Part shown: piece after piece, positions 1 to 64,000 of the stretch | Layout of the letters: each line of letters opens with the position of its first letter | Position numbering within the stretch: the stretch's first letter is position 1 | Assembly (NCBI GenBank): GCA_902794535.1 | Contig: CADBHQ010000020.1 | Span: 1-64,000, forward strand | Length of the DNA: 64,000 nucleotides | Source: Fibrobacter succinogenes | GTDB lineage: Bacteria; Fibrobacterota; Fibrobacteria; Fibrobacterales; Fibrobacteraceae | Direction: 5' to 3' | Made by a program: the position numbers and the translations under genes | Notes under the pieces: generated by a model | What the model was told of the DNA's origin: nothing | Databases searched by the model: none | What the model saw: only the letters and a program-made list of their open reading frames with translations

Positions 1-15
1 CCAGTGCCAGACCGT

Positions 16-34
16 CAACGCGTGTGACGCGTTG
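16..34. other. perfect hairpin of unknown role
   Basis: CAACGCGT and ACGCGTTG form a perfect 8-bp stem with a GTG loop. It lies between the left edge of the window and a terminator, so it may belong to the end of a gene that started outside the window or to its 3' untranslated region. No T-tract follows it, so it is not itself a terminator. A looser ACGCG/CGCGT dyad lies in the leader of the second GH9 gene near 25893. Confidence 0.3.
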
Positions 35-68
35 CTAGTATCCTAGGGCTATGCCCGTATATGAAGAA

Positions 69-99
69 CCGCCGGCTACGCCGGCGGGTCACTTTTTTT
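69..99 (+). terminator. Rho-independent terminator
   Basis: An 8-bp perfect GC stem (CCGCCGGC / GCCGGCGG, loop TAC) is followed within six bases by a run of T. It ends a transcript entering from the left and insulates the regulator cassette that begins at 242. Confidence 0.8.
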
Positions 100-102
100 G
101 TG

Positions 103-140
103 TTCTAGGGCATGTTCCTAGAATATGAAATCATATTCTA
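103..140. promoter_or_regulatory. palindromic operator candidate, cassette 1
   Basis: Two overlapping dyads are visible. TTCTAGG and CCTAGAA flank a 7-base spacer at 103-123, and TAGAATATGA and TCATATTCTA flank AA at 119-140. Related dyads lie at the same relative position in front of the other two lipoprotein units (3844-3871 and 6662-6691). A further TGTTCTAT half-site lies near 205, about the -35 region. I infer binding by the TIGR02147 protein or another repressor; nothing in the sequence proves which. Confidence 0.5.
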
Positions 141-228
141 AAAATATTTAATTTTTGTGAATTTAATAGAATTTGGTAAAATTTGGCTAAAAACGCTAAT
201 TTTATGTTCTATTTAGACCAAATGAATC

Positions 229-241
229 TATATTTGTACCC
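229..241 (+). promoter_or_regulatory. -10 box, probable leaderless promoter
   Basis: TATATT at 229-234 is followed by TTGTACCC and then the ATG at 242. With a usual 6-8 base spacing the transcript would start at or next to the ATG, and no ribosome binding site fits between. The same arrangement, TATATTTGTA then ATG, recurs before the paralogous gene at 3974. Confidence 0.6.
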
Positions 242-1099
242 ATGAAGGAAATCGTTGAATACACTGACTATCGTAAGTTCATTCAGGACTACTACGATGA
301 GCGCAAACGCTGCTCCGCTTTTTCGTGGCACGCTTTCGCTCAGAAGGCGGGTTTTTCTTCGGATGTCTACTTGAAGTACGTCTGCGAAGGGAAAAAGAAT
401 CTGAGTGTCGGGTCGGCGGGCTCGGTGGCAAATGCCATGGGGCTTGTCGGTTTTGAATACGAATATTTTGTTTTGATGGTTTCGTACGCGCATGCAAAGA
501 GCAGCGAAGCTAAAAAGGCTGCGTTTGAGGAACGCTGCGCTTTGGCCCATGCCCACAAGGTTCGCGTGCTGGGGGACGAAGAATTCAAGTATTTCAAGTC
601 CTGGAAAAATTCCGTAATCCGCGAATTGGCGCCGCACATGCCTGGTGCAAAACCGCTTGAGATTGCTCATGCCTGCAAACAAAAGATTTCGGCTGCAGAA
701 GTTTCTGAAACGCTCGATTTTTTGGTGAAGGCGAACCTTTTGAAAAAGGATAAGAACGGAAATTACCGACAGACGGACAAGACGATTAAAATGGCGCCGG
801 TGGAGGCTGTGCCGTTGGCCGCTCGCGATTTGCAGCGCCAGATGGGTGAATTTGCCATCAAGGCAATTGACTTGCCGATTTCAGAACGCGTCATGTCGGG
901 TTATACGCTTGGACTAACGCGTCGTGCGTACGAACGCATCAAGAAAGAGACTGAAGATTATTACCGTCGCGTGGTGGCGATTGCGACGGAGGAAGACGAA
1001 ACGGAACAGGTCTACCGCCTGAACGTGCAGTTGTTCCCGTTGAGTGAACATTTGAAAACCGAAAAGGAAACAGTTTTAAAAAAGGGGCAGAGAAAATGA
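242..1099 (+). CDS. TIGR02147 / DUF4423 family regulator-like protein
   Basis: The 285-residue product matches the Fibrobacter-enriched TIGR02147 family in length and pattern. The N-terminus has the family's YRKFIQDYYDERKR stretch, a helix-turn-helix-like segment around residues 25-60 (FAQKAGFSSDVYLKYVCEGK), and a second winged-helix-like stretch near 145-180 (ISAAEVSETLDFLVKANLLKK). It is about 80% identical by eye to the product at 3974-4837. The ATG directly follows a -10 box, so it is probably translated from a leaderless mRNA. Its stop overlaps the ATG of the lipoprotein gene at 1096 (ATGA), which suggests translational coupling. DNA binding and control of its own operon are inferred; the molecular role of the family is not established. 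Confidence 0.9.
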   Translation: MKEIVEYTDYRKFIQDYYDERKRCSAFSWHAFAQKAGFSSDVYLKYVCEGKKNLSVGSAGSVANAMGLVGFEYEYFVLMVSYAHAKSSEAKKAAFEERCALAHAHKVRVLGDEEFKYFKSWKNSVIRELAPHMPGAKPLEIAHACKQKISAAEVSETLDFLVKANLLKKDKNGNYRQTDKTIKMAPVEAVPLAARDLQRQMGEFAIKAIDLPISERVMSGYTLGLTRRAYERIKKETEDYYRRVVAIATEEDETEQVYRLNVQLFPLSEHLKTEKETVLKKGQRK

Positions 1100-3777
1100 G
1101 AAAATTAATGAACAAGGAATGGATTATGAGGAGAAAACAAATTATAGGGTGTCTCGCGCTGGGGACCGTGTTCTGGGCCTGTTCCGGTGGCGATTCCGAT
1201 AGTATGGATCTCGGTGGCGGCGCTTCGGGCGATGCTGGCGTTACCGCTGTCGTAGACTGGGAAGTAGCTGGCGTTTCGCAGAAGGGCCCGTTCGTGACGG
1301 GTTCTGCAGTGACCGTGCAGGAACTAGACGGCGTTACGCTCAAGCAGACGGGCAAGAGCTTCAAGGGCTCTATCAAGAGCGATAAGGGCGACTTTGCCAT
1401 CAAGGATATTAATTTGGGATCGCAGTATGCAATCCTTGAAGCATCAGGCTACTACCGCGACGAAATTTCTGGCAAGAAGTCTTCGGGCATGGTGACGCTC
1501 CGAGCGCTAACCGACCTTTCTAACCGCAAGACGGTAAACATCAACTTGCTCACGCATCTGGAATACGAACGCGTGATGTACTTGGTCAACAAGAAGAAAA
1601 TGTCGATTGCTGATGCGAAGGCTCAGGCCGAAGAAGAAGTGCTTGCCTCGTTTGCGATCGAAGGTGACTTTGGCGAATCCGAAGACTTGAACATCTTTGA
1701 ATCGGGTGACGGAAATGCGGCGCTCCTTGCGGTAAGCGTGTTGATGCAAGGCGATGCTGATGTGGCCGGCCTTACCGAACGCATTGGCGAGTTCAGCATT
1801 TCGCTTGCTGAAGGCGGCAGCTGGGACGATGCCGACACCAAGACCGCGATTGCGGACTGGGCTTGCGATGTAGACTTAAAGGGCTCGCTTTCGACGGTGC
1901 GCAAGAATGTGGAAGATTGGAAATACGCCGATACCGTGCCTGCGTTCGAAAAGTACGTCACGAACTTCTGGTGGAATAATTATGGCCTCGGCGTCTGTAA
2001 TGACAAACGTGAAAACGAAACCAAGCGCAACATAAACAAACTCAGCAATCTGTACAACGAATACTTCGTGTGCGAAAAGGGCCGCTGGCATATTCCGGGT
2101 GTGGAACCCGGATCGAGCGGCAGCGCGAACCAGGATTCGTCGGGAATATCTTTTGGGACCATGAAGGATGCTCGTGATGGACAGGAATATAAGACGGTCC
2201 GTATCGGCAATCAGGTCTGGATGGCGGAAAACCTCAACTATGCCGCTGAAGGTAGCCGTTGCTATGACGATGATAAGAAGAATTGTGAAAAGTATGGACG
2301 TTTGTATAACTGGGATGTTGCTTTGGATACGACCAGCGAAGGATGTGGCAAAAATTTCAATGAGTGTACTCTGCAGAAAGATTTCTATCCCCGTCAAGGC
2401 GTGTGCCCCGATGGATGGCATTTGCCGGATCTTGGAGAATGGGATGACCTTATAGAATATACTGATGATGATATTGACGGAGAAACTTTTGGATTCAGTT
2501 TGCAATCGTATTATTGGGACGATGATTGGGAAAGACAGTATGGTACGGACAAGTTTGGATTCGGTGCCATGCCTGCAGGCATGTTTGATGGCGAAAAATA
2601 TGTAGGGTTGGATTCCGCGGCTATTTTTTGGACGTCGTCAAAAATAGTAGACGTTATTATGAATGGTGCCATCATTACCTTGAACTATGTGATGTTGGAG
2701 AAAAAATCTTCTGGGATTACTAGGTCTCGAGGAGGTGATGTTGAATGGGGTCTCTCCGTCCGCTGCGTCAAGGGAACGGGTAAGAAGAGGGGAAACTCTG
2801 AAGGATCCTCTTCCAGCGTCGCCTCGTCGAGTTCTTCTGAAGTGCAGTCTTCTAGTTCCTACGTGAATCCGTTCAGTTCCTCTTTCCAGCCGATTACGTA
2901 CGATTCCATTCCGAGATTGCCGGAAGAGATGTCTTTCCTGGAACAGTTCTTTGACGAATACAGGGGATACATGGAATTCGAGGGAAGCAACCAGAAGGAC
3001 TGGTTTGTGACAAAGCAAAGTGCCGGTGCTTACTATGCGGACACGCGGGATTCCCTGCTTGCAGTCTTGGCGGATACCCTTGTTTTAAGAGGGTTTGCGT
3101 ATAAGGGCAAAGTGGCGTGTGATTCTGTAAATACTGTAGACACGGTCTATGAGGATTCGGCATATACCTACGAGAAGAAGTCGAATGGCCTGGTATACAG
3201 GGTGTCCATTACAAAATGGTGGGAGAGCAATATGTATGTGGGTACTCTTTGGTACGATTTAAAAATCGTTATCCTTGAAGACGGTGCTGAGGAAATTTCG
3301 AGCGTAGACCGTAGCTCGCTCCGGTTTGAAACGGAATTGCCCGAAGAGGTCCGCTTCCTTGACGGATATGGAAGCAATGTGCAACATGGGGCTTGGAACG
3401 ATGATTCCCTGACATCGGTTTGGACCATAGGGCATGATATATCGTCGATGAGTAAAGATGTCGCCACCTGCGATTCCATGGGAAGGCCGGCACTGGAAGC
3501 GCTTGCGGATTCTATTGGGCAGGTCTTTGCGGATAACGGCTTTGCCCTTGTGGGGATGGATACCGTGCCCGTGTATCGTGATTACCGTGGTATCTGGGGC
3601 GCCAAAACGGCAGATAACATGTACTATCGGACTATTTATGAGAAAGAAACGGAGAAGGCCAAGTACAGCGTGATCACTTACGGGTATGCAAGCTTTAGGG
3701 GAGATGCTTTTAATGGGTGGTATATCTACGTGCTCGAATTCGAGGTCCACATCTACAATAAGACCAAACCCGAATAA
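1096..3777 (+). CDS. mosaic surface lipoprotein with FISUMP domain
   Basis: An 893-residue lipoprotein. The lipobox VFWAC puts the modified cysteine at residue 29. An internal ATG at 1126, with AAGGAA six bases upstream, would give a more typical signal peptide (MRRKQIIG) and may be the true start. Domains in order: a QKGPF-type domain (about 55-290) shared with the proteins at 4827 and 8702; a FISUMP/TIGR02145 domain (about 355-560, with DGQEYKTVRIG, WMAENLNY and CPDGWHLP); a Ser-rich linker (about 573-600); and two tandem copies of a C-terminal module starting LPEEMSFLE (about 608) and LPEEVRFLD (about 748), also seen in the next two lipoprotein units. Ligand unknown. It is co-transcribed with the regulator at 242. 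Confidence 0.85.
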   Translation: MRKLMNKEWIMRRKQIIGCLALGTVFWACSGGDSDSMDLGGGASGDAGVTAVVDWEVAGVSQKGPFVTGSAVTVQELDGVTLKQTGKSFKGSIKSDKGDFAIKDINLGSQYAILEASGYYRDEISGKKSSGMVTLRALTDLSNRKTVNINLLTHLEYERVMYLVNKKKMSIADAKAQAEEEVLASFAIEGDFGESEDLNIFESGDGNAALLAVSVLMQGDADVAGLTERIGEFSISLAEGGSWDDADTKTAIADWACDVDLKGSLSTVRKNVEDWKYADTVPAFEKYVTNFWWNNYGLGVCNDKRENETKRNINKLSNLYNEYFVCEKGRWHIPGVEPGSSGSANQDSSGISFGTMKDARDGQEYKTVRIGNQVWMAENLNYAAEGSRCYDDDKKNCEKYGRLYNWDVALDTTSEGCGKNFNECTLQKDFYPRQGVCPDGWHLPDLGEWDDLIEYTDDDIDGETFGFSLQSYYWDDDWERQYGTDKFGFGAMPAGMFDGEKYVGLDSAAIFWTSSKIVDVIMNGAIITLNYVMLEKKSSGITRSRGGDVEWGLSVRCVKGTGKKRGNSEGSSSSVASSSSSEVQSSSSYVNPFSSSFQPITYDSIPRLPEEMSFLEQFFDEYRGYMEFEGSNQKDWFVTKQSAGAYYADTRDSLLAVLADTLVLRGFAYKGKVACDSVNTVDTVYEDSAYTYEKKSNGLVYRVSITKWWESNMYVGTLWYDLKIVILEDGAEEISSVDRSSLRFETELPEEVRFLDGYGSNVQHGAWNDDSLTSVWTIGHDISSMSKDVATCDSMGRPALEALADSIGQVFADNGFALVGMDTVPVYRDYRGIWGAKTADNMYYRTIYEKETEKAKYSVITYGYASFRGDAFNGWYIYVLEFEVHIYNKTKPE

Positions 3778-3782
3778 ATTAT

Positions 3783-3810
3783 CGCTAGGAGGAGAACGCT
3801 AGGAGGAGAG
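3783..3810 (+). repeat. 14-bp tandem duplication carrying AGGAGG
   Basis: CGCTAGGAGGAGAA at 3783-3796 is followed directly by CGCTAGGAGGAGAG at 3797-3810. Each copy holds a perfect Shine-Dalgarno-like AGGAGG, yet no start codon follows before the terminator. It sits just after the stop codon of the lipoprotein gene. Confidence 0.7.
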
Positions 3811-3818
3811 AGAAGGGG

Positions 3819-3845
3819 CCCGCCAGTAATGGCGGGTTCTTTTTG
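3819..3845 (+). terminator. Rho-independent terminator
   Basis: CCCGCCA and TGGCGGG pair around a GTAA loop and are followed by TTCTTTTTG. It ends the first regulator-lipoprotein unit. Confidence 0.85.
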
Positions 3846-3871
3846 TATTCCTGGAATACAGATTGTATTCC
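3844..3871. promoter_or_regulatory. palindromic operator candidate, cassette 2
   Basis: TGTATTCC-T-GGAATACA (3844-3860) is a perfect 17-base palindrome, followed by a third half-site TGTATTCC at 3864-3871. A degenerate half-site TGTATCCC lies at 3935-3942, just upstream of the -10 box at 3961. This is the best-preserved copy of the element in front of all three lipoprotein units. Confidence 0.6.
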
Positions 3872-3960
3872 CAAAAATGCTGAAATTTTAAAAAATTCGA
3901 AGAAATAGTAAAATTTTTGTGAAAATAGCATATTTGTATCCCAAAATAATGAAATTAGTC

Positions 3961-3973
3961 TATATTTGTACTC
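3961..3973 (+). promoter_or_regulatory. -10 box, probable leaderless promoter
   Basis: TATATT at 3961-3966 is followed by TGTACTC and the ATG at 3974. The stretch from the AT-rich block (TAAAATTT) to the start codon resembles the one before 242, so the two promoters look duplicated along with the genes. Confidence 0.6.
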
Positions 3974-4837
3974 ATGAAGGAGATAGTAGAATACACAGAT
4001 TACCGCAAGTTCATCCAGGACTACTACGATGAACGTAAGCGTACTTCTGCGTTTACCTGGCGAGATTTTGCGCGCGACGCAGGGTTTTCGTCGGCGGTTT
4101 ATCTGAAGTATGTCTGCGAGGGGAAGAAAAACCTGAGCGTAGGGGCTGCAGGTTCCGTAGCGAGTGCTATGGGGTTGGTCGGGTTTGAACACACGTACTT
4201 TGTGCTGATGGTTTCATACGCACATGCGAAGGGCGATGCGGCAAAACGAGCCGCGTTCGAAGAACGCTGTGCGCTTGCGAATGCTCACAAGGTACGTGTG
4301 CTGGGGGATGAAGAGTTCAAGTATTTTAAATCATGGAAAAATGTGGTGCTGCGTGAATTGGCACCGCATATGCCGGGCGCAAAGCCGCTTGAAATGGCTA
4401 AAGCCTGCAAGCAACCGATTACCGCAGCTGAGGTCTCCCAGACGCTCGACTTCTTGGTGCGCGCCAAGCTCCTGAAAAAAGACAAAGACGGAAATTATCA
4501 CCAGACGGATAAGGCGATTTCGATGGGCTCTGTCGATGCCGTGCCGGTGGCTGCTCGCGATTTGCAACGCCAGATGGCCGAATTCGCCGTCAAGGCGCTG
4601 AGCTTGCCGCTTTCGGAACGCGACATGTCGGGCCTTACCATGGGAATTACGCGCCGCGCCTACGAACGCATTAGAAAAGAACTTGCTGATTGCCGTCGCC
4701 GCATTATGGCCATTGTCACTGAAGACGACGATACGGAACAAGTGTACCGTTTGAACTTGCAACTGTTCCCGATGAGTGAATGTTTAAAGAAAGACGACAA
4801 GGGTACGCCCGAAAAGGAAGGAGATCATGAAGAATAA
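3974..4837 (+). CDS. TIGR02147 / DUF4423 family regulator-like protein (paralog)
   Basis: A 287-residue paralog of the product of 242-1099, aligning without large gaps from MKEIVEYTDYRKFIQDYY to the end. The helix-turn-helix-like region (FARDAGFSSAVYLKYVCEGK) and the second putative winged helix (ITAAEVSQTLDFLVRAKLLKK) are both conserved. The last 11 bases overlap the start of the lipoprotein gene at 4827, so the two are expected to be translated together. Promoter and upstream dyads are like those of cassette 1, consistent with duplication of the whole cassette. A regulatory role is inferred from the helix-turn-helix-like segments and the gene order. Confidence 0.9.
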   Translation: MKEIVEYTDYRKFIQDYYDERKRTSAFTWRDFARDAGFSSAVYLKYVCEGKKNLSVGAAGSVASAMGLVGFEHTYFVLMVSYAHAKGDAAKRAAFEERCALANAHKVRVLGDEEFKYFKSWKNVVLRELAPHMPGAKPLEMAKACKQPITAAEVSQTLDFLVRAKLLKKDKDGNYHQTDKAISMGSVDAVPVAARDLQRQMAEFAVKALSLPLSERDMSGLTMGITRRAYERIRKELADCRRRIMAIVTEDDDTEQVYRLNLQLFPMSECLKKDDKGTPEKEGDHEE

Positions 4838-6581
4838 CTTGCGTAGAACGACCAAGAAAGGCTTGGCCGTTGTTTCTGCAATTATGGGTATGTCGGTGTT
4901 GTTTGCCGCATGCTCTACTACTGAAGACGAAAAAGGCGTCGCAGGCGGCGTTTCGGAAGATGCCGGCTTTGTAGCCGATGTGGCGGGCGTTGCCCAGAAG
5001 GGCCCGTTCGTGAAGGGTTCTGCGGTAACGGTTCGCGGTGTTGATTGTAAGACGCTGGAATTCACGGATCAGATTTTTGAAGGAACTATCAAGAGTGACA
5101 AGGGCGACTTTGCTCTCGATAGCGTTGCACTCGATGCGTCTTGCGCGGTCATCGAAGTCACGGGTAAGTACCTGAACGAAGTCACGGGCAAAAAGACGAA
5201 GGATGAATTGACTCTCCGTGCGCTGACCAACCTCAAGGATCGCGAAAACGTGAATGTCAACGTGCTCACCAGTTTGGAATACGAACGCGTGATGTTCCTT
5301 GTGAAGGAAAAGAGTAAGGCCCTGGCTAAGGCTAAAACGCTGGCCGAAAAGGAAGTCCTTGCCGCCTTCGATATCAAGGGCGAATTTGACGAATTCGAAA
5401 ACTTGAATGTATTTGAATCGGGTGACGGTAATGCCGCGCTCTTGGCTGTAAGCGTGATGATGCAGGGTGACGCCGATGCGGCCGCACTTGCCAAGCGCCT
5501 CGATAAGTTCGACGATTCCTTTGCCGAAACCGGCAAGTGGAAAGACTCTGAAACGAAAAAGGCTATTGCAGAATGGGTAACCGAAGCTTCGGCAAACGGT
5601 GAACTTGAAACAATCCGCAAGAATATCGAAGGCCTGGATTACGTTGACGAAATTCCCGCATTCGAAAAGTACATTCCTGTTGTAGAACCCGCTGACTCCA
5701 TCGAAGAAAGCTCATCGTCTACTGAGCAGGATTCGCTTGAAGAAGCAGTCTCCTCTTCTTCTGTCGAGCAGGACTCGGTTGAAAAAGTGGATTCCTCTTC
5801 TTCGAACAAAGATTCGCGCGATAGCACGGCGGCCTCTAGCAGCAGCGAAGTAAAGGCTGATTCGACTTCTTCGAGTTCCTCTGTACGCGATTCCCTGCTT
5901 TCTAGTTCCTCTTCTATCCGTGATTCGCTGTTGCAGGATAGCCTGCGTTCCTCGAGTTCTATAGTGCCGAAGGATTCAATTGCTCGCGACACCTCTGTTC
6001 GCGATACTTCCGTTCGTGATACGAGTTCCGTAAAGCCGGATACTTCGACTACGGCGAAAGATTCCTCTGTTACCCCAAAAGATACCTCGGGATGTCCTAA
6101 CACGGAATTCCCCCATGAACTGAGTAACTTGCTTGGAAATGGCTATGAAATTGCAAGTGCGCGTTGCCCTGGTGACTCCGTAGTCGTGACTTGGAGAACG
6201 CGTCATGATGTTTACGAAACGGAATTCTCTGTTCCGAGGACATATACTTTTGCGGCGGAGTTTGAACAATACTCGACGGATAGCTTGGATCATTTCAGGT
6301 CGGAGTGGCTAGGTAGAGGCTCTGGATTCGAATTTGGTAAAGAACACGATGAAAGTATAGTGGATTTAGGAAACGAATTGTATGACTACCCGTACGATGA
6401 AGAAGATTTGAGCGAGATTGGCGAAACGACGCCTGTGTATTCTTACCGCATGGATTTGAAGAACGCTTCGTATCTTGTCTACGTATTCTCCGTGCCGCAA
6501 TTGTTGGTGCGTCCAAGTGGATCGCGGACAATCCGTTATGGGTTTGTTGTAGAGCTGTCGGCTGTTTATGTGACAAAGTAA
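4827..6581 (+). CDS. mosaic lipoprotein with Ser/Asp-rich linker
   Basis: A 584-residue lipoprotein with lipobox LFAAC (Cys29). Residues about 50-290 are the QKGPF-type domain shared with the proteins at 1096 and 8702; the stretch VNVLTSLEYERVMFLV and the DGNAALLAVSVMMQGDADAA segment are nearly identical between copies. Residues about 295-430 form a low-complexity Ser/Asp linker with repeated RDSLLSSSSS and VRDTS units. Residues about 435-584 are a module (FPHELSNLLG to IRYGFVVELSAVYV) homologous to the C-terminus of the 6832 product. AAGGAGATC precedes the ATG inside the upstream gene. It is probably anchored to the outer membrane with the C-terminal module displayed; ligand unknown. Confidence 0.85.
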   Translation: MKNNLRRTTKKGLAVVSAIMGMSVLFAACSTTEDEKGVAGGVSEDAGFVADVAGVAQKGPFVKGSAVTVRGVDCKTLEFTDQIFEGTIKSDKGDFALDSVALDASCAVIEVTGKYLNEVTGKKTKDELTLRALTNLKDRENVNVNVLTSLEYERVMFLVKEKSKALAKAKTLAEKEVLAAFDIKGEFDEFENLNVFESGDGNAALLAVSVMMQGDADAAALAKRLDKFDDSFAETGKWKDSETKKAIAEWVTEASANGELETIRKNIEGLDYVDEIPAFEKYIPVVEPADSIEESSSSTEQDSLEEAVSSSSVEQDSVEKVDSSSSNKDSRDSTAASSSSEVKADSTSSSSSVRDSLLSSSSSIRDSLLQDSLRSSSSIVPKDSIARDTSVRDTSVRDTSSVKPDTSTTAKDSSVTPKDTSGCPNTEFPHELSNLLGNGYEIASARCPGDSVVVTWRTRHDVYETEFSVPRTYTFAAEFEQYSTDSLDHFRSEWLGRGSGFEFGKEHDESIVDLGNELYDYPYDEEDLSEIGETTPVYSYRMDLKNASYLVYVFSVPQLLVRPSGSRTIRYGFVVELSAVYVTK

Positions 6582-6608
6582 AGGACTTCTACCCTAACAA
6601 AAAAGCAG

Positions 6609-6646
6609 AAAGGTCTCGCAATTTTGCGAGGCCTTTTCTTTTTTTA
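6609..6646 (+). terminator. Rho-independent terminator
   Basis: AAAGGTCTCGCAA and TTGCGAGGCCTTT form a 13-bp stem with one G-T pair and a TT loop, followed by TTCTTTTTTT. It ends the second regulator-lipoprotein unit. Confidence 0.85.
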
Positions 6647-6661
6647 CGGCGTGATTTTCGC

Positions 6662-6691
6662 TGTGTTCTAGGAATACACAGCTTGTATTCC
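6662..6691. promoter_or_regulatory. palindromic operator candidate, unit 3
   Basis: An imperfect dyad, TGTGTTC-TAG-GAATACACA (6662-6680), is followed by a clean half-site TGTATTCC at 6684-6691. The half-site is identical to those in front of cassette 2, and the spacing between dyad and extra half-site is also similar. This unit has no TIGR02147 gene of its own. Confidence 0.5.
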
Positions 6692-6754
6692 AATTTGCTT
6701 AATTTTTAGCAAAATCTTTAAAAAGCGTAAAATTTAAAGAAAAAAGCTAATTTT

Positions 6755-6793
6755 GTATTCCAAATCTGTTGAATAAGGCTATATTTATAGATG
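6755..6793 (+). promoter_or_regulatory. promoter of the three-lipoprotein operon with relic start codon
   Basis: TGTATTCC near 6755 lies in the -35 region and TATATT at about 6780-6785 is the -10 box. Where the regulator gene begins in the other two units, this one has ATG directly followed by TGA (6791-6796). The upstream region is therefore kept but the regulator frame is absent. The first plausible coding start is the ATG at 6832, 40 bases further on with its own ribosome binding site. Confidence 0.5.
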
Positions 6794-6831
6794 TGAGGGA
6801 TGCAAAAAACACTCCAACAAAGAAGGAAAAA

Positions 6832-7812
6832 ATGAAAGACAAACTTGGAAAAATCTTTAGCGCAGGCCTGTTCATGATGTCGACGGCCTATATCAGCGTC
6901 GCGATGATGGCAACGGGCTGTTCTAGCGACAACAGCAGCGTAATGGGGGGCGATACGGAAGAATATTCCGAAGTCGTGGAATCCGGCAGTGACGAGAAAA
7001 TCGACGTGTCTTCCAGTTCCGAAAAGTCCGGCTCGGAAAAATCTGGCTCTAAAAAGAGCGAAAAGGTCGAGTCATCGAGTTCTGAAAAGAAGGTTTCTTC
7101 GAGTTCGGAAGAGGTCTCGAAAACCGAGGAATCTTCAAGCTCCGAAAAGGTGGAACCTACGAGTTCCGAACCGGCCGAATCTTCCAACTCTGAAGTCTTT
7201 GAGTCTTCGAGCTCTGAAAACAACGGATTCCCTGATACGACAAGGGTGGAATCTTCCAGTTCCGAAACGAACACAGAAAAAAGGTTTGCCGATTGCTCTG
7301 AAAAGCCTTTCCCTGAAGAGTTCGAATACCTGGAAGGCCGTGGAGAAAATGATAAGCACAAATTTGTGAAATGCAGTAACGATAGTTCTATTGTCCGTTG
7401 GACAATTCATCATACATCGCAAACGGATATCGCTCCGGCTTCTGAAGCCTACGCTCTTTCGCGTGAAGAATATGATTGGGGCGCCGATAGCTTGGAAATG
7501 TTTAAACGCGATTATCTTGATAAGAGGACTTTTAATTCAGAGTACGTTTATGAAGACGTGATGGATGAAGATTATCAAAATGTCAATTGTGATGCGTCGG
7601 AATTGGAAGGGGCGAAAAAAAGGACGTATACATTTAGATCGGAAACAGATGATGTTTATTATATAATAATCGCTTATCCGTTAACAGAAGTTCTTGTGGA
7701 CGAAAATGGAAACCGCACTATCCGTTACGGGTTCACGATGGAATTGGAAGTCTACTACTGGGCTGAGGATCGTGAAAAACGTTTGAATAAAGACTCCAAT
7801 AAGGAAGGTTGA
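6832..7812 (+). CDS. lipoprotein with Ser/Glu-rich linker
   Basis: A 326-residue lipoprotein; the lipobox MATGC puts the lipidated residue at Cys30. The ATG at 6832 is preferred because AAGGAAAAA lies just before it and because an upstream in-frame TTG at 6769 lies inside the promoter. Residues about 55-155 are a linker built on SSSSEK/SSSEE repeats. Residues about 160-315 are the same C-terminal module as in the 4827 product (FPEEFEYLEGRG to RTIRYGFTMELEVYY). It lacks the QKGPF domain. First gene of a three-lipoprotein operon; the next ATG is two bases after its stop. Confidence 0.8.
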   Translation: MKDKLGKIFSAGLFMMSTAYISVAMMATGCSSDNSSVMGGDTEEYSEVVESGSDEKIDVSSSSEKSGSEKSGSKKSEKVESSSSEKKVSSSSEEVSKTEESSSSEKVEPTSSEPAESSNSEVFESSSSENNGFPDTTRVESSSSETNTEKRFADCSEKPFPEEFEYLEGRGENDKHKFVKCSNDSSIVRWTIHHTSQTDIAPASEAYALSREEYDWGADSLEMFKRDYLDKRTFNSEYVYEDVMDEDYQNVNCDASELEGAKKRTYTFRSETDDVYYIIIAYPLTEVLVDENGNRTIRYGFTMELEVYYWAEDREKRLNKDSNKEG

Positions 7813-7814
7813 AA

Positions 7815-8675
7815 ATGAAAAACAAATGGTATGAAGTTCTTGGGGCGGGCCTGTTGTCTGTTTCAACGATGTTCTTTTGCACATCTCTAATGGTGACAGG
7901 CTGTTCTAGTAGCGACAACAGCAGCGTAGCAGGGGACAACACGGAAGAATACTCCGAAGTCGCGGAACCCAGTGCTGAAGAAACCACGGAGGCTGAAGAA
8001 CCTTCGAGTCCCGAAGAAACCGTTGAATCTGAAAAGCCTGCTGAATCCGAAGAACCGGCTGAATCTGGCGATGTTGCCGCACCTGAAGAACCTACTGAAC
8101 CGAACAAAGCTGAACCTGAAGAAAAGACAGATCCGGCTGAAACCACAGAACCCTCAGAAGAAAAAACTGAACAGGCTGAACCTTCAAACTCTGAAGAAAA
8201 GACCGAACCGATTGAATCTGCTGAGCCCGAACCGGTTGAACTGAACAATGCCAAGGAATGGGAAATTATCAGAGATTCTGTTACGGCCGTGGTGGAGAAT
8301 AATTCAATTCAAGATTTGCATGAATCTCGTTTTTTGAAAGTGGAACGTTCCGATAAAAGTTCGAGACTTGATGAATATAGAATGCCTGAAGACGAATTCG
8401 TTGCCGAATATCAATATGATGGATATGATCAGCATTTGACGGATAGGCTTTATGAAGATGGTATTCTATGGGAAGGTTTTAATTGGACTAATCTCAATAA
8501 ACCGGAATGCCGCTTTAAAGCAGGATTGGATTCCATATTGGTGGGGACGAATTGGCCGGAGATTTACGTCGAAATGTACGCAATATACGATGTTAGATAT
8601 TTTTGCCAGTCTCTGGGGCTTGAAGGAAATCTTTCAATATGGATCCCGGTAAGGTATAGGGCAAAACAGGATTAA
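7815..8675 (+). CDS. lipoprotein with Glu/Pro-rich linker
   Basis: A 286-residue lipoprotein with lipobox MVTGC (Cys30). The ATG at 7815 follows AAGGAAGG; an in-frame TTG at 7809 overlaps the upstream stop and is less likely. Residues about 50-145 are a strongly acidic linker of EEP, AEE and TEP repeats, unlike the Ser-rich linkers of its neighbours. Residues about 148-286 form a globular module homologous to the C-terminus of the 8702 product (EYRMPEDEFVAEYQ matching EYLMDEDAFKVEFN, then a conserved W and a DSILVG/DTMFVG strand). Function unknown; surface display is inferred from the signal peptide. Confidence 0.8.
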   Translation: MKNKWYEVLGAGLLSVSTMFFCTSLMVTGCSSSDNSSVAGDNTEEYSEVAEPSAEETTEAEEPSSPEETVESEKPAESEEPAESGDVAAPEEPTEPNKAEPEEKTDPAETTEPSEEKTEQAEPSNSEEKTEPIESAEPEPVELNNAKEWEIIRDSVTAVVENNSIQDLHESRFLKVERSDKSSRLDEYRMPEDEFVAEYQYDGYDQHLTDRLYEDGILWEGFNWTNLNKPECRFKAGLDSILVGTNWPEIYVEMYAIYDVRYFCQSLGLEGNLSIWIPVRYRAKQD

Positions 8676-8701
8676 CCTTAAACACTTAAAGAAGGTAGAA
8701 A

Positions 8702-10243
8702 ATGAAAAATAAACTTGGAAAAATCACGGCGTTGGCAGCCGTCAGTATGGCTCTGGTGGTAACGGGCTGTTCCAGCGAAAGCAGCAGTGTTGCCGGGGAT
8801 GACTCGGAAGAATATATCGAGGATGTGGAATCCGGTGACGACGAGGGTGCTTCTTCGTCTTCGATTGCGGGCAAAGATAAAAAAGGAAAGTCTTCGAGTT
8901 CCGAAGAAGTTGCAATATCTTCGAGCTCGGAAAATAATGGATCTTCTGATACAACAAGGGTGGAATCTTCGAGTTCTGAAAATTATGCCATCAAGAATAA
9001 GACGTTGACTGGTGTAGCACAGAAGGGACCGTTTATTGATTCTTACGCATTTTTGGTTGAACTCGATTGCGAAACATTAAGAAGAAAGAGCGATGCCGAA
9101 GAGTCTGGGTATGCTCGTATTGAGATGGAAAACGGAGTGTACAATGTTGAAAATCTTAACATGGCTTCTCCGTGTGCTGAAATCGATGTGAAGGGTTATT
9201 ATCTAGATGAACATACTGGGGTAAAGTCGAAGAAAGAAGTATTGCTGCACGCCTTTGTTAATTTGGAAAATCGCAGTACCGTGAATATCAACGTGTTTAC
9301 GCAGCTCGAATATGATCGCGTAAGGTATCTTGTGGATGAAAAGAAAATGCCTGTAGCGGAAGCAAGGGCTCTTGCGAAAAAGGAAATCCTTGCACTGTTC
9401 GACATTAAAGAAAATGTCGGTGATTTTGCAGACCTGGATATCCTTAAACCTGGGGAAGGCAACGCAGCCCTTTTGGCGGCGAGTGTGCTCCTGACGGCGC
9501 AGACGGAATCCGAAAAGAATGCGCATCTTACTTATAGTGTAGACTCGTTAAGTAAATCTTATGTCAAAACGGGCGAGTGGAATGCTGAAATGAAAACCAA
9601 AATTGCCAACTGGGCTAAATCTGCCAAAGAAAACGGCACGCTGGAAACGATTCGCAAAAATGTGGCCGGGTGGAAAAACGTGGAAGCGGTTCCCGAATTT
9701 GAAAAGTATGTTGAAAAGTTTGGCGAGGAATACTCCAGCCCAGAAAATGAGGAATCTTCAAAGGAGTCTTCTCATCCGAGGGAATGGCAGGAACTTCATG
9801 ACATTATTTACCATTATGTTCTAGAAGAAAAGACTCCGGAAACCTTGGATAAATGTTGCCAAGGGGTGATTGTTCGAGGAGATGAAAAAACGAATTCAGA
9901 AGAATATTTGATGGACGAGGATGCCTTTAAGGTTGAGTTTAATTTGGATGATTTATATGAAGCACGAAGCGTATTGATACATGATGCTGGATTGTGGGAT
10001 GGCGATGAGTGGGACGATCCTCGATATTCGAACGTTCATTATGTGGTCTGGCTTGATACCATGTTTGTTGGGGAGGCGTATGAGTTTGATTCGGATAAGA
10101 TTCGTGCTATTGCGGGATATATGATTCGATATACCATTGGGGTGGCTCCGGATGTTGAAGAACATACTGCTATTGTAGAAATCCATGTCAAGCTCAATTC
10201 GCTTGATAAGCCCTATAACCCGGTGAAAAAAGAAGACGATTAA
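8702..10243 (+). CDS. mosaic lipoprotein with QKGPF domain
   Basis: A 513-residue lipoprotein with lipobox VVTGC (Cys23), preceded by GAAGGTAGAAA. After a short Ser-rich linker (about 45-90) comes the QKGPF-type domain (about 100-335) with the shared TVNINVFTQLEYDRVRYLV and LETIRKNVAGWKNVEAVPEFEKY stretches. The C-terminus (about 345-500) is the module also found in the product at 7815. It thus combines the N-terminal domain of the regulator-linked lipoproteins with the C-terminal module of its operon neighbour. Last gene of the operon; a terminator follows. Confidence 0.8.
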   Translation: MKNKLGKITALAAVSMALVVTGCSSESSSVAGDDSEEYIEDVESGDDEGASSSSIAGKDKKGKSSSSEEVAISSSSENNGSSDTTRVESSSSENYAIKNKTLTGVAQKGPFIDSYAFLVELDCETLRRKSDAEESGYARIEMENGVYNVENLNMASPCAEIDVKGYYLDEHTGVKSKKEVLLHAFVNLENRSTVNINVFTQLEYDRVRYLVDEKKMPVAEARALAKKEILALFDIKENVGDFADLDILKPGEGNAALLAASVLLTAQTESEKNAHLTYSVDSLSKSYVKTGEWNAEMKTKIANWAKSAKENGTLETIRKNVAGWKNVEAVPEFEKYVEKFGEEYSSPENEESSKESSHPREWQELHDIIYHYVLEEKTPETLDKCCQGVIVRGDEKTNSEEYLMDEDAFKVEFNLDDLYEARSVLIHDAGLWDGDEWDDPRYSNVHYVVWLDTMFVGEAYEFDSDKIRAIAGYMIRYTIGVAPDVEEHTAIVEIHVKLNSLDKPYNPVKKEDD

Positions 10244-10277
10244 AAACGCTTTTGTTTCCTCCATAAGAACAAAAAAA

Positions 10278-10304
10278 AGACCCCGCGAATGCGAGGTCTT
10301 TTTT
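10278..10304. terminator. bidirectional Rho-independent terminator
   Basis: AGACCCCGC and GCGAGGTCT pair around GAAT (one G-T pair), with eight A before and six T after the stem. It can end the lipoprotein operon on the plus strand and the tRNA-His transcript on the minus strand. Confidence 0.8.
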
Positions 10305-10307
10305 AAG

Positions 10308-10382
10308 GGTGGGTGACCGGACTCGAACCGACAACATCCAGAATCACAATCTGGGACTCTAACCAATTGAGCTACACCCACC
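10308..10382 (-). tRNA. tRNA-His(GTG)
   Basis: Read on the minus strand it folds as a full cloverleaf: acceptor GTGGGTG/CACCCAC, D arm GCTC...GAGT, anticodon stem CCAGA/TCTGG with loop TTGTGAT (anticodon GTG), and T arm GTCGG-TTCGAGT-CCGGT (one G-T pair). The extra 5' G typical of tRNA-His is present at 10382, opposite C73. The CCA end is not encoded. Confidence 0.95.
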
Positions 10383-10461
10383 ATGATTGTGAGCCCAAAT
10401 ATAAAAAAGCCACCCCGATTTTCAAGGGTGGCCCTGCAATTTTTTTGTAAAATGCGCCTTT

Positions 10462-10818
10462 TTAGTCGTTTTTCAGCTTGGAAATGATGCGCAGGTAGTT
10501 TGCGCGCTTGAAATCGTTGCGGTGTTCTTCGCAGAAACGGGGGTAAATGTACTGTTTCGGGAACACGCGGATAGTGAACATTTCGTTGCAGCCTTCGAGA
10601 CAGCACTTGAAGGTGAGGTCCATGGATTCCGTGTAGTTGTGGCGGAAGATGATGTTCTTGGACTCGATGTTGTCCACGTCCTTCTTCTGCTTCTGGCGCT
10701 GCTTGATGTCGCGGTGCAATTCGCAGTACTTGGCGATCGGGTGGCCCCAGAATTCGCGGCCGCAGCCGGGTTCCTGACAGACTTTCAGCTTGATACGCTT
10801 GTACTTGGGTAATTGCAT
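10462..10818 (-). CDS. small protein with two CxxxxC...CxxH zinc-binding-like motifs
   Basis: 118 residues from the ATG at 10818, which has CCGAGG seven bases upstream; an upstream in-frame ATG at 10881 precedes the probable -10 box (TATATT on the minus strand, 10846-10841) and is less likely. Two similar units are seen: CQEPGCGREFWG...YCELH near residues 14-35, and CCLEGCNEMFTI...FCEEH near 70-96, each able to bind one zinc through Cys/His. The spacer and C-terminus are rich in Lys and Arg, suggesting nucleic-acid binding. I do not recognise the family. Monocistronic. Confidence 0.7.
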   Translation of the reverse strand: MQLPKYKRIKLKVCQEPGCGREFWGHPIAKYCELHRDIKQRQKQKKDVDNIESKNIIFRHNYTESMDLTFKCCLEGCNEMFTIRVFPKQYIYPRFCEEHRNDFKRANYLRIISKLKND

Positions 10819-10840
10819 AAAAAACCTCGGTTTAGGGTTA

Positions 10841-10918
10841 AATATAGTAAAAATCAGTCCTTTTTTCATTTTGGGGGACAAAATCAGACGGTTTTGCGGT
10901 TTTTGGCGTGTATATAAG
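10841..10918. promoter_or_regulatory. divergent promoter region
   Basis: On the minus strand TATATT (10846-10841) lies about 23 bases before the ATG of the small zinc-binding protein. On the plus strand TATATAAG (10911-10918) lies about 27 bases before the ATG at 10945. No clear -35 boxes were recognised. Confidence 0.45.
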
Positions 10919-10944
10919 AGGACCTTTCAAAATCGGAGACTGCT

Positions 10945-11856
10945 ATGAACCGTTGGATTTTCATGTGGGTGCTGCTTTGCGCCGTGCTCTGGAGCGCGCT
11001 TCTCGGCGTTTTTTGGGGCGTTTTGCTGTCGGGGTGCTCTTACGACAGCGGCTGGAGCGCGGAGCCCGAGCCGCTGAAGATTACCTTTCTTGACGTGGGG
11101 CAAGGGCTTGCCGTACTCTTGGAACACGACGGGCATTTTGCGCTGTACGACACTGGGCCCGACTCGGCGGGTCTGGTGGATTCGCTTGCCGGTCGTGGAA
11201 TCAAGTCGCTTGATTGGGTGCTGGTGAGTCATTTTCACCGGGACCACGGCGGTGGGTTTATGGAAATGGGCGCGGCAATCGAGTCGGGGCGGCTCAAGGT
11301 AGGGCGCCTTTTGGTGGGGCTGGACACCGCGGTGGGCTTCGTGAGCGATAGCGTTTACATGGTGACGCGGCGGTACAAGATTCCGGTAGATACGCTGGAG
11401 CGCGGCGACACGGTGTACTTTGCCGATGGCTTTAGGTTTGAATGCCTGTGGCCAGTCAGCTACGGGCGCTTTGGCGAAAATCGGGCGAGTGTGGTCCTCA
11501 TGGGCTCTATGGTTGGTCCGCAGGCGGGGCGTGAAAGCGCAATCCTGCTAACAGGCGATTTGGATACCGCTGGCGAAAACCGCCTAATGGAACTCTCGCG
11601 CGATTTGTCGGCAGACTTACTGCAAGTCGGGCATCATGGTTCCGCGGGCAGCAGCGGACTCCAGTTCCTCTCGCGGGTGGCCCCTAGATATGCGGCTATC
11701 GGGGTCGGTAAAAACAACCGCTACGGCCACCCCAAAGACGAGGTGGTAAACAAGCTCCGGATTGTCACGGGCGATTCTGCTGCAATCTACCGCACCGACC
11801 TGCACGGAAGTTTCAGTTTTGAAATGTGGCCAGGAGTCGGGCTTGTCGTTCCCTGA
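10945..11856 (+). CDS. ComEC/Rec2-like metallo-beta-lactamase fold lipoprotein
   Basis: 303 residues. The N-terminus is a hydrophobic signal segment ending in a lipobox-like LLSGC (Cys30). The rest is the metallo-beta-lactamase domain found at the C-terminus of ComEC: LKITFLDVGQGLAVLLE, a YDTG motif, and the metal-binding SHFHRDHGG (His96, His98, Asp100, His101), then LLTGDLD and QVGHHGS. It lacks the competence and transmembrane domains of full ComEC, so it is a stand-alone exported version. A nuclease or hydrolase role in the periplasm is inferred. GGAG lies before the ATG. It converges on the thioesterase gene with a two-base gap. Confidence 0.8.
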   Translation: MNRWIFMWVLLCAVLWSALLGVFWGVLLSGCSYDSGWSAEPEPLKITFLDVGQGLAVLLEHDGHFALYDTGPDSAGLVDSLAGRGIKSLDWVLVSHFHRDHGGGFMEMGAAIESGRLKVGRLLVGLDTAVGFVSDSVYMVTRRYKIPVDTLERGDTVYFADGFRFECLWPVSYGRFGENRASVVLMGSMVGPQAGRESAILLTGDLDTAGENRLMELSRDLSADLLQVGHHGSAGSSGLQFLSRVAPRYAAIGVGKNNRYGHPKDEVVNKLRIVTGDSAAIYRTDLHGSFSFEMWPGVGLVVP

Positions 11857-11858
11857 AG

Positions 11859-12620
11859 TTATTCCCGGAAACCCACGCGGGCCTGGAAATGGCAACGGTT
11901 CGTGGTCGGGCTCTTTTCCATGTCGGCGTTCATGCCGAAGAATACGGCGTGGTGGTTCGTATCCTTAAAGCGGATAATGTTCACGTTCGCGCCGAGCGGC
12001 ACCTGGTTCACGAAGTTCAATTGCAACGAGCGGATACCGCGTTCCTTGATTTCTTCTTTGCTCAGACAGTCGAGAATCCATTCCACATAGCGGCAATGGT
12101 TCACGTGATGGTTCAAATCAAGGTCGCTATTGCGAGCGCGTTCCGTATAAACTAATTGTGGATCTTCGCCCATAGGCAAAACCGAGAGCATCTCGGGCAT
12201 GGCGCTCTTTTCAAGCTGAATGGGGAAGGGGTACGGGCTGTTTGACGGCGGCTCTGCAAAGCCGGTCTTCAAGTTCACGAGAATCCAAGAAGATGTGCCT
12301 TCGGCCAAAGCGTGGCCCTGGCTATCGACAACGGCGTAATCCTTCAAGACGACCTTGTCTTTGTAGATTTCCTTGATCCAGGTGGAAACGTGAAGGTCTT
12401 CACCCATGAGCGGCGTGTGATTGATGCGGACCTTCATGCGTGTAATGGCCGAAGTGTAGCCAGCCTTGATCATGCGCCACAGGCCAAATCCGCCCCGCTC
12501 GGCGTCGGCAATGGCAGCCTCTTCCATGAACTGGAACAGGCGCGAAAGCTTGAGTCTGCCGTATTCGTCGCAGTCCGAAAAGCGGACGGTGAATTTGAGG
12601 TCTGTGATTTCGCTCATCAT
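11859..12620 (-). CDS. acyl-ACP thioesterase (double hotdog)
   Basis: 253 residues matching the PF01643 acyl-ACP thioesterase family: an N-terminal hotdog with VRFSDCDEYGRLKLSRLFQFMEE, and a second hotdog with the family's DLDLNHHVNHCRYVEW, which carries the conserved Asn and His of the active site. It releases fatty acids from acyl carrier protein in the cytoplasm. GGAG precedes a doubled ATGATG, so the start is 12620 or 12617. It is divergent from aroA with about 45 AT-rich bases between them. Gene symbol withheld because bacterial members are named inconsistently. Confidence 0.85.
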   Translation of the reverse strand: MMSEITDLKFTVRFSDCDEYGRLKLSRLFQFMEEAAIADAERGGFGLWRMIKAGYTSAITRMKVRINHTPLMGEDLHVSTWIKEIYKDKVVLKDYAVVDSQGHALAEGTSSWILVNLKTGFAEPPSNSPYPFPIQLEKSAMPEMLSVLPMGEDPQLVYTERARNSDLDLNHHVNHCRYVEWILDCLSKEEIKERGIRSLQLNFVNQVPLGANVNIIRFKDTNHHAVFFGMNADMEKSPTTNRCHFQARVGFRE

Positions 12621-12664
12621 TTAAAGCTCCGTTTAGTCTAATAGCTTATTTAATTTATAAATTT

Positions 12665-14002
12665 ATGAGCATGGATACACCCTTTATTCGCCCTAGTCAT
12701 ATTCAGATTCCTGCTTTGAAGTCTTATAACGGTGAACTTCGCGTTCCTGGTTCCAAGAGCATTACGAACCGTGTGCTTTTGATTTCTGCCCTTGCCGAAG
12801 GAACCTCTCGTTTGCACAACTTGTTAAAGAGCGACGATACCCGCTATATGGGCGAGGCTTTAAAAGCCCTGGGTGTCAAGGCTGATATGACCGACGATTT
12901 TACCGAAGCGGTTATCGAAGGTGCGGCAGGCCCGATAGATGCGCCGTCTGTTCTGGTCGAAAACGACAATTATGTTGCAGGCCTTTACTTGGGCAATGCG
13001 GGCACGGCCATGCGCTCCTTGTGCGCAGCCCTTGCTCTCGGTCGTGGCGTGTTCCACTTGAGCGGCGAAGAACGCATGAAGGAACGCCCGATTCGCGACC
13101 TGGTCGATGCTCTTAGAACGCTTGGCGCTGACATTGACTACATGGAAACGGAAGGCTTCCCGCCGGTGTGCATTAACGCTCACGGCTTGAAGGGTGGTTC
13201 GGTCTCTGTCCGCGGTAACATTTCGAGCCAGTATCTTACGGCACTTTTGATTTGTGCTCCGTATGCAGAATCTCCGCTCCATATTCACGTGGAAGGCGAA
13301 CTGATTTCGGCTCCGTACATTTTGCTGACACTCGATGTCATGAAGCATTTCGGCATCGAAGTCAAGCATGCCGATCTTAAGGAATTTTACGTACCGAAGG
13401 GCGTGTACAAGACTCCGGGCGACTACATGGTCGAAGGCGATGCCAGCTCTGCAAGTTATCCGCTGGCTGCCGCTGCCATTGCAGGCGGCAAGGTGCGCGT
13501 GCTTGGCGTGGGTAGCGATTGCCGTCAGGGCGATATCGCCTTTGTCGAAGTGCTCAAGAAAATGGGCGCAAACATTACCATGGGCCCCGACTGGACAGAA
13601 TGCACCGGCACGGGTGGCAAGCTCAAGAGCCTCGGCGAATTCAACGCCATCGATATTCCCGATGCTGCTATGACGGTTGCGGTTCTTGCCCTGTTTGCCG
13701 ATGCCCCGATGACCATTAGCGGCATTGCCAGCTGGCGTGTCAAGGAAACGGACCGTATTGCGGCCATGGCGGCAGAACTCCGCAAAGTGGGCGCCGAAGT
13801 CCGCGAATCGAACGATTCCATTACGATTACGCCGCCGGAACACTTGCAGCCTGCAACCATTGAAACCTATAACGACCACCGCATGGCCATGTGCTTTAGC
13901 CTGGTCGCCTTGGGTGGCGTGCCAATCAAGATTATGGACCCGGCTTGCATTAATAAGACTTATCCGCGCTACTTTGAAGATTTTTTGAGAATTGCTCAAT
14001 AG
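12665..14002 (+). CDS. aroA: 3-phosphoshikimate 1-carboxyvinyltransferase
   Basis: 445 residues. EPSP synthase joins shikimate 3-phosphate and phosphoenolpyruvate on the way to chorismate and the aromatic amino acids. Seen: PGSKSITNRVLLISALAEG at the N-terminus, LGNAGTAMRSLCAA, the RPIRDLVDALRTLGADI segment, GDASSASYPLAAAAIAGG and YNDHRMAMCFSL near the C-terminus. Length is typical. It heads a run of three plus-strand genes with short gaps (22 and 4 bases), the other two being envelope proteins. Confidence 0.95.
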   Translation: MSMDTPFIRPSHIQIPALKSYNGELRVPGSKSITNRVLLISALAEGTSRLHNLLKSDDTRYMGEALKALGVKADMTDDFTEAVIEGAAGPIDAPSVLVENDNYVAGLYLGNAGTAMRSLCAALALGRGVFHLSGEERMKERPIRDLVDALRTLGADIDYMETEGFPPVCINAHGLKGGSVSVRGNISSQYLTALLICAPYAESPLHIHVEGELISAPYILLTLDVMKHFGIEVKHADLKEFYVPKGVYKTPGDYMVEGDASSASYPLAAAAIAGGKVRVLGVGSDCRQGDIAFVEVLKKMGANITMGPDWTECTGTGGKLKSLGEFNAIDIPDAAMTVAVLALFADAPMTISGIASWRVKETDRIAAMAAELRKVGAEVRESNDSITITPPEHLQPATIETYNDHRMAMCFSLVALGGVPIKIMDPACINKTYPRYFEDFLRIAQ

Positions 14003-14024
14003 TCAATTTTTATCTTAGAGAAGG

Positions 14025-15602
14025 ATGATGTTTAAGCGTATTTATAGCATAGCCTTGTTTTTGAGCCTCGCTCTGTGCGGAGCCATGCAGGCGTATGCGA
14101 TTCCGGAACTGCGTGCTATGCCGACACCTCCGGATACGCTGGTGCTGTGGGTGATGGACCAGGATATTAACGCCGGGTCTGCGCTCCAGAAACTCATGAA
14201 AAAGTATACGCGCCAAAGCGGAATTCCAGTCAAGATTCGATTTGTGGACTGGGGGGCTGCTTTTGACGAACTCAACAAGACGCTTGTGAACGAAGCGGGC
14301 GAAGGCACCGACTACCCAGATGTATTACAGCTGGGCTCGACTTGGGTGCCCTACTTTGCCAAGGCGGGTTTGATTAAGCCTGTCACCGAATTGTTAGACG
14401 CTGTCGATACAAGTCGCTTTTATCCGGAAGCAATGAAGTCTACCCATATCGGGCGCGATTCCGTGGTATATGCGGTTCCGTGGTTTTTGGATATCCGTGG
14501 ATTCTTTGCGAATGAACGCATTTGGCTTGAACTAGGACTCCACGATACTGAAATCGAAACGTACCCGAAGTTTTATGGTGTGCTTCGTGCCGTTTCTGAA
14601 GCCAAGGTCGTTAATGGCTTAGGTGTCGAAGTGGTGCCGCTTGAATTTGGTGTCAAGGAAGACTGGACCGGCTACCAGCAGATGTCTCCGTTCCTTTGGA
14701 ATTTCGGTGGCGATTTCGTGACCGAGGTCGATAGCGGTTACCGCAGCGCTTTGGCCGATCCGTTGACGCTTAAGGGACTTCACCATTACTTAAAGCTGCT
14801 GCGTGACCAGGAACTTTCTCCGAATAACTTGAAAGAAAATTCGGCTCAAAGTGCAGACCGTTTTGTGCGTGCTGAACAGTTGATGATTTTTGGAACGTCA
14901 GAACTGATTCGTAAGATTGAATTCGATACCGACTTGGGCGGCCTGATGGATAGCCCGCTTGCCAAAGACGGAATTATGACGATAAAAGGTCCGTCTGGCC
15001 CTTCTGGAAACTTCTCGTTTGTAGGCGGAAGCCATTTGACTCTTCCCAAGAACAGTAATCCTATCAAGCGCCATTATGCGCAAGATTTGTTCCTGTTCAT
15101 GCTCCGCGCCGACAATATTGATTTCTATTCCAGACAGTGTGGCTTTATTCCGCCCGACAAGAGCTTGATTCGAATCTGGATGCAGGATCAGCGCTATAAT
15201 CACTTGATTGAAGGCCTTGAAAATCATGGCCGTAGCTGCCAGAATATTCCGGAATGGAGTGAAATCGAAATGGCGGTGAACCGCATGGTGTCTGCAATTG
15301 CAGAATGCCTGCTCAAGAATGGGCCTGATGTAGACGACGAAATTACCCGCTTGGTGTTTGAAACGCATCAGAAAATAGACCGCATTCTGGGTTACGAAAA
15401 TAGCGAAAATGCATCGGCGGTAAAAGAACGTATCCGCAATGCTTTGACACAGCCTATCGATGAAGCCAAGTACGAAAAGGGTTTCGGTTCGTTCAAGAAA
15501 GAATCTGGATTTAGCTTGCGATTGATTGTGGTTTGTTCTCTTGGCGGTGTCGCGATTGTCCTTTTGTTGGTATTCTCGATTCGCCGGTTCCGCAAGCGCT
15601 AA
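14025..15602 (+). CDS. extracellular solute-binding protein (family 1) with C-terminal membrane anchor
   Basis: 525 residues. A signal peptide (about 1-26, ending MQAYA) precedes a periplasmic binding domain of the SBP_bac_1 type used by ABC importers for sugars: TLVLWVMDQDINAG, DVLQLGSTWVPYFAKAGLI, YAVPWFLDIRGFFANERIW and FLWNFGGDFVTE. After a helical stretch, residues about 497-519 form one transmembrane helix (LIVVCSLGGVAIVLLLVFSI) capped by RRFRKR, so the protein would be held in the inner membrane from its C-terminus. No ABC permease or ATPase gene is nearby. GAAGGATG overlaps the start. It could deliver to an importer encoded elsewhere or act in sensing. Confidence 0.8.
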   Translation: MMFKRIYSIALFLSLALCGAMQAYAIPELRAMPTPPDTLVLWVMDQDINAGSALQKLMKKYTRQSGIPVKIRFVDWGAAFDELNKTLVNEAGEGTDYPDVLQLGSTWVPYFAKAGLIKPVTELLDAVDTSRFYPEAMKSTHIGRDSVVYAVPWFLDIRGFFANERIWLELGLHDTEIETYPKFYGVLRAVSEAKVVNGLGVEVVPLEFGVKEDWTGYQQMSPFLWNFGGDFVTEVDSGYRSALADPLTLKGLHHYLKLLRDQELSPNNLKENSAQSADRFVRAEQLMIFGTSELIRKIEFDTDLGGLMDSPLAKDGIMTIKGPSGPSGNFSFVGGSHLTLPKNSNPIKRHYAQDLFLFMLRADNIDFYSRQCGFIPPDKSLIRIWMQDQRYNHLIEGLENHGRSCQNIPEWSEIEMAVNRMVSAIAECLLKNGPDVDDEITRLVFETHQKIDRILGYENSENASAVKERIRNALTQPIDEAKYEKGFGSFKKESGFSLRLIVVCSLGGVAIVLLLVFSIRRFRKR

Positions 15603-15606
15603 ATTT

Positions 15607-17745
15607 ATGCGAAAGATTTTTGCTTTAATTTGTTTATTCTCGACTATTGCTCTTGCCAATTTTAAATTGGATTCATTTCAGGTGTACGTGGATTCGGAAG
15701 TGCCTGGCGCCCGCTATGGCCTTTCGATTCGTTCCGTTAAAACCGGAGTTGAACTGGGTAATATTCGCGGTTCTGAAAAGTTTACGCCTGCCAGTACTCT
15801 CAAGACTTTGACGACTGCTGCTGCCGTTCATTACTTGCCGCTCGATTATGAGCCCAAGACCGAAGTTTCGCTCAACGGCAGCGTGCGTAAAAAGACTTTT
15901 GTCGGAACCATTAACGTTCGCGGTGCTGGCGATCCGAATTTTTCAGGCCGCTACTATGCTGACCCGTTCCATATTTTGAATGCGATGGCCGATTCTATTC
16001 GCGCCTTGGGTGTGGATTCCGTTGCCGGCAAAATCAGCCTGGATTCCAGCTATTACAAGGGCCCGTGGCGTGCCGAACACTGGCGCAAGAATTTCTATGA
16101 CGCTTGGTACGGCGCCGAAATTGCACCGCTTGGATTCAACGACAATTGCACCATGATTCGCTTTAAGCCGGGCTTGAAAGTGGGCGACCCTGCTCGTGCC
16201 GAAATCCTGCCCGATGTGGGCTATGTCGTGCTGAAGAATGAAATGGTGACGGTGCCGGGCAAAAAGCGCAAGTGGACTTGGGCCCTCGATTCTGCAAAGC
16301 CCGAAATTACGATTGGTGGAGCCATCGGCATCGGCGTAGATTCTAGCCAGCTCGTGCTACCGGTGCGCAATCCGATCGCCTACTTTAAGGCAGCCCTTAT
16401 TTATGCCCTCAAGGAACGCGGCGTTGCCTTTACTGAAAAGCAAGATGTTCCTGCCGGAATCCAGATTGCTTCTTACACTTATTCGGCGGCGCCTTTCCTG
16501 AGTATTCTCGACGAAATCAATCAGCGCAGCCAGAACTTGCATGCCGAAACAATCTTCCGCAATCTGGGTGCCCAAAAGACGGGCGTGGGTAGCGTTGAAA
16601 GCGGTCGCGCTACAGAAATGAAATTCCTCGCCGAGATGGGAATTGACTCTACCGATTTTGAAGTTTGGGACGGTTGCGGCCTTTCGCCTAAGAACAAGGT
16701 GAAGCCTTCTACTGAAACCAAGTTGCTTGCTAAGATGGCTCGCCACCCGAAGGGTAGCTTCTACATCAATAGCTTTGCGGGCCCGGGAATTGGAACCGGC
16801 GGCAAGCGCATGCTTGATTTGCCGTACCCTTGGCTCACTCGATTCAAGACAGGCTTTATCGGTGAAGTGCACGGCTTGGTCGGTTACATTTATACGCTCG
16901 ATGGCGACACGCTTGCGGTAGCCATGTACCTTAACGAAACAGGCCGAAATCCGGATGCGCAGTTGAAAGATGTTCTGGATACTTTGTGGAGCCGCCTTGT
17001 GTATCGAGCAAACGACAACTATGCTTCGTTCATGAAAATGAAGCAGATGTGGCTTGGCGCTCAGAATGTGGCTGGCTTGACTGCAAGGCTTGAATATTTC
17101 TCTCGCCTCATGAAGGGGACTCCTTACAAGCTTGGCCCTATGGGTGAAAGCTATCTGGATTCTATCGAAAACAAACCGATTGTCTATATGGATTCGGTTG
17201 ACTGCGTTACGTATCTGGAACATGTGCTTGCGATGGCGCTTGCGCCTAACGAAAATGAAATTGCAAACACGCTCCAAAAGATTCGCTATAAGGGCGGAAA
17301 AATCAGCTTTGTGAATCGCAAGCATTACCTGATTGCTGACTGGGTTGGCGAAGGCAAGTATGCCCGCCCCATGCAGGTCCCGGGCGATACCATTGTTAAG
17401 CGCACCTTGGCTAGACAAGATTTCTTCAAGGCGAAAAAGATTAAGTACGACACGCCGGATTCTCCGATGGATTTGCGCTACTTGCCGTACAATCGCGCGC
17501 TAGAACTTGCGTCTAAGCCTTACGAAGGCCCGCTTATGGTGACAGGCGTTGCCTTTGTTGCGAACGTGGATAACTTGGACGCTACGCATACAGGCTTCGT
17601 GATTTTCCGCAACGGCGAACTTCCGAAACTGCGCCACGCCGCCTTCAAAAAACATGTGGTCGAGCTGTCGCTCAAGGATTACTTGATTAGCCGTAATAAG
17701 AATAAGCTTCCGGGAATCACGCTGTTCGAATTCCTGAAGCAATAG
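15607..17745 (+). CDS. PBP4-type D-Ala-D-Ala carboxypeptidase fused to DUF1460
   Basis: 712 residues from the ATG at 15607, four bases after the upstream stop; it gives a proper signal peptide (MRKIFALICLFSTIALA). Residues about 20-475 are a peptidase S13 (DacB/PBP4) domain with all three active-site motifs: STLK (Ser63, Lys66), SQN (Ser308, Asn310) and KTG (414-416). Residues about 480-712 match DUF1460, an NlpC/P60-like amidase family, with VDCVTYLEH (Cys533) and ATHTGF (His661) as the likely catalytic pair. One chain could thus cut D-Ala peptide links and a second bond in peptidoglycan. Both halves look intact. It ends three bases before a convergent gene. Confidence 0.85.
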   Translation: MRKIFALICLFSTIALANFKLDSFQVYVDSEVPGARYGLSIRSVKTGVELGNIRGSEKFTPASTLKTLTTAAAVHYLPLDYEPKTEVSLNGSVRKKTFVGTINVRGAGDPNFSGRYYADPFHILNAMADSIRALGVDSVAGKISLDSSYYKGPWRAEHWRKNFYDAWYGAEIAPLGFNDNCTMIRFKPGLKVGDPARAEILPDVGYVVLKNEMVTVPGKKRKWTWALDSAKPEITIGGAIGIGVDSSQLVLPVRNPIAYFKAALIYALKERGVAFTEKQDVPAGIQIASYTYSAAPFLSILDEINQRSQNLHAETIFRNLGAQKTGVGSVESGRATEMKFLAEMGIDSTDFEVWDGCGLSPKNKVKPSTETKLLAKMARHPKGSFYINSFAGPGIGTGGKRMLDLPYPWLTRFKTGFIGEVHGLVGYIYTLDGDTLAVAMYLNETGRNPDAQLKDVLDTLWSRLVYRANDNYASFMKMKQMWLGAQNVAGLTARLEYFSRLMKGTPYKLGPMGESYLDSIENKPIVYMDSVDCVTYLEHVLAMALAPNENEIANTLQKIRYKGGKISFVNRKHYLIADWVGEGKYARPMQVPGDTIVKRTLARQDFFKAKKIKYDTPDSPMDLRYLPYNRALELASKPYEGPLMVTGVAFVANVDNLDATHTGFVIFRNGELPKLRHAAFKKHVVELSLKDYLISRNKNKLPGITLFEFLKQ

Positions 17746-17748
17746 GAT

Positions 17749-18207
17749 TTATTCCCCAAGATCGAATGCCAGAATCGCGACGAGTTCGTGCTCGCCGCCT
17801 TCATTGCCTTCTGCATTCTGACTTTTCTCGAACAAAGTCCATGCATCTGGCATCCAGCCGTAGGCTGCCATCGTGAGTTCCTTGCCAATGGCAATTTCGG
17901 CGGCTTCCACTTCTTCCCAGCGCACGGGGCCTGCGGGCGCCTTGTAGTAGCGCAACATTCCGAGAGCTTCCATCGATTCAGGATAATTGTCCACCAGCTG
18001 GTAAACGCAATCCTTGTAGCTTTCGCCCTTCAGGCGAATCACACGGTAAAGTCGCTTGTGGCCCAGGAATTTAGAAAGGTCGCCGTGGTGAACGTCAATT
18101 TTGGAACCTTGCCCAAAAAACGTCATGAGCTCGCGGAATATTTCCGAATCCTCTTCCATAAACGGGGAGAGTTTTTTAATCAAGGCATTAACTTCGTTTG
18201 CGAGCAT
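17749..18207 (-). CDS. hypothetical protein
   Basis: 152 residues from the ATG at 18207. Longer in-frame starts exist upstream but would run across the dxr start, so they are unlikely. No signal peptide or membrane segment; acidic, with Trp-rich spots (RWEEVEAAEIAIG, YGWMPDAW). Family not recognised. The region to the divergent dxr gene (18208-18262) is AT-rich and may hold promoters for both. Confidence 0.65.
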   Translation of the reverse strand: MLANEVNALIKKLSPFMEEDSEIFRELMTFFGQGSKIDVHHGDLSKFLGHKRLYRVIRLKGESYKDCVYQLVDNYPESMEALGMLRYYKAPAGPVRWEEVEAAEIAIGKELTMAAYGWMPDAWTLFEKSQNAEGNEGGEHELVAILAFDLGE

Positions 18208-18262
18208 GTTTAAATAATAGATATTTTTTATCTTTTTACCTGAATAAAAAAGAGGCTTCAAA

Positions 18263-19411
18263 ATGAAAAACGTAGTTCTTCTCGGTGCAACCGGTTCTAT
18301 CGGTACTTCTAGCGTCGATGTCATTCACCAGCATTCCGACATTTTCAATCTTTACGCTGTCGCAGCAAACAGCAGCGTGGCAAAGGTTGCCGAAATCGTG
18401 CGCAAGTACAAGGTGGAACGCGTGTGCATGTTCAACGAAGCTGCTGCCAAGGAACTTGAAAAAGAACTCGGCATGAAGGTGCTCGCTGGCATGGAAGGCC
18501 TTTGCGAACTCGCTGCCGACCCGAAGGCTGACATCATCATCAACTCTCTGATGGGTGCTGTGGGCTGCCTTCCGACCATTACCGCTATTGAACACGGCAA
18601 GCATGTGGCTCTCGCCAACAAAGAAACCATGGTCATGGCTGGCCCCGTGATTTGGGACAAACTTGCTGAAAATCCGAAGTCCTTCATTACGCCGATTGAC
18701 TCTGAACATAGCGCCATCTTCCAGTGCCTCGAAGGCGGCAAGCGCGAACACGAAGTGGAATTCCTCGAAATCACTGCTTCGGGTGGTCCTTTCCGCGAAT
18801 GGCCCATTGAAAAGTTTGAAAACATCACCGTGGCCGATGCCTTGAATCACCCGGTGTGGAGCATGGGTAAAAAGATTACCATTGACTCTGCTTCCATGAT
18901 GAACAAGGGTCTTGAAGTTCTCGAAGCTCACTTCTTGTTCCACATTCCGTACGACCAGATTAAGGTGGTGGTTCACCCGCAGTCCATGGTGCATTCGCTG
19001 GTGCAGTTCCGCGACGGTTCCCTGATGGCCCAGCTCGGTGCTCCCGACATGCGCATTCCGATTCAGGTGGCGCTCACGTGGCCCGACCGTCTCAAGCTCG
19101 ATACTAAGCGCATCGATCTGCCGACCCTTGCAAAGCTTACCTTCTTTGAACCGGACTTCAACAAGTTCCGTTGCCTCGCCCTCGCCTTCGAAGCTGGCCG
19201 CCGTGGCGGTATTGTGCCGGCAATGATGAATGCCGCAAACGAAGTGCTCGTGGATACCTTCCTCAAGGGCAACCTCAAGTTCACCGACATCCCGCGCCAT
19301 GTGGAAACCATTATGGCCGGTGCCCCGAACGTGACCGGTCACCTGACGCTTGACCAGGTTCTCGAAGCCGACGCCGAAGCCCGCCGCCTGACGCTCGACC
19401 TGATTAAGTAA
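18263..19411 (+). CDS. dxr: 1-deoxy-D-xylulose 5-phosphate reductoisomerase
   Basis: 382 residues. It converts 1-deoxyxylulose 5-phosphate to 2-C-methylerythritol 4-phosphate with NADPH, the committed step of the MEP isoprenoid pathway. Seen: the dinucleotide-binding start VVLLGATGSIGTSSVDVI, ALANKETMVMAG, PIDSEHSAIFQCLEG, EITASGGPFREWP, and the metal and substrate region SMGKKITIDSASMMNKGLEVLEAH. AAAGAGG precedes the ATG. Its product feeds the undecaprenyl diphosphate synthase at 48020. A terminator follows, so it is probably monocistronic. Confidence 0.95.
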   Translation: MKNVVLLGATGSIGTSSVDVIHQHSDIFNLYAVAANSSVAKVAEIVRKYKVERVCMFNEAAAKELEKELGMKVLAGMEGLCELAADPKADIIINSLMGAVGCLPTITAIEHGKHVALANKETMVMAGPVIWDKLAENPKSFITPIDSEHSAIFQCLEGGKREHEVEFLEITASGGPFREWPIEKFENITVADALNHPVWSMGKKITIDSASMMNKGLEVLEAHFLFHIPYDQIKVVVHPQSMVHSLVQFRDGSLMAQLGAPDMRIPIQVALTWPDRLKLDTKRIDLPTLAKLTFFEPDFNKFRCLALAFEAGRRGGIVPAMMNAANEVLVDTFLKGNLKFTDIPRHVETIMAGAPNVTGHLTLDQVLEADAEARRLTLDLIK

Positions 19412-19440
19412 GTTGTAATCTTGTACAACAGAATCTTTAG

Positions 19441-19468
19441 CCGCCTTGTAATAAGGCGGTTTTTTTTG
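19441..19468 (+). terminator. Rho-independent terminator
   Basis: CCGCCTT and AAGGCGG pair around GTAAT and are followed by nine T. It ends the dxr transcript. Confidence 0.9.
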
Positions 19469-19515
19469 ATTATATTATTTTATAGGCATTTTGCCTGTTT
19501 GGAAAAGGATTGAGT

Positions 19516-20769
19516 ATGAGAAAAATGATAGCGGCGTCATGCCTAGCTGTTGCTGTTTCGGTATTTGCCCAGGGCTTTGGCGGCCAGCAGACTAGTGGAA
19601 AAATCGAATATTCCGAAAAGTTCGCTGATCTGAACTACGCGGGCGACGGAAAAGTCTACCACAACATGGATATCTACCTCCCGAAGGAGAAAAAGGATAG
19701 TTACCCGGTGGTAATCCATACCTACGGGAGCGCCTGGAGCATGAACAATCAAAAGGGTTCTGCCGACTTGAATACGATTTGTGCGGCCCTTACCAAGGCG
19801 GGCTATGCGGTCGTTACCCCGAATCACCGTTCTGCAAGCGATGCCATTTATCCGGCGCAGTTGCATGATCTTAAGGCCGTAGTGCGCTTTATTCGTGGTA
19901 ATGCAGCGAAATACAAAATCGATACATCGTTTATCGCTATGTCCGGATTTTCGTCGGGCGGACATCTCTCCAGTTTGGTCGCTACAACCTGTGGCTTGAA
20001 AGAAGGCAAGTCCGGTTCTGTAACGGTGGACTTGGTGGGCTCCCTAGGGGAGTTCACCAAGTTCAGTAGCTGTATCGATGCGGCGTCGCTTTGGTCTCCT
20101 CCGACCGATATTTACACCATGAATCCTATCAATAATTTCATGGGCAGCGGAACTTACGAAGGCGCCTTTATAGGTGCCGAGCGCGAAGGCAACAAGGATA
20201 AATGGATGGTGGCGAGTTCGCCGTACTATGCCAGCGAAGACGACCCCCCGGTCATTTTGTTCCATGGAACATCGGACCAAATTGTAAACAAGGAACAGAG
20301 CCAGGAACTCTATGATTCTCTGAAAAAGCATAATGTCGTGACGGAACTTGTTTCGGTGTCGGGAGGAACCCATGGCGGCAACGAAATGTATGTTTCCGAG
20401 AATTTGGACAAAATGGTAAGTTTTTTTGACAAGGCCCGCGAAGCAAAGGCTGCTGCAGCGATTCTGCCTCCCGACACGACTTGCTGCAAGGATTCTTCCT
20501 CCAATGATTCGACGGTTACAGATCCTCCGGCGCGGGTGCTTGCAAGCATGAAGCAATTTGCCCAGGTCGGCCTGATGGGCAACAAACTGGTCGCCTATGG
20601 AAGTAGGGACGAGTTCCGTTTTGCCGTTGTCTCTATGAACGGCTCTGTTGCCCGCCGAGGTTCTTTCTATGGTTTCCATGACCTGTCTTCGCTCCCCTCC
20701 GGAGCTTATGCCGTGGTCGTGACATTCCCGTCTGGAATACAAAAAAGCCTAAAATTCGTGAAAAAATAA
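19516..20769 (+). CDS. secreted alpha/beta-hydrolase (esterase) with C-terminal sorting-like tail
   Basis: 417 residues from the ATG at 19516, with AAAGGA six bases upstream; a TTG two codons earlier is less likely. Signal peptide to about residue 18 (SVFA-Q). The hydrolase core shows HTYGSAW, the nucleophile elbow GFSSGGH, an acid in HGTSDQ and the histidine in SGGTHGG, as in BD-FAE/CE-type esterases. After an Ala/Pro/Cys spacer, the last 80 residues form a small beta-rich domain (FAVVSMNGSVARRGSFYGF to SLKFVKK) like those at the end of other secreted Fibrobacter enzymes. Removal of acetyl or feruloyl groups from hemicellulose is inferred from the cellulase genes that follow. Confidence 0.8.
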   Translation: MRKMIAASCLAVAVSVFAQGFGGQQTSGKIEYSEKFADLNYAGDGKVYHNMDIYLPKEKKDSYPVVIHTYGSAWSMNNQKGSADLNTICAALTKAGYAVVTPNHRSASDAIYPAQLHDLKAVVRFIRGNAAKYKIDTSFIAMSGFSSGGHLSSLVATTCGLKEGKSGSVTVDLVGSLGEFTKFSSCIDAASLWSPPTDIYTMNPINNFMGSGTYEGAFIGAEREGNKDKWMVASSPYYASEDDPPVILFHGTSDQIVNKEQSQELYDSLKKHNVVTELVSVSGGTHGGNEMYVSENLDKMVSFFDKAREAKAAAAILPPDTTCCKDSSSNDSTVTDPPARVLASMKQFAQVGLMGNKLVAYGSRDEFRFAVVSMNGSVARRGSFYGFHDLSSLPSGAYAVVVTFPSGIQKSLKFVKK

Positions 20770-20798
20770 CACAATGGGTACACTTGTGTCCAATTTCT

Positions 20799-20828
20799 AG
20801 CGTAAGAAACCACTCTTACGCTTTTTTT
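20799..20828 (+). terminator. Rho-independent terminator
   Basis: AGCGTAAG and CTTACGCT pair perfectly around AAACCACT and are followed by seven T. It separates the esterase from the cellulase cluster. Confidence 0.9.
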
Positions 20829-20832
20829 GGGG

Positions 20833-20838
20833 TATATT
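20833..20838 (+). promoter_or_regulatory. -10 box of the first GH9 gene
   Basis: TATATT followed by TGTAGCTAC lies 32 bases before the ATG at 20871. An AAGGAG ribosome binding site lies between them at about 20859. Confidence 0.55.
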
Positions 20839-20870
20839 TGTAGCTACTAATAATTATTAAGGAGTCTGAG

Positions 20871-22703
20871 ATGCTGAAATTTGGCCTAAAACAGTATGTC
20901 GGTGTAATACTTTCTCTTACATCGGTAACTTTTGCTGCTACAGCCTATATCAACCAAATTGGTTACCGTGTGGGTGATACCAAGGAATTCGCCTTGGTTG
21001 ACGGTAACGGCAATGTGGAAATTGCAAATGCGAGTGGAACGACCGTTTTGACGGCAACGCCTTCGGCGGCATCGAATTGGCAGCCCAGTGGCCAAAACGT
21101 GCAGTTGGTCGATATCTCGGAATTGAACACTCCGGGTACTTATTCCATTAAGGTTGGCGGCCAGGTGGTTCGCCAGGATCTCAAGATTTCGGGCTCTACG
21201 TATGAAGATGTGGTCAAGGCTTCGCTGAAGTGGTACTATTACCAGCGTGCTTCTATGGCCCTCGAAGAAACTTACGCCGGTCAGTGGAAGCGTGCTGCTG
21301 GTCATACCAATGCAAGCGTGCAGCTCCATAGCTCTACCGGTGAATCCGGTTCGATCAATTCGACCAAGGGTTGGTACGATGCTGGCGACTACGGTCGCTA
21401 TATTGTGAACTCCGGTATTACCACTTATACGCTCCTTTCGTTGTACGAACATTTCCCGGAATATTTCAAGACACTCAAGTGGAATATCCCGGCTGATGGA
21501 ACGCTCCCGGACTTGCTCGCCGAAATCAAGTACAACCTGGACTGGATGCTTACCATGCAGGCTTCTGATGGTGGCGTTTACCACAAGCTGACTTCTCTCG
21601 GATTCCCGGGCGATGTCATGCCGGCAGACGATACCGACCCGATTTATGTAATCGGCAAGGGTACTGCTGCAACGTTTGACTTTGCAGGCGTGATGGCTGT
21701 GGCTGCCCGTGTGTACAAGCCGTTCGATGCAACTTATGCAAGCAAGTGCTTGGAAGCTGCCAAGAAGGCTTATGCTTGGGGTGCCCAGAATCCGAATAAG
21801 GCTTACAGCAACCCGAATGGTGTGCAGACGGGTGAATATGGCGACCGCTGGCTCGGAGACGAAAAGGAATTCGCTTCTACCGAACTTTTCGTGTCTACCG
21901 GTGATGCCTCTTACAAGCCGAACAATGCTTCGGGAAATATCCCGAGCTGGGCCGATGTCGGTGGTCTTGCTACCTACGGCATGGCTACGCATGCGACTGA
22001 ATTAGGCAATCTCGCTCAGGCTGCCAAGGATAGCTTGCTCAAGGTGGCTGATGATTTTGTGAACCGCACCAAGAGTGGTTTCGGTGTCGTAATGGCCAAG
22101 GATGACTTTGTGTGGGGCTCTAACGCTGTGGCCGGAAACCAGGGCGTTTGGCTGTTGCACGCTTACTACCTGACTGGCGAAGCCAAGTATTATCAGGCTG
22201 CCGTTAAGGTGCTGGACTACCTGCTCGGTAAGAACCCGCTGGATATGTCTTTCTTGACTGGCTTTGGCACCAAGTCTGCCATGAAGCCGCACCACCGCCC
22301 GAGTACTTCTGACAAGGTGAAGGATCCTGTTCCGGGAATGATTGTGGGTGGCCCGCAGCCCGGTGGCGAAGACATCGGTTCCGAAACTTGGGAATGCAAG
22401 GACTATAGAACCGGATTCCCGGCAACCTCTTATGTCGACAACAACTGCAGCTACGCTTCGAACGAAGTGGCTATCAACTGGAATGCTCCGTTTGCATATC
22501 TCGCAGGCGCTATCGAAGCAATCAACCACGGTTACGCTCCGAGCTTTGCCGCTGCAGGCGTTGCCCGTACCGATGCTATCAAACCCGCTGTCGCTCGCAA
22601 GGCTCACGTGAAGCAAGGCCCGCAGCTCCGCTTTGTCGACCAGAAGCTCTATGTCGAAATGAACGGCAAGCGCTTCAACCTGAAGGGTCATCAGATTAAG
22701 TAG
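20871..22703 (+). CDS. GH9 endoglucanase
   Basis: 610 residues. Signal peptide (about 1-22, VTFA-A), then an N-terminal CelD-type immunoglobulin-like domain (about 24-110, AYINQIGYRVGDTKEF), then the (alpha/alpha)6 catalytic domain of family 9. Catalytic features are present: DAGD with Asp170 and Asp173, the substrate-binding HHRPS at 474-478, and the general acid Glu532 in NEVAINWN. It hydrolyses beta-1,4-glucan of cellulose outside the cell. The C-terminus ends in the basic motif LYVEMNGKRFNLKG, shared with the GH9 enzyme at 25933. First of three cellulase genes, each with its own leader. Confidence 0.93.
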   Translation: MLKFGLKQYVGVILSLTSVTFAATAYINQIGYRVGDTKEFALVDGNGNVEIANASGTTVLTATPSAASNWQPSGQNVQLVDISELNTPGTYSIKVGGQVVRQDLKISGSTYEDVVKASLKWYYYQRASMALEETYAGQWKRAAGHTNASVQLHSSTGESGSINSTKGWYDAGDYGRYIVNSGITTYTLLSLYEHFPEYFKTLKWNIPADGTLPDLLAEIKYNLDWMLTMQASDGGVYHKLTSLGFPGDVMPADDTDPIYVIGKGTAATFDFAGVMAVAARVYKPFDATYASKCLEAAKKAYAWGAQNPNKAYSNPNGVQTGEYGDRWLGDEKEFASTELFVSTGDASYKPNNASGNIPSWADVGGLATYGMATHATELGNLAQAAKDSLLKVADDFVNRTKSGFGVVMAKDDFVWGSNAVAGNQGVWLLHAYYLTGEAKYYQAAVKVLDYLLGKNPLDMSFLTGFGTKSAMKPHHRPSTSDKVKDPVPGMIVGGPQPGGEDIGSETWECKDYRTGFPATSYVDNNCSYASNEVAINWNAPFAYLAGAIEAINHGYAPSFAAAGVARTDAIKPAVARKAHVKQGPQLRFVDQKLYVEMNGKRFNLKGHQIK

Positions 22704-22815
22704 ACAGTAGACGGTAGGCAGTAGACAGATGCTGCGCCGAATTTGAATGGCTTGCCCCTGACTTGTTCAGGGGCATTTCCTTTTTCTTCCTACTTCCTAC
22801 TTCTAACTTCCTACT
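22704..22815. repeat. intergenic short repeats around a terminator
   Basis: After the GH9 stop comes AGACAGTAGACGGTAGGCAG and a further near-copy of CAGTAGAC, and at 22787-22815 a series of CTTCCTAC / CTTCTAAC units. Between them at 22753-22782 a stem TGCCCCTGA/TCAGGGGCA followed by TTTCCTTTTTC forms a probable terminator. Role of the short repeats unknown. Confidence 0.6.
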
Positions 22816-22835
22816 ATATTTGTTTTGAGGTTTTT

Positions 22836-25784
22836 ATGAAAAATCGTTTTGCTATTGCCGCCTTGGCGGGGCTTTCTCTGGGTTGCGCCGCCTTTGCCGC
22901 CCAGAATGTCATCAAGGTCGATGACTTGCACCCGGGTATTGTTATCAACAAAGACAACATGATGTCTGCGGACCTTGCTATTTGGAATCCGCCCAGCCGC
23001 TATTATGACATGACTTCTGCATTGGTTGATGGCGGCTACACCTTGTTCCGTTTCCCGAATGGCAGCCTTTCGAATGATTACCACTGGAATGGTATCGGTA
23101 GCTACGATAGCACAGGTCTCTGGACCGCCGACGAGAACAAGTGGGCACGCGGTTTCTTGGGCGAAACGATTTACCGCGGCACTACCAAGGACAACTACGG
23201 CTTTGTGCGCCGCAGTCACCTGGCCGACGGCAATATGGAATCCATGTGGTGGGGTGAAATCTTGGACCCTGTGGACCCGCCTTGGGTCGTGGTGGAATTC
23301 CCCGAAAAAATCAATGTTGATTCCTTGCAAATCGATTGGGGGACTCTGCGTCCGAAATCTTTTGAAATAGCCTACTGGACCGAAGACTATGCTGAATATC
23401 CGGGTGTGCACCAGGCTCTTGAAAACAAGCTGAAAACTGAGAAGATCGTCAAGGTGAGTGGGGCGACGACGAAATACAAGTCTAAGTTCCGCACCCGCTA
23501 CGTGGCAATCCGCTTCAAGGCTTCCGATTTGCCGGCCAAGGGTGTGCAGATTCGCGAAATGAAACTCTTCAGTGGCGAAACCGATTTGCTCGGCGGTAAC
23601 AACTACAAGTTCTATGCCATGTCGACCCGCAACGGCGACAAGGCTCGCACCGATTGGACCGACATCAAGTGGGACTTCGAAGAATTCATGAAGTACATCA
23701 AGACGCTCCCGAATGCAAAGGCCGTTATCTGCGTGAATGCGGGCACCGGAACTTCGAAGGAAGCGGCCGCCTGGGTGCGTTATGCGAATAAAGTAAAAGG
23801 CTATAACATTAAGCAGTGGCAAATCGGTAACGAACTCGACGGCGAATGGGAAGAATCCGGCCCGATTTCGGCAAGGCATTACGCCGCACGATTCCTGGAA
23901 TACGCCCGCGCCATGAAGGCGGTCGATTCGACCATCATTTTGCATGGCCCGCTGTTCAGCACGCATAAAATGCAGCAGAAGGGTGCCGGCTTGCTCGATG
24001 GCAAGTACTGGATGGAAGAATTCTTGCGCATTGTGGGCGAGGCCGAAAAGAAAGACGGCAAGCGCTATCTCGATGTTGTCGACTTGCATAATTATCCGTA
24101 CTGGACGCCCAACGAACCGAAACCTGCCGAAATGCTCAAGGCAATGCTCGATGTGGGCCCGAACATGGATACGCTCAACGTGTGGATGAAGCGCCACCTC
24201 GAAGGCGAACGCGGCGTGTTCCTCTCGGAATTCAGCACCTGCGTTCAGGGATTCAGCCTGCTCATGGATTACCCGCAGGCCGCCGCCGTGGCAAGCATTT
24301 TTGCCCAGCATGCGATGCGCTTCGGTAATCGCTTGCAAGTGCTCCCGTGGGATGCTTTCGGCAACCTGATGAAGGCTCCCGATGACACTTGGGGTACCAT
24401 CAGTATGACGGCTCTTGCAAAAGAAGGCTCCTGGAATCATTGGAAGTCTCTGGAGCCGACGGCGGAATACTACGGCCTTTATATGACTTTCAAGGATTTC
24501 TTGGAAGATGGCTATGCCGTGCTCCCGGTAGAGGCAACTTCGCCGGATGTAGAAGCTTATGCAATTGGCAAGGGTGATTCTGCCCGCGTGATGATTGTGA
24601 ACTTGTCGGAAGTTCCGCAGGTGGTGCAGATTGACCGCGCAAGCGTCAAGGGCAATTCTAAAGAAGTCGGCAAGGGTGATTTGGTGCGCACGCAGGTCGA
24701 AATCTTTGGCGAAGATCAGTTCAAGTGGGTGGGCACTACGCAGAAGGCGTATCCGTACCCGAAAATGGGCCCGAGCGGCCGCCGCATTAACCCGAGCAAG
24801 AGCAAGGACATTACGGTGCCGCCGTTTGGTCTCGCTGTCGTGCAAATCAACCCGAAGGTGGTGGGCTTGAGCGAAGCGACTAAGGACAAGGCTGCAAAGC
24901 CTGTGATTCTTGCGGCAGCACTCGAAAAGAAGGTGCTCATGGCGGGTGATACCATCGACTTGTTCGTGACGGCAACCCAGCCGAATGGCCAGCTGACAAA
25001 TGGCTCCGTGAATATCGGCAACTGGGGCAAGCGCGGTCTGTTGATGCAGTCGGTGACTCCCGATGACGGCAAGTGGAATGCTTCTATCGAAAGTTTCCAT
25101 GTGCAGATTCCGATTCCCGAAGACATGTACCCTGCCGCTCGTACGATTCATGTGGTGGTTCAGGGCCTTGGCGGTAAAGTGACGGTGCTTGAAATTCCGT
25201 TCCGCATTCGTGGCGCCTACCGTACCACACACGTGATGCAGAATTTTGATAACGGCCTCGATGCTGTCGACTGGTTCCCGGTGGCAAATGGCGACAACGC
25301 TACGACCATTGGCGCGAAGGTCTTTAACGGAGCGCCTCCGCACGGTGGCTTTATCCGCCACGACTTTATGATCGAGCAGCCGCCTACGCAGGGCTGGCCG
25401 AACTTTGCGGGCGCCTACTACGTGATTCCCGAAGAAGTTCACAATTCCGTGGGTATCGTGTTTGATTACGCCACAAACCATAGCAATCCCGATGGCTATT
25501 TCGAAGTGCAAATCGCAAGCAATCAAGTGCAGGATTACGACGAATTCATGGTGCGCCTCAAGAACACTCGCGGTTCCTGGATGCGTGACACGCTCATCTG
25601 GGAAAATATGAAACAGGAAGGCTGGGGCAAGACTATTCCGCAGCTCGACCCGAAGCAAATCAAGAACTTCTCTTGGCGTGCCCGCCACAGCGGCACGGGT
25701 TACATTAGCCTCGACAACATTTACCTGTTGCAGGAAGACGGTACCGAAGTCCCGATGCCCCGCGGCCTCCGCCGGTTGAGATAA
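22836..25784 (+). CDS. modular cellulase of clan GH-A, probably GH51 endoglucanase-F type, with CBM11-like C-terminus
   Basis: 982 residues from the ATG at 22836 (TGAGG upstream), which gives the signal peptide MKNRFAIAALAG to AFA. The barrel starts with GGYTLFRFPNGSLSNDYHWNG, is interrupted at about residues 130-250 by a discoidin-like beta-sandwich (WVVVEFPEKINVDSLQIDWG), then resumes with the acid/base in WQIGNELDGEW (Glu333) and the nucleophile in FLSEFS (Glu465). The C-terminal 190 residues are a jelly-roll like CBM11/CBM30 (GIVFDYATNH, WRARHSGTGYISLDNIYLL). The layout resembles the cellulose-binding endoglucanase F/Cel51A of F. succinogenes; GH44 or GH39 remain possible. It lies between two GH9 genes and would act with them on cellulose. 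Confidence 0.75.
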   Translation: MKNRFAIAALAGLSLGCAAFAAQNVIKVDDLHPGIVINKDNMMSADLAIWNPPSRYYDMTSALVDGGYTLFRFPNGSLSNDYHWNGIGSYDSTGLWTADENKWARGFLGETIYRGTTKDNYGFVRRSHLADGNMESMWWGEILDPVDPPWVVVEFPEKINVDSLQIDWGTLRPKSFEIAYWTEDYAEYPGVHQALENKLKTEKIVKVSGATTKYKSKFRTRYVAIRFKASDLPAKGVQIREMKLFSGETDLLGGNNYKFYAMSTRNGDKARTDWTDIKWDFEEFMKYIKTLPNAKAVICVNAGTGTSKEAAAWVRYANKVKGYNIKQWQIGNELDGEWEESGPISARHYAARFLEYARAMKAVDSTIILHGPLFSTHKMQQKGAGLLDGKYWMEEFLRIVGEAEKKDGKRYLDVVDLHNYPYWTPNEPKPAEMLKAMLDVGPNMDTLNVWMKRHLEGERGVFLSEFSTCVQGFSLLMDYPQAAAVASIFAQHAMRFGNRLQVLPWDAFGNLMKAPDDTWGTISMTALAKEGSWNHWKSLEPTAEYYGLYMTFKDFLEDGYAVLPVEATSPDVEAYAIGKGDSARVMIVNLSEVPQVVQIDRASVKGNSKEVGKGDLVRTQVEIFGEDQFKWVGTTQKAYPYPKMGPSGRRINPSKSKDITVPPFGLAVVQINPKVVGLSEATKDKAAKPVILAAALEKKVLMAGDTIDLFVTATQPNGQLTNGSVNIGNWGKRGLLMQSVTPDDGKWNASIESFHVQIPIPEDMYPAARTIHVVVQGLGGKVTVLEIPFRIRGAYRTTHVMQNFDNGLDAVDWFPVANGDNATTIGAKVFNGAPPHGGFIRHDFMIEQPPTQGWPNFAGAYYVIPEEVHNSVGIVFDYATNHSNPDGYFEVQIASNQVQDYDEFMVRLKNTRGSWMRDTLIWENMKQEGWGKTIPQLDPKQIKNFSWRARHSGTGYISLDNIYLLQEDGTEVPMPRGLRRLR

Positions 25785-25832
25785 TTGAATCCTCGGGTTG
25801 GGAATACTGCTCGATACAATTGATACATTGTT

Positions 25833-25874
25833 GCCTGTAAACGCGCTTTTGTAGGACCGTTTGCAGGCTTTTTT
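25833..25874 (+). terminator. Rho-independent terminator
   Basis: GCCTGTAAAC and GTTTGCAGGC pair (one G-T) around a 16-base loop and are followed by six T. It ends the modular cellulase transcript. Confidence 0.75.
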
Positions 25875-25877
25875 CTT

Positions 25878-25883
25878 TATATT
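25878..25883 (+). promoter_or_regulatory. -10 box of the second GH9 gene
   Basis: TATATT directly follows the terminator and lies 50 bases before the start at 25933. The leader in between carries an ACGCG/CGCGT dyad. Confidence 0.5.
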
Positions 25884-25932
25884 ACTCTCGCACGCGCGTT
25901 GGTGACGCGTTTTCTCGAAAGAGAGGGATGTT

Positions 25933-27939
25933 GTGGAATACAAATTTTTTGCTTTAGTCGCAGTTTCTGCGTCTGTTTTGGCGTCTTCGGCCTTTGCCGC
26001 TAACGCTTACATTAACCAGGTGGGTTTCCGCCCTTCCGATCCCAAGGAATTTTCGCTTGTCGGAGCCTCTGGCAATGTTGAAATCCAGGATGCCTCTGGC
26101 AAGACTGTGCTTACGGTAACGCCTGGCGCCGCCTCGTTCTGGGATGCAAGCGGCCAGAATGTACAGCTGGTCGATATTTCCAAATTGACCGCCGAGGGCA
26201 AGTACAGCATTAAGGTGGGCGGCCAGACACTTCGCCAAGATCTGGTGGTCAAGAACAATACCTTTGCCGACGTTTACAAGGCTGCTATCAAGTGGTTCTA
26301 TTACCAGCGCGCCTCTATGGCTCTCGAAAGTGCATACGCGGGCAAGTGGGCTCGTGCTGCAGGCCATACGAATGCGACTGTCGAACTTCATAATTCTACG
26401 GGCGCTTCGGGCACAATTACTTCGAGCAAGGGCTGGTACGATGCCGGCGATTATGGTCGCTATATCGTGAATTCGGGCATTACCACCTACACGCTCCTTT
26501 CTCTTTACGAACATTTCCCGGAATTTTTCAAGACGGCCAAGTGGAATATTCCTGCCGATGGAACTTTGCCGGATTTGCTCGCCGAAATCAAGTACAATTT
26601 GGACTGGATGCTTACTATGCATGCCAATGACGGTAGCGTTTATCACAAGCTTACCTCTCTTGCTTTCCCGGGCGATGTGATGCCTGCGCAAGACAATGCA
26701 AAACTTTATGTTATCGGTAAGAGTGCCGAAGCCGCACTTGACTTTGCCGGTGTGATGGCAGTTGCTGCGCGCGTGTACAAGCCGTTTGATTCCAATTACG
26801 CCGCCAAGTGCCTTGATGCAGCCAAGAAGGCTTATAGCTGGGGCTCTTCGAATATGAGCTACCACTTTACCGCAAACCCCTCCGACGTTTCCACGGGAGC
26901 CTACGAAGGCACGAATGCGAATGACGAAAAACTCTTCGCGGCAACCGAACTTGCAATCACTACGGGTGACAATTCCTACAAGCAGAGCGGTTCTTCGGAA
27001 TATGTGTCGTACTGGGGCGACCTTTCGGGCGTTGCCACTTATGGCAAGGCGACGCATGCATCTGTGTTTGGCGATGCAAACGAAGCCAAACAGAAAATCT
27101 TGGGCACTGCAGATGGTTTCGTGAACCGTACCAAGTCGGGCTTTGGCGTGGTGATGGCGAAAGATGACTTTGTGTGGGGCTCCAACGCCGTGGCCTCCAA
27201 TCAGGGCGTATGGCTTTTGCATGCCTATTACCTCACCGGCGACGAAAAGTATTACACCGCGGCGCTCAAGGTGCTTGATTACTTGCTCGGCAAGAATCCG
27301 CTTGACATGTCATTTGTTACAGGTTACGGCACGAAGTCTCCCAAGATGCCGCACCACCGCCCGAGTACTTCGGACAACGTAGAAGATCCGATTCCGGGTA
27401 TGCTTGTGGGTGGCCCGCAGCCCGGTGGCGAAGACGTTGGCTCTGCTGCCGAATGGAAGTGCGCCGATTACAGAACTGGCAATGCGGCGACCGCTTATAC
27501 CGATCAGCGTTGCAGCTATGCAACCAACGAAGTGGCTATCAACTGGAACGCTCCTTTTGCTTACCTCGCTGGTGCCCTTGAAGCTCTGAACGCCGGTTAT
27601 GCTCCCTCGTTTGCGGCAAATGGCGTTGCCAGAAAGTCTACTGTTGTCTCGTCGAGTTCTTCGATTGCATCGTCTAGTTCTCAGGTGGTTTCCAGCTCTT
27701 CTGTCGCTCCGGCATCTAGCTCGTCTGAACAAAAATCCAGCTCTTCGCAGTCGCTCGCTTCGAGTTCTTCGCAGTGGAATCCGTGGGTCTCTAGCAGTTC
27801 TGCGATCACGGCAATTCGCGAAACTTTGCCCGCCCGCATGCAGAACAATGCTGCCCCGCGCATTCGCCAGAATGGTCATAAGCTCTATGTCGAAAAGAAC
27901 GGCAAACGCTTCGACCTTCTCGGCAACAGCGTCCGTTAA
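25933..27939 (+). CDS. GH9 endoglucanase with Ser-rich linker (paralog)
   Basis: 668 residues from a GTG at 25933 with GAGAGGG five bases upstream; signal peptide to about residue 22 (SAFA-A). It is a close paralog of the enzyme at 20871, with the same N-terminal Ig-like domain and the catalytic residues at almost the same positions: Asp170, Asp173 and Glu533, plus HHRPS. It differs by a Ser-rich linker (about residues 574-620) between the catalytic domain and the basic C-terminal motif LYVEKNGKRFDLLG. Tandem duplication of an ancestral GH9 gene around the modular cellulase is the simplest reading. Confidence 0.93.
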   Translation: MEYKFFALVAVSASVLASSAFAANAYINQVGFRPSDPKEFSLVGASGNVEIQDASGKTVLTVTPGAASFWDASGQNVQLVDISKLTAEGKYSIKVGGQTLRQDLVVKNNTFADVYKAAIKWFYYQRASMALESAYAGKWARAAGHTNATVELHNSTGASGTITSSKGWYDAGDYGRYIVNSGITTYTLLSLYEHFPEFFKTAKWNIPADGTLPDLLAEIKYNLDWMLTMHANDGSVYHKLTSLAFPGDVMPAQDNAKLYVIGKSAEAALDFAGVMAVAARVYKPFDSNYAAKCLDAAKKAYSWGSSNMSYHFTANPSDVSTGAYEGTNANDEKLFAATELAITTGDNSYKQSGSSEYVSYWGDLSGVATYGKATHASVFGDANEAKQKILGTADGFVNRTKSGFGVVMAKDDFVWGSNAVASNQGVWLLHAYYLTGDEKYYTAALKVLDYLLGKNPLDMSFVTGYGTKSPKMPHHRPSTSDNVEDPIPGMLVGGPQPGGEDVGSAAEWKCADYRTGNAATAYTDQRCSYATNEVAINWNAPFAYLAGALEALNAGYAPSFAANGVARKSTVVSSSSSIASSSSQVVSSSSVAPASSSSEQKSSSSQSLASSSSQWNPWVSSSSAITAIRETLPARMQNNAAPRIRQNGHKLYVEKNGKRFDLLGNSVR

Positions 27940-27969
27940 TCGGCGTTTTTGTAACACTCGTACTCCTAA

Positions 27970-28004
27970 ATGCCATGCAGACCTTGGTCTGCATTGGCAT
28001 TTTT
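27970..28004 (+). terminator. Rho-independent terminator
   Basis: ATGCCATGCAGAC and GTCTGCATTGGCAT form a 13-bp stem with one bulged T and a CTTG loop, followed by TTTT. It ends the second GH9 gene. Confidence 0.85.
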
Positions 28005-28005
28005 C

Positions 28006-28019
28006 TATATTGAGCGACA
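28006..28019 (+). promoter_or_regulatory. -10 box of rseP, very short or no leader
   Basis: TATATT at 28006-28011 lies eight bases before the ATG at 28020. As with the genes at 242 and 3974, the transcript would begin at or next to the start codon, and no Shine-Dalgarno sequence fits. Confidence 0.5.
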
Positions 28020-29399
28020 ATGGAATCGATTTTCAGTAATGTCTTGATGTTTGTGCTCGGCCTGTTGGGCTTGAGTTTCTTGGTGACCATTCACGAACTG
28101 GGCCACTTCTTGGTGGCTAAATGGAATAACGTCAAGGTCAATACATTCAGTATCGGTTTTGGCAAGAAATTGATTCGCTACCGTCACGGAGAAACGGAGT
28201 ACTGCATTTCGGCAATTCCGTTCGGTGGTTACGTGGCCATGGCGGGCGAAAATCCGGACACGCTCAAAGAAGGCCAAGTCCCAGGTGAACGTGATTTTGT
28301 GGCAAAGTCGGTGGGCGCTCGCGCAGCCATTGCTTTTGCGGGCCCGTTCATCAATATTGTATTTGCCTTTATCCTGTTGATGGTTCTTTATATGGTCGGC
28401 GTCGAAGAGCCGGCAACGAACGACTTGATCGTGGGCTTTGTTGCCAAAGATTCTCCGGCCGTAACCGCTGGCATTCAGCCGGGCGACACCATCACCGAAA
28501 TCAACGGCAAACCCACTCAGGGCTGGGATGATTTCCGCGAACAGATTGGCGTGAGCCTCGGCGCAAGCGTGCCGCTTACAGTACACCGCGGCGGCGAACC
28601 GTTAACGATTACGGTTGTCCCCGAAGAACTCATTATTCCGGCACAAGATTCTACCGGCTCCGAAATTGCAATGGGTATCGGTGATATCGGTATTTACCCG
28701 CGCAACCGCGTGATTGTGCGCTTGCCGCCGATGGCGGGCTCTGCAGCCGAAAAGGCGGGCCTTGCCGTGGGCGATACCATCTTTGAAATTAACGGCGAAC
28801 ATATTTCCCGCTACGAAGAAGTCGTGCGCATTATCGACGGTAGCAAGGGCGAACCCGTGAACATCACCGTTATCCGTAACGGCGATACACTCACTAATTC
28901 GCTCACGCCTGTTTACAACGAAGATTACAAGCGTTATATGGTCGGCATTCAGATGGGCTACGTGCTCTTCCGCGAAACCAAGATTGTGCGCCGCGGCCCT
29001 GTCGAAGCCTTTACGAAAACTTGTGCGACCAGCTGGAAAATGACCACGAGCATCTTCCGCTATTTCAAGCGCATGTTCCAAGGCCATGTCAAGGTCGATG
29101 CCTTCTCGGGCCCGGTCTCGATTGTCGCTGTCATGGGTAACGTGTGGATGAGCGGCTTCCAGGACTTTTTGATGTTGCTCGCCCTCATCAGTATTAACTT
29201 GGGCGTCATGAACTTGCTCCCGCTCGCCATTACCGACGGTGGCTTGCTCATGTTCCTCGGCATTGAAAAGCTGCGCGGCAAACCGCTTTCGACCAAGACG
29301 CAGACCGTTATTCAGAACGTCGCGGCTGCGTTCTTCATTAGCTTCTTCGTGTTTATCACGATTCTAGACTTTAGCAAGCTCTCGCTGTTCTTGAAGTGA
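28020..29399 (+). CDS. rseP: site-2 protease, RIP zinc metalloprotease
   Basis: 459 residues. An intramembrane metalloprotease of the RseP/RasP type, which cleaves membrane-anchored anti-sigma factors or signal peptides. Seen: the zinc site HELGHFLVAKW in the first transmembrane helix, two PDZ domains (about residues 135-220 and 230-310, with SPAVTAGIQPGDTITEINGK and AEKAGLAVGDTIFEINGE), and the third metal ligand in NLLPLAITDGG near the C-terminus. In many genomes rseP follows dxr, cdsA and uppS; here those genes are scattered at 18 and 48 kb. Its stop overlaps the next gene (GTGA). Confidence 0.93.
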   Translation: MESIFSNVLMFVLGLLGLSFLVTIHELGHFLVAKWNNVKVNTFSIGFGKKLIRYRHGETEYCISAIPFGGYVAMAGENPDTLKEGQVPGERDFVAKSVGARAAIAFAGPFINIVFAFILLMVLYMVGVEEPATNDLIVGFVAKDSPAVTAGIQPGDTITEINGKPTQGWDDFREQIGVSLGASVPLTVHRGGEPLTITVVPEELIIPAQDSTGSEIAMGIGDIGIYPRNRVIVRLPPMAGSAAEKAGLAVGDTIFEINGEHISRYEEVVRIIDGSKGEPVNITVIRNGDTLTNSLTPVYNEDYKRYMVGIQMGYVLFRETKIVRRGPVEAFTKTCATSWKMTTSIFRYFKRMFQGHVKVDAFSGPVSIVAVMGNVWMSGFQDFLMLLALISINLGVMNLLPLAITDGGLLMFLGIEKLRGKPLSTKTQTVIQNVAAAFFISFFVFITILDFSKLSLFLK

Positions 29400-29923
29400 C
29401 AAAAAACTCTATCATCATTTACGGGAGCCGTTACGGCTCGACAAAGCGCTACGCTGAACGCCTCGCTGAAATTACGGGGATTCAGACCGTATTCTTCAAG
29501 GATGTGAAAAGCGTTGCCGGCTATGACCGCATCGTCTATCTGGGCGCTCTTTGCGCAGGCGGTGTCATGGGCATCAAGAAAACGGTTTGCGGCCTCTCCG
29601 CAAGTCAGGAATTGTTTGTCGCGACTGTCGGTCTCGCCGACCCGACCGATGCCGAAAACGTCAACCACATCAGGGGCTGCCTAAAGAAGCAGGTTCCCGC
29701 ATCGCATTACGACGAAAGTAAAATCTTCCACCTTCGCGGTGCAATCGATTACAGTAAACTCGGCCTGAAACATCGAATCATGATGAAACTCTTGTATTCG
29801 AAGGTTGTGAAAATCCCCGAAGCAGAGCGTGACGCCGAAGTCCGTGCCCTCATCGCCACCTACGGCAAGCAAGTGGACTTCGTGAATCTTGATACCTTAG
29901 AACCGCTTGTGAAGGCGCTGTAG
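29396..29923 (+). CDS. flavodoxin-like protein
   Basis: 175 residues from a GTG that overlaps the rseP stop codon. The N-terminus IIIYGSRYGSTKRYAERLAE is the phosphate-binding loop of flavodoxins, and the pattern DRIVYLGALCAGGVMGIKK with ATVGLADP fits the FMN-binding fold of HemG/flavodoxin_5 proteins. Electron transfer in the cytoplasm is inferred; the partner is unknown. Overlap with rseP suggests shared expression although no functional link is obvious. Confidence 0.75.
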   Translation: MTKNSIIIYGSRYGSTKRYAERLAEITGIQTVFFKDVKSVAGYDRIVYLGALCAGGVMGIKKTVCGLSASQELFVATVGLADPTDAENVNHIRGCLKKQVPASHYDESKIFHLRGAIDYSKLGLKHRIMMKLLYSKVVKIPEAERDAEVRALIATYGKQVDFVNLDTLEPLVKAL

Positions 29924-29987
29924 AACAAACCATAAAGTGACACTTTTCAAAACTTTGGGTGTTATATGGGGAAAAGGAGTGTGAAAA

Positions 29988-31205
29988 GTGACTTTAGTGT
30001 TGAATACGCTGGAATCGGGTGATTGCTCGGAGCAAATTAAAGCGCTGCTCGCAGGCAAAGACGAAAATATTGAAATCGTCAACACTGCCGACATGAAAAT
30101 TGCACATTGCATGGGCTGCAATATGTGCTGGCTCAAGACTCCAGGTGTTTGCGCTATCAGGGATGACTACGAAATCATTCTCAAAAAATTGGTCGCTGCC
30201 GAAAACCTCTGGATAGTGACAGATACGAAATTTGGATTTGTCGACTACCGCGGCAAGCGAGTCTTGGACCGTGTTGTGCCCATGCTGAATATGTATATCG
30301 AATTTCGCGATGGTTGGGAACGCCATCAACTGCGCTACCATCCTCTGAATTTCGGCGTCATTTACAAAGGCGATGGTAATCAGGAATTACTTGAAGAATG
30401 GAGCATGCGGGTCGCGAGAAATTTGGCAGGGCATTCGCTAGGCGTCATCGCGCTAGACAAAAACAAGGTTCACGAAAGTGCTGCTTCGGAAACTGTCACG
30501 GCTCCGGTCGAAAATTCTGCTATGGAAGCCGCTGCGCCCGTGAAGCATGTTCTGATTCTCAATGGAAGTCCGCGCGTCAAAAAGAACAGTAACACGAATA
30601 AGATTATAGATGCCTTTGGCGAAGGGCTGCAACAAGCGGGAACTTGCTACGATGTTTACTCCTTGTCAAACCGTTCTGAATGGGACGCAGCCCGCGAGGC
30701 GTTCATGACAAGCGACAATATCATTATCGCCATGCCGCTCTTTGTAGAATGTCTGCCGAGCCTATTGCTCGAATTTTTGAACACGCTCCCTACAGAACGA
30801 AAACAGTCCGCACAAATCTCGTTCATCCTTCACGGCGGATTTGACGAAGGCCATCAGCTGCGCCTCGGCGAAAAGTTCTTGCAGTTGCTCCCGGCTCAGT
30901 TCGGCTGCTCTTGTGGCGGCGTTCTAGTGAAAGGCGGCAGTTTCTTGCTCCGCAACCGCGAAAACAGCTACATTAAAAAGATGACCGACAAGATGCTCGC
31001 CTCTTACATGACCATGGGGCTGTCTTTTGCTCAAAACGGCAACTTCATGACGCCCGAAGCAAAGAAATTCACAGGTCCCGAAAAGAATCCCTGGATTGGC
31101 CTGCTACTGTTCAATCTCATTTTCAAGCGCATCGTCAGAAAGAACTTTGAACGAATCGCACAAGAATGGGGTTGCACAGAACCGCTGGACAGCAAGCCGT
31201 ATTAA
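29988..31205 (+). CDS. tandem flavodoxin-fold NADPH-dependent FMN reductase
   Basis: 405 residues from a GTG with AAGGAG eight bases upstream. It is built of two flavodoxin-fold halves. The N-terminal half (about 1-165) has the cysteine cluster HCMGCNMCWLKTPGVC found in iron-sulfur-flavoprotein-like reductases. After an Ala/Glu spacer the second half (about 185-405) restarts with VLILNGSPRVKKNSNTNKII, the FMN phosphate loop of NADPH-dependent FMN reductases. The first half lacks that glycine-rich loop, so probably only one half binds FMN normally. Substrate unknown. Sixty bases separate it from the flavodoxin-like gene. Confidence 0.75.
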   Translation: MTLVLNTLESGDCSEQIKALLAGKDENIEIVNTADMKIAHCMGCNMCWLKTPGVCAIRDDYEIILKKLVAAENLWIVTDTKFGFVDYRGKRVLDRVVPMLNMYIEFRDGWERHQLRYHPLNFGVIYKGDGNQELLEEWSMRVARNLAGHSLGVIALDKNKVHESAASETVTAPVENSAMEAAAPVKHVLILNGSPRVKKNSNTNKIIDAFGEGLQQAGTCYDVYSLSNRSEWDAAREAFMTSDNIIIAMPLFVECLPSLLLEFLNTLPTERKQSAQISFILHGGFDEGHQLRLGEKFLQLLPAQFGCSCGGVLVKGGSFLLRNRENSYIKKMTDKMLASYMTMGLSFAQNGNFMTPEAKKFTGPEKNPWIGLLLFNLIFKRIVRKNFERIAQEWGCTEPLDSKPY

Positions 31206-31278
31206 AGCAATAAAAAGATTACGACTCAGAGTAAAAAAATATATATTAGGAATATGCCCATTAAGGAGGAAGGGGAAC

Positions 31279-32049
31279 ATGAAGAAAAAAATATTGACGG
31301 CAATCGGGGGCTTATTCTGCCTTGCAGCACTCTTTTCGGCTTGCTCTGATGACAACTCCAGCGCTCCTTCGGTTACCCGCGAGGATCCCGAAATAACGAC
31401 GCCCGATACAACATCTTCGTCAAGTGAAGGCTCTGAGCCCACGTCAAGCGCCGTTCCTGCATCAAGTGAAGATGCCATTCCGCAGTCAAGTGAATTTCTG
31501 GAATCATCTTCGTCGAAAGTCTTCTTGCCTTCAAGTAGTTCCTGGTATGATGGCAACAACTATAATCCCGGAGCCTGTTGTCCGGATACGATCTACATAG
31601 AAGACGGCAAGGAGAGAGTTCATAAGTCCGCGGAAGGCGTGTGCCCTCCGCCAAGCATCATCACCATCACCTGCGTGCCGCCCGTTCGAGTCAACAGGGA
31701 TTCTATCAAAGCGGCCGAGGCAAATCAGAAGGTCTCGTCCATTCGGACTGAAGAATGTCTGTCGTTACTAGATTTACTGAAAATGGGTTTTTCGGATGGT
31801 GTTAGAAATGCCAAGTTGATGGATTATGGTGGCAAGATCCTCACGATAGAATTCTGGAAAATTGATTATTGTTCTATTGATGCCGATTTGTCGTATGAAC
31901 TTTCTGGTGACACGTTGTCTGCGACTCTTGCCGAAGTTCGTTCGGCGGAGGAATGCGACTGTTTTAGCCTGCACCAAATCGATATTCCAGACACATTACG
32001 AAATTTCACGTATTTCAAATTTGAAGACCAAGTTTTCGGCCTTCAGTAA
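31279..32049 (+). CDS. small lipoprotein with Ser-rich linker
   Basis: 256 residues from the ATG at 31279, with a strong AAGGAGGAAGGGG upstream; a longer frame reaches back into the previous gene and is not needed. Lipobox LFSAC at Cys21. Residues about 35-85 are a Ser-rich linker with repeated SSE units. The rest (about 90-256) is a compact domain with several cysteines (ACCPDTIY, GVCPPPSIITITC, EECLSL, EECDCF). Family not recognised beyond the Fibrobacter lipoprotein style. It is the only gene between the FMN reductase and the zinc-ribbon gene and has AATATATATTAGG upstream as a likely -10 region. Confidence 0.75.
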   Translation: MKKKILTAIGGLFCLAALFSACSDDNSSAPSVTREDPEITTPDTTSSSSEGSEPTSSAVPASSEDAIPQSSEFLESSSSKVFLPSSSSWYDGNNYNPGACCPDTIYIEDGKERVHKSAEGVCPPPSIITITCVPPVRVNRDSIKAAEANQKVSSIRTEECLSLLDLLKMGFSDGVRNAKLMDYGGKILTIEFWKIDYCSIDADLSYELSGDTLSATLAEVRSAEECDCFSLHQIDIPDTLRNFTYFKFEDQVFGLQ

Positions 32050-32080
32050 GGTTAATTGACGAAAATAGTGCAAAAAGGCC

Positions 32081-32109
32081 TTGACAAAGTTTCTTAAATA
32101 GTGTACATT
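32081..32109 (+). promoter_or_regulatory. promoter with canonical -35 and -10 boxes
   Basis: TTGACA (32081-32086) and TACATT (32104-32109) are separated by exactly 17 bases, about 30 bases before the ATG at 32140. It is the clearest housekeeping-type promoter in the window and drives the zinc-ribbon gene. Confidence 0.7.
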
Positions 32110-32139
32110 TGTGCATATACAACTAATAAAGGAGAACTT

Positions 32140-32727
32140 ATGGAAATGAAATTTTGTCAGAGCTGCGGAATGCCGCTCACACCGGAAATCTTGGGCTCCA
32201 ACGCCGACGGCAGCAAGAACGAAGAATACTGCATCTACTGCTATAAGGACGGCGCATTCACCGGCGACTTCAACATGGAACAGATGGTCGAATTCTGCTC
32301 GCAGTTCGTCGAAGAATTCAACAAGAACACCGGCAAGAACCTCACCCGCGAAGAGTACAAAGTGGAGCTGCGCAAGTATTTCCCGACGCTCAAACGCTGG
32401 AAATCAAGCGACGCCGAACTCCCGCACGCCAATTCGCCTATCAAGCAAAAGTTGATTGAAGAAGTCAACGCGCTGAACATCAAGGATATGCCGACCATCG
32501 ACAACCTCTTTGTTCTGCAGGGTTCGTTCATCAATCAGGAATACAAAATCAACGGCAACAGCATCAAGCTCTTGGATGATAACGCAAGCTACTGGGGCAA
32601 CCAAGTCGAAAAGAAAGGTGCCGCAGGCCGCTGCTACGGAATCGCCTGCGACGAACGCTATATTCTCGTGAGCGAATACGGCAAGAACGGTGCTGATGCC
32701 GAAATCGTCGTATTCAAGAAACGGTAG
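32140..32727 (+). CDS. zinc-ribbon domain protein
   Basis: 195 residues from the ATG at 32140, which follows AAAGGAGAACTT. The N-terminus is a putative zinc ribbon of the PF12674 type: FCQSCGMPL then YCIYCYKDGAF, with four cysteines. A helical middle (FCSQFVEEFNKNTGKNLTREEYKVELRKYFPTLKRW, split here in description only by helices) is followed by a second, separate domain (about 115-195, FVLQGSFINQEYKING to EIVVFKKR). A short decayed copy of the middle part lies at 40147-40180. Regulatory or chaperone roles are guesses. Confidence 0.75.
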   Translation: MEMKFCQSCGMPLTPEILGSNADGSKNEEYCIYCYKDGAFTGDFNMEQMVEFCSQFVEEFNKNTGKNLTREEYKVELRKYFPTLKRWKSSDAELPHANSPIKQKLIEEVNALNIKDMPTIDNLFVLQGSFINQEYKINGNSIKLLDDNASYWGNQVEKKGAAGRCYGIACDERYILVSEYGKNGADAEIVVFKKR

Positions 32728-32805
32728 CGAATGGGCGCGAAAGTCGCCCTGCTTGAATTTGGAAAGGTAAGAAATAGCTATTTTTTATAAGAAAGGAAAC
32801 TTCTT

Positions 32806-34503
32806 ATGAATAAATGGGCTAGGAATTTTGCGAGTGCAATTTCAGTAATGAGTTGTGCTTTCGTACTCGGCTGTGGTGATGATTCGTCCGGTTCTAATTT
32901 CGATCCTAAAATGCAGATCGCGTTTTCTATGGAAGAACTCGGGGATTGCGGAAAAGGACAGGAAGGCGATTCGGTCTATGTCTACGATGAAGACATCTAC
33001 GTGACATGCAAGGATGGCTTCTGGATGATGTTCGAATTTACTGAAGAAGACCAGGACCCACCAGAAGAAAAAAGCTCCGGCAGTAAAGACAACGGTTCGA
33101 GCGGTAGCGAAACGAAGTCAAGCTCCAGTACGCCATCGACGAGTTCGGGGAACGAAAAATCCTCGTCTAGCCAGATTACAACCTCGCTGAACTTGTACGT
33201 CGCCGCAGATGATACCTTGATATCCTTAAGGTACCTGCAAGATTGCAACAGCAGTCATGAGGGAAAATTCGTGTTTGTCGCTTCGTTGAATGGCTACTTG
33301 CGTTGCCATGACGAACACTGGGAAGAGTTCGTGCCCACCTTGGATGATGCTCCGAAATCTTCGGCTTCGATGAACGATCCGCGCGCCGGTAAGTCGGATT
33401 TGTCGAACTTTTTCGAGATGGATTCCTTGACTATTTACAGTAGCAGCGCCCAGTATTCCTCCGAATACGATACGACCATGGCGAATGCCGAAAGAGTCCT
33501 GGGCTTGTGTGCCGGCGATAATCTTGGCAAGGTCGCTCTGGACAGCGAAAAGGTAATCAGAGTTTCGCGCAGCGACCTGTACTATTGCCTGAAGGGTGTG
33601 TGGATTCCGGTATTGGCCGAAAATGCCGATACTTACGGTTTTGGAACCGCAACGAACGGCACCTTCAAGGAAGGCCTGATGGGAACTCCTCAAAAGTCCA
33701 TGTCGGCATACTGCGACAAGGCGTTTTCCAACATCACGCACGGGGTATATGTCTATGACAACAAGTGGAGACTGGCCGATTCAACCGAACTCTGCTTCAA
33801 CAAGATGTGCTCCGCTGCAAATATTGGAGAATTAGCATACCTCGAAGATATCCCGTTCACATGCCGCGAAAAGAACAGGTGGTCCCTCTCTAACATGTAT
33901 GAGCTTCCTGTAGAAAAACACTTCAACAAGAATGTTTCTTACGGAACCTTGATAGATGAACGTGACGGACAGACATACAAGACGGTGCAGATTGGTGATT
34001 ATGAATGGATGGCGGAGAACTTGAACTATGCGGGGGTGGATTCCGATGTGGGCGTGTGCTACAATCAGGATCCGAAAAATTGTGCCATTGCCGGTCGCAT
34101 GTATACTTGGCTAGAAGCCATGCGGTTGTCTGCGACTTACAGGAGCACCATATTCAAGGATACTTTGGATTGGCAGGGAATCTGCCCTGTGGGTTGGAGA
34201 ATCCCCCTATCTTCCGAGTGGGATTTGTTCTCGAAAGCCGGAAAAAATTCCTTGGCTGAATGCACCTGGGTTTCCGATGTCGACGTCTATAAGAATATAG
34301 GACAGTTCAATGAAGATGGGATGACGATTCTCCCGACAGCGCCTGGAACAACTTATCATCAGGCCTACTTCTGGTCTACAACGAATAGAGCGTATGAGGC
34401 ATACGAGGGATCTTTCCGCGTGGGAAGATCTTATGTCAGTTATTATATAAAAACTAGTGCCATTGCAGTGCGCTGCATCAGAAGTGTAGGGGGTAATGAC
34501 TGA
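32806..34503 (+). CDS. FISUMP-domain lipoprotein
   Basis: 565 residues with a lipobox VLGC (Cys23) and GAAAGGAAAC upstream. After the signal come four short cysteine modules of the pattern C-x(n)-EG-x-x-VYV ... C-x-DG-W, split by a Ser-rich linker (about 87-125). The C-terminal 190 residues are a FISUMP/TIGR02145 domain: ERDGQTYKTVQIGDYEWMAE, ENLNYAG and CPVGWRIPLSSEWDLF. FISUMP domains look like lectin-type folds and are expanded in Fibrobacter, but their ligands are not established. Its stop overlaps the start of the next gene (TGATG), so the two are translationally coupled. Confidence 0.85.
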   Translation: MNKWARNFASAISVMSCAFVLGCGDDSSGSNFDPKMQIAFSMEELGDCGKGQEGDSVYVYDEDIYVTCKDGFWMMFEFTEEDQDPPEEKSSGSKDNGSSGSETKSSSSTPSTSSGNEKSSSSQITTSLNLYVAADDTLISLRYLQDCNSSHEGKFVFVASLNGYLRCHDEHWEEFVPTLDDAPKSSASMNDPRAGKSDLSNFFEMDSLTIYSSSAQYSSEYDTTMANAERVLGLCAGDNLGKVALDSEKVIRVSRSDLYYCLKGVWIPVLAENADTYGFGTATNGTFKEGLMGTPQKSMSAYCDKAFSNITHGVYVYDNKWRLADSTELCFNKMCSAANIGELAYLEDIPFTCREKNRWSLSNMYELPVEKHFNKNVSYGTLIDERDGQTYKTVQIGDYEWMAENLNYAGVDSDVGVCYNQDPKNCAIAGRMYTWLEAMRLSATYRSTIFKDTLDWQGICPVGWRIPLSSEWDLFSKAGKNSLAECTWVSDVDVYKNIGQFNEDGMTILPTAPGTTYHQAYFWSTTNRAYEAYEGSFRVGRSYVSYYIKTSAIAVRCIRSVGGND

Positions 34504-36311
34504 TGAAGACTTTAACGAAAATCCCGTTAGTTCTGGCTGCGTTTTCTGGAATGGCCTTCTGGTGTTGCGGCGGCGATAGCTCTTATGCCGATATGTATCA
34601 AGGTGAGGGCGTTTATACAAAGAGCATGGAAGACTTGGAAGCGTACGGATGTGACAATTCCAAGGAAGGTGTCATTGTTTACCTGTCCGAAGAAAACGAG
34701 ACCGTCATTTGCACCAAGGGAAAGTGGACTGTCTATCAGGATTGGCTGGATAAGCATCCCCAATCTTCGAGTTCGAATAAAAAATCGAGTTCAAGTACAA
34801 AATCAAGCTCGAGTGCCAAGTCGAGTTCCAGTTCGAACCGGTATTCTTCTAGCGTCAATATCGATAGCCTTGGCTCGGTTTCAGGTTTGTCGGATTTGCC
34901 CGAGTGTGATTCCTCGATCAACAAGGCGGCCGTTTATGTCAAAGCCTTGGATCGGACTCTGAAGTGTTTCTCGAAAATCGGCTGGATCGAAAGCGAATTT
35001 AACGCCGTATTGGATACTTCGCGCTGGGATGAAGCTCCCAAAGAAGATTGCGAACTCGAAGGAGATGAGTACTACAATTACAGCGTGAAGATTCGCTATG
35101 TCTGCAAGGACTTGAAATGGATCCCCTATAGCGACTGGGCCCTTGGCTCTTTCCCGGAATCACCTGAAATCCCGTCTTGGGATTCTACGATATTGGATCA
35201 CGAACTAGAACACATCATAACGGATCGTCGCGATTCTGCGTTTGGAGAGTGTACTGCTGGCCGCGAAGGTGAATTCATCTTGAACGAAACCCTGGGGTAT
35301 TCCAAGAACGGTTATTACCAGTGCAGCGAAGGGCATTGGTACATCGTTCCCGATTCCGTTGCCGATACTATTGGTCTTAAGCCCATTGGTGAAGGGTCGT
35401 TTGCTATAGCGAGATTCACTAGGGACTCCTCTGGATGGGATAGGCCTAAGTTGCCCGATCAATGCATTGTGAAGGGTGAGCCGGAAGCTGCCTACTATGT
35501 CTACGACGGGGGCGCATGGCGTAGAGCCTCGTATTACGAAATTTGCGAACTTCATCCTTGCCTCAAGGCGAACGAGGGAGATACATACAACCTGTTCGGT
35601 TTCACGTTCTATTGCCGCAATAGCAACTGGGAACAAGATGGCCCTTATAGTTTCAAGCAGAGCGATATTTTTGCTAAAGATAAAGAATATGGCACAATGA
35701 CAGACCCCCGAGACGGCCATGTTTACAAGACTATCGATATCGATGGAAATACCTGGATGGCCGAGAACCTCAACTATTACGACAACTCGGGATTTATGTA
35801 CCTGGAAAGCTATTGCCATGATTATAATGGAAGCGAGTGCGGGCTTGGTGGCCGTAGCTATTCCTGGGTCGCTGCGATGGCTATCGATACCGTTTACAAG
35901 AACGAACTTATTCCCGATAGTCTTATAACGCTTCCGTACCGGGGTGTTTGCCCCGAAGGCTGGCACATCCCGAGCTATACGGAATGGGAAAACCTCTTTA
36001 CGGAACATTCAGTCACATCCCTGGAATCGGAAGCGGGCTGGCTTTATTCCTGGACCGATTATGTCGTTTCTGAAAAGTGGAATTCGACGGGTTTCTCTGC
36101 TTTCCCGACAGGGCTGGCTGAATATAACACGAGCGCGTATTCAGGAAGATGGGTCTGGAATTCTTCGGGAAATCGGACTGAATTCTGTACTGCATCACCC
36201 AGTAAAGACGATGTGTCGTATTCTTACCATGCTTATATGACATCGCGTTATGCCGGCCTTTATAAATACTATAGACGAAATGGATGCTTTGTCAGGTGTC
36301 TTAAGGACTAG
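34503..36311 (+). CDS. FISUMP-domain lipoprotein (paralog)
   Basis: 602 residues. The N-terminus ends in a cysteine pair (FWCCGG, about residues 21-22) fitting a lipoprotein signal. Five cysteine modules like those of the preceding protein follow (for example CDNSKEGVIVYL with VICTKGKWTVY, and CTAGREGEF with YQCSEGHWYIV), with a Ser/Lys linker at about 87-120. The C-terminal FISUMP domain has DPRDGHVYKTIDIDGNTWMA, ENLNYYDN and CPEGWHIPSYTEW. It starts one base inside the upstream gene and ends 12 bases before the next, so it is the middle gene of a three-gene surface operon. Confidence 0.85.
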   Translation: MKTLTKIPLVLAAFSGMAFWCCGGDSSYADMYQGEGVYTKSMEDLEAYGCDNSKEGVIVYLSEENETVICTKGKWTVYQDWLDKHPQSSSSNKKSSSSTKSSSSAKSSSSSNRYSSSVNIDSLGSVSGLSDLPECDSSINKAAVYVKALDRTLKCFSKIGWIESEFNAVLDTSRWDEAPKEDCELEGDEYYNYSVKIRYVCKDLKWIPYSDWALGSFPESPEIPSWDSTILDHELEHIITDRRDSAFGECTAGREGEFILNETLGYSKNGYYQCSEGHWYIVPDSVADTIGLKPIGEGSFAIARFTRDSSGWDRPKLPDQCIVKGEPEAAYYVYDGGAWRRASYYEICELHPCLKANEGDTYNLFGFTFYCRNSNWEQDGPYSFKQSDIFAKDKEYGTMTDPRDGHVYKTIDIDGNTWMAENLNYYDNSGFMYLESYCHDYNGSECGLGGRSYSWVAAMAIDTVYKNELIPDSLITLPYRGVCPEGWHIPSYTEWENLFTEHSVTSLESEAGWLYSWTDYVVSEKWNSTGFSAFPTGLAEYNTSAYSGRWVWNSSGNRTEFCTASPSKDDVSYSYHAYMTSRYAGLYKYYRRNGCFVRCLKD

Positions 36312-36323
36312 GGGGATTAAATA

Positions 36324-39300
36324 ATGAATAAGACTTTATTTTTCGCTATATTGGTTTTTATCCTCTCTGTCGGACAATCCCTCGGGGCGCCTGTTCCGTG
36401 GCCGGTTAAACCTGCAAAGACATTCTTCAGGGCGGATGGTGGAATCATGGAAATCTCCACTCCCGAAGAATTTGCTCTTATGGTGGAACGCCTGAAAACA
36501 AACCCGGATGAATCGCAATATTACATTTTGAAAACGGATATTGTGATAAACGAAGGTGACGCGAAGACCTGGGCGAAAAATCCGCCTAAATACGAGTGGA
36601 TTCCTGCAGGATTGCCTGCCGACACTCCCTATGTCGATTTCAATGGAAATGGGCATACCATAAGCGGTATATACATAAATACGGAAGATAGTTGCCAAGG
36701 CCTTTTTGGTGCGATAAGGGGCTATGTCTACAATTTGAATATTGTCAATTCGTATATCAAGGGCGGCAATAATGTCGGCGCGCTTGCAGGCTCCGTTTGG
36801 GCTCCGGTAAATGTATATGTCGATGCCATTGTGGAAGGAAACGATAACGTTGGCGGTATTATTGGGAAAGCTTCCCAAATGGTTTCGAATGGCTTGGTGT
36901 TCAAGGGTTCCGTGAAGGGGAAAAACCATGTCGGTGGCATTGTCGGGGCGGTAAATTCTGGAGAAATGAGAAACAGCGACAATTACGGTTCTGTCTATGG
37001 AGAACGAAATGTCGGTGGCATTTGTGGGGGCTTTGATAAAACTGAAATGAAAGCGATTAACCTCAAAAACTATGGCACCATTGTTGGCAAGGTTAATGTC
37101 GGGGGTATTGCGGGGGTTAATTCTTTCAATGAAAAGCCCGAAAATAAAGACGCGTACCCGATCAGGGCGGGGTTCCTGAGAAATATGGGCGAAGTTATTG
37201 GCGAAGATACAGTTGCTGGAATTTTTGCAAAGTATAGCCGTCCCAGAAATGTTTATTACATTCCTATGAAATACTCGTACAATGCGGGAAGGGTCCGTGG
37301 CGTAAGCAGTGTGCAGCCCCTATATGAGGCTCTTTACAAAGACTCGGCTTCTTGCTACAAGTGTGTGAACTTCAAGGAAGTTTATGAAAACGGGGGCTTG
37401 GTTGCAGAAAAAATTAGGGAAAGCCAAATTGACCTTTATGTGGATTCGCTGGGCCCAAGCTTTATACCCGATTCGGGAAAGGTGAAAATTAATGATGGCT
37501 TCCCCATCCTGCTTACCGAAAACAAGAACTTCAAATACCTGGCAGGCAAGGGAACCAAGGAAAGCCCGTTCCTGATTTCTTCACTTGATGACTTGATTAA
37601 GTTCAAGAAGCATTCCCAAGCCTATACATTGCAGGAATCGCCGTATTACAGGCAGACGGAGGACATCGAATGGGATGCCTCGATGAACTGGATTCCAGAT
37701 ACTTTGTTCGAAGTCGACTACGATGGTGGTAACCACAAGATTTCGAATTTGTATTCCCACAACGAGAATGGGTGCGGTGCATTTATAGATTCTGTGAAAA
37801 CTGCTGTCTTTAAAAACCTGTTCCTCGAAAATGCCGATGTCATGGGTGCTGTCTATGCGGCAGGACTGATTTGCCATGTGGGTGATGTTGAAGTCTCGAA
37901 TTTGAAAGTATCTGGAAGTGTAACGGCTGCTTATCATTATCGCGAGACTTTGTCGTGGATGAGCCGTGCGGCTACGGCAGGGGTCATTGCGACGGCTATA
38001 TATGGGACAATCCGAAATACGGTCAATATGGCTGATGTCTCCGCTTCGGAAAATGCGGGTGGCATTTTTGGAATGCGGCCTAGACTAGGTACGGTAAACC
38101 TTTACAATGTCGTGAACAAGGGAAACATAACTGGGCATTTCTATGCGGGTGGCATTTCCGCACAAGATGGGAATATCCTGTATGCCGAAAACTACGGAGA
38201 TGTTTCTGGCTCGAGTTACGTTGGAGGTATTTCGGGCCTTCCGGCTTCGGTTAGCAAATCGTTTAACCGCGGGAAAATTACGGGTTATGACTATGTCGGC
38301 GGTATTGCGGGAAAGGCGGACATATTGCACGATGTGTATAATGCTGGCTCCATCGATAACTTGGGAAACCCCTTGAAGGTCGGTGCGATTGTTGGACAGG
38401 GGTTGCGTTATTATGGAAAACAAAATGGGATTTGGTCCTCGAATGTAGCTGGCGTCTATTACCAGAAAGATGGCCTTGCGCTTGCGGGGCATATGCCCGA
38501 CAGCGTCAATGTAGTGGATTCAGCGAGCTTTACAGCAACGGAATTCAAGGATAAGGCGACTGCCGATAAGATGGGGCGCACCTTTAGGGCTGACGAAGAA
38601 AATGTTAACGACGGTTACCCTATACTCGCGTTCGATTTTAAGGGAAATGGTTCCGAAGCAAGCCCGTTCCTTGTCGAAACTAAGGAAGATCTGATGCGTT
38701 TGTCCGATCTGTTGCTTGATACGCTCATGAGAATAGTCTATGCTAACAGTCACTTCAAGCTAACGAGCGATATCAAGTTTGATTCTACGGATAAATGGAT
38801 TCCGCTGGGATATTCGGAAAGACTTCCATTTGGAGGTTCATTTGATGGGGGTAATCATACTGTTAGTGGCATTGTAAGGCGGGATTCTGTCCATGCGGGA
38901 TTCTTTAATTACCTGTATAAAGCAACTGTCAAGAATTTAGGTGTAAAGGATTCCCGTTTTACGGCGGATCATGCCGCTGCGATTGCTGCGTATGCAGTCT
39001 CGTCGACAATCTCTAATTGCTGGAATGATAATTCGTATGTATATGCGAATAAGTATGGGGGTGGAATTCTTGGCTATGTTTGGACAGGAGCACGCATCGA
39101 TAGGGTCTATAATACGGGAACCATTGAAGGAAGTTCCAATATTGCGGGAATTGTCGGTTATTTGAGTTTGTACCAAACAACGGATTCTTATCTGGTAAAC
39201 GCTTACCATCGTGGCACGGTGAAATCTTCGTCCAATTCATCGATATACGGTATTGCCTACATAAATGGAAGTGCTATGGGTGGGTCGAATATCCTCGTCA

Positions 39301-39794
39301 AAAATCTCTATACGACGGATACCACAAGGTACATGATATCGTGCAGTGCTAAGTCTTGCGATTTTAACTCCATGTTCCACATCAAGCGATATGATGAAGA
39401 TTCGACAGGCCTTTCTGCCGAAGAAATGAAGACGAAGGAATTTGCAGAAAGGTTGGGAGATGCATTCGCTTTTGATGAAAAAGGCGTGAATGGCGGGTTC
39501 CCCATATTCTCTGGCAAGGAAAGCGTAATTCCCGGGGCTAATAAAGATAGCGCCGAAGTTGTAATCCCTGTGCAACAGAAAAAAGTCCCGAGTGCTTTTG
39601 CAGCAACTGCAGGCGACAAGAATATATTGCTGCAAGGGAATTTGCAAGGCAAAAAGATTGCTGTATTCGATGTGAAAGGCTCGAAGGTTTGGATGGGTAC
39701 TGCTACGGCGAATACGCATTCTATTCCTGTGTCGAGGGCTGGCGTCTATCTGGTTCGCTGTGGCAAACAGACCGTAAAGATTGCCGTGCGGTAG
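36324..39794 (+). CDS. large secreted GLUG-type repeat protein with C-terminal sorting-like domain
   Basis: 1156 residues with a signal peptide (about 1-21, QSLGA). Three long blocks, starting near residues 30, 410 and 775, each open with a motif of the type SPFLISSLDDLIKFKK then a strand region with a WIP segment. Inside the blocks are many GLUG-like repeats such as NNVGALAGS, DNVGGIIGKAS, NHVGGIVGAV and NVGGICGGF, as in beta-helical surface proteins. The last 75 residues (GKKIAVFDVKGSKVWMGTA to KIAVR) form a small beta domain like the C-terminal secretion/sorting tails of other Fibrobacter exoproteins. Adhesion to substrate is inferred. Last gene of the operon. Confidence 0.8.
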   Translation: MNKTLFFAILVFILSVGQSLGAPVPWPVKPAKTFFRADGGIMEISTPEEFALMVERLKTNPDESQYYILKTDIVINEGDAKTWAKNPPKYEWIPAGLPADTPYVDFNGNGHTISGIYINTEDSCQGLFGAIRGYVYNLNIVNSYIKGGNNVGALAGSVWAPVNVYVDAIVEGNDNVGGIIGKASQMVSNGLVFKGSVKGKNHVGGIVGAVNSGEMRNSDNYGSVYGERNVGGICGGFDKTEMKAINLKNYGTIVGKVNVGGIAGVNSFNEKPENKDAYPIRAGFLRNMGEVIGEDTVAGIFAKYSRPRNVYYIPMKYSYNAGRVRGVSSVQPLYEALYKDSASCYKCVNFKEVYENGGLVAEKIRESQIDLYVDSLGPSFIPDSGKVKINDGFPILLTENKNFKYLAGKGTKESPFLISSLDDLIKFKKHSQAYTLQESPYYRQTEDIEWDASMNWIPDTLFEVDYDGGNHKISNLYSHNENGCGAFIDSVKTAVFKNLFLENADVMGAVYAAGLICHVGDVEVSNLKVSGSVTAAYHYRETLSWMSRAATAGVIATAIYGTIRNTVNMADVSASENAGGIFGMRPRLGTVNLYNVVNKGNITGHFYAGGISAQDGNILYAENYGDVSGSSYVGGISGLPASVSKSFNRGKITGYDYVGGIAGKADILHDVYNAGSIDNLGNPLKVGAIVGQGLRYYGKQNGIWSSNVAGVYYQKDGLALAGHMPDSVNVVDSASFTATEFKDKATADKMGRTFRADEENVNDGYPILAFDFKGNGSEASPFLVETKEDLMRLSDLLLDTLMRIVYANSHFKLTSDIKFDSTDKWIPLGYSERLPFGGSFDGGNHTVSGIVRRDSVHAGFFNYLYKATVKNLGVKDSRFTADHAAAIAAYAVSSTISNCWNDNSYVYANKYGGGILGYVWTGARIDRVYNTGTIEGSSNIAGIVGYLSLYQTTDSYLVNAYHRGTVKSSSNSSIYGIAYINGSAMGGSNILVKNLYTTDTTRYMISCSAKSCDFNSMFHIKRYDEDSTGLSAEEMKTKEFAERLGDAFAFDEKGVNGGFPIFSGKESVIPGANKDSAEVVIPVQQKKVPSAFAATAGDKNILLQGNLQGKKIAVFDVKGSKVWMGTATANTHSIPVSRAGVYLVRCGKQTVKIAVR

Positions 39795-39805
39795 AAACGG
39801 ATATA

Positions 39806-39925
39806 ATGAAAATCGAAATTGCGGCAAAAGATGATCTCTTGCCGCATACTCGCGCATGGCTCGATACCAGTGGCGATGTGCCGCAGACCGTCTCGTTCTT
39901 GGAAAAGGTCTTACTCGCTGATTAG
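39806..39925 (+). CDS. small open frame of 39 residues, doubtful
   Basis: ATG at 39806 opens a 39-residue frame (DLLPHTRAWLDTSGDVPQ is its middle part). There is only a weak GGAT before it and it overlaps nothing on the same strand. It starts 11 bases after the large repeat protein. It may be a small gene or the scrap of a longer one, since the following 600 bases hold other gene remnants. Confidence 0.25.
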   Translation: MKIEIAAKDDLLPHTRAWLDTSGDVPQTVSFLEKVLLAD

Positions 39926-40125
39926 CGCCTGCCTCGACGTTTGTAGTCGGCTTCGATTTTCTGCTTCCACCTGCGTTCGTTTGCGCGGTTTTGGCGGATG
40001 TCGCTTATGAGACAACATTCTGCATTGTACATCATGCGGATTCCTTCGCCATCATTCACGTAATTCGCGGCGCGGGTTTCATCGATACCGAAGTTCCATA
40101 CACGATGAAAGAAACGCTGATGTGC
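39922..40125 (-). other. coding-like remnant on the minus strand
   Basis: Read on the minus strand, a frame with Fibrobacter-like codon use runs to a TAA at 39924-39922. It reads through FGIDETRAANYVNDGEGIR and a basic end (ADYKRRGRR) but has no convincing start; only an internal ATGATG gives a 37-residue product. It may be the 3' end of a lost gene. Family not recognised. Confidence 0.3.
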
Positions 40126-40146
40126 CGGCAGAAGTAGCTTGTAAAT

Positions 40147-40180
40147 AAGTATTTCCCGACCCTCAAACGTTGGAAATAGC
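40147..40180 (+). pseudogene. fragment of the zinc-ribbon gene
   Basis: AAGTATTTCCCGACCCTCAA and the following bases encode KYFPTLKRWK and then a stop. The same peptide stretch occurs in the intact zinc-ribbon protein at 32140-32727, whose DNA there differs by only a few bases. Nothing before or after aligns, so this is a short remnant of a second copy. It overlaps the end of the minus-strand TSCPD gene. Confidence 0.6.
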
Positions 40181-40413
40181 TTCTTTCCCGAGGACGGCGC
40201 GGGCGAGCTGGTCTGCGCAAGATGTCGGCTTCCCGCCGCAGGTGTTGCCCAGGAGCTTTGCCGCGATATCTTCGGCGCTCATGCCTTCGCAGAGTTTGGC
40301 AATCGCTTTCAGGTTGCCGTTGCATCCGCCCGTAAAGCGGATGTTTCTGATTTTGTCCGTGTGAACTGAATCGTTGTTGCGCAAACGCCCTTGGTCTTGA
40401 AAGTCTCTTCCAT
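40163..40413 (-). pseudogene. TSCPD-domain protein gene with a frameshift
   Basis: The TIGR03905/TSCPD family start is encoded from an ATG at 40413 (METTF-like: MEETFKTKGVCATTIQF), but the family's core (DKIRNIRFTGGCNGNLKAIA to KPTSCADQLARAVL) lies in another frame down to the stop at 40165-40163. The switch falls at about 40361-40367, where adding one base would join the two into one 83-residue protein of normal family length. TATATT on the minus strand at 40448-40443 is a fitting -10 box. It is either a recent pseudogene or a sequencing error. Related TSCPD proteins resemble a domain of B12-dependent ribonucleotide reductases. Confidence 0.75.
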
Positions 40414-40548
40414 ACGTGTCTCGTGGTTGAAGGTATGCGTTAAATATACAATGTTCCCGATAAAAGCGCAGAATGTTCTGATGGAAATAAGCCTGTATTC
40501 ATCTGTGTTTTTTAAATTATGTTATATCAAAATCAGGAGAGAACAATT

Positions 40549-41028
40549 ATGAAACGTATAAGGGACTTTTTTGGTTACCTGTTGGGCGGCGTTCTTTTTG
40601 TCGCCCTAATTCCGACAATCATGTGGCTTGCATCTGGTATGCCCGCGCTTTGGCCGGTCGATACGTGGCGTTACATTGTGGCGCCTATCGTGATGCTTGC
40701 GGGCCTTGTGCTGAGCGTCTGGACTATCGTCTACATGCGCAATCGTGGCAAAGGAAACCCGATGGATGCTTTCGGCCACGAAGTGGCTCCGCGTACGCAG
40801 CACTTGATGATTGAAGGCCCGTACAAGATTAACCGCAATCCGATGCTGACTGGGACTCTTGTTTACCTCGTGGGTGCTGCCGTGTGGCTCTGGACTTGGC
40901 AATCGTGCGTCGTATTTGTCGCCTTCTTTGCCATCATGATGGTGCAGGTGCTGAGCGAAGAAAAACGTCTCCGCCGCGACTTCGGCGTGGAGTACGAAGA
41001 GTATTGCAGACACTCACGAAGGTTCTAA
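40549..41028 (+). CDS. isoprenylcysteine carboxyl methyltransferase-like membrane protein
   Basis: 159 residues from the ATG at 40549, with AGGAGAG eight bases upstream. About four transmembrane helices. The C-terminal half has the signature of the ICMT/PEMT-type methyltransferases: IEGPYKINRNPMLTGTLVYL, then EEKRLRRDFGVEYEEYC. Such enzymes methylate small membrane substrates with S-adenosylmethionine; the bacterial substrate is unknown. It ends three bases before the next small membrane protein gene. Confidence 0.75.
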   Translation: MKRIRDFFGYLLGGVLFVALIPTIMWLASGMPALWPVDTWRYIVAPIVMLAGLVLSVWTIVYMRNRGKGNPMDAFGHEVAPRTQHLMIEGPYKINRNPMLTGTLVYLVGAAVWLWTWQSCVVFVAFFAIMMVQVLSEEKRLRRDFGVEYEEYCRHSRRF

Positions 41029-41031
41029 TAA

Positions 41032-41367
41032 ATGAAATTTTTAGCAGTGTTCCTTTTGACTCTTTCGCTGGTGACAACGAGTTCTTTTGCTGTGTCGCTG
41101 AATTCTCCGTTGGTTTTGTCAATGCAGGAATACGAAGGTACTATGACCTCCAGTGATTTTGACTATAACGAGAGATCGGAGGCTGATCTTAGTGTGTTTA
41201 AGCCCGTTGTAGGCGTGATTTCGGCTATGCTTGTTATTTTCGGTTTTTCTTGGGGTGTGATGGGGGCTGCGGAACTCAAGGACGGGGGTGATAAAGGAGG
41301 CGCGATGCTTGGTGGTGGCTTAGGTATAACTGCTTTAGGGGCCCTGGGCATGTACTGGGCATTTTGA
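41032..41367 (+). CDS. small membrane protein
   Basis: 111 residues: a signal peptide (about 1-20, SSFA), a polar stretch, and two transmembrane helices in the second half (GVISAMLVIFGFSWGVMGAA and a Gly-rich GGGLGITALGALGMYWAF). It begins just after the methyltransferase stop, so the genes are probably co-transcribed. Family not recognised. Confidence 0.6.
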   Translation: MKFLAVFLLTLSLVTTSSFAVSLNSPLVLSMQEYEGTMTSSDFDYNERSEADLSVFKPVVGVISAMLVIFGFSWGVMGAAELKDGGDKGGAMLGGGLGITALGALGMYWAF

Positions 41368-41395
41368 TGAAAATGTGCAAAGTAATGTTCTTAGT

Positions 41396-42151
41396 ATGAA
41401 GAAGTTGATTCTCATAATTCTAACGTTTGGTTTTGCCTTGTCCTTTGCACAAAAGGATTCCACTTCGACAGATTTGAGCGAAACGTCAAAGAAACGTTAT
41501 AAACGTTATGTGTATAGCACGGACACTATTGCGCCGAGGACAAACTTCTATATAAGCAATTTGACAATAAGTGATTTGATATTGCCAGCTTTTGGGGCTT
41601 TTTTATTCGATTTTACTCTTGAAAAAGAAAATTCTTACAATGGTTCATTAATATTCAATCTGACTACTCTTATGCGTTTCTCTGACATTGAAGATAATGA
41701 AGGGAATAAAGATTGGGAGGGCTTTAGAAGCGTAACAAGTTTAGGCGCAGGTTACCGTTATTATTTGGGACATTTAATTACGGTTCGTTCAAGGTCAAAA
41801 CTAAAACATAGAAATGTTCCCTTAAATAGTATTTCTCCGTACATACAAGCTATTGGGGCGCCGGTCTTTAAATTCGCAAACGACAAAAGTTATGGTAGTA
41901 AAGAAAGTAAAAGTTCAAGCTTTGACATCGGGTTTTCGACGTCGGCTTCATTAGGTTTTGTATGGAATGGTGATAATTTTTTGTGGGATATAAATCTTTT
42001 ATTTGGTTATCAGTATTGGTCGGATAAAGCACGCAATATCTTAATTTTTGATCTCAGGGAAAAGAAGGATTCAATGAATTTACACTATTTCGTCAATGGC
42101 GTGGATCCTAAAGGCTTCTATTGGGGTTTTGAAAGCCGATTTGGCTTTTAG
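41396..42151 (+). CDS. probable outer-membrane beta-barrel protein
   Basis: 251 residues from the ATG at 41396, which gives a clean signal peptide (MKKLILIILTFGFALSFA-Q); a GTG at 41375 is an alternative, and neither has a good ribosome binding site. The mature part alternates polar and hydrophobic residues and ends in GFESRFGF, a terminal aromatic residue typical of outer-membrane barrels. Base composition is more AT-rich than its neighbours (many ATA and AAT codons), which may mean later arrival. Family not recognised. Confidence 0.6.
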   Translation: MKKLILIILTFGFALSFAQKDSTSTDLSETSKKRYKRYVYSTDTIAPRTNFYISNLTISDLILPAFGAFLFDFTLEKENSYNGSLIFNLTTLMRFSDIEDNEGNKDWEGFRSVTSLGAGYRYYLGHLITVRSRSKLKHRNVPLNSISPYIQAIGAPVFKFANDKSYGSKESKSSSFDIGFSTSASLGFVWNGDNFLWDINLLFGYQYWSDKARNILIFDLREKKDSMNLHYFVNGVDPKGFYWGFESRFGF

Positions 42152-42204
42152 CTGTTTTTTTGATTTTTCTAAATTATACCCCGTACAAAGATAAGGACTC
42201 GCTT

Positions 42205-43488
42205 ATGAACATTCTCGTCGTTGGTAGCGGTGGTCGCGAACATGCCATCGCTCTTGCAGTCAAGAAGTCGCCGATGTGCGACACTCTCGTGTGCGCTCCG
42301 GGCAACCCGGGCATGGCTAACCTCGGTAAGTGCGTGCCGGTCGATGTGGCCGACCCGAAGGCCATTGCCGACCTCGCCGTTGCTGAAAAGATCGACCTCG
42401 CGATTATCGGCCCCGAAATCCCGCTCGTCGCTGGCGTGGTGGATGAATTCCGCCGTCGCGGTCTCCGCGCTTTCGGCCCGACTGCGGCTGCTGCCGCCCT
42501 CGAAGGCTCCAAGGCTTTCAGCAAGGATATCATGAAGAAGTACGGCGTGCCGACGGCAGCCTTCGAGACCTTCACCGATCTCGCCTCTGCCAAGAAGTTC
42601 CTCGCTGAACACCCGGCTCCGATCGTGGTGAAGGCGTCGGGCCTCGCTGCAGGCAAGGGCGCTATCGTCTGCATGACCGACAAGGAAGCGAACGACGCTG
42701 TCGAAGAAATGCTCGGCGACAAGGCTGTCTTTGGCGAATCCGGCAAGACGGTCGTGATTGAAGAATTCATGGACGGCGAAGAAGCCTCCATCTTCGTGGT
42801 TTGCGACGGCAAGGACTACGTGATTCTCTCCTCTGCCCAGGACCACAAGCGCGTCTTTGACGACGACAAGGGCCCGAACACCGGTGGAATGGGCGCCTAC
42901 AGCCCGGCTCCGGTTGTGACAGACGCTCTTCTCGACGAAGTCAAGAAGACTATTATTGAACCGACCCTCAAGGGCATGGCCGCCGAAGGCAAGCCTTACA
43001 CGGGCGTGCTCTACGTGGGCATCATGGTCACGAGCAAGGGTCCGAAGGTTGTGGAATACAACTGCCGCCTCGGTGACCCCGAATGCCAGATTGTGCTCCC
43101 GCTCTATGACGGCGACGTGCTCGCCTTGTTCGACGCTGCCGAAAAGGGTGAACTCGCTAAGCTCGGTGCCCCGAAGGCTCCGAAGGGCAGCTCCGCAATC
43201 GTGGTGCTTGCAAGCGCGGGTTATCCGGGCTCCTACGAAAAGGGCAAGGTCGTCACGGGTATCGAAGAAGCCGAAAAGAACGGCGCCCAGGTGCTCCATG
43301 CCGGTACCAAGATGGCTGACGGCAAGCTGGTGACTAACGGTGGCCGCGTGTTCGGCGTGGTCGGTCACGGTGCAACGCTCCAGGAAGCTTTGAACATCGC
43401 TTACGCCGCTTGCGAAAAGGTTCAGTTCGAAGGCAAGTTCTACCGCAAGGACATCGGTAAGAAGGGCCTTGCAAGACTCGCAAAATAA
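42205..43488 (+). CDS. purD: phosphoribosylamine-glycine ligase
   Basis: 427 residues from the ATG at 42205 (AAGGA upstream). It joins phosphoribosylamine and glycine with ATP in the second step of purine synthesis. Seen: the N-terminal ILVVGSGGREHAIAL, GPEIPLVAGVVDEF, the ATP-grasp region KASGLAAGKGAIV, EEFMDGEEASIF, and the metal-binding PKVVEYNCRLGDPE. Length is typical. purE follows after 12 bases, giving a purine operon. Base composition is more GC-rich than the membrane protein genes just upstream. Confidence 0.95.
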   Translation: MNILVVGSGGREHAIALAVKKSPMCDTLVCAPGNPGMANLGKCVPVDVADPKAIADLAVAEKIDLAIIGPEIPLVAGVVDEFRRRGLRAFGPTAAAAALEGSKAFSKDIMKKYGVPTAAFETFTDLASAKKFLAEHPAPIVVKASGLAAGKGAIVCMTDKEANDAVEEMLGDKAVFGESGKTVVIEEFMDGEEASIFVVCDGKDYVILSSAQDHKRVFDDDKGPNTGGMGAYSPAPVVTDALLDEVKKTIIEPTLKGMAAEGKPYTGVLYVGIMVTSKGPKVVEYNCRLGDPECQIVLPLYDGDVLALFDAAEKGELAKLGAPKAPKGSSAIVVLASAGYPGSYEKGKVVTGIEEAEKNGAQVLHAGTKMADGKLVTNGGRVFGVVGHGATLQEALNIAYAACEKVQFEGKFYRKDIGKKGLARLAK

Positions 43489-43500
43489 GGAAGATTCAAA

Positions 43501-43980
43501 ATGCAGATTAATGAAGTTCCGAATGCTAAGGTCGGTATCGTTGCGGGTAGCAAGTCCGACCAGGAAACTGTAGACAAGATTACCGCGGTGCTCGACCAGT
43601 TCGGCATCACGTGGGAATACAACATCCTCTCTGCACACCGCACCCCGAATGCGACCGCGAAGTATGCTCGCGAAGCCGCCGGGCGAGGCCTTCAGGTCCT
43701 CATCGGTGTTGCTGGCCTCGCTGCAGCCCTTCCGGGCGTGCTCGCAGGGCACACGATTCTTCCGGTCATTGGCCTGCCCTGCGCCGGCGGCCCGCTCAAC
43801 GGCGTCGATGCCCTGCACTCTATCGTGCAGATGCCCCCGGGAATCCCGGTGGCCACGGTCGGCATCGGCAACGGCAAGAATGCCGGTTTCCTCGCCGTCC
43901 ACATCGTCGCCCTCTCTGACGCAGGCGTTCGCGAAAAGCTCGTCGCTTATCGCAAGGGCCTCGGAGACATCGAAGGCTAA
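43501..43980 (+). CDS. purE: 5-(carboxyamino)imidazole ribonucleotide mutase
   Basis: 159 residues. Class I PurE moves the carboxyl group of N5-CAIR to form CAIR in purine synthesis. Seen: [16 protein letters not shown], the [16 protein letters not shown] motif, [17 protein letters not shown] and [30 protein letters not shown] (described by its parts). Length is typical. It follows purD and touches the next gene; no purK is seen nearby. Confidence 0.95.
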
Positions 43981-44775
43981 TTGAGAGTGGTTAGGAATAG
44001 TACAAAGTTCAGCTTCAAGATCGCCGCACTTGTGGCGGTCTTTGTTGCTGTGTGTTTCGCGGGCGAACCGAACCTGCCGGAAGTCCAAGCCCCTTGGATG
44101 AAGGGAGAAAGGCTGACCTTCAGCCTTGGTTGGGGCATTATTACGGCTGGTTCTGCGACGCTCGAAGTTCGACCGACTTTAGACGGCAAGACTGAATTCT
44201 TGACGTTTGCAACCGGCAACAAGACCATCAACAAGATTTATCCGGTAAACGATACGGTCTACACCCGCGTGCGCAACAAGGGCTTGATGACCGAAGTGTT
44301 CCGCAAGCGTTTGCATGAGGGTACGTTCCACAATACCTCCGTGATTCGCTTTGACCGCAAGGGCGAAAAGGCCTGGCTTTCGGACACGGTGTTCACCGAT
44401 ATGCGCACTCGCAAGGTCAAACGCTCTGCCGATACGGCGGTCGCTATCCAGGGTGCAGAACACAGCATTATGTCGGCGTTTTACCTGGTGCGTACACTTC
44501 CGCTCAAAGTGGGCGAAACTTCTCGTTTCTCGGCGGTGAGCGGCAAAAAAAGGTACGAACTTAAGGTCATTGTGCATGGTCGCGAAAAGATCAAGAGCAT
44601 ATTTGGCGAAGTTCCCTGCATTAAAGTGGAACCCGTTCTCGATGGCGATGGCATTTTCGTGTCCAAAGGTCGCATTTTCATCTGGTTGACCGATGATGAA
44701 CGCCGCATTCCGGTGCTTATGGAGTGCGAAATCGCGCTTGGCTCTATCAAGGCAAAATTGCTTGAGGCCAAATAA
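43981..44775 (+). CDS. DUF3108-domain exported protein
   Basis: 264 residues if it starts at the TTG directly after the purE stop; a GTG two codons later is also possible. A signal segment (about 10-24, IAALVAVFVAVCFA-G) precedes a single DUF3108 domain, a beta-rich periplasmic fold recognised by WMKGERLTFSLGWGIITAG near the start and GRIFIWLTDDERRIPVLME near the end. Role unknown in the family. Close packing with purE suggests co-transcription without a clear functional link. Confidence 0.75.
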   Translation: MRVVRNSTKFSFKIAALVAVFVAVCFAGEPNLPEVQAPWMKGERLTFSLGWGIITAGSATLEVRPTLDGKTEFLTFATGNKTINKIYPVNDTVYTRVRNKGLMTEVFRKRLHEGTFHNTSVIRFDRKGEKAWLSDTVFTDMRTRKVKRSADTAVAIQGAEHSIMSAFYLVRTLPLKVGETSRFSAVSGKKRYELKVIVHGREKIKSIFGEVPCIKVEPVLDGDGIFVSKGRIFIWLTDDERRIPVLMECEIALGSIKAKLLEAK

Positions 44776-44890
44776 TGCCCAAAAAACCTTCGAAAAGCGT
44801 GTTTTTTGCTTTTTTTACATTAAGTTTTGTGCGATTTGCGCACTTAAAAGTTATATTCGCAAATGCGATTATATAATCTGAGGCTTTTTC

Positions 44891-45901
44891 ATGTTTAAGA
44901 AAGTACTTTTGTCTTTATGCTTGACCGCCTTCATGTCTTGGGCACAAGACGACTTTGACGAGGACGACGAAGGCTTCGTTACTGCCCCTGCCTCTGCTCA
45001 AGAAGACGGTGATGCTGCTCCGCGTGCTAAGATGGCTACAGCCGAAGACGAAGAAGAGGAAGAAGTCTATGACGTTGGTATTAACTCTGCCCAGCGCCGT
45101 GAAATGGCCGAACGCAAGAAGTTTGAAGAAGAACAGCGTCAAGACGAATATGCAAACTCTGAACGTCGTCGTGACTGGCTGCGTAACCGCTTGATTTTCC
45201 AGATTGGTATGGGTTCCCGCTACCCGATTATGGGTGAAACCGGTATGGGCATGGGTTTCGGTGCCGGTATGGAATACATTTTGCCGTTCCATGCGTCTTT
45301 GTATGGTTCCTTCGGCTTCTTGCCTGGTGGTACTGACAATGACTTCGATGAATGGAAACTTGAAGGCGGCTATGGCTACAAGGTTGGCGTTAACTACTAC
45401 CTGTTCCCCAAGAACCCGCTCCATTTAGGTGTGTCTGTTTCTTACGGTACAGTCTATTTCGACCACGATATTATTCCGGATAAGGATGGCGTTCGTGCCT
45501 TGATCAAGGTGGACGGTTTCCAGTTTGACGCTCTTATCACTTACTTGACCAATGAATGGTACTACTTGCAATTCTCTATCGGTATGTACTATGCTCCGAA
45601 ACTGGCCAAGACCCCGGAACGTTGGGATGCAACGAACCGTACGGGTGATGAAACTACTGACAACCCGAGTTTCCGCAAGCTTGAAATCGAAGTGGTGGAT
45701 AACGCAGGCTCTGTCAACTACGACTGGAGTGATGGCGAATGGGGCTCCCGCGTTGTGGACCCGAAGGGCATGAGCAAGACGGGTATCGTGTTCGGTATCG
45801 CTATCGGTTACGCTCTGCCGGAACTCTTCCCGGATGACACCGAAAAGCGCCGTCGTGAACGTGAAAAGGCTAGAGCCCGCTCTGGCGTTGCCGGTCGCTA
45901 A
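44891..45901 (+). CDS. outer-membrane-like protein with acidic N-terminus
   Basis: 336 residues. Signal peptide (about 1-18, MSWA-Q), then an acidic stretch with DDFDEDDEGF and DEEEEEVYD, a charged helix (RREMAERKKFEEEQRQDEYA) and a beta-rich region (about 98-310) with Gly/aromatic strands as in small outer-membrane barrels. The end is a basic tail (RRREREKARARSG). ATTATATAATCTGAGG upstream supplies a TATAAT -10 box and ribosome binding site. Its codons are strongly biased, suggesting high expression. The 115 bases upstream also hold a weak CAAAAAAC/GTTTTTTG stem. Confidence 0.7.
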   Translation: MFKKVLLSLCLTAFMSWAQDDFDEDDEGFVTAPASAQEDGDAAPRAKMATAEDEEEEEVYDVGINSAQRREMAERKKFEEEQRQDEYANSERRRDWLRNRLIFQIGMGSRYPIMGETGMGMGFGAGMEYILPFHASLYGSFGFLPGGTDNDFDEWKLEGGYGYKVGVNYYLFPKNPLHLGVSVSYGTVYFDHDIIPDKDGVRALIKVDGFQFDALITYLTNEWYYLQFSIGMYYAPKLAKTPERWDATNRTGDETTDNPSFRKLEIEVVDNAGSVNYDWSDGEWGSRVVDPKGMSKTGIVFGIAIGYALPELFPDDTEKRRREREKARARSGVAGR

Positions 45902-45918
45902 GACTTACATTGGCATTG

Positions 45919-45947
45919 AAAAAAGCTCCCTGCGGGGAGCTTTTTTT
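45919..45947. terminator. bidirectional Rho-independent terminator
   Basis: GCTCCC and GGGAGC pair around TGCG, extended by six A-T pairs on the outside and followed by T. It ends the gene at 44891 and, on the other strand, the tRNA-Arg transcript. Confidence 0.9.
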
Positions 45948-45948
45948 A

Positions 45949-46022
45949 TACCCTTGATGCGATTCGAACGCATGACCTTCAACTTCGGAGGCTGACACTC
46001 TATCCAACTGAGCTACAAGGGC
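45949..46022 (-). tRNA. tRNA-Arg(CCG)
   Basis: On the minus strand a cloverleaf forms: acceptor GCCCTTG/CAAGGGT (one G-T pair), D arm GCTC/GAGT, anticodon stem TCAGC/GTTGA with loop CTCCGAA (anticodon CCG), T arm ATGCG-TTCGAAT-CGCAT. The CCA end is not encoded. It reads CGG arginine codons. Confidence 0.95.
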
Positions 46023-46043
46023 GAGCGAATCAAAGATAGTAAA

Positions 46044-47354
46044 TTAAACCAACTTAACTATCAATTCATGCGGCTCGGCGTCTACCACGAGCGCGTCGTG
46101 GAATTCGCCCACGTCGGCATCGCCTTCGAGCACTTTCACGATATCATCGTTTTCCATGGAGTTGCCTTCGGTGCGTCCGTAGAAGTGGTATTCGCTTTCT
46201 TCGGCAACTTGGTCGATGATAATGCGAACGGTCTTTCCAATCATCGCCTCGGCGTGTTCGGCATCGAGTTCTTCTTGCAAATCGTTCACGGCATCGAGCC
46301 TTGCGCGGGCTTCGCTTTCATCGACAGCGGGCAAGTCCATTTCCATTACGGGCGTGCCTTCTTCGGGGCTGAATACGAATCCGCCCAAGTGATCGAACTG
46401 GATGTCTTCCAAGAGTTCCATCAGTTCTTCAAAGTCTTCGTGGGTTTCGCCGGGGAACCCGACCAGCACCGTGGTGCGCAGCGTAACGCCCGGAATGCGT
46501 TCGCGAATCTTGTGCAGAATATCGACAAGTTCTTTCTTGCGGTAGTTGCGCTTCATGTTCTTAAGCACATTGTCGCTGGCGTGCTGAATCGGCATGTCCA
46601 CGTATTTCACAAGGCGCGGCTCGTTTGCCATCAGGTCCAAAAGTTCGTCATCTACAAACATCGGGTACCAGTAAAGCGTGCGAATCCACGGAATGTTCGT
46701 GTTGTCTAGAATCGCCTTCAAAAGCTGGGCGAGCGTGCCGCCCTTCTTGCCCTTTTCGCGACCAAAGTAAGTCGTGTCTTGAGCGATGAGCGTGATTTCT
46801 TGAACGCCTTGTGCTTCAAGTTCCTTGGCTTCGGCAACAATGTCTTCGATACTGCGGGAAACTTGTTTGCCACGAATCAAGGGAATCGCACAATAGGCGC
46901 AACGGCGGTTGCAGCCTTCGGCAATTTTCAGGTAGGCGTGGTGCTTGAATCCGCCCAAGTTCATGCGCGGCAAGTTTTCTGCATCGCAAGTTTGCGGGGC
47001 AACAATGCCCATCTTCTTCAAAAGTTCGCCCGGTTTGTACGTGCCTACCCAGTAATCGACTTCGGGCAGTTCCTTCACCAACTCGTCGCCGTAGCGGCCC
47101 GAAAGGCAGCCGGAGACAATCAGTTTCTGCTTGGGCTTCTTGCCGTTAATTTGTGCGAGAATTGCGTTGATGGATTCTTCTTTGGCGGCTTCGATAAAAC
47201 CGCAGGTGTTCACCAGGATGTAGTCTGCCTTGGCAGCGGTGTCGCAGGTGGTAAAACCGGCGTGTAACATTTCTCCGACCAGGTTTTCTGCATCGACCTG
47301 GTTCTTGGCGCATCCTAGATGAACTACGAAAACTTTGGGCTTTTTAGTAGGCAT
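46044..47354 (-). CDS. rimO: ribosomal protein S12 methylthiotransferase
   Basis: 436 residues. A radical SAM enzyme that adds a methylthio group to an aspartate of ribosomal protein S12. The N-terminal UPF0004 domain has VHLGCAKNQVDAENL with further Cys in VNTCGFIEAA and VSGCLSGRYG. The radical SAM cluster is CNRRCAYCAIPLIRG. The GVTLRTTVLVGFPGETHEDF stretch and a C-terminal TRAM domain complete the family layout; HLGCAKNQVD separates RimO from MiaB. It is transcribed towards tRNA-Arg and is divergent from frr. Confidence 0.93.
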   Translation of the reverse strand: MPTKKPKVFVVHLGCAKNQVDAENLVGEMLHAGFTTCDTAAKADYILVNTCGFIEAAKEESINAILAQINGKKPKQKLIVSGCLSGRYGDELVKELPEVDYWVGTYKPGELLKKMGIVAPQTCDAENLPRMNLGGFKHHAYLKIAEGCNRRCAYCAIPLIRGKQVSRSIEDIVAEAKELEAQGVQEITLIAQDTTYFGREKGKKGGTLAQLLKAILDNTNIPWIRTLYWYPMFVDDELLDLMANEPRLVKYVDMPIQHASDNVLKNMKRNYRKKELVDILHKIRERIPGVTLRTTVLVGFPGETHEDFEELMELLEDIQFDHLGGFVFSPEEGTPVMEMDLPAVDESEARARLDAVNDLQEELDAEHAEAMIGKTVRIIIDQVAEESEYHFYGRTEGNSMENDDIVKVLEGDADVGEFHDALVVDAEPHELIVKLV

Positions 47355-47419
47355 AACGCCAAATTTAGAATTTTATCTTATAAAAATGCTCTTTTTTTTA
47401 CGTCTGTAATTTCAATTAT

Positions 47420-47425
47420 CTATAT
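47420..47425 (+). promoter_or_regulatory. probable -10 box of the frr operon
   Basis: TATATT at about 47420-47425, in ATCTATATTTCGC, lies some 50 bases before the ATG of frr. The leader contains an imperfect tandem of AACTGATAACT/AACTAAAAACT units and no good Shine-Dalgarno sequence. Confidence 0.45.
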
Positions 47426-47473
47426 TTCGCAGCTAGTAACTGATAACTAAAAACTATTAACACGCAAAGAACT

Positions 47474-48007
47474 ATGGCAGAATATACCGAAAAAATGGAC
47501 AAGGCCATCGAGGCCACCGAACGTGAATTTTCCAAGATCCGTGCTGGCCAGGCTAGCCCCGCCATCTTGAACGACGTGCGTATCGACTACTACGGTACGC
47601 CGACTCCGATTTCCCAGGTGGCTAAGGTTTCTGTGCCCGAACCGCGCATGCTGCTTGTGTCCCCGTGGGAAAAGACCATGGTCGACCCGATTGAAAAGGC
47701 TATCCTTGCCGCAAACATCGGCCTTACCCCGATGAAGGACGGCAACTGCATCCGCGTGTCGCTCCCGATTCTTACCACGGAACGCCGTCAGGAACTTGCA
47801 AAGATTGCTCGCAAGCACGCCGAAGAAGGTCGCGTGGCAATCCGTAACATCCGTCGCGATGCTAACGATTCCCTCAAGAAGAACAAGGACCTGCCCGAAG
47901 ACGAAGTCAAGAAGCAGCAGGACGAAATCCAGAAGGCTACCGACAAGGCTATCGCCAAGATTGACAGTCTTCTCGCCGAAAAGGAAGCTGACATCCTCAA
48001 GGTGTAG
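47474..48007 (+). CDS. frr: ribosome recycling factor
   Basis: 177 residues, slightly shorter than the usual 185. It splits terminated ribosomes together with EF-G. Seen: KAIEATEREFSKIRAGQASP, YYGTPTPISQVAKVSVPEPR, IGLTPMKDGNCIRVSLPILT and the closing three-helix bundle (VRIRNIRRD-type: VAIRNIRRDANDSLKKNKDL). First gene of the conserved frr-uppS-cdsA run. Confidence 0.95.
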   Translation: MAEYTEKMDKAIEATEREFSKIRAGQASPAILNDVRIDYYGTPTPISQVAKVSVPEPRMLLVSPWEKTMVDPIEKAILAANIGLTPMKDGNCIRVSLPILTTERRQELAKIARKHAEEGRVAIRNIRRDANDSLKKNKDLPEDEVKKQQDEIQKATDKAIAKIDSLLAEKEADILKV

Positions 48008-48019
48008 TCCGGGGTTTGC

Positions 48020-48730
48020 GTGGCAAATCAGCTTAGACATGTAGCGATAATTATGGATGGCAACGGGCGTTGGGCTCGTAGCCGCGGTCTCGAACGTTTT
48101 CTGGGCCACCGCAAGGGAACCCAGGCGACGATTGATGCCGTCGAAGTGGGCGTGAACCTCAAACTTGAACACATGACGTTGTATGTGTTCAGTTCTGAAA
48201 ACTGGGGCAGACCTTCTAAGGAAGTGGATTACCTGATGAACCTCCTGATTGAAATGGTGGTTAAGGAAATCCCTGACCTTATGGAGAAAAATGTAAAGCT
48301 TACGGTAATTGGAAACATGAACCGTTTGCCTGAAAAGCCCCGCGCAAGCTTGCAGTCCGCCATCGACAAGACTGCGAACAACACGGGTATGCAGTTGAAC
48401 CTTGCCATCTCTTACGGTGGCAGACAAGAAATTGTCGAAGCAACCCGCTCTATTGCCGCCCAAGTCGCATCGGGCGCTCTCAAGGTCGAAGATATCGACG
48501 AGACGCTCTTCGCTAAGAATTTGTATTTAAAAGGAGCTCCCGATCCGGATCTCGTGATTCGTACCGGGGGAGAGTTCAGGCTTTCGAATTATCTGCTTTG
48601 GCAGGCTGCCTATAGTGAGTTCTACGTGACGGATACGCTGTGGCCCGACTTTACCAAGGAAGAATTCATGAAGGCTGTCGAGTTCTTTAATACTCGAGAA
48701 AGACGTTTTGGAAAGGTGTTGCATGAGTAA
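48020..48730 (+). CDS. uppS: undecaprenyl diphosphate synthase (isoprenyl transferase)
   Basis: 236 residues from a GTG 12 bases after frr. It builds the C55 lipid carrier for peptidoglycan and surface polysaccharides from isoprenyl diphosphates. Seen: HVAIIMDGNGRWARSRGLER with the catalytic Asp, GHRKGTQATIDAVEVG, LYVFSSENWGRP, and near the end DLVIRTGGEFRLSNYLLWQAAYSE (by its parts). It overlaps cdsA by eight bases. Confidence 0.95.
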   Translation: MANQLRHVAIIMDGNGRWARSRGLERFLGHRKGTQATIDAVEVGVNLKLEHMTLYVFSSENWGRPSKEVDYLMNLLIEMVVKEIPDLMEKNVKLTVIGNMNRLPEKPRASLQSAIDKTANNTGMQLNLAISYGGRQEIVEATRSIAAQVASGALKVEDIDETLFAKNLYLKGAPDPDLVIRTGGEFRLSNYLLWQAAYSEFYVTDTLWPDFTKEEFMKAVEFFNTRERRFGKVLHE

Positions 48731-49604
48731 TCTCGCACAGCGTTTGATCACGGCCTTTATCGCGATTCCTATTGTTTTCTTTTTGCTGTGGTTCAGCGAT
48801 TATAGCCGTATTGGCCTGATGTGCTTCATGGCTGGTGTCGGTGCCTGGGAATGGGCTGGCATGGCCAGCAAAATGTATAAGGGCCCCGATACTCGTTATC
48901 TTTCTTTTGCCTCTTCTTTGGCCCTGACTTTGGCTTGGGCTCTTTCGAAGGGTGGCTATTTTGGTATGCCTGCCGTACCGTATGTGGTGGGCATGACCTT
49001 CCTTTTGATTTTTGCAATCTACATTGGTGTCGCTTACGCCAAGGTTGAAATTGACCACTTGTTCCCGTGGCTTGTAATGCAACTCGCAGCTCCGCTTTAT
49101 GTGGGTCTCTGGGGTGGCATGAACGTTCTCATGATGGGTAACGGCCAGGGCTTTGAACACTGCTATCCGTTTATCCTTGTGATGACGGGCGTGTGGCTTT
49201 GCGATACGGTGGCCTATTTCTTCGGTAAGTTTGCGGCAGGCAAGGGACCCTTCGGTCGCCATCCGTTTGCGCCGAGCATTAGCCCGAAAAAGACCTGGGA
49301 AGGTTCTATTGCCGGTTCTATTGCGACTGTTGCATGGGTGGCTTACTGGGCCAAGTGCAGTGCCGCTCTCGCATGCTTCAATGTGGAAATTGACCTTGCA
49401 AAGGCCATTGGCCTTGGCGTCTTGGTGACTGTTGCTGGCCAGGTGGGCGATCTGTTGATGTCTGCCCTTAAGCGCTGGAGCGGTACCAAGGATTCCGGCA
49501 ACCTGTTTGTCGGCCATGGTGGCGTGCTTGACCGCTGCGATTCCTTCTACCTCGCAGCCCCAGCCCTCTACCTGCTGATGGATTTCTTCCAGAAGCTTGC
49601 TTAA
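48723..49604 (+). CDS. cdsA: phosphatidate cytidylyltransferase
   Basis: 293 residues from the ATG at 48723 inside the end of uppS. It makes CDP-diacylglycerol from phosphatidate and CTP. Eight or so transmembrane helices are visible. The CDS signature is present near the C-terminus: KRWSGTKDSGNLFVGHGGVL DR with the acidic ligands, and earlier GVWLCDTVAYFFGK and HPFAPSISPKKTWEGS. Last gene of the frr-uppS-cdsA run. A CGTTGTT/AACAACG stem follows at 49627-49646, without a T-tract. Confidence 0.93.
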   Translation: MSNLAQRLITAFIAIPIVFFLLWFSDYSRIGLMCFMAGVGAWEWAGMASKMYKGPDTRYLSFASSLALTLAWALSKGGYFGMPAVPYVVGMTFLLIFAIYIGVAYAKVEIDHLFPWLVMQLAAPLYVGLWGGMNVLMMGNGQGFEHCYPFILVMTGVWLCDTVAYFFGKFAAGKGPFGRHPFAPSISPKKTWEGSIAGSIATVAWVAYWAKCSAALACFNVEIDLAKAIGLGVLVTVAGQVGDLLMSALKRWSGTKDSGNLFVGHGGVLDRCDSFYLAAPALYLLMDFFQKLA

Positions 49605-49692
49605 AATGTTTCCGAACATTTACGTTCGTTGTTTTCGCTAACAACGGATACTCTCGCGCGATTATTGCGAATGTCTTAGCCCATATATATAT

Positions 49693-49698
49693 TATAAT
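49693..49698 (+). promoter_or_regulatory. -10 box of the deacetylase gene
   Basis: TATAAT at 49693-49698, embedded in ATATATATTATAATGG, lies 43 bases before the ATG at 49742. The leader has no strong -35 box that I could name. Confidence 0.5.
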
Positions 49699-49741
49699 GG
49701 GGTAAAACATTAAAATCAATCACTAAAAAGGGTGTGAGTGT

Positions 49742-51020
49742 ATGAATTACAAAAAGATTTCTATTGCTGCGCTGATTGCCATGGGTTCTTCCATGGTTTT
49801 TGCTCAGGATGCTGAAATTGCGACTTGGTCGGGTTTCCGCAAGGGTGCAGCTTCCTTTACGTTCGATGACGGTGCGCCGAGCCACGTGAGCGATGGTGGC
49901 CCGTTGTTCGACAAGTACGGCTACAAGGGAACCTTCAACGTGGTGGTGAACTGGAACCCCGACTGGAGCGGTTTCGGCAACATGGCCAAGAACGGTCACG
50001 AAATTGCAAGCCACAGCAACACCCACGGCCAGAACATGAGTGGTGAAGAAGCTTCTTCGAAGCAGTCTATCGCAAGCAAAATCCAGCAGAAGTACGGCAT
50101 CATCACGGTCGCCTATCCGAACTGCAACGTCCCGAACAAGAGCGCCGTGCAGCAGAACTACGTCATTGGCCGTATCTGCAACGGTTCCTGGCAGAGCCAG
50201 CCCGACATGATGGGCAAGGACGGTCCTAGCGACTGGACAATGGCATCCGCCATCATGACTGGTTCCACCGGCACGAACGACTTCAAGGGCAACATGCAGA
50301 AGGCACAACGGATCCGCCACCTACTCGCCCACGCCGCTCAGCGCCATTGAAGACGGTCTCAAGTGGGCCCAGCAGAATGACAAGGACATTTGGGTGGCTC
50401 CGATGGGTCACGTTGCCATGTACATCAAGGAACGCAAGGCCGCCAAGGCCGAAGCCTCCTCTAGCGGCAGCAGCATCACGGTCAAGCTGACCCACAACAT
50501 CAAGGACAACGTTTCCGATTACGACTACCCGCTTTCCCTCCGCGTCAAGTACAGCGGCTCTACGGCCAATGTGACGCAGGCCGGTGCCAAGCTTGAATCT
50601 AAGATTGACGGTGGCTATGTCTACTTCGACGCTGTCCCGAATGCAGGTGACATCGTTATCGCTGGCGAAGGCTCTGGTCCGTCTCCGGAATCTTCCAGCA
50701 GTGCAGAACCTTCTTCTAGCGATGCCAAGAGCTCTTCTTCTTCTGCCACGAATCCGTGGGGTCCGAAGTCTTCTTCTTCGAACACGACCGCAATCCATGA
50801 AATTGCTGCCCAGAATGACCTCGGTATCTCGGTTTATAGGTCCTCTGACAACTACATCATGGTTGGTGGTGCTCAGGGCATGAACATCACCGTGTTCAAT
50901 AGCCTCGGCCATCAGGTGCGTACCACTCGCGGTCTCGGTGCCGTGCAGAAGGTCTATACCGGCGCTAAGGGCGTGTACATCGTGAAGGTCGGTGGCAAGA
51001 CCATGAAGGTGAGACTCTAA
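49742..51020 (+). pseudogene. polysaccharide deacetylase (CE4-like) gene with a frameshift
   Basis: The first frame (49742-50350) encodes a signal peptide (MVFA-Q) and a NodB-type domain with SFTFDDGAPSH and the metal-site HSNTHG. Near 50300-50307 the coding potential moves to another frame, which continues as NGSATYSPTPLSAIEDGLKW and IWVAPMGHVAMYIKE, completes the deacetylase domain, and goes on through a Ser-rich linker to a C-terminal sorting-like domain (MNITVFNSLGHQVRTTRGLG to MKVRL) ending at 51020. One base too many, or two missing, explains it. Restored, it would be a secreted xylan or chitin-type deacetylase of about 425 residues. A GTG at 50394 could start the distal part alone, but without a signal peptide. 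Confidence 0.8.
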
Positions 51021-51048
51021 TAATCTGATTTTCTCTCTTTGATTAGAA

Positions 51049-51078
51049 GGGGTTCCTCGGCAGGGGAATCCCTTTTTT
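51049..51078 (+). terminator. Rho-independent terminator
   Basis: GGGGTTCC and GGAATCCC pair (one G-T) around TCGGCAGG and are followed by TTTTTT. It lies between the deacetylase gene and the helicase gene. Confidence 0.8.
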
Positions 51079-51095
51079 CTATTTTTGGCTCCAAT

Positions 51096-52535
51096 ATGCT
51101 TTTCTCTGAACTTCCCCTAGCAAATCCCTTGCAGCGTGCCGTTCGCGCTGTCGGCTATGAACAACCCACTCCGATTCAAGAAAAATCGATTCCGAGCTTG
51201 TTGGAAGGCAAGGATCTTTTGGGGATTGCTCAGACGGGTACAGGGAAGACTGCCGCTTTTGCGCTCCCGATATTGCAACGCCTGCTGGATTCCGGCAAAT
51301 TCCGTGCGCCCAAGACCTGCCGCGCACTGATTCTTTTGCCTACGCGTGAGCTTGCCATTCAGGTAGAAGAATGCTTTAAGCAGTATGCCCAATTTACGGC
51401 CATTTCGACCGCCTGCATTTTCGGCGGCGTGAGCGATGTGAGCCAGAAGCGTAACTTGATTCGCGGCGTAGATGTTCTTGTCGCGACTCCGGGCCGCCTG
51501 CTCGATTTGATTAACCAGAAAGCGGTTTCCCTGAAGGCGCTTGAATTCTTTGTGCTCGACGAAGCGGACCGCATGCTTGACATGGGATTCATTCATGACA
51601 TTCGCAAGGTGGTGGCGCTGCTGCCGCAGAATCGCCAGAATTTGTTCTTCAGCGCGACCATGCCCGAAGATATTACGAAGCTTGCCGCGACAATCCTGCG
51701 CCCGAACCCAGTGAGGGTGGAGGTGGCGCCGCAGAGCACTCCGATTGAACGCATTCATCAGGAGCTCTACCGCATTGACAAACGCCGTAAGGGCGCGCTC
51801 CTCAAGGAACTGCTGCTCGCTCACCCCGAAATGAAAAAGGTGCTGGTCTTTAGCCGCACCAAGCACGGCGCCGACAAGATTACGCGCGTGCTCGAAAAGG
51901 CGGGCGTCAAGTGTGCCGCCATTCATGGCAACAAGAGTCAAAACCGCAGGCAACAGGCTTTGGGCGATTTCAAGTGCGAACAGATTCGCGTGTTGGTAGC
52001 AACCGATATCGCAGCCCGCGGAATCGATGTGGATGACGTATCGCACGTATTCAATTATGACCTGCCCGATGTTCCGGAAACATTCGTGCACCGCATTGGT
52101 CGTACCGCTCGCGCGGGCAAAGACGGTATCGCCATTTCGTTCTGCGCTCCCGACGAAGAACAAGATTTACGCGCCATTGAAAAGCTGACTCGAATCAGCA
52201 TTCCCGAAGGCGACAAGGCGATTTACGAAAAGCTCCCGCCTCAGCAAAAGGAAACGCCCGAAAGCGAAATGCGCAATGCCCGCGGACGTGGATTCCCGCG
52301 CGGTGGCAAGAATCGCGACAACAACCGCGGCAACCGTCACGATAACCGTCAGGGCGGACAGAAACCGGAAAACAATAATCAGGCAAAGCACGGTAACGAA
52401 AAGAATCGCCCGCAGAATAAACCGCAAGATCAGTTGGAACATCGTACTGTCGGGAAAAACCGTCCCGGCTCGCGAGCCCGCAAGCGCATGCGCGAAGCCG
52501 CAGAGGCCGCTCGCCGCGCCGCTCAGAATTCCTAG
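51096..52535 (+). CDS. DEAD-box RNA helicase, RhlE-like
   Basis: 479 residues from the ATG at 51096; a longer frame would start inside the terminator. Helicase motifs in order: the Q motif (GYEQPTPIQEKSIPSLL), motif I AQTGTGKTAAF, Ia PTRELAIQ, II DEADRMLDMGF, III SAT, V ATDIAARGIDVDDV and VI HRIGRTARAG. After residue about 380 comes a low-complexity basic tail rich in Arg, Asn, Gln and Gly (RDNNRGNRHDNRQGG), typical of RNA-binding extensions. It unwinds structured RNA or ribosome assembly intermediates. Its end overlaps the convergent lipoprotein gene by four bases. Confidence 0.9.
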   Translation: MLFSELPLANPLQRAVRAVGYEQPTPIQEKSIPSLLEGKDLLGIAQTGTGKTAAFALPILQRLLDSGKFRAPKTCRALILLPTRELAIQVEECFKQYAQFTAISTACIFGGVSDVSQKRNLIRGVDVLVATPGRLLDLINQKAVSLKALEFFVLDEADRMLDMGFIHDIRKVVALLPQNRQNLFFSATMPEDITKLAATILRPNPVRVEVAPQSTPIERIHQELYRIDKRRKGALLKELLLAHPEMKKVLVFSRTKHGADKITRVLEKAGVKCAAIHGNKSQNRRQQALGDFKCEQIRVLVATDIAARGIDVDDVSHVFNYDLPDVPETFVHRIGRTARAGKDGIAISFCAPDEEQDLRAIEKLTRISIPEGDKAIYEKLPPQQKETPESEMRNARGRGFPRGGKNRDNNRGNRHDNRQGGQKPENNNQAKHGNEKNRPQNKPQDQLEHRTVGKNRPGSRARKRMREAAEAARRAAQNS

Positions 52536-53350
52536 TCAATCGAATACAGGAACCATTCCCAAGTAATGGTAGCCTTGTCGCCTACAGATGTCTGCGACTT
52601 GGTATTCTTTTCTTTGACCCAGCCGAGGTTCTTAACCGAAATGCAGTGCGAAGCATTCAGCAAGTCTTCGTCGTCGTAATAGTCGTCATGCAAATTCTTG
52701 TCTCTGAGAACGGGGCAAATTTCGATGGCGTCGATACCGCGCGGAATCTGAATGGCGACCTTCTTTTTGCCTTCCCATTCCTGAACGTCGACTGTATCCA
52801 GCGTAGTTGCAGAGAGCGGGTCGTATTCCGAAGGCTCGGCGTCAATGTAGGACTTGACCAAGAATCGGATTTCGGGGTCGCCAATTCTTTCGTCGTCGCT
52901 GATTCTTGTGGCAGTCTGCTTGTAGCTGGTGAGCGTGATGCTCAGCATTTTTGAAACTTGCAGGTAGTTGATTTGCGGATCGTCATTGCTTCCGATGAAT
53001 GTACCCTTATCATTGTAGCGGTCTTCGTCTCTGACCATCTTGATGATTGTCTCGAGGCTCAATACCGTGTCTACACTTTCGCTACGGTACTTGTTGATAA
53101 AGTTGTCGCAACGGTTTTTGTAGTTGAGTGTGTAGAGCTTGGCTCTGTCGTAGCAAGTGTAGTAGTCCATGTTTTCGCGCTTGGTTTCAAAGCGCTCAAT
53201 TGCGGCTTGGGCTTCGAGGTCAACTGAAAATTCTGCTTGCTTTTTATCTTCGACTTCAATAGGGTTGTCACCGCATGCAGTAAACTGCAGCGCCGTTAAG
53301 GCAAACAACGGAAGCGTAACGAGTTTCAACATAAAGCTTTTCTGATTCAT
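52532..53350 (-). CDS. lipoprotein of unknown function
   Basis: 272 residues with lipobox FTAC (Cys26). The mature part is acidic and contains CYDRAKLYTLNYKNRCDNFI, then a beta-rich C-terminal half ending in ATITWEWFLYSID. No Ser-rich linker, unlike most lipoproteins of the window. It follows the outer-membrane-like gene at 53363-54349 by 12 bases on the same strand, so the two are likely one operon and may form one envelope complex. Confidence 0.7.
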   Translation of the reverse strand: MNQKSFMLKLVTLPLFALTALQFTACGDNPIEVEDKKQAEFSVDLEAQAAIERFETKRENMDYYTCYDRAKLYTLNYKNRCDNFINKYRSESVDTVLSLETIIKMVRDEDRYNDKGTFIGSNDDPQINYLQVSKMLSITLTSYKQTATRISDDERIGDPEIRFLVKSYIDAEPSEYDPLSATTLDTVDVQEWEGKKKVAIQIPRGIDAIEICPVLRDKNLHDDYYDDEDLLNASHCISVKNLGWVKEKNTKSQTSVGDKATITWEWFLYSID

Positions 53351-53362
53351 GATATTACCTGA

Positions 53363-54349
53363 TTACCTTATGCTAAAGTCCAAGAACATACGCCAGGTCG
53401 GGCTGCCTTGTCCAATGTTATGGAACCTGTGGTTCGCATTCTGCGAGGCGCCGCCAAAGGCAAACATCTGAATTTCAAACGAAACGAGTCTGCTTTCGAT
53501 ACCGAGACCAATCCAGCTGTTTGTTTCCCAGTCGTCCATATAGAAGAACTTGTAGGTCTGGTGACTTTCGTGCAACGGGAAGGGGTTGTTGCCTGTTTCG
53601 TTAATCAAGCCGAGGTCTTCTTTGAGTCCCTTGTCCTTCGTACTGAACGAAAGGCTGTTCTCGGTGTCAACGAATTCGTAAATCGGCTTGGTCAGTCCGA
53701 GAGTTATACCTGTATACAAGAATGTCGTTGTACCCTTGATGTGGTAGCCAAGCTTGCCGGTCAAGGGCAGGTCTGCTGCAATGTTGTGATACTTGCGGTC
53801 AATGCGGTGGGTGAGCTTGTATTTTTCACCGGTAGAAAGTTTGCCTTCTTGTTCGTCGGCATCAAACGACCAACGAGAATAGCGGTAAAGTGCGCCCAGT
53901 CGGCCTTGCATTCCAAGGTAGTTGCCGAAGTAGCGCCTGTAGAAGTAGTACATACCTACACCTGTTCCCCAATTGGCGTCGTGGTCCATGTGCCAGTAGT
54001 TTTTGTCGTTGTAGGTGGCGCCTACAAGGCTCAAACCATGGTGCATTGTCTTGGAACGTTTCTTGGCGCTACGCTTGACTTTCTCTTGATAGTCTGCGTA
54101 GGTAATCTTGTTACGCATCTTTTGAGGTGCTGCCGTGTCTTTTGCAACGGGGGCGGCTTTGCGAGTGTCTTGAACGGCAGTATTGTTTGCAACGGCGGGT
54201 TTGTCGGTAGAATCCGTTACGGCGGTAGCGATGCTGTCTTGCTTAGAATTTGCCGCTGCGGCAGAGTCGCTTGTAACGACGAATTCTTGTGCAAAACCGA
54301 TAGTCATGAATACGCTGCACAACGTTAAAACTTTGCGAATGATAGTCAT
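53363..54349 (-). CDS. outer-membrane-like protein
   Basis: 328 residues. Signal peptide (about 1-20, IGFA-Q), an Ala/Asp/Thr-rich linker (about 25-75), a basic helix (EKVKRSAKKRSKTMHH), then a beta-rich domain of about 220 residues with alternating aromatic strands (WGTGVGMYYFYRRYFGNYLG, TWRMFLDFSIR at the end), as in outer-membrane barrels. Upstream on the minus strand TATATAACC provides a -10 region. First gene of a two-gene operon with the lipoprotein at 52532. Confidence 0.65.
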   Translation of the reverse strand: MTIIRKVLTLCSVFMTIGFAQEFVVTSDSAAAANSKQDSIATAVTDSTDKPAVANNTAVQDTRKAAPVAKDTAAPQKMRNKITYADYQEKVKRSAKKRSKTMHHGLSLVGATYNDKNYWHMDHDANWGTGVGMYYFYRRYFGNYLGMQGRLGALYRYSRWSFDADEQEGKLSTGEKYKLTHRIDRKYHNIAADLPLTGKLGYHIKGTTTFLYTGITLGLTKPIYEFVDTENSLSFSTKDKGLKEDLGLINETGNNPFPLHESHQTYKFFYMDDWETNSWIGLGIESRLVSFEIQMFAFGGASQNANHRFHNIGQGSPTWRMFLDFSIR

Positions 54350-54535
54350 AATCGTGCTTTAGCTTCCATAAAAAGGTTTCGGTTATATAAAATAAGTAAA
54401 AAATAGCTATTCTGCAAAAAAATAATAAAAAAAACGGACTTTGTAAAAAAAAATAATTAATTTTAGGACAAGAAGGAATATCATGGATTTTCCTTGTTTT
54501 TGTTGAACGGAAAGATGTCTGTGAAGAGGGTATCT
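54350..54535. promoter_or_regulatory. AT-rich divergent promoter region
   Basis: This 186-base gap between two divergent envelope genes is very AT-rich, with long A runs at 54416-54462. TATATAA occurs on both strands near 54384-54392. A GAGGG ribosome binding site lies before the ATG at 54536. I see no dyad that stands out. Confidence 0.35.
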
Positions 54536-57500
54536 ATGGATACAAGTAAGATTTCTCTTGCCAGAGTGCTCGCTCTGCTTGTTTTCTTGTTGGGAATTCA
54601 ATCCGCGTGGGCGGATGTTTGGGATGGTGTAACCAAGACTCCTGCCAAAAAGGAAAAAATCGATGGCAAGGACTTTTTCCTGATTGAATCGGCGGCCAAC
54701 CTGGCGTGGTTTTCGGATACCGTGAATATCTATGCTGCTAAAGAAATTGCCAAGGGCTATTCGGCGGACTCTTTGGCGCATGCCAATATGACTGCTGCTG
54801 ATACGACGAAGGCGAATGCATATGCCCAAACGAAAAAGCAGGCTTTTATAGATACCGCTGCTACGGATAAGTTAAAAGATTCTACAAGTACATTCAATAA
54901 CGCGAAGAATGCTTATCTAGACAGCGTTGCGAAGGTTTTCAAAAATGGCGCCGCAGATGCGATTGCGGCTAATGTTGAAGCGTTCTTCAAAAACAATTCC
55001 AATGCTGTTACAGCGATTTCTGAAAAAACGAAGGGCAAAAATTATGCATCGCCGAATGTGACTTTTAATGCGAAGGTGGTGGCGAATTATATTGATATGA
55101 ATCATAAGCCCTTTGTTCCCATTGCGGCCGGTAAGGGTGAAGTGTCTTATGGAGGTGTTTTTGATGGTAATCATGTCACTATCAAAAACCTGAATGTCAG
55201 CAGTGAACATATTTCTGCAATCAATAGAAACTACGGACAAAATATCGCCTTTATTGCTACTCTGGATAAGGGAACTGTAAAGAATGTTGTTCTAGATAGT
55301 GTGTACATCAGGGCTACAACCGATATCGGTTCGATTCTTGCAGGGGAAGAAAATAAAATTAGTGTGGGTACTATTGTCGCCTGGCAGGCCTCGGGAACGG
55401 TCGAAGGTTGTTATGCGTCGGGCATTGTCTATAATAGCGGAAAAGGACAGGCTGTTGGTGGTATTGTGGGTAATGCTGCCGCGGGTCTTGTAAAAAACAA
55501 CTTGAGCATTATTTCGATTCAGATTTCTGGAAGTCAGGCTTATGTGGGCGGTGTTGTCGGCCAGGTCAAGGATAAGGGAGTCAAAGTCGAATCCTGTGTT
55601 TACGACGGAGGAAAGTTTATCAACGATTCCACTGCTTATGATGGTGGTGTGATTGGCCTTCGTTTTGAAAAAAACAATACTGTTCGAAACGCCTATTACG
55701 ATAAGTATGATGTGGATAAAGGTGTTGCTCAAGGTTCTTCAGAAGGTGTTAAGGCGGCTGATGAACTCAACCAATTGCAAATTGTGTGCATTCTGAATGA
55801 TGGTGAATGGGATAAATCTACTTCTACTTGTTCCGGTGATGGAGTATGGTCTACAGGGGATCACATTACCAATCAGGGCGTTTCGAAAAACGATAAGAAC
55901 GAAACGATTTATACGATTAGATTCGATGCGAATGGAGGGACTTTCCCGGAAGGCGCGAAAACGGTTAAGTATTTGCGCTTTGGAGAATTGGTGACGACTG
56001 CCGAAATCACGTCTCCGACTTATGCGGGTGATAGTATTTTCTGGGGATGGTCGATGGATCCTGCGGCGACTGCTCCTGTGACATCGATGTTCCTCGATAC
56101 GGCTTATGGTCAACGGACTGTGTATGCGGTCTGGAAAAAAACGGTCGATGTGACGTTTGATTATAATAACGAATTGAATCCGGGTACTGCCACGAAAAAA
56201 ATTGGACTCGGTGATTCTGTCGTTGCGGTTGCTGCTCCGGCTGCTTATACCGATGCATCTAATAATGAATATTATTTTGTCGGCTGGGCAACGGATAAGA
56301 CAGCGACGGAACCTTTGGCACAACTGGGTGTTGCCGAAGAAGGCCTGACCTATTATGCCGTTTGGTCTACTGATCCCGTTTATACAGTTTCGTTTGATAT
56401 GCAGGGGATGGGCTCTGATCAACATTCCCAGCAGATTAAAGAGAACGGCAAGGCGGTAAAATTTGAACCGGTGGCCGATGGCTATTCTTTTGGTGGATGG
56501 TATACAGAAGCGGCTTGTCAGAATGCATTTGACTTTGAAACCGCTATTACGAAAGACATGACGCTGTATGCCAAGTGGAATCTTGAAACGTATACCATCA
56601 CTTACGAAATGGATGGTGGTGAAAATGATGAATCGAATCCCACGAACTATACGATTGAAGATGAAACGATTGTCTTCAAGAATCCGAAGGAACGTGTAGG
56701 TTACCTGTTTGATGGTTGGTACTACAATTCTGATTATTCACATGTGGCAACCCAGATATCGCAGGGGCATTTTGGCTCATTTACGCTGTATGCGAAATGG
56801 ATTCCGACACAGTACGAAGTGATTTACTCGGCGGGTTCTCGTGGTATGGGCTCTGTAGAAATTGATTACAAGCCCCATGGTGATTCGTTAGTGCTTTCGT
56901 CGGAAAAGTATCTTTACTACAACGAAAATTACAGGGTCAGTTTCTTGCATGCTGGTTGGACGCTGTCTGATGGCGGATCCAAGGAATATGATTTTGGCGC
57001 TAAGTATGGCACGGATGCAAATGTGATCTTGTATCCGTATTGGTCCAAGCTTGTCAAGGTTCATTATGGTTCCAATGACAAGGATACTTTGTGGGTAGAT
57101 CTCAGCGCTGTTGAATCGGATTCGCTGGTGAGCAACGCGATTAGCGAAGCCTTGCTGTCGAATGAACCTGTGATTGAACTTCCGAGCAAGAATGCTGATG
57201 ACAAGTATGTTTATACCTTGAAGTGGGTGTCTGATTCGTTGGCTGTCTACGAACCGATTTTTGAAAAGTCTGAACGTAAGAAAGAAATCGTTGTGGCTTA
57301 TGGTTCTGGCGAACGAGATACGATTATTATCAAGGATCCCAAGTTTAAAACGGATGAAGAATTGCAGAAGTTGATTAAGGATGCTTTTGCTAATCACGAT
57401 CCTGTCATTCCGCTTCCGACAAAGGCTGCTGATTCTCTGTATGAATATGAATTTGCAAAGTTTGTTCTGAATACGCAGACGGGTATTTATGAACCGCTCT

Positions 57501-58141
57501 TTGTGAAGGCGGGGAATCTGTTGTTCAAGATTAATTTCCACCTGCCTGAAGGTGCGGAATTGGTCGAGAATTTTGCAGGATATAAATATGGCGAAGTGAC
57601 GAAGTTGCCGGATGCGGTCATGACATCGGATACAAGCTGGAAGTTTAATGGTTGGTATACAAAGACGAAGGGCCGTGGCGACCGCGTAAAGGCGATGCGC
57701 GAAAAAGATTCCGGCAATAAGAGCTTGTATCCGCTGTTCCAGAAGACCCTGCGCTATGATGCTAATGGTGACAAGGGCGAAATCAGGGTCATTTACACGG
57801 ATCGCGCCGATACGACTATTGCTCGTGCCTTGCGTAGCGTGACGCCGAAGGGCTACACCGAAGGCAAGGTGACTTATACGTTCAGCAAGTGGGTGCTTGA
57901 AGATGGCGTGTATACGGCAACCTTCAAAAATCAGACGGTCCGCTTTAACGTGGTTCTGGATTCCCGCTCGATCAATATCGAAGAAGCACAGGTGGGTGAC
58001 CGCATTACGGTATTTGATATGGATGGTCGCGTCGTGAAACGCGGAATTGTTTCGAACGGCTCGCAGCATGTAGAAGTTCCCAAATCGGGTAGCTACACGG
58101 TGCGCGTTGGCAAGGACGCCGTCCAGGTGAACGTCAAGTAG
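54536..58141 (+). CDS. large surface protein with GLUG-like and InlB-type B repeats
   Basis: 1201 residues from the ATG at 54536 (AAGAGGG upstream; an ATG at 54515 is an alternative). Signal peptide to about residue 27 (SAWA-D). Residues about 30-190 are helical and Ala/Lys-rich, about 195-420 hold GLUG-like repeats (GQAVGGIVGNAA, QAYVGGVVGQV), and about 465-810 hold InlB B-type (Listeria-Bacteroides) repeats recognised by units such as FGGWYTEA, FDGWYYNSDY and TLYAKW. A further repeat pair (about 845-1010) and FNGWYTKTKG follow. The last 60 residues (ITVFDMDGRVVKRGIVS to VQVNVK) form a sorting-like tail. Adhesion is inferred. Monocistronic. Confidence 0.8.
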   Translation: MDTSKISLARVLALLVFLLGIQSAWADVWDGVTKTPAKKEKIDGKDFFLIESAANLAWFSDTVNIYAAKEIAKGYSADSLAHANMTAADTTKANAYAQTKKQAFIDTAATDKLKDSTSTFNNAKNAYLDSVAKVFKNGAADAIAANVEAFFKNNSNAVTAISEKTKGKNYASPNVTFNAKVVANYIDMNHKPFVPIAAGKGEVSYGGVFDGNHVTIKNLNVSSEHISAINRNYGQNIAFIATLDKGTVKNVVLDSVYIRATTDIGSILAGEENKISVGTIVAWQASGTVEGCYASGIVYNSGKGQAVGGIVGNAAAGLVKNNLSIISIQISGSQAYVGGVVGQVKDKGVKVESCVYDGGKFINDSTAYDGGVIGLRFEKNNTVRNAYYDKYDVDKGVAQGSSEGVKAADELNQLQIVCILNDGEWDKSTSTCSGDGVWSTGDHITNQGVSKNDKNETIYTIRFDANGGTFPEGAKTVKYLRFGELVTTAEITSPTYAGDSIFWGWSMDPAATAPVTSMFLDTAYGQRTVYAVWKKTVDVTFDYNNELNPGTATKKIGLGDSVVAVAAPAAYTDASNNEYYFVGWATDKTATEPLAQLGVAEEGLTYYAVWSTDPVYTVSFDMQGMGSDQHSQQIKENGKAVKFEPVADGYSFGGWYTEAACQNAFDFETAITKDMTLYAKWNLETYTITYEMDGGENDESNPTNYTIEDETIVFKNPKERVGYLFDGWYYNSDYSHVATQISQGHFGSFTLYAKWIPTQYEVIYSAGSRGMGSVEIDYKPHGDSLVLSSEKYLYYNENYRVSFLHAGWTLSDGGSKEYDFGAKYGTDANVILYPYWSKLVKVHYGSNDKDTLWVDLSAVESDSLVSNAISEALLSNEPVIELPSKNADDKYVYTLKWVSDSLAVYEPIFEKSERKKEIVVAYGSGERDTIIIKDPKFKTDEELQKLIKDAFANHDPVIPLPTKAADSLYEYEFAKFVLNTQTGIYEPLFVKAGNLLFKINFHLPEGAELVENFAGYKYGEVTKLPDAVMTSDTSWKFNGWYTKTKGRGDRVKAMREKDSGNKSLYPLFQKTLRYDANGDKGEIRVIYTDRADTTIARALRSVTPKGYTEGKVTYTFSKWVLEDGVYTATFKNQTVRFNVVLDSRSINIEEAQVGDRITVFDMDGRVVKRGIVSNGSQHVEVPKSGSYTVRVGKDAVQVNVK

Positions 58142-58143
58142 CT

Positions 58144-58188
58144 TGTCATCCTGAGCGTAGCCCGTAAGGGCGAAGTCGAAGGATCTGT
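58144..58188. repeat. REP-like intergenic element
   Basis: TGTCATCCTGAGCG at the left and CGAAGTCGAAGGATCT at the right flank a small GCCC-GTAA-GGGC stem. The pattern GTCATCCTGAGCG...CGAAGGATC is a widespread short repeat of intergenic regions. It fills the gap between two convergent genes and could act as a terminator-like or processing element. Confidence 0.6.
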
Positions 58189-58197
58189 AGGAGTGCG

Positions 58198-59244
58198 TTA
58201 CTCCGAGATGTTAATGTTCAGCCGATGTACCTTGTAGTGCATGACTCTTGGCGAAATACTTAAATCGCGTGCGGCAGCAGACATGTTGCCGCCGTTTCTT
58301 TTTAGCGCCTCGCTCAGGATTTCTTTTTCGTAGGTATCCATGAGCGTCGACAGCGGTGCAATTTGGTTCGGGAGCATGGGCTTGCGGGCCGATTCGTCGG
58401 TCTGCAAGGTGGGCGGCAAGTTGTGCGAATGAATGCAGTCGTCGCTGGTGGCGAGGGCTGCGCGCTCGATGCAGTTTTCAAGCTCTTGCACATTGCCTGG
58501 CCAGTGGTAACTCATGAGCATGTCGATGGCGGGCGTCGAGAGGCGCACCACGTGCGTGCCGTACTTCAGGTTCACTTGCGAAATAAAATGCTCCGCCAAA
58601 AGCAAGATGTCGCTCTTGCGTTGCGCCAAATCGGGAAGCGAGATTTGTACGATGTTCAGACGGTAGAATAAGTCTTCGCGGAAAAGCTTTTGCTGCATCA
58701 GGCTTTCGAGATTCTTGCTGGATGCCGCAATCAGGCGCACGTCACTATGCAGGTGAATGTTGCCGCCTTGACGGTAAAAGCTCTGGTCTTGCATGAACCG
58801 CAGAAGAATCTCTTGGTTCTTCGGGCTGAGTGCCGAGACGTCATCCAAAAAAAGCGTGCCACCGTTCGCCACTTCGGCTTTGCCCAAGTGGCGGCTGTTT
58901 GCGCCAATGAATGCGCCGCGTTCGTAGCCGAAAAGCTCGCTTTCGAAAGTATTTGCGGGGTTGCCGAAGCCTTCGCTCAAGTTCGCGCATCCCATCACGA
59001 CAAAGGGCTGTTCTTTGCGGGCAGAAAGTTCTGCGATGGTGTGGGCGGTGAGTTCCTTGCCCGTGCCGTCGTTGCCATAGATAAGCACCTGTGCGTCGTT
59101 CTTGGCGCACTTCTTGATCTGCTTGTAGACCTCTCGCATCTCGCCGCTGTTGCCGACCATTTTACCCGGCTTCTCGTCGATGATATTACGCAGCTCGCGG
59201 ATCTCCGCTTTCAGTCTCTCTATTTCTTCTGCTTCCGTTGTCAT
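58198..59244 (-). CDS. NtrC-like regulator with atypical GAFIGA loop
   Basis: 348 residues from the ATG at 59244; the frame is open further upstream but that part lies across the promoter region. A coiled start (residues 1-25) replaces a receiver domain. The AAA+ domain has Walker A GNDGTGKEL, the loop FGYERGAFIGAN, Walker B GGTLFLDDVSAL and a sensor/arginine-finger region FREDLFYRLNIVQISLPDL. The C-terminus is a Fis-type helix-turn-helix (GGNMSAAARDLSISPRVMHYKV). The sigma-54 contact motif GAFTGA has Ile113 in place of Thr, and Walker B has DD for DE, so classical sigma-54 activation is doubtful. Divergent from glutamine synthetase, which it probably controls. Confidence 0.85.
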   Translation of the reverse strand: MTTEAEEIERLKAEIRELRNIIDEKPGKMVGNSGEMREVYKQIKKCAKNDAQVLIYGNDGTGKELTAHTIAELSARKEQPFVVMGCANLSEGFGNPANTFESELFGYERGAFIGANSRHLGKAEVANGGTLFLDDVSALSPKNQEILLRFMQDQSFYRQGGNIHLHSDVRLIAASSKNLESLMQQKLFREDLFYRLNIVQISLPDLAQRKSDILLLAEHFISQVNLKYGTHVVRLSTPAIDMLMSYHWPGNVQELENCIERAALATSDDCIHSHNLPPTLQTDESARKPMLPNQIAPLSTLMDTYEKEILSEALKRNGGNMSAAARDLSISPRVMHYKVHRLNINISE

Positions 59245-59249
59245 TTCTT

Positions 59250-59294
59250 TTACAATAATGTAATAATATACCTTAATTTTACAATATTGTAAAA
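59250..59294. promoter_or_regulatory. two TTACA-N4-TGTAA dyads around a minus-strand -10 box
   Basis: TTACA-ATAA-TGTAA lies at 59250-59263 and TTACA-ATAT-TGTAA at 59279-59292, the latter inside the perfect 18-base palindrome TTTTACAATATTGTAAAA (59277-59294). Centres are 29 bases apart. Between them is TATATT on the minus strand (59270-59265), the likely -10 box of the regulator gene. A further TGTAA half lies near 59312. Binding here would block the regulator's promoter and sits about 110 bases upstream of glnA. I see no convincing -24/-12 sigma-54 promoter. Confidence 0.6.
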
Positions 59295-59401
59295 CATTTT
59301 GTTTCAAAACATGTAAAATTTGGGTGCCAGCCCCTGTTTTTATTCCTAATTTCCTTCCATAAATTGAAAAACAGCCATAAAATGGCAAAAAGAGGTTCAA
59401 A

Positions 59402-61522
59402 ATGAGCGTAAGCTACCGCAAAAAGACCATCAACGAAATCGCAAAGGCCCCTACCGCGCCCGTCAAGCCGGCCGGTCCGGTGAATGTGGATTTCTATGGC
59501 GAAGATGTGTTCAACATCGACGCCATGCGCGAATACTTGCCCAAGGATGTCTGCGAAAAGCTGATTGCAACCATTAACGAAGGTGCCGCCCTCGATCCGA
59601 GTATCGCAGGCGATGTGGCCCACGCCATGAAGAAGTGGGCGATGGACCGCGGTGCGACTCACTTTACGCACTGGTTCCAGCCGCTCACCGGTTCCACTGC
59701 CGAAAAGCATGACTCCTTCCTTGAACCTGACGGTTGCCGCGCCATTATGGCCTTTAGCGGCAAGAACTTGATTGTCGGCGAACCGGACGCTTCTAGCTTC
59801 CCGAGTGGGGGACTCCGTTCCACGTTCGAAGCCCGCGGCTATACCGCCTGGGATCCGACCAGCCCGGCATTCCTCAAGCGCCACGGCAACGGGGCTACGC
59901 TCTGCATCCCGACTGCATTCTGCAGCTACACCGGAGAAGCGCTCGACAAGAAGACTCCGCTCCTGCGCAGTTTGCAAGCTCTTTCTAAATCTACCCGCCG
60001 CCTCATGACCTGCTTCAAGGCGGGCCCCAAGAAGACGACGGTCACGCTCGGCGCCGAACAGGAATACTTCCTCATCGACAAGCGTTTCTACCTGCAACGC
60101 CCCGACCTGTACCAGGCCGGCCGCACTCTGTTCGGTGCCGCTCCCGCGAAGCACCAACAGATGGATGACCACTACTTCGGTAGCATCCCGGCTCGCATTT
60201 TGAACTTCATGAACGAAGTGGAAATCGAACTTTGGAAACTCGGCATTCCGGCGAAGACCCGCCACAACGAAGTGGCGCCTGCCCAGTTCGAACTCGCCCC
60301 GATGTTCGAAGAAGTGAACCTTGCTTGCGACCACAACATGCAAATCATGGAAGTGCTCCGCAACGTGGCCGACAAGAATGGCCTCGTTTGCTTGCTCCAC
60401 GAAAAGCCTTTCGCTGGCGTGAACGGTTCCGGCAAACACAACAACTGGTCCGTGTCTTACGGTAAGGGTAACTTGCTCAATCCGGGTAAGGACCCGCACC
60501 AGAACGCCGTGTTCCTCACCACGCTCTGCGCCATCATTTATGCCGTCGACACTCATGCTGATTTGCTCCGCATGACAACTGCTGGCGCCGGCAACGACCA
60601 CCGCCTCGGTGCAAACGAAGCTCCTCCGGCCATTGTCTCCATGTTCCTCGGCGACCAGCTCATGGACGTCATCGAACAGATCGAACAAGGCGTGCCCAAG
60701 TCCTCTAAGCAAGCTGGCGCACTCCGCATCGGTGCCGACATGCTCCCGGCTTTGCCGCGCGACGCCACCGACCGTAACAGAACTTCTCCGTTCGCCTTTA
60801 CCGGCAACAAGTTCGAATTCCGTGCACCGGGCTCCAGCCAGAGCTGCTCCGAACCGAACGTGGTTCTGAACACCATCGTGGCCGAAGCGTTTGATATGAT
60901 TTCTGAACAGCTCGAAAAGCTCGACGAAAAGAACTTCCACACGGGCCTGCAAAAGATCCTGCAGAAGATCGTGAAGGAACACAAGCGCGTCATCTTCAAC
61001 GGTAACGGCTACACCGACGAATGGGTCGCCGAAGCCGAACGCCGTGGCCTTCCGAATATTCGCACCTCCGTGGAAGCCCTCAAGGCTCTCACCAAGGAAG
61101 AAAATATTCAGTTGTTCGAAAAGTATGGCGTCATGAATCGCCGCGAAATGGAATCCCGCTACGAAATCAACGTCGAAGATTTCCACAAGCGCATTCACAT
61201 CGAAGGCGAAGTCTGCCGCGACATGGCCAAGAACATCATCTTGCCGAAGGTCGTCGAAGCTTACTCTAGCGCCCTCAAGACCAACGAAATGGCTCTCAAC
61301 CAGGGCTTCCCCGGCGTCGATGCCTACGTGAAGTCTCTCGGCGAAGGCGTCAAGAACTTGAGTGCCGCCATCGCTACCATGGAAGAAAGCCTGAACGGTC
61401 TGCACGAAGGCATTCTCGATGCAATGGCTGCGCTCCGCAAGGTTGTCGATGGCCTCGAAAAGGTCGTCCCCGACGAAATGTGGCCTCTGCCGAAATACAG
61501 AGAAATGCTGTTTATTTACTAA
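59402..61522 (+). CDS. glnA: type III glutamine synthetase
   Basis: 706 residues, the length of GSIII (GlnN) enzymes and much longer than GSI. It condenses glutamate and ammonia with ATP. Seen: the family's N-terminal [31 protein letters not shown], the acidic metal site in [28 protein letters not shown], and [25 protein letters not shown] lies six bases before the ATG. It is divergent from the NtrC-like gene and followed by a strong terminator, so it is monocistronic. Ammonia assimilation fits an anaerobe that uses ammonia as its main nitrogen source. Confidence 0.95.
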
Positions 61523-61550
61523 GTCTCGCCAATTGTGCGTTGAAAATGTG

Positions 61551-61580
61551 AAAAAAGGTAGTCCTTGGACTACCTTTTTT
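61551..61580. terminator. bidirectional Rho-independent terminator
   Basis: AAAAAAGGTAGTCC and GGACTACCTTTTTT form a perfect 14-bp inverted repeat with a TT centre. It ends glnA on the plus strand and the Rpn gene on the minus strand. Confidence 0.9.
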
Positions 61581-61604
61581 GCGTAATTTTTGACGATGTG
61601 TCGG

Positions 61605-62585
61605 CTAATGTTCGAGGCTTGCCTTGATGGCGAGGACTTCATCCTCAGAAAGGCGTGAGTACTTGACAACTTTTTCGATAGGCTCGCCTTCTGCAAGCAT
61701 GTCGACAGCCGTCTTACGACGTTCTTCGGAACGAGTTTCTTTGCTGCCTTCAGCACGACCCTCAGCGCGACCTTCTTCAAGGCCTTCTGCACGTGCGTGC
61801 TTCTTTTCTACGTAGAGTTCGTATTCACGGTCGCTCATCTTCATAGCCTCGCTAACAAGAAATTCTTCCGTAAATTTACTCAATTCGGCCTTTTTCTGCA
61901 AGAGGGCAAATTGCGACCCCGCCGGAACGGGTACGGGGCGTTCGTTGTTCAGTCCGTCGAACACGCGCAGCCACTGTGCAAATTGGCTGTTGTCGGCCTC
62001 GAAGCCACCTTTCAAGAACTTGGGCACTTCAACCAGAGTGATGGTCTGCTTCTTGTAGAATTCCTCGTTGTCCTGATTTTTGAGACGAATCGTGTGCACG
62101 TAGTTTTTCCATTCTGGGAATCCCACGAACATCTGGAGGCTGATCAGATTCAAGCTCTTCAGATTGTACGGGTGCCCCTTGGCAAGGCTTGCGACCGTGT
62201 GCTTCGAAGCGTAGTACACCAAGCGACTGTTGAAGCTTTCGTCCTCGATGTGCTGAACCTCCAGTACGATACGGTCCGTGCGCTGGTCCTCGGCCACGAT
62301 ATCCGAAAAGGTGCTTTTGGTGATTGCCCCAGGGAGTTCCTTGTTCACGAAGGTAAGGTGCTCAATACAGTTGCTCCCGTAAAGATGAAGCGCCGCGTTG
62401 AAGAAATCTACCGCAATTGATTCGTTTTCGGGGGCTCCGAGGAGTAACTTGATGACGGCGTCGTTGTAGATATAGACGTACTTGTAGCGTTCCCTGTATT
62501 TTTCAATGCATGCGGAAACATCGCCTCCCTGCTTGTGGGTGTCGCTGATTTCCTTGAGCATGCCTGCGTACTGTTCCTTATTCAT
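61605..62585 (-). CDS. Rpn-family PD-(D/E)XK nuclease / putative transposase
   Basis: 326 residues. It fits the PDDEXK_2/Rpn family, which promotes RecA-independent recombination and includes mobile-element-like members. The nuclease core is seen in YIYNDAVIKLLLG, the acidic DIVAEDQRTDRIVLEVQHIED with the expected D and E-x-Q pattern, and SRLVYYASKH. The C-terminus has a repeated EGRAEGRAEG-type hinge and a small helical end (EPIEKVVKYSRLSEDEVLAIK). AAAGG precedes the ATG. No terminal inverted repeats were seen around it, so mobility is not supported here. Confidence 0.85.
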   Translation of the reverse strand: MNKEQYAGMLKEISDTHKQGGDVSACIEKYRERYKYVYIYNDAVIKLLLGAPENESIAVDFFNAALHLYGSNCIEHLTFVNKELPGAITKSTFSDIVAEDQRTDRIVLEVQHIEDESFNSRLVYYASKHTVASLAKGHPYNLKSLNLISLQMFVGFPEWKNYVHTIRLKNQDNEEFYKKQTITLVEVPKFLKGGFEADNSQFAQWLRVFDGLNNERPVPVPAGSQFALLQKKAELSKFTEEFLVSEAMKMSDREYELYVEKKHARAEGLEEGRAEGRAEGSKETRSEERRKTAVDMLAEGEPIEKVVKYSRLSEDEVLAIKASLEH

Positions 62586-62664
62586 AAAGAACCTTTGCTT
62601 TATAGCGGTTTGCTCGCGTACGAAAAAACGTACACGAATGGTGTATAACTGATTGTTGGTTTGT
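62586..62664. promoter_or_regulatory. leader and promoter region of the Rpn gene
   Basis: On the minus strand this stretch holds a hairpin GTACG-TTTTTT-CGTAC and possible -10 boxes (TATAAAG near 62600, TTATACACC near 62645). No single promoter stands out. Confidence 0.3.
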
Positions 62665-62835
62665 TATGGAAGCCGACCGCTAAGCGAGTCGGTATATGTA
62701 TCGCAGCGCATTCCGCATGGGTTTTCCAAGGCCAGGGCTTTCGCCTCCGTCAGAACCGGACCTACGACTGCGAGTAGGAATGTACCCGCCCGTGGATGCG
62801 TACGCCTCGGTCAGCGGGATTAGCTCACATCGGCA
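62665..62835. ncRNA. putative structured RNA or folded element
   Basis: A 170-base stretch, GC-rich compared with its AT-rich flanks, holds several nested pairings. CCGACCGC/GCG-A-GTCGG forms a hairpin at 62673-62692. CGCATTCCGCATGGG (62707-62721) can pair with CCCGTGGATGCG (62789-62800). Inside lie GGC-TTTC-GCC (62736-62745, a GAAA tetraloop if read on the minus strand) and CCTAC/GTAGG (62761-62778). GCCGA and TCGGC could close the whole element. I do not recognise it as tmRNA, RNase P, SRP or 6S RNA. Strand is uncertain. No coding frame explains it. Confidence 0.4.
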
Positions 62836-62876
62836 AGAATATACAAAATTTTAGTAGGGCGTGCAATAGGGCGAAC

Positions 62877-62910
62877 TGCGACGTCTATTGTCGCATGCTC
62901 AATCTATATT
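62877..62910 (+). promoter_or_regulatory. promoter with dyad before the Fic gene
   Basis: TGCGAC and GTCGCA pair perfectly around GTCTATT (62877-62895) and end nine bases before TATATT (62905-62910), the likely -10 box. The dyad covers the -35 region, a place expected for a repressor. The gene follows at 62938 with AAAGGAG upstream. Confidence 0.5.
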
Positions 62911-62937
62911 CGTGATAATCCCCTAAAGGAGTGTGTC

Positions 62938-63471
62938 ATGAACAGATTGGAAAAACTAGAAATATCGAATGTCATCGGTGATTTTCGTGCGGCCCTTGAA
63001 ACCTTGGATCGTTACGACCACCAGCAACTGGAATTCCCGAAGACCGGCGTAGACTATAGCGAAACGAGTGGCCCCATCACCTATGAGTTGGCGATGGAAG
63101 CGATTTCTGTGCTCAGGGAAAAATTCCGCGACAGCGGAATCTTCGGTGCCGAAAAGGATGCTTCTTTCAAGAGTTCACTCGGACAAATTTACCAGACCTT
63201 CGACGGCAAGGAACTTTATCCGACCGTGCAGATGAAGGCGGCAACACTCCTGTATCTGCTTGTTAAGAACCATTCTTTTGTTGACGGCAATAAGCGCATT
63301 GCTGCGTTCATTTTCTTGTGGTACATGTCGCGCAACGATATCCTTTATCGTGTGGACGGCTCCAAAATCGTAAGCGATGGTGCCCTGGTCGCACTCACGC
63401 TGCTTATTGCCGAAAGCAAACCCGAAGAACGCGAATCCATGACCAAGCTCGTGGTGAACTTGATTATGTAG
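62938..63471 (+). CDS. Fic/Doc-domain protein
   Basis: 177 residues with the Fic core motif HSFVDGNKRIAAF, which carries the catalytic His and the nucleotide-binding Asn/Lys/Arg. It resembles the C-terminal half of RhuM-type virulence proteins (DFRAALETLDRYDHQQLEF, IYQTFDGKELYPTVQMKAATLLYLLVKNH by parts) but lacks their DNA-binding N-terminal half. The ATG has AAAGGAG upstream and its own -10 box, so the short form is a real gene rather than a broken one. Fic enzymes add AMP or other groups to target proteins. The neighbour ten bases downstream is a FISUMP protein, not a recognised antitoxin. Confidence 0.85.
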   Translation: MNRLEKLEISNVIGDFRAALETLDRYDHQQLEFPKTGVDYSETSGPITYELAMEAISVLREKFRDSGIFGAEKDASFKSSLGQIYQTFDGKELYPTVQMKAATLLYLLVKNHSFVDGNKRIAAFIFLWYMSRNDILYRVDGSKIVSDGALVALTLLIAESKPEERESMTKLVVNLIM

Positions 63472-63480
63472 GAGGCTTTT

Positions 63481-64000
63481 ATGAAAGACTCATACTTTAC
63501 AGACCCGCGAGACGGTGAAACCTACCGCACCGTGAAAATCGGAAATCGGATTTGGTTCGCCGAAAACTTGCGGCATAAATGCGAAGGTGTGCAGGCGTAT
63601 GCCGGCGGCATGGGGTATTTGTGCTTGAATGGCGAAACGCCGCCTTACGATTGGAACTGCGACCCAAATGTGAAGAAATATGGCTTGTGCTACTACTGGA
63701 AATTTGCAGAAGCCGCGGTCCCCAAAGGTTGGCGCTTGCCGAACAATGACGATTGGCGAGACTTGTTTAATGCAGTTGGCGCAAAATGTGAAATGGGCGA
63801 GCATGGTGCCGAAACTTACCTTGGGGCGGCTCTTGCGTTAAAGTCCAAAGACGATTGGGAAGAAGACGAACTGTTCCCTGTTGGCAAAAGTGCTGATGCA
63901 TTCAACTTTACGGCGTATCCGGCGGGTTGCATGGAAGAATTCGGTTTTTGCGGAGCTCGCGGCAGACACACGCGATTCTGGAGTTCCGTCGGGCAAAACA
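63481..64000 (+). CDS. FISUMP-domain protein without signal peptide (partial)
   Basis: The ATG at 63481 follows AGGAGG and lies nine bases after the Fic stop; the frame is open to the window end (173 residues seen). From residue 6 it is a FISUMP/TIGR02145 domain: TDPRDGETYRTVKIGNRIWF, AENLRHK, then PKGWRLPNNDDWRDLF. There is no signal peptide or lipobox, in contrast to the FISUMP lipoproteins at 1096, 32806 and 34503, so it should stay in the cytoplasm. Co-transcription with the Fic gene is very likely. Confidence 0.8.
   Translation, partial: MKDSYFTDPRDGETYRTVKIGNRIWFAENLRHKCEGVQAYAGGMGYLCLNGETPPYDWNCDPNVKKYGLCYYWKFAEAAVPKGWRLPNNDDWRDLFNAVGAKCEMGEHGAETYLGAALALKSKDDWEEDELFPVGKSADAFNFTAYPAGCMEEFGFCGARGRHTRFWSSVGQN

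Follow-up and report, generated by a model that had tools for sequence, protein, structure and literature searches.

A structured RNA upstream of Rpn and other defence-type genes in Fibrobacter that may act as a common switch controlling bacterial defences

What is the conserved block of DNA that lies beside an Rpn nuclease gene in Fibrobacter succinogenes, and is it part of that gene, a gene in its own right or the trace of something mobile? The block was met in a window of 64,000 nucleotides (contig CADBHQ010000020.1 of assembly GCA_902794535.1, positions 1 to 64,000), where the neighbouring genes encode Fibrobacter succinogenes major domains as judged by profile matches. The first-pass annotation, made from this one sequence, had described nested stems within some 170 bases that no protein frame could explain, and had left three options for them, namely the leader RNA of the Rpn gene, a separate small RNA or the folded end of a mobile element.

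The block is a conserved repeat of 187 bp (62664..62850, minus strand) that takes in a -10 region and what we read as a structured leader RNA. When the genome was searched at the DNA level, a second copy turned up 10.2 kb away (C20:72885-73071), 96% identical over the 187 bp, with the flanks of the two copies being unrelated. The repeat is present in 16 of 111 genomes of the family, where full-length copies are 82-100% identical; in a family-wide search the core CGTGGATGCNTACGCCTC (plus strand) was matched exactly in the elements, with nearly all remaining matches carrying two mismatches. All 14 named matches of the element core in GTDB contigs belong to Fibrobacter or Fibrobacterales. In two cases (G056:C9:1 and G056:C16:30597) the end of a contig falls within the RNA element, thus the repeat probably breaks assemblies, and draft genomes hold more copies than are counted in them. 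Between the two Rpn units of the window's own genome lie two Fic/DOC-like paralogues some 4.6 kb apart (window 62938-63471 and L003:5066-5665), the first of which is followed by a FISUMP protein.

Are the stems real? They can certainly form, as both the GGC-GAAA-GCC hairpin of the minus strand and the long-range helix of ~70 nt that had been described were located, but folding energy lends them no weight. Single-sequence folding gives -58 kcal/mol on either strand and the MFE z-scores are 0.10 (plus) and 0.01 (minus) against 200 dinucleotide shuffles, so that the ability of stems to form is no evidence by itself. The structure is borne out by covariation among 20 full-length copies, where 98.5% of cells are paired on the minus strand and changes on both sides are found in 7 pairs (20 cells). 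The covariation score of 0.153 compares with a shuffle mean of 0.100 and was reached by none of 500 shuffles, and it falls to 0.024-0.083 when the pairs are slid by 1-3 columns. Many pairs of the Rpn-type copies are invariant and thus uninformative on covariation either way; furthermore, kinship between sequences inflates such counts, which is what the slide controls guard against. A lack of homologues with compensatory changes would have refuted the first-pass proposal; such changes exist, and chance hairpins can be excluded despite z-scores near zero.

The strand can also be settled. The minus-strand helices contain 39 G-U cells and only 4 A-C cells, which places the RNA on the minus strand because the 39 would become mismatches if read on the plus strand, and the RNAalifold consensus of the 20 copies is -36.9 kcal/mol on the minus strand versus -24.2 on the plus; a plus-strand RNA is ruled out by this asymmetry and by its weaker consensus fold. 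The element is thus confirmed as a genuine structured minus-strand RNA, established by comparison and not by folding energy. A protein-coding core (a VDAYASV-like frame) was rejected because the distance from the plus-strand ATG to the core is 93, 94, 102 or 103 nt depending on the copy, with the reading frame lost between copies, which agrees with the absence of a protein frame noted before. A resemblance to group II introns, seen by eye, was dropped as unsupported.

Three parts make up the fold, all on the minus strand. The P1/P1b hairpin (62785..62818), CCCGCU...GGCGGG with a GUAN tip and the near-invariant loop GACNGAGGCGUANGCAUCCACG, shows compensatory C-G to U-A changes in P1, and its core 18-mer has no mismatches in the elements found by the family-wide search. 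The long-range helix P2 (62701..62773), in which 62773-62758 pair with 62714-62701 across ~70 nt, has 13 pairs with 100% of cells paired, a G-C to A-U double change and many minus-strand G-U pairs; it encloses the GGC-GAAA-GCC hairpin (62745-62736), whose GAAA loop is not conserved among relatives, and a small hairpin (62728-62718). Finally the P4 hairpin CCGAC...GUCGG (62673..62692) is variable and covarying, with 93% of cells paired and changes on both sides in 3 of its 5 pairs.

How does this RNA relate to the neighbouring gene? The gene (61605..62585, minus strand, ATG at 62585) encodes an Rpn family PD-(D/E)XK nuclease (PF12784, Pfam 8.5e-30; TIGR01784, NCBIfam 3e-24), the protein matching the Rpn (PDDEXK_2/TIGR01784) family profiles above cut-off. 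Each of the 20 full-length copies is followed directly, and in the same orientation, by an Rpn (PDDEXK_2) gene, one of these Rpn genes being split. Ahead of the RNA on the same strand stand a -35 box TTGCAC (62861..62866; GTGCAA on the plus strand in most copies) and, after a spacing of 17 nt, a -10 box TATATT (62838..62843) whose TATA element is conserved in the copies, from which a transcription start near 62831 is inferred. This sense position, together with the promoter, marks the RNA as the Rpn leader, and of the three options it is the one that fits best, with transcription itself being inferred. Within the interval between RNA and ATG a putative expression platform (62616..62645, minus strand) reads UACAC-CAUUC-GUGUA-CG-UUUUUU, which is terminator-like and is conserved in Rpn1-type leaders with wobble-preserving changes; in the window it overlaps the alternative hairpin GUGUACG-UUUUUU-CGUACGC. 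Rpn1-type leaders have in common the arrangement UACAC-loop-GUGUACG-U(5-6)-CGUACAC, from which either a terminator-like or a competing hairpin is predicted to be possible; after it comes a further hairpin that adjoins the Shine-Dalgarno sequence.

One leader type stands above two very different Rpn subfamilies. The own-genome pair has leaders that are 96% identical above Rpn proteins that are only 25% identical, and genomes G087 and G035 have leaders that are 98% identical above the two subfamilies. The leader was found at 5 of 30 Rpn loci sampled and at 2 of about 7 Rpn genes in the window's own genome, so Rpn does not require it. Rpn proteins have been reported as toxin-antitoxin systems against phage that have intragenic antitoxins (PMC10327210), a role that makes tight control of the gene plausible.

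The RNA is not confined to Rpn genes. A covariance model built from the 20 Rpn-type copies found divergent members in six genomes (G046, G049, G050, G051, G053 and G098), the downstream genes of which are BrnT/BrnA-like, HigB/HigA-like, an RNA ligase with ORF6N, a Schlafen AlbA_2 with a cytosine methylase, and RhuM; the BrnT/BrnA and HigB labels were given by eye, with no Pfam match behind them. A second model from nine divergent members, in which 16 of 33 pairs are double-changed, matches 70 of 168 genomes of the Fibrobacterota phylum, rumen and gut MAGs among them, with about 1-6 copies in each and E-values down to 1e-41. The class as a whole was found more than 130 times in Fibrobacter and related genera, nearly always a short way ahead of interchangeable genes of anti-phage or toxin-like kind. 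The search was confined to genomes of that phylum, which are mostly MAGs; the E-values are rough and ORFs were called by simple rules. Among 31 diverse members 93.9% of cells are paired and compensatory double changes occur in 35 of 54 pairs, the covariation score of 0.317 exceeds the 0.148 of shuffles (none of 500 reaching it) and drops to at most 0.088 when the pairs are slid, and G-U cells again outnumber A-C cells (194:30).

Is the short Rpn-type form truly a member of this class? The invariant core of P1 is common to G046, G098 and the Rpn-type form, and the Rpn-type form and the main class are also alike in promoter spacing, long-range helix and position. Homology is thus likely, mainly through P1 and the common architecture, though it is unproven over the whole length; a MAFFT alignment of Rpn-type and divergent members (A3) was left out as its 3' half was misaligned. 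The Rpn leader would then form a single branch of a wider class of RNAs common to many defence-type genes. No family in Rfam 15 lies at or near its gathering score for either the window element or the wider class, so a known RNA identity was rejected, and the class appears to be both unregistered and undescribed, as far as the open-licence papers searched can tell. In the main class CAUCAAC-CUUCUU-GUUGAUG (alignment A6, columns 66-86) can fold into a local hairpin in competition with the outer part of the long-range helix (UCUUGU/GCAAGA), which may amount to a switch within the RNA. At two loci the RNA is interrupted by a segment common to both, about GTCAAAGCCCTTGATATTAATCAAGGGCGGATGCGAGAGTGAGGC in L251 (G043:C18:30800-31004) and the 3' part of it in L250 (G035:C71:103094-103247); a short palindromic repeat may have inserted itself into the RNA gene here.

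The non-Rpn copies allow the arrangement to be examined on a larger scale. A near-consensus promoter, TTGA[CA]-N16-18-TATNNT, with its end at a fixed 14-16 nt from the start of the RNA, is found in 67 of 112 copies against a shuffled mean of 0.32, although this is a sequence match only and no transcript data stand behind it. Of the 112 copies, 86 have a YhcG-, AlbA- or ORF6N-type gene downstream on their own strand, whereas in 1 such a gene is on the other strand. Among the 102 downstream proteins that were profiled, 29 match DUF1016_N (26 match YhcG_C), 25 SLFN_AlbA_2 and 18 ORF6N, with HipA, HsdR, cytosine methylase, RhuM and antitoxins among the remainder; as this count took same-strand ORFs only it is no test of orientation. 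About 30 of the 102 match the PADLOC candidate PDC-S02, and the RNA was found at 6 of about 14 YhcG genes sampled. In 11 copies a small ORF of 57 aa (MFDEIFGKF...RCPKCGAKLRYPRG), which is conserved and ends in a zinc-ribbon-like stretch, is found between the RNA and the cargo, 94-137 nt after the RNA in G000:C2 (L204), G094:C5 (L197) and nine other copies, and it precedes AlbA_2 and ORF6N cargo alike.

It is at this point that the separate small RNA has to be considered, that is an independent, terminated RNA, trans-acting or protein-binding, that travels with defence genes without being their leader. In its favour are the strong promoter of the RNA, inferred from sequence, and the terminator-like hairpins that are found within 140 nt after the RNA in 39 of 109 copies, compared with 7.9 expected by shuffling and 13 in an upstream control segment; that no more than about one copy in three has them tells against an attenuating leader. 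For some cargo, namely BrnT (G046) and the HigB-like gene (G049/G050), a separate promoter also seems to lie between the RNA and the gene, as read by eye. A pure cis-leader would not need this and it counts against one, which makes the small RNA the main rival. The leaders within one genome are moreover more alike than their cargo, as expected if they shared a partner in trans. Set against this are the constant, co-oriented location just upstream of an ORF and the lack of space in several copies: only ~15-30 nt separate the end of the last hairpin from the following Shine-Dalgarno sequence in G000:C2 and G094:C5, a tight fit for a further promoter. The small RNA is not excluded, and we hold it to be a real possibility, albeit an unlikely one.

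The cargo below the leader can be exchanged. Two genomes of the same species differ in this respect, G094 and G000:C2 being 96% identical through the upstream flank, the RNA and the 57-aa ORF yet having AlbA_2 in the one and ORF6N in the other. With leaders alike above swapped cargo, it is the RNA that stays constant and the defence gene that is exchanged. A further reading is that of a selfish cassette, in which the RNA or its folded end serves mobility or recombination and the defence genes are passengers. A 1.3-kb unit of Rpn and RNA (own genome, 71766-73077) is cleanly missing at the corresponding site in both G056 and G019, a second empty site is seen where the C15 unit is absent from G061, and tandem arrays of RNA and cargo exist; at the locus L112 (G049:C2:184000-193000) a block of RNA, ORF6N and antitoxin/HipA is tandemly duplicated, with an extra RNA ligase in one copy. 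Multi-copy RNAs beside nuclease-type genes have also been placed in a category, MRSC, of suspected selfish elements (PMC11109978), which the present RNA resembles in having several copies per genome that adjoin nuclease-type genes; it differs from them in its fixed place upstream of an ORF and its promoter, with no transposase or integrase seen travelling along. Nor was a recombinase or reverse transcriptase seen with the RNA, and neither a target duplication nor fixed ends were found at the junctions of 71766-73077, with only two sites examined. The exchange point in the one allelic pair lies downstream of the RNA, and covariation so rich in G-U indicates selection on RNA and not on DNA hairpins. 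Viral contigs searched with two core patterns gave no match, phage records gave none and plasmids a single chance-level one of 43 nt, and a phage or plasmid origin of the element was dropped. The mobile element is likewise not excluded; it is less likely given the absence of a visible linked recombinase and an exchange point outside the RNA, and we regard it as improbable.

Comparison with known systems also speaks to what the RNA may be. It has in common with riboswitch and attenuator leaders its own promoter, a folded 5' leader domain, terminator-like or start-site-proximal hairpins and the orientation of the gene, but it precedes many unrelated defence or toxin-type genes and not one pathway, and has no Rfam 15 match. 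Orphan leader motifs, for example the DUF3800 motifs, are structured RNAs repeatedly found upstream of an accessory gene with a possible role in defence; the Fibrobacter RNA differs in standing ahead of many gene families, in exchanging its cargo and in being multi-copy within a genome. The omega-RNA of IscB (HEARO) is likewise a structured RNA that immediately precedes a nuclease gene and has the same sense. In contrast to it the Fibrobacter RNA has no hypervariable guide by the scaffold, as its 5' tail is conserved within lineages and the variable apical stem P3b keeps its pairing by covariation (helix 8), and the cargo is not IscB.

A further likeness is to ToxIN, whose operon runs from promoter through structured RNA and terminator-like hairpin to toxic gene (PMC3475682), and it raises the idea that the RNA is itself an antitoxin of the type III kind. 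The order of parts is indeed that of ToxIN, with a structured RNA and a terminator-like hairpin before a toxic gene. The tandem direct repeats that characterise type III antitoxins were sought in the element and not found, however, and the cargo is unrelated between copies and drawn from so many families that a single RNA could not specifically inhibit them all. Furthermore Rpn is a PD-(D/E)XK (DNase-type) protein with a protein antitoxin already reported (PMC10327210), and an RNA antitoxin is hard to credit here.

We consider it reasonably probable that the RNA is a cis-acting leader of the attenuator type that places exchangeable defence modules under common control. The structure and strand of the RNA, its position and orientation relative to the cargo, the promoters and the exchange of cargo all come from sequence analysis, and what is expected of a cis-leader, namely covariation on the coding strand, a co-oriented upstream position and an adjacent upstream promoter, is met. 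Attenuation, or gating, is inferred. For the window a sigma70-type promoter would drive transcription of the minus strand from 62831 to ~62590 as the 5' leader of the Rpn mRNA, which would fold into the P1 hairpin with its invariant loop, the multihelix domain closed by P2 and the P4 hairpin, and would be followed by the region of terminator-like and start-site-proximal hairpins and then the Rpn start codon. The most likely mechanism is that the folded domain, on binding an unknown ligand or protein, would determine whether transcription or translation proceeds into the toxic cargo. The excess of terminator-like hairpins in the class and the overlapping alternative hairpins before Rpn are in keeping with such a platform; switching has not been shown.

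More speculative is the idea that a single class of RNA switch senses a single signal, such as a nucleotide or protein made on infection, and de-represses whatever defence module is plugged in below it, forming a plug-and-play RNA-controlled regulon. A common inducing signal, be it infection or stress, is again an inference, and we put this forward tentatively, as an idea that could well be wrong. If true, dozens of unrelated anti-phage and toxin genes within one genus would be under one RNA switch. Nucleases such as Rpn and those of the YhcG type are toxic or probably so, and a leader common to such genes would give a direct handle on how they are silenced until they are needed. Furthermore a near-identical leader above swapped cargo would mark new defence genes, as these would be whatever lies below the RNA.
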